Positions 1 to 64,000 of a stretch of DNA of 64,000 nt are shown here, in pieces (the first letter of the stretch is position 1; each line of letters starts with the position of its first letter). The stretch is from Albula goreensis (lineage: Eukaryota > Chordata > Actinopteri > Albuliformes > Albulidae), in the NCBI GenBank assembly GCA_022829145.1, contig CM040748.1, positions 1,783,501 through 1,847,500 on the forward strand, read 5' to 3'. The notes below the pieces were generated by a model, which was not told the DNA's origin, did no database searches, and worked only from the letters and a program-made list of their open reading frames with translations. Made by a program: the position numbers and the translations under genes.

Positions 1-1366
1 TACCAACCGAACTGCCTCCTTATATTAGATCTGAGAGCTCCAGTAGAGTTGGAAAATGAGTTTGTGCGCACTGCACTGTTACGAGTCCCTGCTCACTGTT
101 TCAGCGCCGCTGCAAACAATAACACAGGGAGAAAAACTAACCACTCAGATGGGTGTGTTTTATTCTACAAATGTGTTTCAGCTCTATCGGCTCGACAAGG
201 ACTGTGAAAAGGCCAGTTCTGTCTGTCAGAAGAACGTGATTCGATCAACGCCTCAGAGCGATTGTAAAAACTCTCACAAAACAAGAACAGGAAAAACAGC
301 TTTGAGAGGAGAGTGTAGGGAGCATTTGGCAGAACACAGTCTCTCAGATCCATATTCAGGCCCGTAACTGTCCCGGCACAGGAGTCTTTAAAGGTCAGGT
401 AGTGTAACCGGCAGGAGGGAAGAGAAATGGAGTTCTAAGGGAAACTAATTCTCATCAAAATAAATTGGTTTTCATTTCTCAGTGGCTCAGATTGTAACTG
501 ATGGTCCAGTGTGGGGTTGAACATGTGGGATGGGGAGTCGTGCTTTCACACCTTTGTGGCTTCCCGCTCCAGGTGAAAGCCAAATGGCCGCCGTGAATAG
601 GAAGAGAGAGACACCGCGTGCAGTGACTGTGGAGAGCTGTGGCACACGCTGTGAGCGATTCAGAGTGGAGAGAAAAGGATGAGGGAAGAAAGAAGAAAAG
701 GAGCAGGCCCAAATCCGGCAGTGACGTGACTGTCAGTGTGGAGACCTGGCACCTGGCGAGGGGGGGGGGATTAGCGCTGGATTTTAAAATCTGACACCTG
801 GTGCTTCGTCCCAGCTGATAAAGAGGAGGCTCAAAGCAGCCAGCGCCAGCCTGAATTCGCCGCTTGGACAGTAAAACACGGCAAACATGATTCCATTTCT
901 TTACACGACAGCCTGAAATTCCTCTCATCTTTCACCTGAGAACCGTACCATTTCCCCTAAACCTGAGATCTCACCTGGGCCCTCAATACGGACAGGTTCC
1001 TGTGAGGACTGCAGTGAGAGGTGTTGGTATACCCATCAATATTCATATTTTTATTAAAAACACCAGTTTGTCATGTCATAATGCAGCTAAGAGTGAAATT
1101 AGACAATAGAAACGCCTGAAGGCTGACAGCGAACCCCATAAGGCACATAACAGGATGTTGGGGAAAGATTTGTGGGGGGTAAGAAAAACAACCCACTTTT
1201 GAAACGATTCCAATTCATACAGCAACGCACGGCCGCACCATCTGCTCCCAACCTGCAGAGACAAACGACCCGGAGAGAGAGGAGAGACACCAGAACAGAA
1301 CCAGGACAGGAGGAGAAAGGCACCCCTTCACAGTGCGGTTTCACACACTCGCCCTTCTGACGTCTG

Positions 1367-1380
1367 CCTGCAGGGGGCGC
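1367..1380 (+). promoter_or_regulatory. CTCF-like motif
   Basis: CCTGCAGGGGGCGC matches the 14-base CTCF core (CCASYAGRKGGCRS) at 13 of 14 positions, on the plus strand. It lies in CPPED1 intron 3. Two other motifs with the same orientation are at 8676-8689 and 43330-43343. Binding is inferred from motif only. Confidence 0.4.
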
Positions 1381-2996
1381 AGGGCCTGCAGCCTGCCTCA
1401 GTCACATGACCCTTACTGCCCTGGTCCTTCCTGCATCGCATCAACCAATCAATGAACTGCTCCCAAATTTAACAGGACAATCTCAGCAACAGAACAGGGA
1501 AGGACAGGGTGAAGTGGCTAGATCACTTGACTCTTCAGAGATTGGTCTTTTCACATGGCTGTTTGTACCCTTGCACAAACCACTTTGCCTCAAGAACTCC
1601 AGCAAAACTCCATCTGAACAAAAACATTTTCAATGCCAAAAAAAAAAAAAACCCAACTGACGTGCGTGTACAAATATGCCTCATACATCTATAACAGACC
1701 TTGTAAAAATCCATGTTCCATCATCTATAAAAAAAACATGCTTGCGTAATTATAGATTAATGTTGCCCAGTTATGGCTAAACTTTGCCAGTGTTTCACAG
1801 AAGTTATCCTTATTGAAATTCAACCAAGGAGACTGATTTAAATCACACGCATGATCACGCCCAAAACCACCTCCCAGGCATCAGACAGACCCTCCGCACG
1901 GCGAAGATCTGGACCTCAGGATGATGATTTCAGACATTAAATTCATGCGCTCTCGGCTTTCACATCCACAGAAACTGTAAGCGAAAGAGCGCTCATTAAA
2001 CCCCGCCAGAGACGGGCATAATGAAGAATTCACAACAGGGTCCAAGTTTGTGTTAAATAAAACAGAACCCACTCCCGATCAAACTCGCTAATCACACGCG
2101 CTCGCCTGTGATCTATATTTAAAATGCTCTGTAACAGACTTTCAACATAAACCAGATACATAATTGATTTCGGAACATGTGAACATGTGTGAGAATAAGA
2201 TATTACTCTGTTACATGTATGACAAACATGGAAATGAGGAGAGAGTTCCATGTTCAATGTCCATCCTCACTTAAATTATGTAAACCTAAAGAGCACCTCT
2301 CAGAGGCAACAGAAGTCATTACAGCCTAAAAAACAAGACATGGTGAAAATGCACAAAATTAAAGTCAATGAGCACAGACCAGCTCCAACACTGAAGGAGG
2401 CCTTCAGCTAAAACAGTCACTACTGAAAGGCCATACGCTCCGGGGTTTTAATGGGTTTTGATTAACAGTGCCCCGACTGCGTGTCAGAAAAAAGCAACAT
2501 GATAACGGCTTTGGACAGCTTTCCCCATTATCATCATGGCTGCTTCTGGAGGAGCTGAATTATCCGAGCATCCAGCGTCAGTGAAAACTGCTTTATTAAG
2601 CTAGTTGTTTAGAATCCCATTCTAGGCGGTACTGCCATTGCTAAGTAATGGATGAACTCTGATCTGCCCCTTCTGGCCTGTCTCCTTGTTGCAACATGTG
2701 AGAACAGCAGAGAGAAAGTTATATCTTATTTCTCTTATTTCTAAACAATTTCTAGGGAGTATGGTGCATCTGACTGAATGCTTTGGCCTGCAGTGAAGAA
2801 GTAAACAGCTTCAGCCTGTTAGTATTAATGACACACATGTGCAGCATTTTCCAACACTGTGTTAGAAAGATCTCCTATCGTTAGCTCCTGTCCTTAGTCA
2901 TATGATGGAATGTTCATGGCTGTATTAAATTATGACATCACAATTGTCAGAATTGCCATGATGATGACTGTGGCCATTTCAGCAAGCCTGCTCTAA

Positions 2997-3062
2997 ATGG
3001 GGGTGGGGGTAGGTGGGGATGGGTGGGGCTGGAGGTTGGGGGTGGGGTAAGGTAGGTGTGGC
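2997..3062 (+). repeat. G-rich low-complexity stretch beside the exon 3 donor
   Basis: Runs of three to five G separated by T or A (for example GGGGGTGGGGGTAGGTGGGG) over about 65 bases. The G-rich strand is the template strand of CPPED1, so the pre-mRNA is C-rich here, starting about 22 bases after the donor GT. It could form a G-quadruplex in DNA; it is not a protein-coding feature. Confidence 0.6.
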
Positions 3063-3085
3063 TTGGTTTGGGGGTGTGATCGTAC

Positions 3086-3508
3086 CTGCCTGCCGGAATC
3101 GCTTGATAAGGCTCTCCCTGACGCCTCGCTGCAGGTTGAAGTAGTCGTCCTCCTCGTCTGGGGTGCGCAGGTACAGCGGAATGTGCTGGAAGATGAGGGT
3201 GTGTCGGCGGGGGCTCCGGGCCGCGGCCTGCAACTGCTCCTCCAGCCACGCCTCCTGTGCGTCCCGCAGCTCAGGGCATGCCGACGCGTCGAAGAACAGC
3301 TGTGAGTTCAGCACCAGGCACCGCACCCCCCCCACCCAGAAGCTGAAGTAGTCATCGCCCCACCCTCGGCGGTACAGCTCCACCGTGTCTGGCGTCGGGG
3401 TGTTTCCCAGGTCGTGGTTCCCGCTGACAAACACGAGCGGGATGGCAGGATCCGTACCCCTCAGAGCCTCCTTCAGGTCCCTCTCCTGCTCTGCCCGGGA
3501 CGGCGTTC
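3086..3508 (-). CDS. CPPED1: CPPED1 exon 3, central metallophosphoesterase region
   Basis: A 423-base exon with acceptor TTTGGCAG (AG at 3510-3509) and donor GTACGA (3085-3084), phase 1 at both ends. It encodes about residues 95-236. Visible landmarks in order: the GNHD metal-binding motif (residues 124-127) inside LVFVSGNHDLGNTPT; WGDDYFSFWVGG (144-155), a signature of this family; LVLNSQLF (159-166); and QHIPL (202-206) with its metal-ligand histidine. It ends ...KRFRQAG. The family's next segment, which carries the final GHYH-type metal motif and roughly the last 75-80 residues, is not found in 1-3085 on the minus strand and is inferred to lie left of the window. The exon is distinctly GC-rich compared with its introns. 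The reading frame has no stop or frameshift. Confidence 0.95.
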
Positions 3509-5380
3509 CTGCCAAACAAACAGCCGCACATCAGGACTCTTCCAAAACAGGAACAGTTTAGCTGAGAATCCTTTTATTCTGCCAGCCATTAAACCCAACA
3601 TTAATGTGGAGGACGATCAGGTCAATATCCATTTGTTTTAATGTAACTGTAACCAAGTGACTGAGTCTCTAGTGCTGTCACACACCTGCTGTCAAGCCCA
3701 ATCTTATGTCACTGACAATAACAGTTTATAACTTTTTTCCCCTCTTATATAAGATTCATTATTATCTACCCTATGCAGAAAAGCCTCCAGTCACTTACAG
3801 ACCAAACGCAGAATGTACCCGTGGTACACCTGGGAATGCAATTCTGCAGCATGTCCACGGACCCAAACGCGTTTTCACTGATAAAAACTCAGGGCTCATT
3901 AAATTTTTACCGCGTAAACATGAGCAGACTTGAGATTGCAGATATAATGTGATCTGGCAGATACATCATCAAAAGCAGAGAAACGCCTCGCTCCACGGCT
4001 CAGATTACGCTTCAGAGCCGACCTGTCAATCACTGATGTGCATACAGGATGCATGTTGTGTGACACACTGAGTTATGGACTCTGATTGGGCATTGGGGCC
4101 CCTTCCCTGCACTTTTTCAATAAAGGATGAGACCGGAGGTGAGGGGGCAATTTTCTGCGCTCAGAGGGGACTGGGATCGTATAAAGTGCGTGTTACAAGG
4201 TTAAAGAAAGACCACAAATCATCGGAATGACAGCTCCCGTCGTGTGAGCGAAGCCGTCGCCGTTTTAATGCAGCTTTTCAGCATCTGCGGTGACAAAGAA
4301 ATCACCGCGATTCATACCCTACCGCGCTTTTATTAGCCACGGCAGAGCGCGGGCGGGGGGGCACCATCTGTGGCCGCGCCGTCCAGAACATAGCATGGAC
4401 CTACAATGATTTTTAGAGGGGGTGGGGGCAGAAAGAGAGAAAGACACACAAAAAGAGAGAGAGAGAAAGAGAATGAGAGTAAGAGAAACACCTGGGCCAC
4501 CAGGATAGAATCGAAGCGTTCCATCACAGAACCAATTCCAGCAAAAAAGAATTAAATGAAATGATAAGGATCAGATATCCAGGGGTTGGAGTAGGCTGGG
4601 AGGGGATGGGAAGAGTCAGGCTTTGGGAGTTTAAGAAGCGTTGGCCGTTATGTTTTACTAACAGCTCTGTTCAAACTCCCGACCTCCAGCAGGACAGGAG
4701 GACTGAGAGAGGCAGAGTTTCACTCGCCCTCGTTCTCCAGTGGGGAGGCAACACGCTTAGTGTTTTATTTCTGTACTGACAAACAAAACATATCACACAC
4801 CCATAGACTGGACAATCTCTATCAATTACGATCCAGTCAGAGGGTGAAGAAAATATTCCAAAAAATAATGTTTATTTTACAGTAAACTTCAGAAAAAAAC
4901 TTAAGAAAAAAGGTGTACCCAGCTCAGCTAAAATCAGAAACCAGGTCTCATCTCAATGTCTGTTACTGAGAATACCAACTCTCCCTTACCCCCTCCCCCA
5001 TCCAAATCATAAAACACACTCCATCAAATTATTATAAATCTTTAGACAAACAGACGGACTGAGGAGTTAGAAAAGTCTGATTACAAAGTGAACAGTATTC
5101 AAATTAAACCCAGGAAAAAATAGACACTGAACAAATAGGAGAAAAGAGAATCAATCCTAAAATAACATTCCTCTCTGGCCCGGCTGACACTTAAATGGCA
5201 GTTACATTTTGAATTTTTGAATCAGTGAAGTAACAGCCTTTGTCGGTCTTTAACATGCCAGACGGGGAGTCTAGCTGCCTAACGCAGATGAAGCCTAACG
5301 CAGTCTGTTGAAAGAACCGCAAATGAAAGTGATGTGGAGAACGTCAGGAAAAAAGGACAATGGGTAAATAAGACAAAATT

Positions 5381-5420
5381 ACATAATAATTATATAATAA
5401 TAAATATATAATTATAAATA
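5381..5420. repeat. AT-rich low-complexity patch
   Basis: Short run of alternating A/T (ATAATTATATAATAATAAAT and similar) in CPPED1 intron 2. No coding or regulatory meaning is claimed. Confidence 0.5.
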
Positions 5421-6295
5421 CAGACAGACAGGCTCACAGAACCCTGGAAGTGACCAACGCTGGTGCAAAGTGAGTCCACTGCCTCGTTTGCGTTTCCCCT
5501 TGCTGTCAAACACAGAATCATAAGACAGACTTCAGTCTAATTTAGAGGCTACAATATCTCATCTACCTGAAACAGTGAGTATCACAGACGAACACTAACG
5601 CCACACACACAGGATACTGCTGGAGGAACATGACCCTGTAAACGGCTGAAAGATTTACACGACACAGCATATATCACCTATTCTATCTTTTAACTTACAG
5701 TGCTCTAACTTTCCAAACACACTTACACATTTTCCCCAGTTATCTGAGAAGAAAATCTCTCATTAGGCCATAATTAGATTTCAGCTTCAAATTTGCATCC
5801 CGGTACAGGTTAACATAATCTTAATACAGACTCTATAAAAACTATGACCTGATCGGTTTAAAAAAATGCATGTTGCACCAGAAAGTTTTGGAAAGTGTGA
5901 CTGTGTGACGGCGCGGTTTAGGCAGGATCTGCGACTCACGGCTCGGTCAGTGACACAGCGAGCCCTGGGACCGCCCCGGCTTTCTCAGAGAACCAGCCTC
6001 CGGTTCTGCGCTGTGCTTCTGACGCAGCCTTCTCCAGCTGCTCCACGTGAGCCCTGGCTCCCCCAAACCCCACAGAAACCCATTAAAAGCGGGTGCAGAT
6101 AGATCCCTATCAGCAAAGCACACTGAGCGGCCGTCGCTAACTGATTTCCCGCTAGTCATTTCCACTGAAGTGCTGGAATTCCACCGAGATCCTGACTTTA
6201 TCCACTTTCAGCGGTAATTACCAGGCTCCCATGTTGGGGCTGGGGAATGGGTGTTAGAAAATGACCTCCTTTTCACCTTTCTAAACCCCCTCTCC

Positions 6296-6395
6296 TACAT
6301 ACACACACACACGCAGCAAACACACACACACATACATACATACACACACACGCAAATGCGCGCGCACACACATACATACACATACTCATGCACAC

Positions 6396-6433
<38 letters not shown>

Positions 6434-6778
6434 CTGCACACACATGCGCAAACGCACGCACACACATACATAAACACACTCACACACACACACATACATG
6501 CACATACTCATGCACACACACACACACACACACATACACATACTCACACACATACATGCACATACTCCTGCACACACACACACACCTGCGCACACACATA
6601 CATGCACACACTCCTGCACACACACACCTGCACATACTCCTGCACACACACACACACCTGCGCACACACATACATGCACACACTCCTGCACACACACACC
6701 TGCACATACTCCTGCACACACACACACACCTGCGCACACACATACACACACATATACTCATGCGTACACATACATGCA
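6296..6778. repeat. Complex CA/CATA microsatellite with 72-bp higher-order unit
   Basis: About 480 bases of CACA, CATACATA and CTCCTGCACA blocks. In the right half, CATACTCCTGCAC recurs at 6561, 6633 and 6705, a regular 72-bp spacing, so a longer unit has been duplicated at least three times over the dinucleotide background. Many overlapping open frames on both strands (poly-His/Thr or Cys/Val) arise only from this composition. Confidence 0.9.
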
Positions 6779-7059
6779 CCCCAGCAGAATCTCATGGGTA
6801 TCCTCCTCCCTCTGAGATTAAACTCCGCCCTGATGCTTCATCTAATCCACCATTTCCACACTTAGTTTAAGCCACAGCGATGGCCCAATGGCCCCGCAGA
6901 TTGAAAATTCAAGGACTTATGTGGTTAGGGTGGGGCAGGCCGTCAGCTACACGTTCCACAGGATGATCATTAAGAGGAAGGACTCATGGGGGCGGTTGGG
7001 GGGTTAGAAATGTAATCAGATTTGGTTCATATCGGGCCACAGCGTACAAAGTCGTGCAG

Positions 7060-7330
7060 GCGTGTGTAATGAACGCCGCGGCGACTGAGAAGGTTGATGA
7101 AGCCTCCTTCAAATCCTGCACTCTCAAAATCACCTCCGCCATCAGGAGCAATCCATACCGGGGACGGTCGGGCTCCAGCGCTAATGGCTAATTAACATAT
7201 ATTACAGCCAGATACAAATGATAATGCAGCTACGGAGGCCGGCTGCGCATCAGGACCGCGGATAGAGCGTGAGTGAGGGCGTCCGCGTGGAATCGCTAGC
7301 GGCAGCTCAGGAGGGCAGCGATGAACGGCC
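7060..7330. promoter_or_regulatory. Candidate conserved non-coding element
   Basis: Repeat-free, compositionally complex stretch in CPPED1 intron 2 with a homeodomain-type core (GGCTAATTAACATATATTAC, about 7185) flanked by GC-rich, CpG-containing sequence. It looks like an enhancer but conservation cannot be judged from one genome. Confidence 0.2.
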
Positions 7331-8675
7331 GTGCCAGTTAAACCAGGACCAAACAGACATGTCTGTGGAACAGCTGGTTCACACAAAAGTTTTCTCTTTA
7401 AAGGATTTGGGAGGAAAAAAAAAAACCATCAGAGAGAGCGGAATTTGACAACCTACCCGAGAGAGGGGAGGACAGTCAGGGCCGTCACAGAGAGTAAACT
7501 CTCTGGCGTTCTCAGCCTGTTCAGAGGCGCTGACATTAATGAGTGTTGACACACGAGCGTTCAAAGGTCCCAGGTGCTCGCAGGATGTTTTCCCTGAGCC
7601 GTTAAAGGTTGTTTATCTCCGGATAAATTAAATAGATTAAATAGATTAATATAAATTACAGTCTGCAGTCCTGCATTAAATCGGGAGATATAGCGGACCT
7701 TTGAAGCTACTCTGAACACGTGTGACCTTCCAGGTACTTCCATAGGGAGACGGCACATAATTATGCAATCATTAACTACAAGGAAACTCCTGACTCACAT
7801 TTGTGGGTCACTGGAGTGTGATATTCTGTCATTTTGAAGGTTGTTTAATTAAATAATGCTATGTTTGTCAGATAAGGACACACCTCCCTGTTTCATAGGG
7901 TTAATTTTACTTATGATCTGTTTACTTATATCTTTAGACACCATTTAAAGGTCTAGGCCAGCCATATGTAGTGACAGGACTGAGATGCTGTTCAGTCGAT
8001 CTGGTGGTGAAGAAGGGATAGGGTTAATCTCCGCACCTTAAGATCGTCCAGACCTCTGTCACCCTTTCCCCATGTTCAGCAGAACCAGAGACTGATGTCA
8101 GCACCTTACAATATGGATCAATCTACCGCATAAGGAGAAAAAAACACACACCACACAGAGCCCCAGGAGTGTAAGAAAACCCCATTAATACCCATTAATA
8201 TATAACAAAAATGCTGTTTGTATCAATTTTGTATTTTCTGTTTGTAATTGGGAAGGCAAGGTGGGTCTTATACTGGGAGATCTTCTCACTTCCCCTCAGG
8301 CAATTTCCAATCGTGGAGCTCATGTAGACATACAGAAATGCGGGAAGATAATGCTCTTCCATTAATGCTAAATAAATAAATAAAGATCACGATACAAAAC
8401 GAAAAAAAACTGCAGTACATTCATATGATGATGGCCACGCTGTCTATTTATGGGATGTTGAGAGTCAAGCTACCAGCTGCTCTATTTTTCACATGCGCAA
8501 TTACATGACGCATTACGGTAGTAAGAGTGGGAGGATGGGGGAATCTTACAGGTTTTTGAGGGGCGTGTAGCCAGTGCACTCTGATCCCAACATTCCTGAA
8601 TCAGCTCGGAATCTGAGAATCAGAGGGACGGACTCCAGCGGGCCGTGATCCACAGTGTTGGTGTCTGTGAGCTGG

Positions 8676-8689
8676 CAGGCAGGGGGCGC
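8676..8689 (+). promoter_or_regulatory. CTCF-like motif
   Basis: CAGGCAGGGGGCGC, continuing into TGTG, matches the CTCF core at 12 of 14 positions on the plus strand. It lies in CPPED1 intron 2 and faces the same way as those at 1367 and 43330. Confidence 0.35.
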
Positions 8690-11600
8690 TGTGTTTTAGC
8701 GGTGCGGGCCGTTGGCAGCAGATGGTGGGCAGAGGAGGGCGGGCAGCACCGTGGCACAGCTGGGTGTGCGGTCCGGCTCACCCTCACACATCGAGCCGAA
8801 ACCCACAGCTCCAGCAAACTGTGTCAGGGCCAGCAGGCCGATTACACTTCTGGCAGCGTTTCAGTCTACCGTTCCTGGACAGTGTGGCCTGTTTTTCTGC
8901 TATTCCAGTAATGTCCATCTGGAAGGCAAAAGACTGAACTGGCAGCAATCTTTCAACACAAGCTTAACAGGATCTCAATTTCATCTGTATTTGTTGATAA
9001 ATGTCATCTCTAACTGACAGCCAAATTTTCCCGTTAAGAAAATCAAGTGAAGATTACTCATCAGTGCATTCGCTCTGTAAAAAAGTGTTCTGTTCCGTGC
9101 CCATGGATTTCACTGCCAAAACAATATAAAATTTCCGAAGAAAATTTCATACAGACAGTGCATGTAGAAATGGAGGGGTTAGCCAGAAGAACGTCCAGAT
9201 CATTACGGATCCTATCGCTGTCTGAAAATGTCCTGACTCAACAAGAGCTCTGTATACTGTCAAAAATGTGACTTACACAAATAAGAAAAAAAAAGACATG
9301 GCTTCATTAAAAAAAAAAAACCTAAAATATGCTAATTATCTGCCAATGGGATGAGAAACAAATTATGTCTTAAAACAAGGGATATAAAATGGCTTGAGGA
9401 CGGTAAACTGTCATCTCTGTGCATTTTCATGTTGATGTTGACCCACAGCTGCAGAAGTAGGCCTGTAGACTGTAAGCAGGTACTGCCAGGCAAAATGTAG
9501 AGCCGCCCTGATCTTTTAATATACCATGGGAGAACTCTGTGCTGCCGTCCAGTTTAAAATGACTAATATTTGGCAACACCACCCTGAAAATAGATGATGA
9601 TAAAAAAAAAATCTGAAATATAGATACATCGATTTTTATCTCTGGGAACTGGGGAGAAAAAAAATGAAATTGAATCTTGGCGAGCCTACCCTAGAGTAAA
9701 TTTCATTGACTGGCTGGGAAAAAGATATTGGAAACAAATAAAGGTCTACTCATCCGATCCCAGATCAGTGAGGCAGAGATTTCTGCGCTCTGTGCTCAGC
9801 TGTGTGCACTGGCGTAATTAGATAACAAAGCTGATGAGAGCAGCCTGTGACACTTTGGGTCGTGGATTCAACACGCACATGAACAGCCATGAAACCAAAC
9901 CCACCCCCCCCCCCCCAGCACACACACACTCACTTCAGTATGTCAATGCTAAAACAGCCAGGTCTGACAACAGAAAAACACACAAGCTACACTTCCAACC
10001 AGGCAGTAGAGAGCTAACTCTCTACTCTAACTCTCTTTGCTTGTTCAGAGTAAATTGGTTGGTAGAGGTGACCAGGAATGATTGTAACACAGGGAAGCTC
10101 TAACACTTTCGATTTCTCCACACAGGAGTAAGCCAGAATCATGTAATCATTAGCGTACAGGCCCACTTCCTGCCTGAGCTCACATGCAGAGTTCCGTGCT
10201 CCTGTGAGCAACTCTGTCAGTGTTATAGTCAAAAAACTTATCTGAGGAAAGAAAGTTATTTTTTTTGACCACATCTATTTTTGAGTTATGACGTGTGTGG
10301 TTCAGCTGGAAGGATAAAACCTTTATTTGATTAAGCACCAGTCATTCAGCTGATATCTAATGCATTTCATGACCATGAATTTGGAGTCATCAATGATACG
10401 ACAGACTGCTCTGACATGGAGGACAGGTTCGGGGACGGCTGTGACAGGATTTTCAAAAGTTTCACAACTATCCCTTAATTATGATTAAGGTTGTTTCTTG
10501 CAAACCAAACAATGGAAGCAAAAAAATGACAGGGGAGTGCCCGCAGATACTCTCTGAAAAGCCTCGAATGAGGTTGTACAGGGTGGATCTGTGTGATCTG
10601 TGACAGAGTGAGACCAGGTCCGGTGAGCTGCTCAGAGCAGGCTGCTGCAGAGCCAATAGGGTGTTGCCAGATGAGCAGGAGGAGGGGCTTACTAATGAAA
10701 GTAACTGATCTGATTACGTTTGTCTCCTCATTAGGTAAGTAAATGATTGGAACATGATAGTTGTGAGTCAGGTCAATGATGAAATTTTGTATTGGTATTG
10801 CTCCAAATTAACTTCTTTAAATCAAAAAACATCGACAGATATAGAGGAGGACTGAAAAAATGTGAAAGTGTTCAAATGGAGACACATGCATATGCGTGAG
10901 TGCACACCAACACACCATGTCAACCTTTTAGGATTATAAGTAGGCTCCTCAATAATGTTTTTTTCAGCAATAACATTGTATTTGCTGAGCTTCTGCACTT
11001 TCAGCTGTGTGTTACATTTAACTCCAGGTACTGGTACAACTATCCCTGGCTGCGGGGTAGAATGTAACATTTCACTTCTTGTAGTTGAGATGAATTTTCA
11101 CTCTCTCTATTAGCATTGGCGATATGGGGATAATTTCATTTTGAAGCGTACACATGTGAGTACTTGGTCTCGAATTTTGAAAGGTCTAGCACAAATAAGA
11201 GCAGAGTAATGTAAAAAATGTTACAATCACCCGCGGTCTCCCCTATCATCAGTATTACATTTTAAGAAAAACTTCCTTCATTTTGTTTGGCTTCATTATA
11301 TCTACGAAGCACAACTGCCTACAACTCCCATAAGCCCCTCTGATTGACAGGTAGCTGATTGCGTGAGTGAATAAGGGTGATGCACCGGCAAGCTGTGGCT
11401 GTTAGACTGTGTTTAGTGACAGTGATTTGGGTCAACAGGCTCCTGTGATCACTGCCCTCCATTCATCGCACCCACGCCCCCCTGAGACGCAGTAAAAATG
11501 GCTGAATGGCTGGGAAAGGTTCCCGTTCTCAAGTGCCCCAAAGGGCCTGGATGCTATTTAGGAGAGGGGGAGACGGGCCTGCAGACTGCCCCTGCTTAGT

Positions 11601-13053
11601 GGGTCCTTGGGGACTCATGCTCTGTATGCCCTGGCAATGTGAGAGAGCGCCACATTTAAAGACCATCAAAAAAACATAATGCTATTAAGGTATGATTAAA
11701 AATTTAACCTATTATTAATTTTATATGCATCCAATATCATTAACTTTTTATCACCCATGTTCCTTATTTTTCCTTCAGGACAGAGATGACCATGGGCTCT
11801 GACCGAAGAGTGGGTATTTCTGCCGAGCACTGATATTAAACTGCAAAATTTGTGAAAAAAAAAAACTCCATTCTGACTAAAAAGCAGTGCCACAGTCTAA
11901 AATGGCAATCTGTCAGGTGAAACAAAACAACCAAATTACTCTCCGTAAAATGTCAAACTTATTTACAGAACCAAAACGATTTGCACTCCGGTGTTAAAAA
12001 CAACGAATAGCCTTTAATGTTTCAAATGCATTAACACACTAGTTTAAAGTCCACATTTGTTGGCCTTTAAAGAAATCCACAGTCATAATCTGGAGTCAAG
12101 GGCATCAAATTAATGCACAGAGGTGAACTGGAGGAGAGTTAATTATTATTGCAGGTTCTGAGAATTAAAAAACAAAGTTTAAATTAAATGATTAAGTGCA
12201 CTGACCTCTACATTTATTGAAATCTAAATGTAGTAATTAAACATTTGCTGCACGGACCGCTTCTCCTCAGAGACACTGGCTCTGTCTCCCAGCTTCCCAA
12301 TCTCCCACGGACGAGCGAAAAGAGGAGCTGTCTAGCCTACACGCCCATAAGTGCTACACGGCAGGGTTTACTCCATGTATTTCACTGTCCACTAAAATGA
12401 AAACAGCCTTTTTAAATTCCGAGTGTTGCCACTAACACATGCTGCTGAATCCTCTACAATTCCAGGGCTTTGGAGAGTCTGACATTCACTGGGCTGTAGA
12501 GCCTGGTTAGAGGTACGAGCTGAGTGTTTACTTTCCCATCCTCAAGTGCAAAGGCACAGGGAATCCAAAGATTTACCTTTGAGCCTTCAAATTCATCATG
12601 TTCCCCCATTTAGGATATTGCTGGGTGCTCTGACATCATCAAATTCATAACACAGACCAATTATAATGTAACAACCTGATGTATTTCATATACAGGAATC
12701 TATTTACCTGTGTGAATGAGGGATTGAAAGTCTTCAAAAGAGTTAGATTGAGCAGACAGACAACCACTTGGAGACATGGTATCTGTTGATTGAATTGGTG
12801 TTGAGTCAACATGAGCAATGGGAAAAATGCAAAAAAAAAAACCCAGAAAAAAAAAGAACACATCCCTGAAAACACTGTTTGCTCACACCTTTCAAACAGA
12901 GGGAAGCAGCATCGGTTGCCTCCACCTGGACACGGACCAAAATTATTTGACCAAACCAGAAGAACCCACAAAGATTTTGTGAAAACTGGGGTACAGGAAG
13001 GAAGAGCAGCAAAAAGGTAGCTAGCAAGGAGTTTAACAGCAGTTTCTCAAAAT

Positions 13054-13055
<2 letters not shown>

Positions 13056-13091
<36 letters not shown>

Positions 13092-13105
13092 ACACGCACG
13101 GATGC

Positions 13106-13137
<32 letters not shown>

Positions 13138-13170
13138 AAACACACACATGCACGGACGCACGCACACACA
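13056..13170. repeat. CA microsatellite
   Basis: Interrupted (CA)n tract of about 115 bases with short GCACGGATG-type interruptions. Minus-strand open frames over it are artefacts of the GT repeat. Confidence 0.9.
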
Positions 13171-14742
13171 CACTTTCACCTCCAGCTAGCTAAAAAAAAT
13201 TACTTGAGCTGTTCATCCATTTTGTTTGGTCCATTAGGGAGACCATTAAAGTCCTCTAACTGCCAATAAAACCAGCTTCATTCCCTTCACAGAGATTAGG
13301 GAGGATTCTGTAAGCTCAGAAAAAAAGTTGGAAAAAAATTTGAAATTCATACATAGGTCAGCTTAATATTAATGATTCTCTACTCAAACTATAAAATGAA
13401 ACTATAATTTAACTATAATCCTTTAAGGTACTATTTAACGTTTGTCTTAACACTTTAAAACTGAATTAACTTTTTTTTCTACTGGAACTAGATAATAGCA
13501 GGTACAAATTCACTCATTAGAGAGGGACATTTCACTGATTTGTGATCTTGATGTAATTGTCTCCGTCATAAGACAGAGGTAATAGCATGCGAAAAAACAG
13601 TTTTTTTTTTTTTTTAAAGCCATTCTGAACTTACAAAACAAAGTAGCTAAAGAATTACTTCTCTAATGTTTGGTCTCGTTGGAAGATTTTAGCGTAGAGC
13701 CAAGTAATGTTCCTGGAACCTCTGACAGTCATCGTGCTAACGCTAAGAGTGGCGTATCTGCACTGCGATAACTCCATAATGCAGACGTATAAAAACGGTG
13801 CCAGCAGGATAAAACAAACAGTACCAGCAGGTTGCTCTACTCTTGGTAAACTTATAAAGGGTTTGCCTTGAAAGTCAAAGACATGTTCTTTAGCACTTCC
13901 TCATCTCTGAAAATCATAACATGATGCATTTTTTGCTCTTATTTGTTCCCCCAGTCCCGCTGGGGTGCAGGCCCTCTAAGGTATGCTTGCACTCACTCTG
14001 CAGGTTTCTCCAGGGTCTCTGTGAAGGGTGAAGAGGTGCTGATTCCAGGTATCCAGTGATCAGATTACAGGGTTTGCAGGATGTGCCTGAGATCACACGC
14101 CGTATGTGGCAGTTCCACCCGCTGCCCCGGGCAGATAAGGCAGGGTGGCTAACACCCCCCCACCCGCTAACACACCACTCTCCCCCAGCTCCCCCTCCGC
14201 CATTACACTCACATCAAAAACCTCCCCTTTTCCCCCTCCTTGCAGAAATCAGGCCTTAAACCGACATGCTGCCGCCAGCGTAGATGGAGCAGTAAGCTCT
14301 GTAATTGATTTGATGCGATTGCTTAGCTGGTTCCCTGTGCTGACAATTGGACATGACTTAAGACAGACAGGGAGAGCTCACACACTGCCAGACTCTGAGG
14401 TAGTGCAGAACAGGGTAAACATGGTCAGCACTGTTACGGCAAGGAGCCAAAACTCCACATACTGGCTTATCAAGCTCCAGAAAACGGGCTGATTGCTTAT
14501 ATGCTAATGTGCAAAAAAAAAAAAAAAAAAAAAAAATGGAAATCACAGATTCAGGTTTCTGTTGGAAACTTTGTAGGCCAGATATGAGTAAGAAAGAGTA
14601 AACCAGGTGAACTTCAACAGAAGTTGGCTCCACATACCTTGACAAAGTACTGAAGGAGAAACATGCTTTTAATCAGTATTATATCCCTTTAAACGTTCTA
14701 CTGTGTGTCATCAGAAAACAGGAAAACTGAAAAAGAAAAATG

Positions 14743-15774
14743 GCGTGACCCAAGAAGGAGACACTGCGTGACCCAGGAAGGGGACACTGCGTGACCCAGG
14801 AAGGGGACACTGCGTGACCCAGGAAGGGGACACTGCGTGACCCAAGAAGGAAGACACTGCGTGACCCACCCAGGAAGGAGACACTGCGTGACCCAGGAAG
14901 GGGACACTGCGTGACCCAGGAAGGGACACTGCGTGACCCAGGAAGGAGACACTGCGTGACCCAGGAAGGAGACACTGCGTGACCCAGGAAGGAGACACTG
15001 CGTGACCCAGGAAGGAGACACTGCGTGACCCAGGAAAGAGACACTGCGTGACCCAGGAAGGAGACACTGCGTGACCCAGGAAGGAGACACTGCATGACCC
15101 AGGAAGGAGACACTGCGTGACCCAGGAAGGAGACACTGCGTGACCCAGGAAGGAGACACTGCGTGACCCAGGAAAGAGACACTGCGTGACCCAGGAAGGA
15201 CCCAGAGACACTGCGTGACCCAGGAAGGAGACACTGACCCAGGAAGGAGACACTGCGTGACCCAGGAAGGAGACACTGCATGACCCAGGAAGGGACACTG
15301 CATGACCAGGAAGGAGACAGGGAAGGAGACACTGCATGACCCAGGAAGGAGACACTGCGTGACCCAGGAAGGAGAGACACTGCGTGACCCAGGAAGGACA
15401 CTGCATGACACTGCGTGACCCAGGAAGGAGACACTGCATGACCTGCAGGGAAGGAGACACTGTGTGACCCAGGAAGGAGACACTGTGTGACCCAGGAAGG
15501 AGACACTGAGACACTGCGTGACCCAGGAAGGAAGGAGACACTGCGTGACCCAGGAAGGAGACACTGACCAAGAAAGGGACACTGCATGACCCAGGAAAGG
15601 GACACTGCATGACCCAGGAAAGGGACACTGCATGACCCAGGAAGGAGACACTGCGTGACCCAGGAAGGAGACACTGCATGACCCAGGAAGGAGACACTGC
15701 GTGACCCAGGAAGGAGACACTGCATGACCCAGGAAGGAGACACTGCGTGACCCAGGAAGGAGACACTGCATGAC
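14743..15774. repeat. 23-bp minisatellite, about 44 units
   Basis: Tandem array built from CACTGCGTGACCCAGGAAGG plus AGA (23 bases). Units vary by substitutions (GCGTGA/GCATGA/TGTGA, GGAGA/GGGGA/GAAAGAGA) and by many small insertions, deletions and truncated units. Because 23 is not a multiple of three and the unit lacks stop codons on the minus strand, all three minus-strand frames stay open for about 1.07 kb (354, 357 and 361 codons). These are not credible genes: no two units are kept in one frame and the translations are the same peptide in rotating frames. The array sits in CPPED1 intron 2, in the sense orientation of that transcript. Confidence 0.95.
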
Positions 15775-18700
15775 TCTTCAAGCTAATCCCAGTCAAGGGA
15801 CTGTAAGTTGAAAAAGGAAAAGAAACCAGAAACTGTCATGCTGAAAAGAAAACAGCACTGCAAACCTGACTGCCTGAACAGAGTAAGGAGATGAAAAACA
15901 TGATAAGCTACACATCAAATGTCTGCCAGTAAATCCATTCAGATGGACATGTTAAGCACTTTTTTAATTCAGCGCTACCGGTGCCTGTCAGGAGTGCTTC
16001 TCTAAGACTGTGCTACGTGTCATTCCTCACAACCACAACATTTTCCTCAAATGAATTTGGGATCAAAATATTTCGTAAAACATATTTTACTCCAGTGAGG
16101 TGATATATCTAGTTGTGTTTGATGTTGACAGATGTCCCCTCCGGTAGGAATACAGTACATCAGGCCAAAATACATTATCATCTTTCTGTCCCATCATCCG
16201 AAATGACAAGACTATTTAATAAGAACACTGGCCGACTGTGGAGGGACATTTTCGGCTCATTTTCCCGTAGTACTGTCCAAATGCACCCTCTCTCAGGACG
16301 CCCTGAGTAGGGGCTGTCTGCAGTGGCTCAAGGGCCACTTTTGAGTCGCCAAAATATGTTGTCTGTAAAATGAAAAATCAATTATTAAACATTTTTGACC
16401 GTAAACCACTGGATTTGGATCTAGGCTTTAATGTGAACTGCATATCGCACAAGCCCCCATCAAACTAAAGTCCAAATACAAGTGGTATGAGTTAACATTG
16501 CATACCAACTCGGCCTGTAACAGACTAAACTCTGCAAAATATAACAGAGTATTTGGTCCACTTGAGAGTAATTCTAGCCTATTGTGAAAATGTTGCATCT
16601 TTGTGTACCCAGATAAGATTCAGCTCAGCACAGGTACATTCCTTAGCACAGTGCAAATGTCAGAAAAGCACAGGCACTTCCTCTCAGCCCTGGGTGCGAG
16701 TTTGGGTCAGGGCTACGGACAGCAGGAGGCTCTCAGTTTCTCCGCTGGAATCCCAAACAGCTCCAGTCGCCCAACAGAAACCTGCCGCCGCTGAACATGA
16801 GAGCTCAAGCAGATGAGGAATCACATTTAATTCAATTTTTCCAATTACCCAGAAGTCAGGTCAGGTCTGGCGAGCAGATAACAGATTTCACGATGTGGTT
16901 TGTCACTTACGTGGCTGTTTAATCTCTGCCTGTAGGGAAATCGGCACATTTAACGCTTCTCATAAGAGGAAGGACAGAAATGCCTCAAGGATATCTGCTA
17001 TCTCCTTTAATCCTCATCTGCAGTAGGTAAGCACACACTCAGGGCCGTCAACAACGACGTGAAACGTCTTTGTGGGAAATTAACAACAGGTTACGACACC
17101 CTCTAACGGAGATAAAAATAAAAAAATAAAACCATCCAAATAGTTCTGGCTCTGTGAATGGCTGTTTCACAGATTTATTGTTTTCTCACCCAGGCAAAAC
17201 AGGATGAATGCCTGTGACAACAGCTGTGGTATTTTCGGAATATAGGAGCGCGAGTGCAGCCACGTTAGAGAGTGAGAGAAGTCAGGTGTGAAGTGGAGGT
17301 GCTCTGGTGTCAGCTCGGCTGATAAAAGGGAGATGTGAAGGGTAGCTGGTGTGAAGTGAGCTCCAGTCTGGAGGCACGCACTGCGCACCTCACCACAGAG
17401 CTGAGAAAACCACAATGCGCCTCACCACAGAGCTCAGAGAGACCCGCACTGCTACTGCACCTCTCCGTGACTCAACTCAACACGTATGAAAAGCACTCTT
17501 CTGGCACTCAGGTACTCAAAGCCAGCCAGAACATAAAACTTCATGTAAAACTCTGAGGCAAAAACTTTTCTTGCCACTTGTAACTTGTTAGTTTTAATTA
17601 TGACACCAACCAAATCACAGGCCTCCACTTGATGTATGAATACGTCATTTCATTCAGTGCAGAACATTAATTTATGTGAGTGAGTTATCAGAACAGATAT
17701 GCGTTTAGTTCAAACACATCTTATGTGCTTAATGTTTTTGTAGTTTCAGGTTGTTTGACTGCTTCTGACTCGAGGCAGGCTGGTGTTGATCATGTGCGCC
17801 CTGGTGCTGAGAGCTCAGAGCTTAGTCTCTTCTGTCTGGCACAGACCACCTGGTTCGGCTCTGCTACCGAAACCTCTTCACCTCAGTCTTATATGGGATA
17901 TTTCATCACAGCTACTGGAGCAATGGGAGTTTAGCTCTGCTCCAAAGGCGAGTGCCAGTGTACTGGCCAACGTCTTTCAGTATGAAAGTTTGATCACAAG
18001 GACTGAGTGCAGGCTTTGCCTGGGGCCTGGGACTGTTCTGGGCAGGAACAGAGGACAGGTGTATGACACAGAGAGGAACTCTGGCACAGATACTCAAAAC
18101 ACCATCTGTTCTGTGTGTGAGCGACTGCTACAGCCATCTGATCGATTAGCAATGCCTAGCCCAGTAGAAGCAGGAAGTGCACCCAGTGTGTGAAGGCTGG
18201 TGGTCAGCTCTGATGTCACTCACAAAAGCTGACCTTTTTCCTCTAGTGTTGGGGGGTCTTTCTTTCACATTCTTTTGGAAAGATAAAATCTGGATCAAAC
18301 TCCAGAGCGGGCATAAAACATCACACCTGTCCTCCTGATCGCAGACGGTGCAACAATGACCTATTTTCTCTGAGACGGGGGAGAGGTAAAAATAAAATGC
18401 TCACACTGGTCAACAATCAATGTTATGAATGCATTATAATATGACTTTAAACTTAATTTTGTTAAAATGCCCTTCATCTATGATGATTTGTAACATGATA
18501 AAACTGTATTACTCATTGTCATAGTTTTTTAGTTCACACATGCTTTCTACATTTTGAATCCTCAAAATTCCCATAATGATGCATGTTAATTGTTCATCCT
18601 CGACCCCCTAAACTCTACATGTACACTGTGAGCACAGTTAAGGATTTGGTCACACTGCTCTATGGCAATGCTACTGTGGTTTCCTAAAAATATGTTATTA

Positions 18701-18864
18701 TGCAACCAGTACACACTGCAGAGAAAGAAAAGAATGAGTAACAGTTAATGATAAGAAACTCGGTTAGAGAGGCAGAGTGGAGGTCTGGTCTTCAAATAAC
18801 AAGACAATGATAAGACAAGGGTTCAAAACTGAAAACAACATTTGGTCCAATAGAGGACTGGAGG

Positions 18865-19211
18865 GTGAGTTACGTGAATGGAAAGCGAGTTAAACAAATG
18901 GAAGGTGAGTTACGCAATGGAAAGCGAGTTACGCCAGTGGAAGGTGAGTTACGCGAATGGAAAGTGAGATACGCCAATGGAAAGCAAGTTACGCGAATGG
19001 AAGGTGAGTTACGCCAATGGAATGGGAGTTACGGAGTGGAAGGTGAGTTACACAAATGGAAGGCGAGTTACACGAATGGAAAGTGAGTTAGGCGCATGGA
19101 AAGTGAGTTACATGAATGGAAGGCCAGTTATGTGAACGGAAGAAGAGTTACGTGAACGGAAGACGAGTTACATGAATGGAAGACGAGTTACGTGAATGGA
19201 AAGTGAGTTAG
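18865..19211. repeat. 20-bp minisatellite, about 17 units
   Basis: Array of GTGAGTTACGCGAATGGAAG-like units with substitutions and a few one-base length changes. Most units start with GTGAGT or GCGAGT preceded by G, resembling a 5' splice site on the plus strand, which is antisense to CPPED1. The 73-codon plus-strand frame over it is a repeat artefact. Confidence 0.9.
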
Positions 19212-19938
19212 TCACTGGCAGCACCAGAGAAAACGGGAGGCTGGAGACAGCGTTTTCCTTCCTACAAAGGTGAAGCGCTCCTCTCCGCTCGGCTTGATCT
19301 GACTGATACACACAGTGACATGTCTCACAGTGAAATTACAGCCTCATTAATACGCATCGGCCTCTTCAGTAAAGTCACCTTTGGCACGTCCTCTCGCTTT
19401 CACGCTGTCATCACCGTTATGAAGCTGCACACTTTTTTTTTTACACAAACACAGAGAGACCAAGGGGCATACACACAGATCATACAGCCCACCTGGCTGC
19501 CCTTCTACAGCACACACAACAGACTGGAGCAGGTAACGACAACAACAACAATAACAACAACAAACAAACACAGCACAGAAACTTATGAACAAAACATGAT
19601 AAAAATATGTGCACCAACACATTAGCATATTTCCCCACCTCACCTGCAGTGTGACGCTCTCATGTACCAGGGATTTGCCTTCCTTTGTACATCTGCATTA
19701 CTTTGATTTATATTCTTCTGTAAATGCATTCTGTGCTATATTTAAATACTGAATAATGTGGTTTATTTTATCTTTGAAGACCAGGCAGTATAGCGAGTAG
19801 TGACACCGGATAGGGAGCTGAGAAACAAATGCAATTTGCCATCCATGTTTTCCCGTCTCATGGTCCCCAGGAATTTGTTGGGCGAGGGCATTTTTCATGT
19901 AGATGGCAAACACTCCCGTAGTTAGCTAGTCACACGAC

Positions 19939-20080
19939 GTCTAAACAAGATCACAGCTGGTTGAGATCCATCTCTTTAAATCAAAACATATTTCCACAGA
20001 GGTACGCATGTCTAAACAAGATCACGGCTGGTTTAGATTCATCTCTTTAAACTAAATGTATTTACACAGAGGTATACATT
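19939..20080. repeat. 71-bp tandem duplication
   Basis: Two adjacent copies (19939-20009 and 20010-20080) both begin GTCTAAACAAGATCAC and end in ACAGAGGTA..CAT. They differ at roughly ten positions, so the duplication is not recent. The function is unknown. Confidence 0.85.
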
Positions 20081-20270
20081 TTACCCGTTTCCACTGCAGC
20101 GCATTTGCAGTCTGAACCCATAAAGAACGCCAATAAAGTCAACATGCACACATCTTCCCTTCCCAGATCCATCCTGCCACAGCTGGGCTTTTTCTGCTGA
20201 TGTTGGTGACGATTTGTCAAATGCAGCATTTCCTCACAGCTGCAAAGTGCACAAAAAACACAACACGTTC

Positions 20271-20512
20271 TCACATTCACTCAGTCACACACTCAGTCAC
20301 ATGCACACAGGAACACAATCGCACACACTCAGTCTCACACACACACACACACACACAGAAACACAGTCACACACTCAGTCTCACACACACAGAAACACAG
20401 TCACACACTCAGTCACACACACATACACACAAACTCAGTCTCAGTCACACACACACACACACACAGTCACACACTCAGTCTCACACACACAGAAACACAG
20501 TCACACACTCAG

Positions 20513-20545
<33 letters not shown>

Positions 20546-20610
20546 CACACACTCAGTCTCACACACACAGAAACACAGTCACACACTCAGTCACACACAC
20601 AGTCACACAT
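20271..20610. repeat. CACACTCAGTC-type microsatellite array
   Basis: About 340 bases of CA repeats punctuated by CACTCAGTCTCACACAC and GAAACACAGTCACACAC blocks. Larger blocks (CAGAAACACAGTCACACACT) recur several times, showing higher-order duplication. Open frames here are composition artefacts. Confidence 0.9.
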
Positions 20611-22772
20611 ACACATGCCACAGCCTCTGCGTGTATTGTGACTGTTTATATATCAAGTCAAATAACGGACTGCTTATTGCTACGTAATCTTTGTGCTAAC
20701 CAGCTGAAGGTGTTAATTGCTTACTGTTATGATATTTACAGATTCAGTAAGCACTACTTCAGTAAATATCCCTCTATATGGTTCATCTTATATTTGGTAC
20801 GTGTTTTTATTTTTATACCATAATGTTTAACTATAAGCAAACTGTAAGCCCTTTCACAGATGCAGCCTCTCGTTTCTTAAATAACACACCAGAATCTGTT
20901 TGTAAGAGCTGGACATTATGAGCTCTCACCCACTCTGTCGAAGCCGAGCATTTTAAAACACCGGACCTACTGAGCACAGATTACAGGACCGATAAATTGG
21001 TGAAGTTGGGATCAGTATAGCTGCTCTGTTTCTGCTCTCCTTTGTTTCTCAAGCCTCCTGGACCATATCTGTAAAGGTGTCCTGGATTTTGATAGGATGA
21101 GACCCAGCCTAGTCCTGCCCAGGTAGACTGCTGAGAAACATCCTCGCAGACAGGAGAGCTTTGAAGATTTTACGCCGAGTTGAGGGATCCGGTCAGATCC
21201 TCGAACAGGGAGGTACCCTGAGCCTCGGCACACATCTTCACTCAACGTATGGACCCATCGCTGGGCCGGAGTCATCCTGCCACCATTAAGAGCCAGTCCA
21301 TTATCCCCTATGCGTCTGTGTCTGAGATGTGCTTTTCTCTGCCCTCATATTTTCCCAAGCTTTACGCTCGATTGCCTAGTAAAACAGGTCAGGGAATTCA
21401 TTTCCACTTTTTCATGACCCGATTTGGCTGGGTTTTTGTCTGTTTTTATGATGCCCTCTGGAAAATGTCCATTATGAAACTTCGTAAGACTGTCTTTAAA
21501 TGAAGCTGAACAACAGTAGTACGTATTTATTGATTATTTCAAGGCCGTGCAGTCCACAAACCATCGCACAACTCAGCAACACAACAGCGTTTTGCTCCTT
21601 GCGCGCTCTCAGTTATTTTCTCTGCATTGGTATGAAGTGATGAAGTTAGCGCTGGTTCAGACCACATGGGGAAAAAATGGACACATACATTAACACATTA
21701 CTGTTTCCTTTTTTGTATAAGCATGATTTTTTTTACTGAACACTGCTCGGAGATATGGTCATTGCAAACATGATTAAAGTTTGTTTCTGAAATCGAATTG
21801 GTAAACTTTGTAATTTTGTGCAGAGGAAAATGTAATTATCTGTACAAGTAAACCTTGTATTCCCAGCGTAGCGCAGCAGAGGAGCTGAAAGTGAGAATGT
21901 CTCCACTAGGTCCTCCTGGTACTCTCCCCTTAGGTTTCCTGATGGCATTGAGTTAGCAAAGCTAGTGGCTTTATCAGACCCCATACATTCACTTCACAGA
22001 CATAATCCCAGTATACTTACTGTGCATTCACCTGCTCTTTCTGGGTTCTTCTCACACCATGTCTGAGTTTATGTCATGCTTCTGTTTAAGAGCTATATGC
22101 CTGTCTGTCTGTTCATGGACTATTTGTCTGGTAGCTCATGTGTTTATTTGTAATCTGTTCATGTAATTATTTGTCCACACAGGCTGTAGGGTTGGGCATC
22201 CGACTGGGAGCAGTTTTAAAAGCAGAGTTGGTGATCTGATGAATCACGATTGATGAATTAATCATCAAATTAATTAGTTATTTGTGATTGAGTTTTAGGG
22301 AGCATTCATTAATAAAACATCTTTGAACAAATGCTTAAATGCCAAATATCATTGTGCATAATAACCATAAAAACATTAAAGAAGAACTAAAGTTGTCAAG
22401 ATGTGTAGCCCTTGCTGTATCCAAACACACCACTGAAATGCCTTTGTTTAATTGCTAGTGATAAGTTCTGCAGTCCCACAGGAGATATATCTGTTCTGAT
22501 ATACAACGATTTATTCTTTCTACCTGGCATTTTAGGTAAATAAATTATCAAGCGGGGAAAACTTTAACAGCTTTTAACGACTTTAAACTTTAACTATGTC
22601 CTAAAAGAATTACAGGATGTTAAATATATTATATTTCTGTCACAGTCAGCAGACTTTACTTTTGGTTATTAAACATTGATGGCAGGACATGAAAAATGGA
22701 AAAGGAATACAGAGACCTGCGGACAGCAGGTGAATGCACAGATCAAAGAGAGCCTCGGCAGGTGTGGCTTAC

Positions 22773-22991
22773 CTGGCATGGCGTGCACCAGGTCCCCACA
22801 CAGCACCATGAACCGAGGCCTGGGGCTCAACTTATTCAGCGCCTGCACGGCCTGCCTGGTGAGGCGGACCTCGTCCTCCCACTCGTCCCCTCCGCCGTCA
22901 CAGTCGCCCACCCTCCAGGCCTTCATCAGGCCCAGCTGGGGGTCCGCCGCCTGGATGAAGTAGAACGGCCCCGTCCACTCCCCCTCTCTGT
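22773..22991 (-). CDS. CPPED1: CPPED1 exon 2, first half of the metallophosphoesterase fold
   Basis: A 219-base exon bounded by a C/T-rich acceptor ending CCATAG (acceptor AG at 22993-22992) and a GTAAGC donor (22772-22771). It starts and ends in phase 1. It encodes about residues 22-95, including [19 protein letters not shown] and [17 protein letters not shown]. Metal-binding motifs of calcineurin-like phosphoesterases are present: ADPQ (D38, in place of the usual D-x-H) and GDLVH (residues 87-91). The human protein, recalled from memory, has near-identical blocks at these points. CPPED1 is described as a Ser/Thr phosphatase that acts on AKT and affects glucose uptake; that role comes from the family, not from this sequence. 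The exon ends in HAMPG, and its split glycine codon is completed by exon 3. Confidence 0.95.
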
Positions 22992-25900
22992 CTATGGGGG
23001 GATGGGGGAACGAGAGAGGGAGAACGTGAATGACAAGCTCTCCCTGCAAACAAACCATGTGAATTATTTACATCCTGTCGATGAACGCTGAGGCATGCAC
23101 AATGAAATGTTTTTACGTAATCTTACATTATGTAACGCCTCAGATGCAATCAGATTACTTTTTAATTCTCATGAAGGGAACATATACTCGTTTGAATTTA
23201 CAAAATCAAATGCAGAGCCACTGATCTCAGCGTGTCAGAGGATGACATGTACAACTTGAAAAGGAATCAAACTGCAGGCCCGCTGAAGTGGATTCCCCTT
23301 GTTGCTTGCTAACAGGCAGCAGTGACTGGTTCCTCCTCATGTTTCTCCTGCTATTGTGGAGAGCAGCGCTCTGGGAGCTACTTGCAGAGCTACTCGCAGA
23401 GCTACTCACTTCTGTCCTCGGGCTCCGAGCTGCATCTCCCCTCACCTCGTCCCTTGAGCTTTCCGCTCAACTGCCTCTCAAATGTTTAACATGCGGCCTA
23501 TGCCTCCCGCTCTGGTGGGGTTATGGTAATTCTTTACTCACACACACAATCTTTCAAAAAGGAAGTGTGTGGGGGCAGAGAGAGATCCCCGCAACTGGGA
23601 ATTCCCTAACAAGTTCTTGACTCTGCAATTATCGTCTCTGAAATGAAGAGGGAATCTTTCCGCTTGGATGCTAATCAGACGGAAAAAAACGGGATCTCTC
23701 TTCTCACATAAGACCTGCTAACGCCTACGTGCTAAAATTGCGTTGCTTGTTTGGTCTTCACTGTATCGTTAAGGCAGTATGTTTCTGTTTTATACAGTCT
23801 GCCCAACATTCATTAGTGGAAAAGCTCCCCGCTCTGCAGTTTTAAATGGGTTCTCTCGGCAGACTATTACATTTAGCAAGAAGATAAAATTGTCCATGTC
23901 AAAACACAAAAAAATGAGCTCAGCAACAGCTGTTAAATGGAAACCTGCTTAACCCCCCACCACCACCCAAACCAAATTCAATAAATCAAAATAATTCAGT
24001 AGGACATGGTATCACAAAGAGACATGAGAGAGGTAGTATGTCAGGATTTCAGAACTAGAGAAGAAAATGTGAAAATCTGTCACACAGCTATTGGAGATAC
24101 TGGAACAATGTCTGAAAATGTGTTTTCCATATCCATCAGCGAGGCATGAGAAATGAACGACCCCTTGGACCGACACAGCCACATCACTCCCCACAATAAG
24201 GCCGCACGCCACAGCACATGCAAGCAGTACAGTCAGAAGACATTGGCCAAACACCCAATTATATTATATTATTTATGTTTTTTTCCACCTTTTGGTGTTT
24301 GGACATTGCTTCAGAGTGTTCCTACAGTGGATATTTCCCTTCTCTAAAAATCCGATAGTGGCTTTTAGTTTTCCTTACAGTCCTCTAGAGCTGTTATATT
24401 TCAGCATTTAGCAGATGCTCTCATCCAGAGCAACTTACAAAAGTGCATTCAATAAGCTAAAACAACTAGCCAAGAAGATACAAAAACCATCACTTCATAG
24501 TTATCACACTAATCTACAGAATATCCTTAAGTGCCCTTAGTAGGTGCTTGTGGGAAAAACAGCTGCCTTTGTTTGAGTGGATATTGAGACGAAAATGAAA
24601 ACATATATTCAGAGTTTGGGGTCAGATGGGACAAGAGGCAGAAGTAAGGCAGAATAAGAGAAGTACATGAGGAAAGACAAACAGCATCCAGAACTGTGAA
24701 ATGATGAATTTATAATTATGGTTTATATTATATCATGATCATACTATGCTATATTTAATTATGTAATATCTCAGTATTCCAGGATGTAAACATTTTACTC
24801 TTTACATCAAAATGTCCACTACTAATGCAGACCAAAGTTCTCCTACATTCACATTGTCATTACTGATTACCATCGCGATCCTGAATTACATAGCTGCTTA
24901 GCGTCAGATATGTTCAGCTTTAACAGTTTTTCAGGTCACAGCTCATTCCTCAAGCTTTCAGCTGGAACTTCTCGCACCATCTGAAGTCTTGGGTTTTGTT
25001 GTTCTGAACAAACTTTACAGAAACATCCCGGGAGGATATGTGAACTATTTTCTCATAACTTGAAAAAGCAGAATGGAAAAGAATGGCCAATGCTCCCCTG
25101 ACAGCTGAGTGTAAATAAAAGCAGCTCTCTACGGCTGCGCCCAGCCAACTACAGACACAAATCAGACACATCTCTCAGGTGACAGATGGTGCTTTCAAAC
25201 AATGCAGACCATTACTCAGAATGAAAGCATGCACCACTGAAATAATTATATATTTATACAACTTTTTCAAATTTTCGCTTGATTAGGCCTCTTCAAAATC
25301 TGCTAGTGGTAATGAAAGACGAAAGGGGGAAAACTAATTACTCCAGTTGAAGAAGCACACATGTTCCAAATGATTCACAAGTAACCAAATACAAATGCCA
25401 ACTAGCTCATTTTCTGCTCAGTCTATACTGCAGTTGTGTTAACCTATGGTCATACTCAAAAGGTAGGCATATGCTACAGAAGAAATAACAAGACATCCTT
25501 ATACTACAGCTTATTTTATCTCATCATTTTTATTTTTATGGCTGAGCTTTCCAAACAGAGACCTTAGCCTCACAAATCAGGAAGCACCAAGTCACTCAAC
25601 CACATGATTCACCTGGAAGCTGAAGGTGTGTAAAAGACCAGATGATACTTTAAGAAAAGTGATTAAGAAAAGTATACCAGAGGCACTTCACCCTCAACGC
25701 CAGGTCACACCATCACATCTGAAGTCACAAAAAAGTATCTTGTTGAATTCTATGTGTTTATCTCAAGCCTCTGAATTGTAACAACTACATAAACGTTGTC
25801 ATGATTATGTAAAAAATAGCACAGCCTAATCCATTTAAACATTAAATGCCATTAAGGCAACCTGTTAAGCAAAGGTTAGTTTACACCTCTATCGCAAAGC

Positions 25901-27600
25901 ACAGTGTGTCAGTGGACTAAAATATGACCAGGAATAAACAATAATCTATTTAATTAAGTTTCAGATAATTCATTTATTTCACGGCTATTCTGATTTCAGT
26001 GTGTGATATAAATATGATCTGAGCTCCGGACAGGCATGACATTTCAATCCCGCATCACTGACGTGTTTCTGAGCTGGCACTGCGTGAAAATCAGGCTGAT
26101 GGCCCTAATTACCTTTTTCCAGAAACTGAAGATAACTTTATTGTGGTTGCGCACTAAACCCTGTTATGTTCACGTACTGGGAAATGAGGTCTTTCAAAAC
26201 TAAAAAAATGTGATGTGATAAAACTCTCGAAGTGATGACGAAATACAATCTAAAGGATGAATAGGTGAACGCATTCCACTCATATTTTAGCTTCCACGTA
26301 CTGAATAATCTTTGAATTCAGTATTTATTTCTAAAATTGTGTGAATTCCTTCCAACGCGCTCCAGGGTTTGGCACCAAAACAGAAGTCTCAGCTTTTGCC
26401 GCCTTGCAGTAGTGGTTTTGCTGTGAGATCGTCATGTACATCATTGCTGGTCAAGACTGAGACAAGACTGGAGACCAAGAAAGCGCTATGCTCTCAGGTT
26501 CTGGAACAGTCTTCGTTTGTTTGCTGTGTCAATGTCACCTTTACGACCAAAATTTAACACACATTTCAATATAATAGGGTTTAATAGCGTCTGCGTTTTT
26601 TCTTAAATCCTGTTTTAATATTTATGTACAATAATTAATATCGTGTTCTGTGCTGCTATGTTCTTTTTCGTCACTGTAAATTGTTTGTTGAAATTCCTTG
26701 CGCTATCCTACTTGAAAAATGCGAAATAAATAAATACTGTACATAAATAAATAAAGTTTCCTTCTTGAATCAACAAGCTACGACTATCACCACATATTTT
26801 ATATGATATTTTCTAATTTCGTTTGCTTTTATTTCCCTTTTATGTTAAACGTCAGCTTTACAATGTGCATTTCAATATTTTTGGTAGACTAATTAGTTAA
26901 AGTGTTAATTCATAAGTACAAAGTTCAACCATTTTGTAATAAATTGTACAATATATGTGTAAATAAATTGTTGCATGTCACCAAGAAACTTGGTAGATTA
27001 GCTCCTAGAATACAATAAAATGATTTTCTTTTTCTTCTGACAAACACAAATTCCTACCCTTGCAAGCAATTCATATGCTAGGATTATCCAGCATACAAGC
27101 TTTTGCAGACTGTAAAGTTAGCAGAATTAGTATGTTGTCATTTGAACTCTGACCTCCTTTGCGAGTGACCCTGTCATTTTTTATTCGTACATGTTACACA
27201 ATACGAGTAGCCTAAACTTTGCGATAAAGATAGAGAATTAACCCTGGGGAATTATAATCAGTTGTGCGGGCTAAATTGTGTTCTAGATCTATTCAAAGCG
27301 CTGGGTCTTAACGGTAATTGAGATTTGTTGACAAGTAAGAGCAGCTTCAGTCTGTATTATAATAGTCAGTCGACATTCTTCGTGAGCTAATGTCATTTAG
27401 ATAATTCGGCTTTACTGTCTGTATCTGCAGCACACCTAGCTACATATACGATATCAACATCTAGCTAGCAAGCTATTTTAATTGCCGTGATCTGTCACTA
27501 TCGACAGAAGTTGGTACTAGCTAGCATTTGAAGGACGTAAGTTGATTGCAGTTTCTCGCCAACTACGGACCCGACAATGGAGTGGGTTAAACGCACATAC
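22992..27600 (-). other. CPPED1 intron 1 (4.6 kb)
   Basis: Intron between exon 1 and exon 2, GTATGT donor and CCATAG acceptor, phase 1. It is mostly AT-rich unique sequence with one SINE-tail fragment near 24.4 kb and A/T-rich AAATAAAT patches at about 26.7 kb. No additional exon is evident. Confidence 0.8.
24380..24475 (-). mobile_element. SINE-tail fragment (fish dispersed repeat)
   Basis: GCATTTAGCAGATGCTCTCA followed by TCCAGAGCAACTTACAAAAG is the tail module found in very many copies in fish genomes. By comparison with the fuller copy at 51.8-52.06 kb, the element reads on the minus strand. The tRNA-like head is not recognisable here, so this is a truncated, old copy. The family name is not assigned. 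Confidence 0.55.
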
Positions 27601-27664
27601 CTTCAGTCAGGCCCGTAAAGGTCCGGTCTTTAGCTCTAAGAAACATGTTCTCGTCTAGAGCCAT
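27601..27664 (-). CDS. CPPED1: CPPED1 exon 1 (coding part), start of calcineurin-like phosphoesterase domain protein 1
   Basis: First coding exon, read right to left. The ATG is the complement of 27662-27664, with a good initiation context (G at -3, G at +4). It encodes 21 residues beginning MALDENMFLRAKDRTF plus the first base of codon 22, then a GTATGT donor at 27600-27599. Joined to exon 2 it reads [17 protein letters not shown], which gives continuous phase and matches the position where the family's conserved core begins. The short N-terminus is poorly conserved in this family, so the start rests on being the first in-frame ATG; a second ATG at residue 7 is possible. No signal peptide is visible, which fits a cytosolic protein. 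The 5' UTR and transcription start cannot be placed from sequence alone. Confidence 0.85.
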
Positions 27665-30600
27665 GACCGATTAAAGTGTCTTCTGAGGTCTGACACCTGT
27701 CTAGGTGGCGAGTGGGCAGATAACACGCTCGTCTCAGTCCGGTGCGGTGTCTGAGTTTGCCTTCCGCGTTCGGTGATCGATTCCATCGGTCGTACATTGT
27801 TTCTGCCTGGACAGTTCAGCGCCATCAGTCGGAGTTCCGCACGCTGTTAAGCCGGAGAGTGCGCTCTGCTCCTGTTTGCCAGCGGTGCCTCGCAGGCCTG
27901 AAATGGTCTGTGATAAATGACCTGTTTGCAGCAGCTCATGCAACAATTACGATGAGAAGGTGGACACTAATGACCAATGGTTTTTGGTGTTATACTGACC
28001 TGCTCCCATACCTGTTTTATTATGACAAATTTTCAACATATTCCTATGTATTCAACACTACTGGTAGTGCAGTCGTGACTGAAGAGGTGGGTATATAATG
28101 TTCTAACCAAGTTACTCCCAATTATTTTCGTCTTCTCGTTGTTGGAGATCTGTATGAATGCACGATAACGTTGACACACATTATAAAACATTAGTGAAAG
28201 TAAATGTTATATTCAGGTTTTGTTTGTAATTTAATGCCTCTTTCGAATCACAGCAACTCAGTTCTTCAGTATATGGACACGTGAATGCATCTTTTCATTA
28301 CAGCTCCAATTTGTCGTATTAGGTTCAAATGTTCGGCCTAGGCTGAATCCTGTTTTGATATCAACTGTACGAAATAGCTGTGGGTTCACCGTAGAACCTC
28401 GGAGATGTGCATCTCCCTTAACATTGAAAATGATTAAACTCTGAAAGTGATTTCTAAACAGCCTGCACGATTTTAAAGTTTTTTTTTTTTTTTTAATTCT
28501 TTAGTGGTAGAGTTCTTCCTTACATGCAACAAAGTTTTCATTTATGTATAAAGAGTACTACTTTATTCTTTAATTGGTGAAAATATTTGCTGCAGCAAAA
28601 CTTTAACTAATAACGCAGTCATGCAGCAGCGAAGAGTCCACTCAGATAGCGTAGCGCATATACATGCTTAAAATCAACTTAGAATCAACCAAGTTGAAGG
28701 TAAAACCATGTTAACATTATCTGAATTAAGTTCCTTTTCGTATGCCAACACATTAGATCAAGTGTAAAAAAAAATCAAGAACATACTCGTTAGAAATGGT
28801 TTCCATGGCAAAATATGATATTTCACATGGCAAATGTAATCAACATCTTCGTTGAATTTTTCCCTCTCGCTTTCCCTTGGGGAAGGTTAGTGAGGTAAGC
28901 CCGAGAGTGAAACAGTTTAGAGGGACTGGATGAGAGATGTGCACTCAACGTTTCATACATTACTTACGCATAGCGCTACTGCTACAAAAGGAAGTGGAAA
29001 TACAAACCACATCCTTGTATATTTTGTGGTTACAATTTTTCCCAAGTTGTAGTTGTATCTTGGTTATTATCATACGATTATCAAGAGGTTTTCATTTTTG
29101 ACAAGGGAAGAACCTTGAATAACATACTAAGCTGAACAAGTTTAACTGGGCTGTTTGAGGCAACCTTTGGATTCGCCTAAGTACACTGACCTGGGTGCGG
29201 TATAACGGTCAGAAGTAAACCCCCATATTTTACTGTGTCATTTAGCTAATTAGAGTGAACAGAGGCACGTTGTCAGGAGTTCATTTGATCTTTCTGTTGT
29301 GTTTGCCTTATGATGATATATACTTTAACTCAGATTTTATTTACATTTTTGTTTCTTTAGTAAAGGTAAGATTTGATTTTATTTGAACCTTATCAAAAAT
29401 TCACACTGCCCTTTTTATACTCCCCATGATAAAAACCAGTAAGCCAAATGAGATCAAAACCAAAAACCAAAGTTTGTATGTTTCAGTAGTTTTTTTTTAA
29501 GGGAAAGAGCTAGCCACTGGGGAACTCAAGCTGTGCTGGGTTAATTTTTCTGCTCACTTTAATGTCAGTTTGTGAGTCTGTCTGCGTACTGTTTGATTTG
29601 GAGTGGGATGCAGCCATCTGTAGCCTGTGCTTAAATAAATAAACAAGTGCGCTTGAGAAGTCTCCTTGCATCTCAATGGCCTCTCTTTCCAGAATGCTGT
29701 AAAATGGTAGAAAGGAGTCCTTTTACTGGAAGATCTTGGCTCCGCTGATCTGACAGGGTCTGCATTCATCCATCGCCCAATAATGTGGCAGCTGACTCAA
29801 CGAGAACAACCAGTAAAAATCTGTTTTTATTTCAGTGTGTGATGAGATAAAAATGGATTTGGAGTAGAGGCCTCTGTTCTTTGAATATATGGGGCCAGAT
29901 TTATCAAAGCCTGTATCACATGTTACAATGTTGCAGTTTCAGTGACGTGACTTGTGATTGGAGGAATCACCTCAGCCTATCATGCTCTCTGGTCTTTCTG
30001 AGCGCGTAAAACAGTTTTGTGAGTGCTAAATGCCTTAGCGAGTAAGGCCAGGGTTTGTAGTTTTGCTGTTCTCTTCACTGAAACCAATGAAACTGTGTAG
30101 CCTGAATATACCTTAAGAATATGTCATTTTCTCAAGCCTTTCTGCCCAGAGTTTGCAGTAGTTGACTTTCTGATATGTTTTTCTCGTTCATGCTTTTTAA
30201 AAATGTTGAATGGCTCTTTTATATTCTGCTGTATATTTGAATAGCAGGTGCTTCCATTATTTTCAGAAATTGTGTCTATTTTTGTTTGTGCAATTTGTAA
30301 ATATTTCTTTAACTTAATTTTTAGTGACTATTTGTTACACCCTATAATAGAGTCAAGCTCAATTAATTGTTCCAAAAATTCTTCATGTGTTTAGCATCAT
30401 CTTTAGGAAAGATTTCAAACTGCAATTTAATCCACAGTATGTCACATTATTTTTCAGGTCTTGGTTTGTCCTCATTGGGAATTAGGAGTCACATGGTATG
30501 GCTCTTTTCAACCTCGGTGGCTTATGGGAGATGAAGTTGGTTAGGGTAAGAACAAATCTAAATACAAAATAATTATAACTGTAGTTGGTCATTATTGGTC

Positions 30601-33600
30601 TCGGTTTCTCATAGGTAGGGAGGGTCTGAGTAAGGCTGTCTACCACCTCTGGTGTAGCTTTGGCTGCGATGATTAAGATGCGCATAAATCGATACCGCCC
30701 CATGCCTGCTATGTGCCACTTGACAAAAAGCACTGCAAAATGTATGTTTCCGCTCTGTTTCACTGCAGCAGTTTCAAATAGGTACATTATTGGGTTTGTT
30801 GACACTGTATGTTCAAAGTAGAATGTTTAATTCAGTACTCGGCTGCTTAGTCGTGCATCTCACTCATACTGTTTCTGAAGACTCAGTGGCCATGTAAATC
30901 TGAATGCAGTTTACGTGGGACCGTTCTGCTCTGGAGAGAGGGAAGCAGGATAATACATTGTTGTGCCACTAATCAAAGACAGAAAAGAAGTGCATTTTCA
31001 TCCTGTCTCAGAAACGTCTCTGAAGAACAGGCATCTTAAACTTGAGCTAAGGAGACTGACAGTTACCAAAAAACATGTACCTTGGTGTTAAAATTAGTAC
31101 AGAAAATCTGTGTTTAATTAGTTTTCCTGAACCACATTCCAGAGTAGTTTCAGTCAACACCAACTGAGAATTGCTAAATGAGGTCCCACCAGATTGCCCA
31201 GCGTTTAAACCTGCTCTCCTCCAAAACGCAATGAGTGTGTTTCTTAAACTCAGCCGAACTTAAATTACCACAATTTCTTTTTTGGATTTTGCATGACAAT
31301 GCAGTTGATTATTTTGCATCATGCTTCATCGCAAGTTAGTATCAAATGCTATCTCACTGTGTTTAGCTTGACAGTGGATCTAAAGTTCCCTTGTTCTCTG
31401 TGCTCCACAGACAGCTTCTGTTTTGCTGTCACCCGTTTTTGTCTCTGACTAAAATTGATGACCCTCCTTTAACCGCACTGTCTGTCCTCTCTCTGTCTCA
31501 TGTGGCTGCATTCTGCACGTTGGCAGACATGCCCACCAGGTTTCCTGGCATACTGCAGGCTGGATAAACCAGACCGCCAATGTGTTCTGGACATATTTAT
31601 CCTTTTATTTGGTAGTTTTGGACTAAATAGTTTGGCAGGAGCAACTGTTTGCTTCTGACACACAGCATTTGAAGTTTAGAAGAACATGAAAAATTCAGTA
31701 TTAGTTTTGTGGTTAGGGGTCAGACGTGAAGTAGAAAGCATGGACCCCCTGAGGACTTACGCTAATCATGCTGGGAAAGAGAAGCATATAAACATGTAAA
31801 AGCATAAGAACACGTGATCACGAGAACAGGCCTAGTTTCCATCTATGCCCCCTTGTTCCTCAGACCGAACTCAACCTAAAAACCTTCTGTATAGCTCACC
31901 TTGTTTAGCCCTTTCTTAAATTTGAGAACCTTTATTTTGATAACTGTTATAAGTCGCCTTTGATAAAGCCTGGTTAGGACAGGGATCCTGACCCTTTCCT
32001 TTTTGCTTTTAAGCTTAGGAGCCAGTTTAGTTGCCCCTCTTGGTGATTTTTCAAGAGCTTCAGTGTGAAAGGCTTGCCTGTAGATGATTCAGAGATGTTG
32101 TGCCATGGAGGAAGTCCAAGGCTGGAACCAATGAAAGAAGGCCTCAAATACAATCACTTGTTCTATTCAGTATAATAAAACCCTGATGTTCTGGGGAGGA
32201 GGAGATAATGTGATGTCACCCGCTGTAGTGGACACCCAAATGCTCACACATGCTCCTGATCTCAAGTATTTACTCAGAAACTTTACAGTGCAAACATATG
32301 GGGAGGAAACTTTAAAAACCATGGTCCAGATCAGATACACATACACAACAGGTACCCAGCTTTGTATTTTGACCAAAAATACGGTTTCTCATTTTCATGA
32401 ACACTTAGTAATGAGATTCAAACTATGAAACTATGAAAATCATCCTGTAGACAGTAATTTATATTAAATGTGAAATAATCTCTGGAATAAATCACCAAAC
32501 CTAAAAACAAGGATCTTAAAGCAAAAAGGTGTATGCTATAACTGACGTGACTGAAAAAAGTAACTGATGTGCTTAAAGTAATACAATGTTGAAAACATTC
32601 AAAAAAGTGACTTCAGGACAGTGGCCATTCCAACAGGTCAATATAATAATTACAGTTTCAGAAAGATGCTAAAGAAAAACCGACATTGTCCTCCCTTTTC
32701 TGTAATTAAGATGTTCAAAGTAAACATACGAAACAATGTCGCCAAGGAGAAGAGAACATGGAATAAGCTGAAGCTGGACATGACAACCTTGGACAAGGAC
32801 AACCTTTTAAGTCGGTGCGCACATCGAATGTTCTCTTTCATTTGAACCAAAATGCATTTGTCTCCGGAAACAATGAAAGTTTACCCTTCACTGTTACATA
32901 AAATTGAATTGTGGTTGAGTAACTCAACTACCGTCCCCAATAATTTCATCTTGAACAACAAGTTGTAAAGAAAATCAGTCATAAAACGGGGCAGACGTAA
33001 TAATAGGCTACAAGCAAGCAAATGCAGACATACATCTCCGATTAAAACGATGTCGGTGCCAAGCCAAAGCACAATAAGGGCACTTGAGTATTTTATATAA
33101 AAAAAAAAAAAAGTGCGTGAGTCACGTACCACATATCCCAACTGTAGGTGAAATCGCGAGTTATATAACGATCTGGTCCATGCAGTATGGGTGTCTGTAA
33201 TGATTAGTTGTGCACGCACTACCGAGACCGGGAAATAGAGCTGTGTTTTATTTTAACTGTCACTTGCTTATCTCATATCAAACACCTGTAATACCACTTG
33301 TTTCGAGTGTCTGCATTTAATAGGTTATGGATCAAATTGTGTACAGTTTCGGGAAATCATAAAAATGAATGTTAATTTGACGTAAAAGCACGTCTCGCTG
33401 ATTATCCCTGTTTGTTGTTTAAGTTTGAATGAAAGTCATGGTTTTGTAATACCACTGAAACCATTTTCTCGTTTTACGAAACTATAGACTTACTCTGTCT
33501 CCATTAATTTGCTGTCCTTTTACATTATTGCAGGTGCACGTTTACCAGAGACATCATTGATGTAATTTAGGCAAACGTACCACAATCAATACATTGTTAC

Positions 33601-34281
33601 GCTGACAAACATTAAAATCTAAAAGGGAAATGATATTGCCGGCTGTCTTTAAACTTAGTTTACAACCATACCATTTACCGAAAAAGGTTCATGTTTTCTT
33701 TCAGTTAATCGACAGCCAGTTTGGATTTATCAATTTATTTTTTACAGTGAGGGCTGTGATGATTTCTTCCCTCTTCTCTCCCTCCCTCCCTCATCAGGTC
33801 CTCTGACACGCTCTCCCCTCCTCTTTCTCTCGTATTCACTCTCTCTGGAATCTGTTGTTCAGTTTTATCTCGACCGACTCTTGGAGTGAACTGTATATGA
33901 GCGCACATTAACGACGACTGCCAAGGGAAGAAACGCGAGAGGTACAGCGAGGAGACCTGAGGAGTTCAGACATCGCAAGTGTCACGTGAGAGACTTCTCT
34001 CTAATAATACACCTGTGTGTGTGTGTTCAACCTGCAGTAGTGAAAATACCATCTGTACGTTAAAATACAGTTGCCTATCAACGAAACAAATCATCGGTTT
34101 GGAGCTCCGTTTGTTAAAATATGCATCCTGATAAATTTGTAAAAATGATGATAGTCGCGAATCACGCTGTCCTGCTCATTGGAAATATATTTCTTGACTT
34201 TTTATGAAACCACATCGTCTTCACGCTCAGAAATATTTCTTTCTTTCGACGTACAAAATAAAACATAAAGGGGATTGCAGA
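27665..34281. other. Intergenic region between divergent CPPED1 and SHISA9, including both promoters
   Basis: 6.6 kb separates the two start codons. It is AT-rich and largely unique. A polypyrimidine stretch (33765-33850, CTCCCTCCCTCCCTCATC and CTCTCCCCTCCTCTTTCTCT) lies about 430-520 bases before the SHISA9 ATG and may mark its promoter or 5' UTR. I see no clear TATA box at a defensible position and no CpG island over CPPED1. Transcription starts cannot be fixed. No other gene is recognisable. Confidence 0.7.
33765..33850 (+). promoter_or_regulatory. Polypyrimidine tract in the likely SHISA9 promoter region
   Basis: About 85 bases dominated by C and T (TTCCCTCTTCTCTCCCTCCC) followed by CTCTCTGGAATCTG. 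Such GA/CT tracts are common near TATA-less vertebrate promoters. The assignment rests on composition and distance to the start codon only. Confidence 0.3.
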
Positions 34282-34799
34282 ATGAGAAACACTGGTTTGC
34301 TGCTGGGTTACTTTTTGGTCGAAGTTCTGGCGCTGGTGTGCAACGCAGAGGGTGAAATCGGACAGCAGCCGGATGGCTTCGTCATGGTTTCGGGGTCCAA
34401 CGGATCTAGAGAAGGGGAGAATGTGTTTTCAGAATCCCCACACTTAGAAGACAGATGTCGGGGATACTACGACGTGATGGGCCAATGGGATCCACCGTTT
34501 GTGTGCAAAACTGGCAAATATTTATACTGCTGCGGGACCTGTGGCTTTCGGTTTTGTTGCGCGTTTAAGAGCTCGCGTTTGGATCAGAGCACCTGTAACA
34601 ACTACGACACTCCTGTATGGATGATGACTGGTCAAACCCCATTCAAGAAAAATGACCCCAGGCACGATCCCACCAAGGATAAAACTAACTTGATCGTTTA
34701 TATCATTTGTGGAGTAGTGGCTATTATGGCACTGGTTGGGATATTCACGAAGCTAGGGCTAGAGAAGGCACATCGACCTCAGAGGGAAAACATGTCCAG
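34282..34799 (+). CDS. shisa9: SHISA9 (CKAMP44) exon 1: signal peptide, cysteine-rich ectodomain, membrane segment
   Basis: Encodes 172 full codons plus two bases of the next, ending ATGTCCAG before a GTAGGT donor. Residues 1-22 form a signal peptide (MRNTGLLLGYFLVEVLALVC). An N-glycosylation sequon NGS lies at 40-42. The Shisa cysteine block spans 59-105 with eight cysteines (59, 75, 83, 84, 87, 92, 93, 105) within CRGYYDVMGQWDPPF and CCGTCGFRFCC. A proline- and charge-rich linker includes HDPTKDKTN. One membrane helix covers about 137-155 (LIVYIICGVVAIMALVGIF), followed by a juxtamembrane TKLGLEKAHRPQRE. An upstream in-frame ATG at 34204 would add 26 residues before the signal peptide; 34282 is preferred because it places the signal peptide at the N-terminus and has A at -3. 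SHISA9 binds AMPA receptors at synapses and modulates desensitisation (family knowledge). Teleosts carry two copies; I cannot tell which this is. Confidence 0.96.
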
Positions 34800-37379
34800 G
34801 TAGGTCTGAGCTCCGATCCTGTCCCTCCTGTCGGTCAGCTCTCCACGCTGCTCACCTGCTTCTGAAGGAACGCAGCGCAGATCTACTGTATCTCGAGGGG
34901 GAATGAGAACAAAGTTATCGCTGATAAGATCAACAGCTACGGTGTCCAAAGGACGATTACAAAAACATTAAGCATGTGTACACTTTCCAGCGTAAAAATC
35001 TGGGGCAGTTTTGAAGTGCTTTCTGATATACGTCATATTTAATTCTGTATGACTGTAATAGATGGTTAATTTCATACACCGTCTTGTTGAAAACACAATA
35101 TTGTAATTATGTACTTTATTTCAAGCAAAATAGAAAGAATTACAATTAAATGCAACGAAAAGTAGTGGTGCACTCGTGTGGCTTATACAAGTAATCGCCA
35201 ACAGGTAGAAAAAGCCCTTTCTTCATCTCAGTCTTCTTTAAGTGCGGCTCCGAGATGGAATGTAAATCTGTGAATCCTCAGGTCCAATCCAAAGGTAGAC
35301 GAGAACACCACGCTGTAAGTGCAGACGATGCAAAGATCATCTGCTGTTATCACTGACACAAGGGTTTCATATTTTTACCTACCAAATATCAGTAAAAATG
35401 TAAACGTTTCTGATTAGACCATTAAAAAGACATCCACAAGCAATGCACCAGGAGAATGAACTTTTTCCCGCCCTCTTCAACCGCCAGGCATCTCTGTCTC
35501 ACTGGCACACAATATTAACCAACTCTAATTATCGAGTCCAGTGTCTGTTTCGTATCTTAAAATTGCGATGTCTAGATATAGGTTAAAATTAGTAATGTAC
35601 ATTATGCCAGCATAATATGTTGAATTTAGATTATAATCACAGCACAGCACTTCCCACGGACTGATCTGATCGCGTAATGATGTATTTTATATTCTTATTG
35701 CTCTTAGACTTTAGCAGTACTGTACTGTTAATTCGGAATGTAAGGGAGTACAGCGATAGAGACTGAGTCATTGGTCGACTATAGCTTTGGCCACATGGTT
35801 GAATGGTTCCAGTCTCTAAATGATGTCCTCTAAAAATGAACACGACCCTCTCAAATTTCGTAACATTATTGGAATTTATTACTGTTATTGAGTCATTATT
35901 TTAATCTCATGGGATGCTAATACCATCTCAGGCACAACTACTAACTAACTAGTTACAATAAGGACACTAATCGCATCATAATCATCATATTGGCTAAGTA
36001 TGGTTGAAATGTGATTCTTTATTGTTCAAAAACATTATAATTGTCGATGGAGTCTGTAAAATGAAACTTAGATTCACTCAGTTGTGTAACTCTTGTACAA
36101 TCGTCTGATAACATTATTGCAGAAAAATATTAGACATAGTCTATATTGTACCTTCTTTTGTTCTACGTTCTTAAAAATGTCAGGTGCCTTTTGACTACGC
36201 AGCGCATCCAAACGCGCTTTCAGCACATGCCAGTCGACCCTCAGATGATATTGCAGCAACGTTTCCGACTCACGTTCAGAAAACATGGAAACGCTCTGTC
36301 GGGTCTGGTTAAAATGGGACTCTCTGAATTAATTCTGCCTCTCTCAGAATGCAACATCAGACTGTGACATTGTTACAGAAAACAGAAACGTTTAGATTCT
36401 GTAACTCCTTCTGTCGAACAGTCTTTGAGCATGATTGAAACGTATCACGTGATTTGGTAGATTATGGATTATCGATTCCTTTGAGGATTGAGTCCTCTGT
36501 GGGAAACAGAAACTTCCCGGCTCCCCTTGCGTATTCTTAGTCAGAGGTTTGCATGTGTGAATTCATCAACTGGAGACAAAAGTGCTCTGAAACCAACTTC
36601 CTCCCAAATCAAGCTCATATACAATATTAGGAACATATATTTCTTTTTAAAAATGAAAAAATATCCAGTTCAAAATAAAGTGAGTTAATGATGTATGTTT
36701 TGTGAGACTTAGGCTATTGTAGGGGCTTTCGTGGTATGCTTTTCTTACATTGCGATCAAGTTGCATTGTATTCTGGTTGAAACCACAAGGAAATGATACA
36801 CGAAACCATTGATTTTTCAGAAATGAGTCGCGTTTTAACATGAACTATATCGGTCAAAACATTTTCTGAGAAGAACCACCATTTCACAATCGACACTGGA
36901 GTCGAGGATCACCACCTGTCCACCTGGAAATCGGTACGGTTCTGCATCCCCCAGACCGCTCCGCCCAACTTTCTTCCAGTACCACACGCACACATATTCA
37001 CACAAATGCACGCCATAGTCTTCAACACACGACTACAATGCCACGGTAGCACTACTTGAAAGCTGAATGAAAAGTACAGGGAAATACTCATCTGTTGCAA
37101 CGGTTAACTGAAAGAAATGCCCAGACCAATTTCTGTATTTGGTTTTCGCTTCTGTTGGCTCACTCTTGCCTTCTGGATAACGGTGTTATTTCATAATGTT
37201 TTGCAAACTGTGCGGTTAAAACAATTGACTTAAAATGTCTGTTGTTTGTCGTTTTAATTTATGAATAATTTGTCTGGCGCTCTTGGACACGACATGCGCA
37301 TTCAAACGAATCTTCAGAGCGTGTCAGTCGACCCTCATAGCAGCTGTTGACCTCTTTGTTTTTGAATAGAGATGAAAAT

Positions 37380-37380
<1 letters not shown>

Positions 37381-37408
<28 letters not shown>
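37381..37408. repeat. Poly(T) run of 28
   Basis: Uninterrupted run of 28 T followed by AAAAATAG. It could be the A-tail of an old minus-strand retroposon, but no head or body is recognisable beside it. Confidence 0.7.
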
Positions 37409-37413
<5 letters not shown>

Positions 37414-39540
37414 TAGCCTGTACCCGCACAGGAAGACGTTTTCACTTATTGATGGAACTCAATTTTTTTGCAGATCTAGATATTCCTTTTTTAAATTTAA
37501 AATTAATTAATTAACTTACATTGGTTACGTTTTCATTTACTCTCTCATTTATAAGCCTTTTCATCCAAACTACATTTGGTGGTTTTGAATTCCATGACCA
37601 ACCATCCAGCACATACTTGTTGTATAAATTTTACCAGCGGGGGCGCTCTTGAGCTCACATGTTGAAGGGCGTCACTGAGGCTCTCGCCTTGCCCCAACCT
37701 GCTAAATTTTCCTCAACATTTACATGCAGATTTCACTTGAGGGAATCCATTTTGGCACTTTTGTGCACCATTTTAGGAGCGAGTCCAATGCGTTAATAAG
37801 CCGTGTGAAGCTCATTACACACCCCCTCTATGCTTGGTTTTCTCCCGGGTCTGGGTCCACTGAGTGCAGTCTTTGGAGCTATGTATGACCCACAATTCAC
37901 TGCAAATTCCCATGATTCTGTTTAATGGGAAAAACTAATAGGGTCATTGTTGATAAAACATTTTGTATCTCTGCCTCCGCCAAAGATCAGAATCCTTTAA
38001 ATCCTTGAAGACTTTTGCTACGTCACGTTGTTAGCAGAATTATGTGAAATCTGCGCAGATTAATGCTGTTACAGGAACAGTAGCACTGGGCACAATGTGA
38101 CTAGAAGGACATTTTTCTGCTTTATTCTTCCATCACACTCTTGCTGGACATGGCATCTGAGTTTAGTAAATAACAGAGATAACACAGACACACCCACGCA
38201 GGCTGTTTGGATTTACGCACCAGTTTTCTCTCATCATCCACCAAGAAGTTAATGGCTGGGATTCAATGAAATGAACTTATTCTGTTTCAGGGATTACCCA
38301 AAACAGACTTAAGTCTCATATGGTGTTCCATTTTAGAATAAAAAGATCACACTTTCAAAGGATATTTTGCTTGTCTCCAGTAAAATAGAACACCCTCAAA
38401 GAAACTTCTGTTGAAGTGTAAAGAGTGTTTTGCTTGAATTGCCCTTTAAGCGAAAATGTGTGTTCTATTGGCTCCTAGCCAATATGCCAAATTAGTTGTT
38501 TAGTTCTTGAGATCAGAGAAGTTGCCAAATCCATAAGGAACAGTCATTAATACTATGCGTGCTAGATAATGTACCATTGAGAAGGGCCACTTAGGATACC
38601 CAGAATGCTCTCTGGTCTGTGCTGGAGCAGCGGTGTGTGTTTCATGCTCTGTCACAGTGTTAGCCATTACTGAGAATGCACAGGACACAGTCACTTCTCA
38701 CAGTATCATCATCAAAAGTACACACTTATGATTCACAAAACCATGCCATTATTATGAATGACACCAATATGTAAACACATTTAATCTGCTTATATATGAC
38801 AAATAATAAATTGCTCCGTACTCTCTATCTGTTGAAGGCCAGACTATGGCCAGGTGTAGCAGCGGAATCTAATACCATGGAAATATCATTTTATGCATTG
38901 CTTTCATCACATGCAAATGGGAAACACGCCATAGTGGTCTGTATCAGGGTCTTTGACTACGAGGCTGGATAACTTTCTCCTGTTTGCTTGTGGGTATCCC
39001 CGGACAGCGGTGCATTGCATGTTTTACTCTCACAGTTAATATTGATGCATTACCCACACTTTATTTCATTTCACCTTGGGACCAATAGTACTCACTGTAA
39101 TAAATACTTGAGGAGAACATTATATATTTATATATATATTTTTTTTTCCTGGCTCATTGCTTGGAGGAATTAATGCAGGAGTGAAATCTTCTGTTGATGT
39201 CTGTAGCTGTGGTGTGAGAGGAAGTGGGGGCTGGGTTCCAGGCCACCCCCCCACAGCGCTGACAGCACTGCTGTATCTCTCACCTGCTCCATAACTTCAG
39301 CCTGTTGTGTCGCCCCTGCAGTTATGATTAGTGAGAGATTAGCAGTGGCCTGCCCTCTCTGCTCTGTGTGGCAGCCTGTATCAGGGCAGAAGGGATTCAG
39401 CCTGGGGCTGAAAGAGTTTCGGTGCTTTGTGTGCTTATTCCTGTTAGTCTGGACTTTTATACTGATCCTGAAGTTTTTGTGTCATCTTTGTAAAACACAA
39501 TGTGATGTATGCATGAAGAGCGCTACATAAGAGGTTCTTG

Positions 39541-39851
39541 TATTGTAGTTTAGTGTATTGTATTGTATTTTAATGTATTGTATTGTAGTGTAGGGTAGTG
39601 TATTGTATTTTAATGTATTGTATTGTAGTGTAGGGTAGTGTATTATATTTTAATGTATTGTATTGTAGTGTAGGGTAGTGTATTGTATTTTAATGTATTG
39701 TATTGTAGTGTAGGGTAGTGTATTGTATTTTAATGTATTGTATTGTAGTGTAGGGTAGTGTAGTGTATTGTATTTTAATGTATTGTATTGTAGTGTAGGG
39801 TAGTGTATTGTATTTTAATGTATTGTATTGTAGTGTAGGGTAGTGTATTGT
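39541..39851. repeat. 40-bp AT-rich minisatellite, about 8 units
   Basis: Units are built from TATTGTATTTTAATGTATTG then TATTGTAGTGTAGGGTAGTG (40 bases). Copies are almost identical; one carries a 5-base TAGTG insertion near 39760. The array ends 229 bases before the SHISA9 exon 2 acceptor. Minus-strand open frames over it are artefacts. Confidence 0.92.
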
Positions 39852-40080
39852 GGCATAGTACTGATGCAAAATCACTGCTTTTGAATCCATAATACGCAGG
39901 AGCGTGTAAAAGGTAAATATCAGATAAGAAGCAAATGTTATAAACTGCCTTATTTTTCTTAGCATATATAAAATGCGATGGGGTTTTGCTGTTGCAGGTT
40001 CTGTATAATTCATGGGATATATTTTTTAAATGAAGTTGTAGGCACGTGGTTGACTCACCGAATGACTGGCGTTTTTGCAG

Positions 40081-40207
40081 GGCTCTTGCGAATGTGATGC
40101 GCCAGCAGGGTCCATGTCCCGGGAGCACCTGGAACGGGAGGACAGCCTGGGCCTGCACGTCCAGCACTACGAGAACATGCAAGGCAGAGCCAAGGCCAAC
40201 AACCTGC
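40081..40207 (+). CDS. shisa9: SHISA9 exon 2, start of cytoplasmic tail, with apparent one-base frame break
   Basis: A 127-base exon between acceptor GTTTTTGCAG and donor GTAAGT. Spliced in phase after exon 1 it continues MSR-ALANVMRQQGPC, the expected tail sequence, as far as about 40117. Beyond that, the expected homology (EHLERED, HVQHYENM, then NNL) is found only in the frame one base earlier (codon starts at 40117, 40120 and so on). Between the last residue matching in the first frame and the conserved VQHYENM there are 41 bases, where the human protein as I recall it has 14 codons (42 bases). One base therefore appears to be missing near 40117-40122, at a CCCGGG run. Taken literally, the annotated frame stays open to the donor but encodes an unrelated tail. 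With one base restored, the exon would be 128 bases and end in phase 1 after NNL, as I expect for the family. A sequencing or assembly slip is the simplest reading. Confidence 0.88.
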
Positions 40208-42247
40208 GTAAGTCACTCCTGCTTCGCTCATCTCATTCTCCTGTTTACAACTTACTGCAGTTTTCTTAACCGAACTCTACAGGCCCAGTGCACATGGCTG
40301 TATGTTTGGTATAAATCGGGTTAGGTGTATGGGCCGTGTAACTTGAGATGGTGCTGAATTGAGCTTCCGCTGTGATATGGCCTTACTAATGACACTGATA
40401 CTGGACATACAGGGCTGAGGAAAGAGTGGCGTGGTTGTGTAAAGAAGCATGTGTTTTAAGAGATTTTGCTTTGATATGTACTGAGTGATATAATTCTCAT
40501 ACAGACAAAGAAAAATGTAGCTTTGATCCTGTGTCATAACCCAATGAAACCAACTTGAATCCTGAACGATCACAATGTTGTGAAGAAATGTGCGACTCTC
40601 TGCAGCTGCGCATTTTACATTTTATTTTAAGAAAGACTCCTTAATGGTACATGAAACAGCCCTCTGAAGGTATCCTGATGTGGGCTTGAGCTGCGCTGCT
40701 TTGCTCACTACTTCATACGCTTCTGCTCGCTTCATCAGATCCTGCGTTGGAGAAACAGGCATGGGGAAGCAGTCTATTTCTGGAGAGTTCCGTGGGTTGG
40801 CGCGGTAGTTAGTCAAATGTATGGTGATCACTTTCCCGGACGAGTAATAACATGGCTGTCTCGTGCTGCTGGAGAATACCAGCATGCATTAACCTCTTTC
40901 AAAGAACATTTCAACATTCTCTTTGGGTTGAACATTTTAGCCTGGTGCCAGCCATGGTCAAATATCCAAAAAGCCCATCTACATGATTTTGTGTCAACTC
41001 AGCAATGTCATTAATGATGTCATAATGAGGGGCTGGGGCCCCGCCCCTGAGTCTCTCTGAGCCAATAAGGTGTATTGCTCTCTCCTGTATAAGGATGTTA
41101 CTGTTTTAAGAAGGGATCAATGAGAATGTATGATAAGTTTGGCAATGTTGCAATGTCGTGCCTTGTAGAGTTTCATAACTGTTGTCATCGCTGCAACATA
41201 TACCCAAGTCTGCACTGAGGTGGTTTTGTGACTGATTCGATCCTCGAAGCTGCTCTTGAAGCCAAAGTTCTGCGTTTACTAGAGACTGTTTTCCAGCGTT
41301 TTGTGTTTTTCACCGTTAAATTAAGACAGATGCACGGTCGGTCAAATCATCGGCTGATTGGTTAATGCATTATGACACGTTTGCGCTGGAAATGCTGTCT
41401 GTGTCATTACAGGCAGAGCGAAGACTACAGTCCAACTTCAGGCATGCAGAAAATCAGTTCTAGTTTTTACTGATGCAAGCAGATGTGCTCTGATTTTTTT
41501 CGCTTTTTTGTTTTCACTGTAAGACTGATATTGAACCCTCAGGCCTTTTATATATATCTGCTTACATTGTTACTTATCAGCCAGGTATAGCGGTAGTGAA
41601 ATTTTGGGCTGAAGCTAAAGAGTCCCAAGGCAAGTAATAAAGTACGGCTGTTTTTAAGCTTTGAAGATGTTTGCTCTGCGAGGGAGCATGTCGTACAGAA
41701 ATGGCTGCCCTCCAGGGCTGGAGACTTCGCGGCGGTGACGCTTTGCTCATTATTTATGTCATTCAGCAATCCAAAGAGACATAGTGAATAATGATTTCCT
41801 CCTGAGGTATTCTATGAATATTTGCTTTTAAATAGTAAAGAAGAGTCCACAGTGTTTGATGTGTATACTATGGAACCTCTGAGATATTGAATGTTGAGTC
41901 TACTGAAACGAAACCAGTCTACTGAACATGGTACAGACCTGGAATTTTTGAATATCAAGCTCTGATGAAAAAAGGAGAGCGTTAAACCAAAATGATGTCA
42001 TGCTTTCAATCTATAAAAAGCATAAAATATCATCAAAATTAGAGACAGGGACATGACTTAGCCTGAGCCAACTTGTTAATTTTCCAAAATGTGTTTTTTA
42101 GTAGAGTGCTAACAAACATGACTAGCCAAAGTGGAAATTAACACCAGTGTTTGGAAAAAACAGATTTATGGGTTAACATCTCAGTAGCTAGCTACATGCA
42201 AAAATAAAAATAAACAAACTAGAAAGAAAATAAATTGAAACTAGCTA

Positions 42248-42296
42248 GATATATAAAAAAAAATATATATATATATATAAATATATAAATAATATT
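42248..42296. repeat. AT dinucleotide-rich patch
   Basis: Alternating TATATATAAA sequence of about 50 bases in SHISA9 intron 2. Confidence 0.7.
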
Positions 42297-43329
42297 GAAT
42301 ACTGTATTATCTTTATTTCCAAAGGCAAACTAAATTGAAACAAACCACACTTGCGCATAGGCCACAATAGTTAATTTCATTACACTTCAAAAGACCTCAG
42401 TTGTAAGTGCTTGCATGTCTTTACTGTTGCACCGTATCACACACTGAATCTAAGAAGGTGCTGTTGAAGAAAGAGTATGAAATTAATCAGAAAGAGCAGC
42501 AGAATCCCCCTCAGGTCCCTCTGGAATCGTCTGCTTCAGATAGTCGTCCTGCTGGACTCGGTATTGGCTCGCACCACAAACGATGGAGACCTTCACTTTT
42601 CCTGTATCATTTAATAAAGTGTTAGATATAAATACTTGGCAAGGCTCTCCAGCATAATCACCCACCTGGGAGTGTAAGAGACACATTTTCTTAATGCTGC
42701 CAATGGCATATTTCAGCTATCTGTCAAGATTATTCATTTCTTTTTAAGTCTTATCTGAAATCTATGTTAGAGTAACAGGACAGCTAATGCAAAAGAGTGC
42801 ATTTTTAAAGTTATACTGTGCTTGTTTTTACGTAATCCAGTCTGTAGCCATTAATCCCTAGCTAACTAATGTGACTAAAATAATCTCTTTGGCAGTTAAC
42901 TGTGGTTACCAAGAAAATTCCATGTTTAATGTATTTCTGGGTGTTGATTTTTTTTCTAATGGATTTTTAATTGCATAAGTTGTTGGGTGGAAGCAAAATG
43001 TGCATTGCCTTTTCCTGGGGAGGTAGGGAGTATTTTCACTGTGTACAAAAATGAAAAATTTGCGAACCCAAGGTAATCCACCAGTCCGAATGGCAGTATT
43101 ACTCACTACACAAATCGTAGAGAAACCCTGCGTGTACAAAAATATAATGAGGAGAGAAAAGCATGTATGTGATGTTGAGCTGTGAGCATGCCATTATCCT
43201 ACAATGCATTTAATGATATGTAATACAGCCAGCCCGGCTTTTTTGGGGCTCTTGGGAAAGCAACATCGTGACGAGGGGCCCACCTTTACTACCACTCAAG
43301 CCCAATTAAGCAAGCAAGGACCCTCCCCA

Positions 43330-43343
43330 CCACTAGGGGGCGC
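43330..43343 (+). promoter_or_regulatory. CTCF-like motif (full consensus match)
   Basis: CCACTAGGGGGCGC matches the CTCF core CCASYAGRKGGCRS at all 14 positions, plus strand, followed by TAAC. It lies 3.1 kb into SHISA9 intron 2. It is the best of three same-facing motifs in the window. Confidence 0.5.
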
Positions 43344-44152
43344 TAACCAGTCATGTATGTTATGGGCTGGTCCTGCTCATTCCTCATTATCCAAAATGAC
43401 TGACTGATAAAATTGCCATGGGGGATCACAAGTTTATGATGTCAATTGATTTTTCTCTACACCAAAGCAAAAATGACATGTTGTGAGGTGTTCTTGTCTG
43501 CAGTCATTTTGTTGCAAGATATGTTAACAGACCCTCTGGGAATTTACATGTTTTCAGCAATTCCATCGCAATTTTTTGCCATGAATTCATTGTGAAACTT
43601 AAGTGCCTCAAAAAGGTTTGTTGCGATGACAAGTAGGACATGAAATAATGAAATATGCATGAGGAAGATGAAAACACAATGTTTAAATGTTTAAAGTGTT
43701 ATTGCTAGTTAATTAGTCATCATTCATTTTCATTGATTCACATAAAATCATAATTGATGCAATATAATTGTTGTATCTGGATTCACTTGGCTGGCAAATA
43801 ACCTAAACATTCATAATGCTAAATGAGCAAAAACGAGCAAGCACACCTGATAAAATAGCAACAATTATACTGCCATTTATAACTAGCAAAAAATATGTTC
43901 AGTCATAAGTGAAATCTAAGCACAAGTGTAGGTCTATAGCTTTATCACAGAATAAACAGTGGACTTGAGCAGAGTAAACGGTGAACATCAAACCATTAGT
44001 AAATATACAAATGACGTGATCTTCCACAACCTTTTCCCATTAAAACCAATTAATTGAAGTACTCCCATGAAAGTGCTTCTGCCAGGCTCGCTGAAGCTGG
44101 CTTGCTTGGAGCTGAAATACTTTTGCAGCTAGTGCAGAATTACCGTGTACTT

Positions 44153-44224
44153 AAATACAGGCATTGACTTAGTGAGCTACAGAATATGTACTGTATACAT
44201 AAATACAGGCATTGACTTAGTGAG
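44153..44224. repeat. 48-bp direct repeat pair
   Basis: AAATACAGGCATTGACTTAG followed by TGAG occurs identically at 44153-44176 and 44201-44224. It is a simple local duplication with no known function. Confidence 0.85.
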
Positions 44225-44239
44225 AAGGGGTAACGCTAC

Positions 44240-44480
44240 AGAACATGGTCAGCGTCTGAGCTGGCTGAAAACGCATCCCTCATATTTGGGCCAACATTGA
44301 TGAATGATAGCGAGCGTGTCATTAAAGAGAGTACAGTAGGCGCTGTTGAAGGCTTACACGCTGTTAAATTGGCATATTGTAATTTATTATGGAATTCTGT
44401 CAATCTGATAAGCCCGAGGCTTCATACGAACCTATTAAATATAATGTATTCATGCTTTACTAAGAATGTGCTTGTAAATA
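44240..44480. promoter_or_regulatory. Candidate conserved non-coding element
   Basis: Unique stretch with the look of a developmental enhancer: GGCATATTGTAATTTATTAT at about 44380 and TTAAATATAATGTATTCATG at about 44440 inside balanced sequence without repeats. This is inference from texture only. Confidence 0.2.
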
Positions 44481-45584
44481 ATGTACAATGCATTCATAAA
44501 GCTCACCCTGTCCTCTGGCGTGACACGTGGCGTAACACTGACATGATACCAAACCTGATATCAAACAACAGCTTTTCTGATGCATGGCTGTGCAAACCCA
44601 TCCAGCATCTACACTGTGCCGTCATTATTCTGCATGCCCTCAGAAATATGATTAAGAATTCTCTTTTTTGGAAGCAAGGTCCTCCACAAACCCTCTTAAT
44701 AACAACACACTGTGGCTGTAAAGCTACTCTTTATTTCAGTTTGTCTGGGAACTGAAATTAATGTGAAGTTAAGGCCTCTGTGGTCTAATTTGTTTTAACT
44801 TCCTTCTTGCCAATATGGCGCAAGTTCCGACGGTCTTTAACCAACCTGACAATGAGTTAATGCAATTGAAATAAACCTATTCTCAAGTATTATTTTGAAA
44901 TGGAGAACTAATAAGACAACTAATTTTCAACCAGTGAACCATGGGAAGGGTGTGAAGCCACTTCATGCTAAAATATTCTAGTCTCATCTCTGTTTTTTTT
45001 TTTTGTTTTTTTTTTTGCAGACAAGCAAAGGAGATATGTTTGACATGCTCTAGCAAGTCTGCAATTTTCACTATGACTGTCAGCCTGTATCTCCCTTAGC
45101 CCTGGTGTGTCTGTTTCAGGTGGAGTGCGGTTATGTGCTGCATAAAGAGTAATATTTATCATACCATATCCATCATAATGTAATCACACTGATTGCTACA
45201 GATGAGTATCTAAATGTGGGTTTGAGGAAGCTGTCTTATAGAGACAGTCTCCGGGTCATGAGCGTCCGACTTCCATAAAGACTATTACATTAAAAATTCA
45301 GTTAAATTCAATGGTTCTTACCAACGAACACACGCACTACTTTGTGACGCTCATGAAAGCATTCGTATTATTGTGTTTTAGATGTTTTAGTGTATTTGGA
45401 AGTGTTCCTTTAGTGTTTTAAATGCATAGAAGGGTCAAATATATACTATATGCTAAGACAAACATTTGACTAACTCACTCTGAATACAAACCAGGTCTCA
45501 GTTCCGATATTCGCAAAGACAGACTTGGCAGCTTGTTCCTGTATTCAGGTGGAATCTGCCCCCCGCACAAAAAGAAATCTCAGA

Positions 45585-45700
45585 GGGTGTCGGGGCGGCT
45601 CACGCAGTAAGACACGTCTCCAGGATGCAGATTTGAGCCCTGTGACTGGACGTCTATGTCCCGGCCATGCCATTCCCAGCTGGAGGTCTGGAGGTCTGCA
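45585..45700 (+). mobile_element. Possible tRNA-headed SINE remnant
   Basis: GGGCGGCTCACGCAGTAAG followed about 40 bases later by GATTTGAGCCC resembles a degenerate A box/B box pair of a tRNA-derived SINE head on the plus strand. The body may run to about 46010 (TCCTCCTGGGTCAAAAGGAG region). No target-site duplication was identified, so the call is tentative. Confidence 0.35.
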
Positions 45701-46479
45701 TTGGCATGGTAACACCTGGTCTTGCCTTTGTTGGGAAAGATATAGGTTAAACCAATTATGTATGTTATTAGTCTCATTGCTCTCCAGGTTGTCTGGGTGC
45801 TTGCAAGTAGAAGAGTTGAATATAATGGAATTATATAATAATCATCTGGCAACACATGTGATAGGTTGTGCATCTGCAGTGTGGAAAGTAGCAAGGACTT
45901 GTTGCCATGTGAATGGGAGGAGTCACATGCTCACGGCCACTTCCTCCTGGGTCAAAAGGAGAGGTTTGGTGTGGATGGTAAATAGTTGTGGGAGGCTAAT
46001 AGAGCTGGGGTAAAAAGGGGTAAAAACTACAAGAAAAAGGAAATCTCATAAACCAGGACCTCCATAGTGTGGTCACACTTCCTTCAATCTGCCTGGCCGT
46101 ATAACATGAATGACTAATATAAACATCTTTATGTTGGTCTGAAGGTATCGGATGAATATGGTATTTTACATGTTTTGGCATCAGATTTCAACCACCCGCC
46201 TGTCACTTTGGCTAAGCAGGGTGTGAACAAACACATGTGTGCTCAAAGTGAGACGCCTTCTGCTGAACACCCATGGGAACTGGTTTACTTTATCAGCCAA
46301 ACATTCATAAATAGAACAGGAAAGGGATCCAACAGCACAACAGTTAGGAGTGTTTGGTTTATTTAAAGATCAGCCATTTATCTATACATATGGAAGCAAG
46401 GGGGTAAGAAAAGAAAATATGGAATTTAAGGAAAATATAACGTAATGCCGGTTAAAAGATTGTGGTTGAATCATGGAGC

Positions 46480-47030
46480 CCTGAACATGTGAGCGGTTTC
46501 TCCCAGACTCCTCCTTCAGCGGGGGCTTACGGCAGACCCAACGCCCCGGGGAACCTTTGGCTTTGAGATGATAGCCCAGGAATCCTCAACTTTAATTCCC
46601 CTCATGAAGGACTTACTCCTTTATTATCAGCGGGGCCCGCAGGGCGGGGAGCGGGCAGGGCGGCCTGGCTGGATTGATTTATCTGCGCCCTGTATGGACG
46701 GGAATTACAGATGGAGACGGTGGGGGTGGGGGCGAAGGGCTTGCCTCGTGTGAGAAAAGCTTTCCACAATTAGGGGCTTGTCAGTCCAGGCATTGTGTGG
46801 CGGGGGGAGCTGGGGGAGGGCAGGGCAGCGGGAGACAAAGGCCCCGTGGATCTCGGTGGGCAGACGGGCACCGCGCCAGCAGCCAGGTAATCTCACCCTT
46901 TGTGCTGGCTCCTCCGCACAAGGCACTGTCCCTCATTCCGTCGGATCAAAATGACTCCGGGGCGCCTTTGAGATCCACCGAGTTATCGAACAAAAGGGGC
47001 CCCGTCGCCAGCTCCATGCTTACTTAACCT
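46480..47030. promoter_or_regulatory. Candidate GC-rich conserved non-coding element
   Basis: Repeat-free block in SHISA9 intron 2, clearly more GC-rich than its surroundings, with homeodomain-like cores (AACTTTAATTCCC, TTTATTATCAGCGG) next to CG-rich segments. It resembles a vertebrate enhancer in composition. Conservation has not been tested. Confidence 0.22.
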
Positions 47031-47859
47031 TGGGTGAGATTAGGCTTTTGTGTGCCAAAGTGAAGGCTTTTCAGCTGTCAGAGGAGGCAGAGGATTTTTC
47101 CATCAGTAATGCAGGTCATCGCAACTGTAGCTCTGAATGTTTCATTAAATCATAAGTAATGTGTTTTTCAGGGCGTACACGCACACGCATTGGATATTAA
47201 AATAATATTTTCTCACATATGGAAATCAGTCAGAGGAATCCTTAATACCAAATGTACTTGCTGAGAAAAATATATTTAGCATTTTGTCAAAATGATATAA
47301 CTGAGTCGAATCCTTACCGTATTATTGAAATTGATACTAAGGAAATTTTCCGATTTGGAAGAGTGAAATTTGTGATTAAGCCCTAATTAAGCACATTAAA
47401 TCCACAAAATGCAAAGTATTTGTTTTAGAAAACCATAGAAATGGCCTCCACAAAACTTCACAACTTGTTCCCATCATCTGACTCAAACCCAGCAGCAGTG
47501 GTTAGACCGTAGCAATGCTACCTTAGCTAATCCATTTCACAGATTTTTCAAGCTTCACCTACAATCATTTATTTATTTCCTTCTCTTGCATAAGAAAGTA
47601 ATGAGGCCAAAGGAGAGAACCATGTGACCGCAGTCTGAAACACACCTATCTCTGCTGGAGTCCTCTGGACTTCAAAGGCACAGCCCGGTGCGAGCCTCAG
47701 AGCTACGAGGTGAATAAACTGCGAGAAGATGCTGACAGCTCTTCACGGCTCCACCACCATCAGGAGATTCAATCTTTTCATCAAAGGGTGAAGTGGACCT
47801 CTTGGGAGGCATTTTCCCTGCTGTGAGTTAAAAAAATGGACTAACACAGAACAGGAGGC

Positions 47860-48060
47860 TGTGGGAACGTCTCTTCACTTCTCTCCAGAGAGGAAAGAAA
47901 TTTCTGATGAACCAGCAATTTTCCAGCTGCTTAGAATGGCAAATTACAGCTCCCCGTTCCCCCAGGAGCACAGGGTAGTAAACAGTGAATTCACCTTTAA
48001 CATTCGTAATGGAAATACAATGAGCGTTAATCATGTATCTGTCTCGCAGGGCTAGACAGG
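47860..48060. promoter_or_regulatory. Candidate conserved non-coding element
   Basis: Unique, balanced sequence with GGCAAATTACAGCTCC and GAGCGTTAATCATG cores and no repeats. This is an enhancer-like texture call only. Confidence 0.18.
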
Positions 48061-48202
48061 TTTATTCAACAGGATCTCATGTTCAACACGTATGAAAATG
48101 GTAATCAAACAACATTAATGGTAATCAAACATCAGGTTTTACAGAAACTTACTGGATCAGAGAATGAGATTGGAAGGTATACCTGAGCTGTGAGCTGCAG
48201 TC

Positions 48203-48284
48203 CACCTGCAGCCGGCTGATTGCACCTGCACCCCTCTCACCTGAGCTTGTGCTTACAGATACCACCTGTCCACCTGTCCACCTG
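48203..48284. promoter_or_regulatory. Cluster of six CACCTG E-boxes
   Basis: CACCTG occurs at 48203, 48223, 48238, 48263, 48271 and 48279; the last three are in a short tandem CCACCTGT repeat. This is the high-affinity word for ZEB/SNAI repressors and class I bHLH factors. It lies in SHISA9 intron 2. Function is inferred from motif density only. Confidence 0.35.
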
Positions 48285-51200
48285 TCCACACCTCATTAAT
48301 GGCAGCACAACACATTGCACCTCACCTTCGTTTTAAGATGCTGTACATTAATCTGATTTATTCAATCCTGTACCTCTTAGACGGTAAGGTTACCAGTTTT
48401 GCCTGCTTCATCAAATATAATATAATCGTGGATGTTATCCTTTATCCAGATTTCACATTTGGTCCCCTGTTCAACAAAAACTGTGAAGTGTAGAATCATA
48501 GAAACTCTGGTGTGTGAATATGTTACAGATGCTACTTGCAGTAATGAGGAACACTGATTCTACTTACAGAGTGGCACATTGTAAGACAGAACTCAGTTGT
48601 AAGATGTAAATCTGTTGCTCACCATTGCTAGTCACCGACCGGCTGAGTCATGCCACAGAAATGCTTAATGGGAGCGCTGGAAAAGCTTGTTTAAAAACAT
48701 ACTAGAGCAGAGTTCAAATCCAGAACATGGCGGACTGTGAGTGGAAGTCATCTTCCTTGTTAGCACAGGTATCTGTCAGGTTGAAGTTGAGATGATGTTG
48801 GTTTATAGAAACCCATTTCCTCTATGAAGGAGAAAATGAGAAAATGACTATTTGCAGTTTCTAAATGTTCTTTCTTTATATTTTAACAGATGTATCATCA
48901 ATATGAGTTAGCACCTGGGTGACCGCACAATTTAAAGACCCCGACTGTGAAGATTAACCTTAACAGACTCATGCGGTCCATGAGGGAAATCCTAATAGAT
49001 GAATGTCTTATCCCTTCTTTTCTTCTCTTCCCTTGGAGTACTCCGTCATTTGTAGGTCATTATCATTACATTCTCCATCAAGTTAGTGAGGCATGGACAA
49101 GGAATGTGTGTCCTCTGGGAAGTCATTTTAAACCTGGAGCGGTTTCCTTTCTTTGATAGCCCAGCGGCTAAGCTACCTAGCCGGAGCTTGGAGGACTGAC
49201 AAACACTGCCTGTGTAAACAAAGGCTCTTACACATGGAGGTGGAGGATAATCTACTGTTCCTCTATGGGTGATGTAAGGGCTAGTTATACATTGCCATAC
49301 AGGGCTACTGTTTATAAATTAATACTCAATACTGGTCTTTATTGGGCCAGGATTTGTTTCTAGCCTATGCCGCACGCCACTGTATAAAAGGCCTGTCCTC
49401 CAGCTTCACCAGCTAAGAGCCCTTGTTTGTAAACGTGTCTATTGCATGTATTCCTTATGGACGTTTTTCAGTGATTGATCAAATGTTTTGATGCCTCTGA
49501 AAGCAAACCCCTCTATGAGAATCTCAGTGAGCATACTTAGCGAGAGAGGTTAACATCTGGGTACGTAGCAGATTTCCTCTCTGTAATTACAACGTTTGTT
49601 AAGGACACAAACACTGACTGTGCTGACTTCAGAGTGCACTGCGAGGATCCAAACGGCTGCAGACTCCTGCACCTTCATCTCATCAACCTTTAAAATATAC
49701 CCGTGATTTCAGACAGCTTCTGAGAATCTGAAACACCAGATCAGATCAGCACACCTCTTTATGGTCTCCTAAGAATAATTTATTAAAAACTTTTTAAATA
49801 CAAATTATGTGCACTGCAGAAGCTGCTCGTTAGCTTTACATAAATATTTGGAAAAAAAAATGTTTCATAAGGCATAATTGGTTTTACCTGTTGGTAATGA
49901 ATTCTAATATAATTCATAAACAAAGTAAACAGAAACAGGTTGAGGTTAATGAGAGGTATGTCTGTTTCCAGCTCATCAGTCATTATGAGCGCACCGGTAA
50001 GAGTTCCCAGAACAGCAGACCAAAATATCTGACACTGCTCTGACAGTATATGAAATGGGGAAATAGTAAAGCTTTTGTAATTTCTGTACACTTTTACCAC
50101 AGAATCCAAATCTTTGATAAACTGCACTTCAAATCAGTCAGTGTATTTGTTATGCCCTGAAGGGCTGAGAAACCCGCGCTACTCTGCTGCGTATATTTAA
50201 AGGGGGCCAGTTTACCCTGTTCTTCATGGCCCTGAACCAATGAAATCCCTGTTGGGATGGTGATCAGATACCGCCTTTCAAGTCATTTTGAAAATGTTCA
50301 CACATTTTTTAATTCAGGACGGATGAAAATACCCCCATCTCAAAGCCCCGGCTTCAAAGCTGGAAGAGGCAGACAGCGAGAGAGATGGTTGTGTCAGAGA
50401 AGACGCAAGATGATGAGCGATACAATGTCAACATACTAAATACTCCTCAACTGACAGGCCGACTTAAGCGGGCAGATTAGATCTACCTTTAAACAAGAGA
50501 AGCCGTGTCATAACCTGCAGCACGCTCCAGCTATAGATCACACGACAGCTTCTGCTGAAACTTAATCATGCAAATACAAAAAAAGCCTCAAACTAGAAGT
50601 AATCAGGTGTCATCGTCCCCGGATTCGATTGTAGGCTTCGTAAGGACGGCTGGGTCACAAACGAACAAAATTAATCACGCAAGGAAGAGCAATGTCTGCA
50701 AACGTTAAAAACTCTCTAAACGCAAATTGTATTATTTTACTGCTAATTGTTTTTATGGGGGTTACTACGTAATGTCCATCTTACCTCTGAATAACACAGT
50801 TAAAGTACCGATCCATATGATAAACAGATGAATGTGCCTCCACACTTCTCTGGTGTTTAATAGCAATGAAATACTGTTGTGTTTGTGTAACGTTTTTCAG
50901 AATTATCCTGCAAAGACATGGGATCTCTGCATGGTAGGTGTGAATGATGAAAGCGACAGGGGAATGAAACTTTGCACTCGTAAATGAAAAGGTGCGTCCC
51001 GAAGAGGACGCTACCCACACAAATGGCAGTGGGGTGTGCCAGGCTGGAGGGGGCGTAGCTGTGCCAAAGAGCACGGGAAGGGAAGGCCGTGCCACCGCTG
51101 GGGTACCCCAGCTGAAACGCATTAAGGCGTGTGTCACAGGAGTCTGGCAGAGTGACGGCGGATGGCCCCAGCATGGTACGCCTAATGTGATTGTTTTATA

Positions 51201-51821
51201 TCGGGTCACACGCAGAGTCCTGCTCTGACTGACTCACCACCGCTCCACTGGAGCGCGCAGGTATTTCAGTCCTTCCTGCCAGCAGTTACACCTGGAAGGC
51301 TTCGGATTTAAGGATACCTTTTTTCGTCTTATTGTTTGTCCTGTCCTTCCTCTCAGTTTTAAGCAGCAGAAAGATATTTGTTTTTACTTTGAACTCATGT
51401 GGATTTGCATAAAGGGATTATGACATCATAATTCCAGTATAGTACACATACTGATGGAAACATTACATCACTAAGTGACTGTCAATGAAAGATTATGGAT
51501 ATACACTCATTTCTGTCATCAAAATGCAGATGTGGTTATCATACAAACAAGTAGAAATGTTGGGTATAATGCACATAAAATTACTTTTTGAGTTTTAGAA
51601 AATGCAGTTTTGTTGTTATGGAGGACGCTTGCTCCGTGGTCCTTACTGAGACCTGCCGCTGAATAAAAGCTGAGCTGTGTTTGCTGAACGGCCTCATGTT
51701 GTGGATGGATAGAGATGCATAAGAGCGCAGATGCATGTGAAAGCAGATGAATCATTTTCCTGACCCAGCATGGCAGTGATTCAGCCTATGGCTGGCTGTG
51801 GGAAAGGAAAAACAGCAGAAA

Positions 51822-52060
51822 ACTACATTACACTTACATTTCAGCCATTTCATTACACTTACATTTCAGCCATTTTGCAGAAACTTTTATCCAGAGTGAC
51901 TTCCAACCTCATGCTTTTACATGCTATCCATTTTTACGATGAGATATTTACCGAGGCACTCTGCTGAGGAGATCAACGGTTGTGCCATAGATGGGAATTA
52001 AACCTACAACTACTGCATGGCAAGGCTAGAGCCCTAACTGTTGTACTAAACCTCCACCCC
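51822..52060 (-). mobile_element. tRNA-derived SINE, degenerate, minus orientation
   Basis: Read on the minus strand, the head at about 52055-51975 contains TTTAGTACAACAGTTAGG and GTAGGTTTAATTCCC, a decayed B box (GGTTCRANTCC type). The tail at about 51905-51865 reads GTCACTCTGGATAAAAGTTT then CTGCAAAATGG, the conserved tail seen widely in fish. The tail-side motif TTACACTTACATTTCAGCCA is duplicated at about 51829 and 51853. This is an old, inactive copy and the better of the two in the window. Confidence 0.55.
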
Positions 52061-53429
52061 TCAGGTACATGTAAGAGATACATTAAATACACATAAGGGG
52101 TGAAGGAAAAAGAGAACTGTCCTAGCAGGGTTCATTAGGCTTAATTTCACCCATCACTAGCTGTGGCTAAGGAGCTTAATTTGTGGTGAAAGCTGGCTGA
52201 GGGAGTCAGGAGGGTAAATGGAGAGGAGAGGAGAGGTAGAAATGGACATAAAATGAGGGAGAAGAGAGAGAGGGGGGAGGAAAAGTAGCTCAGAGCAGGA
52301 TCTGAGCGACAGTACTCTTCCTGTTTGGAATGGATGGGGGGAGAGAGATCAAATGAAATTGTGGCAGACGGAGACCTGAGAGGTTAGATGTTGAAAGATG
52401 TTGAAAAACGGCTGAACAAAGCAGCAGGAGTAGGACAGGACGTGATGCGGAGGAACGGAGTCCGCCAAGGAGGGGAGGAGCGAGGACCAGCGCCTGGTCA
52501 ACGCCACGGGAACAAAAACAGGCCAGGCCACGGAAAAGAACATGGAAGTTTCCTGCGTGCTCTGAATGAGAGAAAGAAAACTGCAGAAATGGAAGACAAA
52601 GGATCAGCTTTTCATATAAAGACTCATTATCACGCTTAAAAAGCACCTGAACATTAATGAATTAACGAGAAAGAGGAGCTGATCAATGGAATTTACATTA
52701 TAATAAGTCATGCACCTCGGGGCTATCGTTTTTAATGGAATCTAGTGAACGCTATGTTAATTGTAAATGCAGTGTTTATTGTTTTCGTTGAAATACACAT
52801 GAATTAGAGTTTCTTCAACATTAAACGTAAAGCGGTTTACACACTGATGCTGGAATTTTGAGTGAATCTGACCTCCATCGCTTTGTAGTAAAGAGGTCCT
52901 TTGTGAGAATCCTTTACATTGGTGGATGAATAATGTATTGACAGCCTGTCTCTAGAGAGAAATAGAGATTTTTCCTGTGTCCTTGTGCTCTGAGACAGTG
53001 AAATAACACTTACAGAAACTTCTAACGGCCCAAAGGTTACCACCAGTATACAAATGTACTGTTAATTAAACAATTACAGTATGAATGCATGAACATTTAT
53101 AATGACTGAATGAAGGCCATTCATACATCATGAATATCACTGAGCAGACGGAGGACACTTGAGTTTTGTTTTATCTGACTCCTGTATTGATTATCATGAT
53201 GGTAACCATGATTAAAAAATGACAGGATTAACGTTTGGAATCACTGAAATGTTTGGCATGTGATGATGTGAAATCTCCAAAGAAACAATGCAAATGAATA
53301 CATGCACTTTAAATAGCTGTTTGGTAAGGTATGAGATCAGTGAATTCTGCCATTATGCCCCCCTAAGGTGCCCATGGTGTAACTGAACACATTGCTTCCT
53401 ATAGTGATGTATACTTTTGAAGATTCCAA

Positions 53430-53625
53430 CACTTTTTAGGGTTATTTGTGTGTCCCTCTATGGGAACCCTGACAGATAACATTATATAAGAAGAACATTT
53501 AAATGGTTCCTTGTGGAACCTTATTCTACATAGAACTGTTTCAGTATCTAACCTTTAAGAGTTCCCCCAGGAGGAATGGAGAACCCTTAAAGAACCTGAT
53601 TAGCTCTGAGTGTGGTGCTGAAATA
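53430..53625. mobile_element. Possible MITE with GGTTC/GAACC inverted motifs
   Basis: Repeated inverted words (GGTTCCTTGTGGAACC, CTACATAGAACTG, GAGAACCCTTAAAGAACC) are typical of a family of short non-autonomous DNA elements found in fish. The ends and target duplication are not clear, so the borders are approximate. Confidence 0.4.
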
Positions 53626-53708
53626 ACACCATAAAGGTTTTTCTTTCTTTACTATTCCCTTTGCTTTGCGAAATGTAGTAACGAGAGACACAAATTCCTG
53701 AGTCATGG

Positions 53709-54082
53709 TGTGTGTTAACAGAGACGAGGCAGGGCATTCTAACCTTCCAGGGCATTCCACAGGTCATTCATTCACAGAGACGCGGCAGGGCATTCTGGTG
53801 CCACAGGTCATTCATTCACAGAGACGCGGCAGGGCATTCTGGTGCCACAGGTCATTCATTCACAGAGACGCAGCAGGGCATTCTGGTGCCACAGGTCATT
53901 CATTCACAGAGACGTGGCAGGGCATTCTGGTGCCACAGGTCATTCATTCACAGAGACGCAGCAGGGCATTCTGGTGCTACAGGTCATTCATTCACAGAGA
54001 CGCGGCAGGGCATTCTGGTGCCACAGGTCATTCATTCACAGAGACACGGCAGGGCACTCTGGTGCCACAGGTCATTCAGTCA
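53709..54082. repeat. 44-bp minisatellite, seven good units plus a diverged first one
   Basis: The anchor GAGACG recurs at 53777, 53821, 53865, 53909, 53953 and 53997 (GAGACA at 54041), an exact 44-base step. Each unit contains CGGCAGGGCATTCTGGTGCC and ACAGGTCATTCATTCACAGA. With 44 not divisible by three and no stop codon in the unit, three overlapping plus-strand frames stay open (149, 190 and 86 codons); these are artefacts. Confidence 0.95.
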
Positions 54083-54959
54083 GCTCATGGTGCACTCTGT
54101 GAAAAAACCTCCTTGTGGAGAATCTCCACATACTCTGGTTCATGTGTTCAGTAATGATCTCAGCCACTGCTTGCGTATTTGTCATACGTTTTACACTATC
54201 ATTATTGTACGGTCAAAAGGCAATTACAGAAAGATGGTTTCATTGATGGTTTGCCTTTGGGAGGAGGAGTGCTTGCAATGGTAATCATTACATGCAACAT
54301 TTATATGTAATATGTGACTGAGACGTGACTGTCGGCTGGCTCTTTTTGTTAGTGTTGGTTGTTATACAGTACTGTTATTTTTAGTGTTAATGTCTGCCTT
54401 CCCTTCGTCTGCCTCCCTCTCTCCATCACCCCGAGGGAAATGAGAGGGGGAGAGTTTTAAATGTGATGATCTCTCTGGAGATCGCTGATATTTTCATCAG
54501 CTGTTACAGCCGTGCAGTCACTGCCAATGGAAAAAAAAACCCACCAATTACAAAAAAAAAACAAGAACAAAAAACTTTTTGAAATAAATAAAAAGTTAAA
54601 AATAAACAGCCCACACTGTGAACGCCCAGGCTGTGGATTTATTCATCCTGGGGAAAGAATGATGGCAAACAATGATTGTGTCACAGAATGGGGGCGGCCC
54701 GACCGATGGACATCACAATGTTTTACAGTGCTGTGCGTTACAGCACACAGAGGGACCTATACACACTGCTAATGATATTCATAGAGGCACATTGAAATAA
54801 AGGTATTTGAGCATAAATTACCCAAAGTTACACTGACAGTATATTACCTGCGTATTTTGCAGGTAAAGGTGAAAAATGCAGGTAGCGTGAGGAAGTGGCG
54901 AAGGGGCAAACTGTCACCTTGTCTTATCGGAGGACGCGTGTGAAATCGGTCACATGGGT

Positions 54960-55200
54960 GATTTTGCGTTGTCACTGTGTCCCTTTCCATTCCAGATGCG
55001 CTAGTCTTCATGCTCCGGCACTTCTGTTCAGTGGCCCGTCTCTCAGTCCCTGCTCAAGCTAATTACCTTAATGTGCTTTCCAGCAGAAAGGCCCACAAAT
55101 CCATTACCTGCTGTTTATTAGGCCCTCGCGCTACAGCACACATCTGACATCGATCTGCCTTTGAAATCACGGCAGGTATAGCGCAGCAAGTGCAGGTTGA
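54960..55200. promoter_or_regulatory. Candidate conserved non-coding element
   Basis: Unique stretch with AGCTAATTACCTTAATGTGC, AATCCATTACCTGCTG and GTTTATTAGGCC, three homeodomain-like cores within about 80 bases. This texture is common in vertebrate enhancers; there is no direct evidence. Confidence 0.25.
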
Positions 55201-56804
55201 GGTGGGAGGGGCTCTTGTGTACCGCAGACTGGGTGGGAGGCGAGCTAGGAGTTTATAATCTGGGTTTCACAGGGCCGATGTGAAAATTATGTGCCAGGGA
55301 TGGAAACGGCGCACTGAGAGAAGCGTGTCACTTGATTAAGGATCTGTACAGTACAGTACATCATTCCAACACAGACAGCATCAAATTGCTGTATAAGGAT
55401 GTTAGTATAAGATTTCAGTGTGGGGCGTAAAGGATTCATTCAGGCACAATGTTTATTTCACACCTTTAATGACAAAGTGAGGGAGTATTCAATAGTGTTT
55501 TTCTACCTATGAGCATCAACTTTTTACAATATTCAGATACTTTTGACCATAAATTTTCACCATGTTTTAAAAGATATATTCAGCATTTCCATTCACTGTC
55601 CTCCTCTCATATTTAAAGCAGCATCTACTCAGAGGTAAATGAAAGGCCTGGAATTTTGAGCAAACTAAAAAAGATCGAGATTATCAGATGTTCTGTAGCA
55701 CGCTGATGAGGACAACACTTCATCACAGGATCGCTGATTAACAGACGTGCGCTGGCCGATAATCAGCTCCGATTATAAAAAAAAGAAAGTAATAATTCCA
55801 GTGGAATTTCTCACTAAAATAATACCTGTTGCCTGCTATAACCAAAGGAAACTGAACATGTTCTTGCTAAGATAGCCTTTCCCTTGATATTATGTTTCCT
55901 TTGTTTCATGTTAGTGATCTAAACAACACATTGATCATGTTGCTCTCATTATGTACCCGCTGAACCTGCTCTTCTCTCAGTATTTTTGGCTGACTTAAAA
56001 ACGGTGCAAGTCTTACGGTATCTCTCTTATCTTCAAACTCCATACTCTCATGCCCCAAAGACAATTTCTTGATTCCCAGAAAATATGTAAAAATTACTCA
56101 AAATATTTTCTTGTCTACTTTACCCAGCAGCCTGTGCCCTCAACTGAAGCAGTAGAAAAAAATTGTGTAATTTAAAGTGTTAATGTCTAGCTCAAAACCC
56201 CTTATTGGAACAGAATTTTTATTTCTGTGGAGCCATGTAACTCTCACATCCATATGCAGAGTACCTGAATGTCTGTGCGCACCACCTTAGCTGATAAAAA
56301 CAGATGTGTTCTGTCACATGTTCTGTCACATGTCAGGGTTAAACAGACAGCACTAATCGCATGCAGGCTTCCACTCTTCATCCTCTGCCTCGCCTGTATT
56401 TCTGTCACTGTAAAACGTGTACCATGCAAAACCCTGGGGATTAATTACAGGTTGTCATGGGGATCCATATATTCCCCCCCACCCCACTCCATATCATCCG
56501 CTAACCCCCCCACCCCACCCTACCCTCCCACTCAAACCTCTTATTTCTAACATGTGAATTGAGCTCCAGCTCAGTGTGTAAAATAACTGATCTTCTAATC
56601 AGAGATCCACCCCCCACACACATTTCTGCTTCACCCCCCCTGGAGTAATTATCAGCCCAGCCCCAGCCCCAGTCAGAGCCGCTCTGTGACTGGTGACAGG
56701 TGTACAGGGGGGTTACGGGGCGGGTGGCATGTCAGCAGGTGCAGGGGGTTCGTTCCCCGTGTGAATGTGCTGTTCTCTGACAGGTGCTGCTAAGCCCCTC
56801 TGAG

Positions 56805-56960
56805 CTCCTTCGCCTGCAGCCTGGCATGCCTCCCGCTGCATACCTCCGCATGCCAGGCTCCTCCGCCTGCAGCCTGGCATGCCTCCGCTGCATACCTCCG
56901 CATGCCAGGCTCCTCCGCCTGCATCCTGGCATGCCTCCCGCTGCATACCTCCGCATGCCT
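56805..56960. repeat. Short ~53-bp array with internal perfect inverted repeat
   Basis: About three units of CCTGGCATGCCTCC, GCTGCATACCTCC and GCATGCCAGGCTCC. GCATGCCAGGC (56848-56858) and GCCTGGCATGC (56872-56882) are perfect 11-bp reverse complements separated by 13 bases; the next unit has the same hairpin with one mismatch. Open frames on both strands are repeat artefacts. Confidence 0.88.
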
Positions 56961-56976
56961 ACATATGTGGCACGCG

Positions 56977-57480
56977 CTTTACCTGTGTGAGGTATGGGGA
57001 AGGTTATGCGCTTTACCTGTGTGATGTGTGGAGAAGGTTACACACTTTACCTGTGTGAAGTGTGAGGAAGGTTATGCACTTTACCTGTGTGAGGTGTGGA
57101 GAAGGTTACACACTTTACCTGTGTGATGTGTGGGGAAGGTTACACGCTTTACCTGTGTGAGGTGTGGAGAAGGTTACACACTTTACCTGTGTGAAGTGTG
57201 GGGAAGGTTACATGCTTTACCTGTGTGATGTGTGGGGAAGGGTACGTGCTTTACCTGTGTGAGGTGTGGGGAAGGTTACGCGCTTTACCTGTGTGAAGTG
57301 TGGGGAAGGGTACGTGCTTTACCTGTGTGATGTGTGGGGAAGGGTACGTGCTTTACCTGTGTGATGTGTGGGGAAGGGTACGTGCTTTACCTGTGTGAGG
57401 TGTGGGGAAGGTTACGCGCTTTACCTGTGTGAAGTGTGGGGAAGGTTACGCGTATTACCTGTGTGAGGTGTGGGGAAAAT
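56977..57480. repeat. 34-bp minisatellite A, about 15 units
   Basis: Units start with CTTTACCTGTGTGAGGTGTG and continue GGGAAGGTTACGCG. Unit starts at 56977, 57011, 57045, 57079, 57385 and 57419 all fit a 34-base step without indels; the 15th unit is diverged and decays at about 57480. Every unit carries CAGGTAAAG on the minus strand, a near-consensus 5' splice site antisense to SHISA9. Confidence 0.95.
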
Positions 57481-57882
57481 GGGGGTTTGAAGTGGGGTGG
57501 GGGGAGACAGTTCTATACCGCTCACATATTCAAATAGCAGGAATCATATGGCTTTACTGCTGGGATGAACTTAATTATAATGACCGGAGTGCCATATTTT
57601 AAATGCAGCTGCATTATGCTAAATGCATTATCTGACAGGACAAATTAAATGATATATTTGTGTAGTGTAATCCCTGTGGATATTACCGAATGTCAGGCGT
57701 AAAATTTCCTGGAGCATCTCTGAGTTTCCCCAGGACGTTGCAGGGGCTTGTCCGCTTTAATGGCGGCAAATAGGCTGAGATCAGTCTGCTCAAACACGCG
57801 AAACGCTCGCCAAATCTCAGTAAGCAGCTTTGGCCATTGTCTCGGTGCCTGGTGCGGCCTTTACTGCGGAAAGCTACTTTCC

Positions 57883-59242
57883 TTTCACCCACACCGTGAC
57901 ATGAGGAAGAGGAGGTCTTCACCCTCACTGTGACATGAGGAAGAAGAGGTCTGTACCCACACCATGACATAAGGAAAGAGAGGTCTTCACCCTCACTGTG
58001 ACATGAGGAAGAAGAGGTCTGTACCCACACCATGACATAAGGAAAGAGAGGTCTTCACCCTCACTGTGACATGAGGAAGAAGAGGTCTGTACCCACACCA
58101 TGACATAAGGAAAGAGAGGTCTTCACCCTCACTGTGACATGAGGAAGAAGAGGTCTGTACCCACACCATGACATAAGGAAAGAGAGGTCTTCACCCTCAC
58201 TGTGACATGAGGAAGGAGAGGTCTTCACCCTCACTGTGACATGAGGAAGAGGAGGTCTTCACCCTCACTGTGACATGAGGAAGAAGAGGTCTGTACCCAC
58301 ACCATGACATGAGGAAGAGGAGGTCTTCACCCTCACTGTGATATGAGGAAGAGGAGGGCTTCACCCACACCGTGACATGAGGAAGGAGAGGTCTTCACCC
58401 TCACTGTGACATGAGGAAGAGGAGGTCTTCACCCTCACTGTGACATGAGGAAGAGGAGGTCTTCACCCTCACTGTGACATGAGGAAGAGGAGGTCTTCAC
58501 CCTCACTGTGACATGAGGAAGGAGAGGTCTTCACCCTCACTGTGACATGAGGAAGAAGAGGTCTGTACCCACACCATGACATGAGGAAGAGGAGGTCTTC
58601 ACCCTCACTGTGATATGAGGAAGAGGAGGTCTTCACCCACACCGTGACATGAGGAAGGAGAGGTCTTCACCCTCACTGTGACTTGAGGAAGAGGAGGTCT
58701 TCACCCTCACCTTGACATGAGGAAGAGGAGGTCTTCACCCTCACTGTGACATGAGGAAGAAGAGGTCTGTACCCACACCATGACATGAGGAAGGAGAGGT
58801 CTTCACCCTCACTGTGACATGAGGAAGAGGAGGTCTTCACCCTCACCGTGACATGAGGAAGAGGAGGTCTTCACCCTCACTGTGACATGAGGAAGAGGTG
58901 GTCTTCACCCTCACCGTGACATGAGGAAGAGGAGGTCTTCACCCTCACTGTGACATGAGGAAGAGGTGGTCTTCACCCTCACTGTGACATGAGGAAGAAG
59001 AGGTCTTCACCCTCACTGTGACATGAGGAAGAGGAGGTCTTCACCCTCACTGTGACATGAGGAAGAGGTGGTCTTCACCCTCACCGTGACATGAGGAAGA
59101 GGAGGTCTTCACCCTCACTGTGACATGAGGAAGAGGAGGTCTTCACCCTCACTGTGACATGAGGAAGAGGAGGTCTTCACCCTCACTGTGACATGAGGAA
59201 GGAGAGGTCTTCACCCTCACTGTGACATGAGGAAGAAGAGGT
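57883..59242. repeat. 34-bp minisatellite B, exactly 40 units with higher-order structure
   Basis: 1,360 bases = 40 x 34 with no insertion or deletion: unit ends fall exactly at 58222 (10th), 58562 (20th), 58902 (30th) and 59242 (40th). The main unit is CTTCACCCTCACTGTGACAT then GAGGAAGAGGAGGT. Units 2-9 alternate strictly with a second type (CTGTACCCACACCATGACAT, then AAGGAAAGAGAGGT), giving four copies of a 68-bp dimer. Units 12-15 and 20-23 repeat the same order of variants, including a rare GATATG change in units 14 and 22, implying a duplicated block of 8 units (272 bp). Its start is 0.4 kb from array A. Confidence 0.97.
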
Positions 59243-59760
59243 CTTCACATCCTGGATGTCCCGTTCCTCCTATTTTTAGCAACATTTCTGTGAATATGAA
59301 AGTCCCGCGTGAATGAAGAATCACTCAGGGTGTTATTATTTTACTCCCAATGTATAATATGTATCGTTAATATGCAGGAGGAAATAAAAGTACATCCTGT
59401 TGATAAGACTATAATAGACATGGCTGGAGACAACCTTATTCCAGTATTTTCCTACTGTATTAGTAAGGAAGTGCGTAAAGTAAGGCAGTATTGTAGATTA
59501 ACATTAAAAAAAATCCCTTGGAATCTTGTCATGTGCACTTTTATATCTGTAAAGGTGTATGGTCATAATATTTAATGTGGTAAATGATACATGCTGACTT
59601 TATTGTGGGACTCTGCCCAAATGGAAACGTTGGCTCCAGGCCCTTGCTATATCGGGGGGTTTTTGGTGTATTTCTGGCTGTGGGTGGAGCTCCTCAGGGG
59701 TATGACAGCCCTGGTGGAGGCCACGGTCCCCTCAGACAGGTGTGTGCCGTGACTCGGGCT

Positions 59761-59768
59761 CCCCCCCC

Positions 59769-59811
<43 letters not shown>

Positions 59812-59822
59812 GCACACATACA
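59761..59822. repeat. CA microsatellite after a C-run
   Basis: About ten C followed by (CA)n to ACGCACACATACACAG. The flanking 59825-59960 is GC-rich and contains a GCCTGCGGCAGGC palindrome. Open frames spanning it do not resemble known proteins. Confidence 0.85.
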
Positions 59823-60403
59823 CAGCAGAGCACCTGTGGCGGCTCCGCCTCCCGGGCCCCGGCCTGCGGCAGGCTGGCTTCATGCTCCCTCCCCGCCAGC
59901 CCGTATCCGCCGGGCAGAGTTCCTGTCCTGGGAGGGGCCGGGTGGCCGGCCAAAATGCGTCAGAGTGTGGGAACCCGGACAGATACGCTGCTGATAATCC
60001 GACTCCCAGCATTTGTCTCTGTTGTCAGGACATGCTTCTTAAACCTGCCTATAATTTTGTAATTTATCCTTAAACATCTAAAAATTTTCATTTTTCCACT
60101 GTAATCTAAAATGTGGTATAAAAATTTTACATTTTTTTTTAAAAAGATTTTTAAATGCAGAAATCCCCTCTAAAATGGCTTGTTGCTTATCCTCCTGTTT
60201 TAGGAGAAACGCCCAAATTTGCATCCACCTGGCAGTGGTGACCTAAATTCTGACTAAAGCAGGAGCATGTTATAGACTCATTGGCTTTTTGGTTGCTGGA
60301 TAAGGATTCAGACAACATTCGAACATTGATTTCAGACCATCAGAGAAGGGGAGCACTGAATATGACAGCAGCAACAACAGCAGTATATCACTCCTGAATG
60401 ATT

Positions 60404-60406
<3 letters not shown>

Positions 60407-60475
<69 letters not shown>

Positions 60476-60479
60476 GTGT

Positions 60480-60515
<36 letters not shown>

Positions 60516-60586
60516 GTGAGTGAGTGAGTGAGTGAGTGAGTGAGTGAGTGAGTGAGTGAGTGTGTGTGTGTGTGTGTGTGTGTTTC

Positions 60587-60620
<34 letters not shown>

Positions 60621-60646
60621 GTGTGTGTGCCTGTATGTGTGTGTGA
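60407..60646. repeat. Compound GT / GA / GAGT microsatellite
   Basis: Consecutive blocks of (GT)n, (GA)n, (GAGT)n and (GT)n over about 240 bases, with a small TTTCTT break near 60584. Likely highly length-variable. Confidence 0.95.
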
Positions 60647-63402
60647 TCATGCGCTCATGCCCAAGCATGCCAGATCAGAGATATAATGTTTTCCAAACAC
60701 ACCATATGTCTTTACTGATGATTGACTGGTGTTAGTATCATTACATTACAGTTTTGTTTTCAACTATGTATTTTGCCAAAAACAGTCATATTTAGTCTTG
60801 TTGTTTATATGCATCCTGGCCTACAGGTAGTGCACAAAAACAGAAGCTCCAAAATAAAATCCCTTCATTGGGTATGGAGCCAACATGTGCAGTTACGTAG
60901 CCGTATAAACCACGGTACAGAGTCTACAGGAATCTGATTTGGCAAGACTGGGATGGACTTTTTCCAGGATGCAGATGATACTACAAAAAGTCAGTCAAGT
61001 TACCCTTAGCTGATGGGCGTGGAAAACGCGTCATAGATGGCACTACTGTCCCCAATGTACCTTTTCCTGATCTGTCATTAGCATGACGGTGAAGGAGACA
61101 TTACCATGCAATTTCAGTTAAGCTTGAAATCAGACACCTGGCCATTTGTAACGCATGGCAGGTGGAGAGCCGATGATTAGGTATGACTCATGCATTATTA
61201 TTGATTTTAATGATAGTTGGACATTTGAAGTAACAAACTAGACATGTGTCATATAAATAAAGTGGGGAAATAACCCGTTATGACAAGTTTAGAGATAGCT
61301 AAACAAAGGTTCATTTCTATTGTGCTTATTGTAGTCATAGGTAATTCTAGCTAGTAACGTAATTGAATGACACTTCAAGATTTCTCAAATGACTGCTGAT
61401 CATTGTGCTAGAGCAAATGATATAAACATATATATGAAAAAAACAAGACCCAAATAAATATACCAGGCATTCTTTATTTAAATTTGATCTTCCCTGTTTC
61501 TTAGAACAAGCACCTGTCTATATCATTGTTGATGTGGCTCCCTTCCAAAGTTGCATATATTATCACTGTACCATATGTTTAAAATGTAACATTTTACTTT
61601 ACTGTGATGTCACAGTCTTTGTCATATTTAACAAAGACACTGTGACTTTTGCCTGGTTCTTCCTCGGTGGTAATGGAGTGGAATGCAGCAGCCCAGCAGA
61701 GTAATTTGCAGTTGGAGCGATAGCCCAGACAGTCAGAGGACAGAAGGGAAGAGGAGGACTGGCCAATTAAAACCTGGTGGCAACATCTGTTTCACAGACC
61801 CACCTCCTTGGGTGTGCTGCCCTTCCTTTCCAAATATTTCACTGGATCTCACTGTGCCACACAGAAAATTAACACACTAACAACGTACATTTGCTGGAGG
61901 TCCAACATTTGAACTTTTTTTTTTTTTTGCTGAGTACTTATCTTGTAAATGAGTTAGAAAATACTGAAAGGGGTTTTGACGAAACTAGAGCGAATTAGCA
62001 GCTTGTTTTCCTCATGCGGTGAATGAGGTTGCTAATCACCGCTTTACATGTTTTCCCTCAGAATTTACATACAATTTGAAAACAAAAACAAGTTTAATAG
62101 ACTGGTGATGAGACAGAGGAAACGGTAAAAAAATGAATACTCATTCCTGTCAGATGGTCATTTGTGTAATTTCCCCTTTACTCACTCATAAATAAATGTA
62201 TTAAATGATCTCTTCTGGTCCCAGTGAAAAGAAAAAAATGACCATAACATAAGCTGAACATTCCCAACAGAATGTTCCTGCTGTATTTGTACTGCCGTAA
62301 GGATGAAGGACAGCGTATGAATAGTGCATTATGGGTAAAACTCGGCTCTGCCTTGCATGGCACTGGGTCTCACTCTGTAGTTGTCCCTGCTGAAAGGTTT
62401 AAAGAAGAGCTCTATAAAATAACAAAAAAAAACCCTCATCCTAATGGGGACTTCATATTATGTATAATATAACTGTATTCTGGCCGAAAATGGCCAAGGA
62501 TGTCCTTCAAAGACTGCAGCCAAGAAACTAACACAATTATTTTGAGACACAACCTTTTCAAGGTTACCTCTTTATCTGCGGACTTGATTTGAGAAACACT
62601 TAAACTGAACCAGAGTTTTTAAAAACATGTTACCTCCTGCCCAAAAAAAGCCAACTTTGTCCTTTCAAAAAAAAGGGTATAAATGATGACCCGTTAAAAA
62701 ATAATGCTAGTTTTATACTCCAGTAAACAGGTGAAAGTCTGAACACCAACTATAAAAACTGCATCTATAATGTGAAACCCCCCGCCTTCCCGCCTGTGTT
62801 GATTGTAGATTCTGGCCAATCCAGTCATTGATCCAGATCAATAAGTCCCAGATACTCTATGGTCACCACTCCAATGAATTACTGAATGGCATTTGACTGC
62901 CACTGGCTCCAACCTATAGGTCAGCAGGTTTTCCTGCTAGGGGCTCATTTCATAAAAGGCACATGTTACCACTCCTTGTTGCAATTCAGAAATAAATTTG
63001 CTGCCAGGAATTTTCCTAGGCTACTGTTTTTTAACAATTATGTATGTGACTGTATCCATTTTAGTTTTGTAGCCATGAGTTTGAGAGGGCCTGTTGCTTT
63101 GGGTATTTCAGAATCATTTTTTTCCCCTGTGATGTATAACCTGCTGGCAGGAGCATTATAGAGTGTTCGCTGCTCGCACGCTGATTCATTTTTCTTTGTC
63201 GTTCCAGTTCTCTGCTGTCCTTTTTCATTATTATAAAGTTATAAGGGGGGGTGTTTGCTGTAACCACAATCACTAAGATTTTTTTACTGGCCCAGGGGAT
63301 GCTGGGATTTATCTCCGTTACTTGTAAAATGCGTTTCACCTTAACGGGGCGGCTGAGCCCTGGCAGTGTTCCCAGTCTTAATCACCCTGTCAGACCCACC
63401 AC

Positions 63403-63660
63403 AAACGCATCACTTCCTGCTACAATCATCCTTTTAGATCCCCCGCAAACGCATCACTTCCTGCTACAATCATCCTTTTAAATCCCCCGCAAACGCATCA
63501 CTTCCTACTACAATCATCCTTTTAAATCCCCCGCAAACGCATCACTTCCTGCTACAATCATCCTTTTAAATCCCCCGCAAACGCATCACTTCCTACTACA
63601 ATCATCCTTTTAAATCCCCCGCAAATGCATCACTTCCTGCTGAAATCATCCTTTTAGATC
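63403..63660. repeat. 44-bp minisatellite, six units
   Basis: AAACGCATCACTTCCTGCTA recurs at 63403, 63447, 63491, 63535, 63579 and 63623 (AAATGCATC in the last), each followed by CAATCATCCTTTTAGATCCC or the AAATCCC variant. Alternate units share the GCTA/ACTA variant, hinting at an 88-bp dimer. The sequence is unrelated to the 44-bp array at 53.7 kb. Confidence 0.94.
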
Positions 63661-64000
63661 TAGTGTAATTATCCTTTTAGAGTGTACATTTGATGGTAAA
63701 TAATTATCAAACCACACTTCAGGAAAATCTTGTCACTCACAAAATACAAATAAGCTTGCTACCACCTTCTGGGATAGCACAAGTCACATAGTCACATTGC
63801 CGAACCTCAATCAAGGGCTTTGTCATTGATTTCATGGGAGACTTCCAGGGAAATCTGGTGCAGTTGCAAGAGGTGAGATTATGTTGGGCCAGTAGTGGGC
63901 GCTCTTCGCTCTCGCCCAAATACAGATCCAGTGTACATTAATGGGGACACTGTGCTGTGGGAGGTGTGGTCTTATGGATGATTTGCTGACTGTGACTAAT

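Follow-up and report, generated by a model that had tools for sequence, protein, structure and literature searches.

Exon 2 of the SHISA9 (CKAMP44) gene is one base short as assembled in the window analysed here, a stretch of 64,000 nucleotides (C8:1783501-1847500) from an assembly of 932 Mb in 208 contigs: its 127 nt are one base fewer than the reading frame of the neighbouring exons requires. The feature itself is unremarkable: a conserved gene with a frame break of one base. Among single causes of the deficit, we regard a consensus base error as the likeliest, with the gene intact in the fish, and give this reading about an even chance. The main relevance is for annotation, where automatic prediction would cut short or omit exon 2 in a conserved synaptic gene; a real deletion would mean that a vertebrate has naturally lost the SHISA9 tail.

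The frame break in exon 2

Exon 2 is flanked by the acceptor TTTTTGCAG and the donor GTAAGT. It was compared with human SHISA9 and with another shisa9 copy, located on contig C22, and divides as follows:

40081..40207, forward strand: SHISA9 exon 2, one base short (alignments to human SHISA9 and to the C22 copy; splicing)
40082..40117, forward strand: start of exon 2, 12 codons in the spliced frame, ALANVMRQQGPC (frame-shift-aware alignment; 8/11 identical to the C22 copy by BLASTN)
40118..40123, forward strand: CCCGGG, site of the reading-frame break (frame-shift-aware alignment; BLASTN gap against the C22 copy)
40120..40206, forward strand: remainder of exon 2, REHLEREDSLGLHVQHYENMQGRAKANNL, family-like only in the earlier frame (tblastn, frame-shift-aware alignment, BLASTN against the C22 copy)

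Splicing exon 1 (34282-34799, 518 nt) to exon 2 gives R-ALANVMRQQGPC, followed by PGSTWNGR..., which departs from the family sequence; the latter is present in exon 2 of the window only in the frame one base earlier. In a frame-shift-aware alignment to human SHISA9, a path with one break (penalty 15) scores 114, compared to 96 for the unbroken path, and the maximum among 298 random stretches of the window, which served as a control for the score of 114, is 34. GC content by codon position changes accordingly: past the break, it is 21, 8 and 26 (of 29) in the earlier frame versus 9, 27 and 22 (of 30) in the spliced frame.

The copy on C22, a further reference taken from this genome itself and presumed to be an ohnolog of the window copy, is 80% identical to it in exon 1. 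Its exon 2 (L034 3774-3895, 122 nt) reads as ALASVMQQQMPGSRDGLEREVTVGAQGGHYESMQARASSL in one uninterrupted frame and shares its splice phases with exon 2 of the window; its length leaves a remainder of 2 modulo 3, where the 127 nt of the window leave 1. A BLASTN alignment of the two exons (113 columns, 77 identical) contains a sole gap, which lies in the window copy at CCCGG-GAG; MAFFT places this gap four bases further on and finds six more bases (two codons) missing from C22. The C22 exon is thus two codons shorter than that of the window, more diverged, and carries GGHYESM in place of VQHYENM.

The original prediction, which read the first 12 codons in the spliced frame and the remainder one base earlier, is confirmed by alignment, GC content and the C22 copy. 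Its location for the break also holds, at about 40118-40123 by alignment to human SHISA9: the best frame-shift-aware alignment places the frame change at 40118, and the BLASTN gap falls there as well. Searched by sequence only, exon 2 had no useful match in PDB or Pfam, and the literature searched contained no mention of VQHYENM or shisa9a. A bacterial promoter and terminator scan across the exon was empty and is uninformative here.

The gene around the break

Judged by an exon-by-exon match to human SHISA9 (a comparison that covered SHISA9 and no other family member) and by CPPED1 exons upstream, the window appears to hold the first half of a fish SHISA9 gene that is otherwise complete and adjoins CPPED1. 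The exons follow the order of the human protein, and human SHISA9 likewise adjoins CPPED1. The remaining exons considered are:

34282..34799, forward strand: SHISA9 exon 1 coding part, 518 nt, open, with signal peptide, Shisa_N cystine knot, transmembrane span and start of the AMPA-receptor-binding stretch (Pfam, tblastn)
L004 3838-3993 (C8 1871138-1871293): SHISA9 exon 3, open (match to human SHISA9, splice signals)
L005 713-1107 (C8 1877913-1878307): SHISA9 last exon, open, ending in NSKTEVTV and a stop (match to human SHISA9, splice signals)
22765..22998, reverse strand: CPPED1 exon, open, local control (tblastn against human CPPED1, 57/78 identical; no Pfam match)
3084..3515, reverse strand: CPPED1 exon, open, local control (tblastn against human CPPED1, 83/145 identical, one in-frame gap; Pfam Metallophos 20.4 bits, cut-off 21.5)

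Exon 1 matches Shisa_N in Pfam (62.1 bits, cut-off 22; 5.2e-17), is identical to human SHISA9 at 90 of 115 positions (tblastn) and ends in the donor GTAGGT. It carries the membrane span, which like the signal peptide was assigned by eye, and the conserved stretch of ~20 residues after it (NLIVYIICGVVAIMALVGIFTKLGLEKAHRPQRENMSR). A PDB search with exon 1 returned shisa-3 (E 7.5e-07) and two weak matches, and peptide patterns taken from this exon had no match among viral contigs.

A search with the human protein detected no SHISA9 exons beyond exon 2 inside the window. The assembly carries exon 3 and the last exon 47 and 54 kb downstream; both were found when 200 kb of C8 downstream of the window were searched with the same protein, their ends being set by eye from splice signals. 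Introns 2 and 3 measure 47,430 and 6,619 nt, and six of six splice signals (GT-AG) are intact. Exons 1, 3 and 4 (1069 nt) contain no frame break; all four assembled exons total 1196 nt (remainder 2 modulo 3), and one disabling change is found across these coding bases. In common with SHISA9/CKAMP44, a member of the AMPA-receptor auxiliary subunits Shisa6-9, the gene has a cystine knot, a membrane span, the conserved stretch after the span and, at the end of its last exon, EVTV (a PDZ type II motif); it differs in the base lacking from exon 2 as assembled, which leaves the EVTV tail out of frame with exon 1. CKAMP44 is described as having a short alternatively spliced exon 4 of 16 residues (PMC6470934).

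In the C22 copy, exons 1, 2 and last are open, the last ending in EVTV. Between the two copies, exon 1 has a dN of 0.113 and a dS of 1.80 (an average over both lineages), and the remainder of exon 2, taken in the family frame, has a dN/dS of 0.32/1.08 (27 codons); both dS values exceed 1, and the low exon 1 ratio is blind to recent loss. As far as substitution rates can tell, this shows strong constraint on exon 1 and purifying selection also on the exon 2 remainder in the family frame. HVQHYENM, as found in human SHISA9, is kept by the window copy and not by the C22 copy, and the window copy is therefore less likely to be the dispensable one of the two.

Consensus error or deletion

If the consensus lost one base of exon 2, the DNA of the fish would be intact, and the gene would encode the usual single-span AMPA-receptor auxiliary protein with a PDZ tail. 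Several observations argue for such an error: the intact exons 1, 3 and 4, the six splice signals, the EVTV end, purifying selection on exon 1 and the exon 2 remainder, the retention of HVQHYENM, and other frame breaks in the assembly. Against it stand the seemingly good base-level quality, as judged from protocadherin exons, and the composition of the site: no run at the break exceeds three bases, and the window has C and G runs in numbers near expectation under a simple Markov model (C4 89 vs 107 expected, G3 372 vs 440, G4 112 vs 105). By the same model, A6 (30 vs 48), T6 (19 vs 42) and T7 (6 vs 14) runs are fewer than expected, a deficit which may hint at bases lost in runs; taken as a sign of the sequencing method, the homopolymer counts give no clear direction. 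Searches with exon 2 and its flanks for another copy or haplotig yielded no match beyond 25 bases within the window, and a genome-wide search for a second haplotype found one place only, but also failed to show the diverged C22 copy.

Clustered protocadherin exons are ~2.4 kb long and undivided, and the open frames found at Cadherin_2 matches agree with this. The control comprises 150 listed matches, 150 of 200 candidates having been scored, and takes as its criterion a frame that stays open for at least 765 codons. Among the matches listed, this length is reached by 51/55 exons on C6, 54/91 on C2 and 4/4 on C5, C18 and C23 together. Four of the 41 shorter exons were read, three from C6 (which has four) and one from C2 (which has 37): L037 and L040 have one frame change each, L039 has one in-frame stop, and L038 several breaks. 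L037 and L040 share with SHISA9 exon 2 a single frame change in an otherwise open exon, but they belong to tandem gene clusters, where real pseudogenes are also expected. One frame break in ~134 kb on C6 translates into a chance of ~0.009 per 1196-nt gene, or ~280 genes affected if the genome is assumed to have 25,000, each of 1.5 kb; counting all four short C6 exons raises the chance to 0.035 and the C2 count, which probably includes real pseudogenes, to 0.18, all of these among the matches listed and from a control that mixes consensus errors with real pseudogenes and alleles. A break of this sort is rare per gene, yet expected many times per genome. Locally, 666 nt of CPPED1 exons and the 1069 nt of the other SHISA9 exons are without a break. 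As a side observation, the protocadherin cluster at C2:628126-1105048, with 37/91 matches listed below 765 codons compared to 4/55 on C6, is either pseudogene-rich or poorly assembled; the 91 include one open copy beyond the cluster range, at 1120670.

A true one-base deletion, i.e., a recent null or truncating allele of the window shisa9 that is segregating or fixed, is a serious contender, to which we assign a little less than an even chance. Such a loss must be recent, because the other exons, the splice signals and EVTV are intact, exon 1 is constrained, HVQHYENM is kept and a second lesion is absent. The C6 protocadherin control favours good base quality and thereby a deletion in the DNA, and each human genome is reported to carry about 50 to 280 frameshifting indels (PMC3334572), so that such alleles are common. 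The C22 copy could also buffer the loss, as judged from its exons 1, 2 and last only. On the other hand, the strong constraint on exon 1 and the absence of a second disabling change across 1196 coding bases speak against a deletion.

Translation of the spliced exons reaches its first stop at codon 220, which starts at base 13 of exon 3. Nonsense-mediated decay follows a 50-55 nt rule, and since the stop lies 144 nt ahead of the last junction, the assembled transcript is predicted to be subject to decay. A product surviving decay would be 219 residues long, retaining the cystine knot and the membrane span together with the 20 residues past it (the receptor-binding stretch), and would lack the PDZ tail. 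According to a review, CKAMP44 no longer binds AMPA receptors once these 20 residues are deleted, whereas a protein stripped of the tail beyond them binds and modulates the receptors as before; PDZ binding is ascribed to EVTV (PMC6470934). A real deletion would therefore split gating from anchoring, if protein is made. That this amounts to a division of labour between the duplicates, in which a natural tail-less CKAMP44 escapes decay and gates AMPA receptors without PDZ anchoring, and the C22 copy supplies the anchored form, is a speculation that we hold to be very improbable.

The original prediction had set a base error beside a genuinely altered or pseudogenised paralogue with a changed cytoplasmic tail. 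Error and altered copy both hold as leading readings, whereas the paralogue part is weakened: an old pseudogene, or a neofunctional paralogue whose tail has changed, is very unlikely. The spliced frame has no stop through exon 2 and stays open for another 114 bases into the intron, and the genome has a second shisa9, as this scenario would have it. However, the new frame is closed by the stop in exon 3, the two downstream exons retain the family frame and EVTV, and the C22 copy lacks the break; intact splice signals, the substitution rates of exon 1 and the kept HVQHYENM point the same way. A decayed gene would have lost constraint or gathered several disabling changes, and one change was found; an anciently altered or decayed paralogue is thus not supported by these comparisons.

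Recovery of the frame in a living gene, by another splice site (an outcome named in the original prediction), a micro-exon or ribosomal frameshifting, is less probable still. Of 308 donor-acceptor pairs scanned (donors 34600-34899, acceptors 39950-40169), 92 enter the earlier frame, and 28 of these yield it without a stop. However, each of the 28 has its donor at 34767 or earlier, cuts away AHRPQRENMS or more from the end of exon 1 and leaves ALANVMRQQGPC unread, so that none of the 308 recovers the frame with the conserved parts intact. Any frame change upstream of exon 2, be it a splice site or an intron 1 micro-exon, would cost 12 conserved codons. Programmed -1 frameshifting was rejected, as exons 1 and 2 contain no canonical heptamer X XXY YYZ when read in the spliced frame.

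Neighbouring features

The two CPPED1 exons are oriented head to head with the SHISA9 gene. A conserved final part of CPPED1 did not turn up within the window, and eight other open reading frames of the window and one CPPED1 exon piece had no match in Pfam. Intron 1 of SHISA9 contains a tandem array close to exon 2:

39538..39851, no strand: 40-base tandem array, 7.7 copies, ending 229 bases before exon 2

The window has many further tandem arrays, of which those at 14743-15774 and 57884-59248 are the largest. A UnaL2 LINE 3' element (Rfam, 55.6 bits, cut-off 55) lies at 24398-24451 on the reverse strand. Elsewhere, at L018 5036-5608 on the reverse strand, an open frame with VAEMHGELIEFNERLYRSLMAKDHLITQMRQELIDLRGPV resembles an SNX29 exon.
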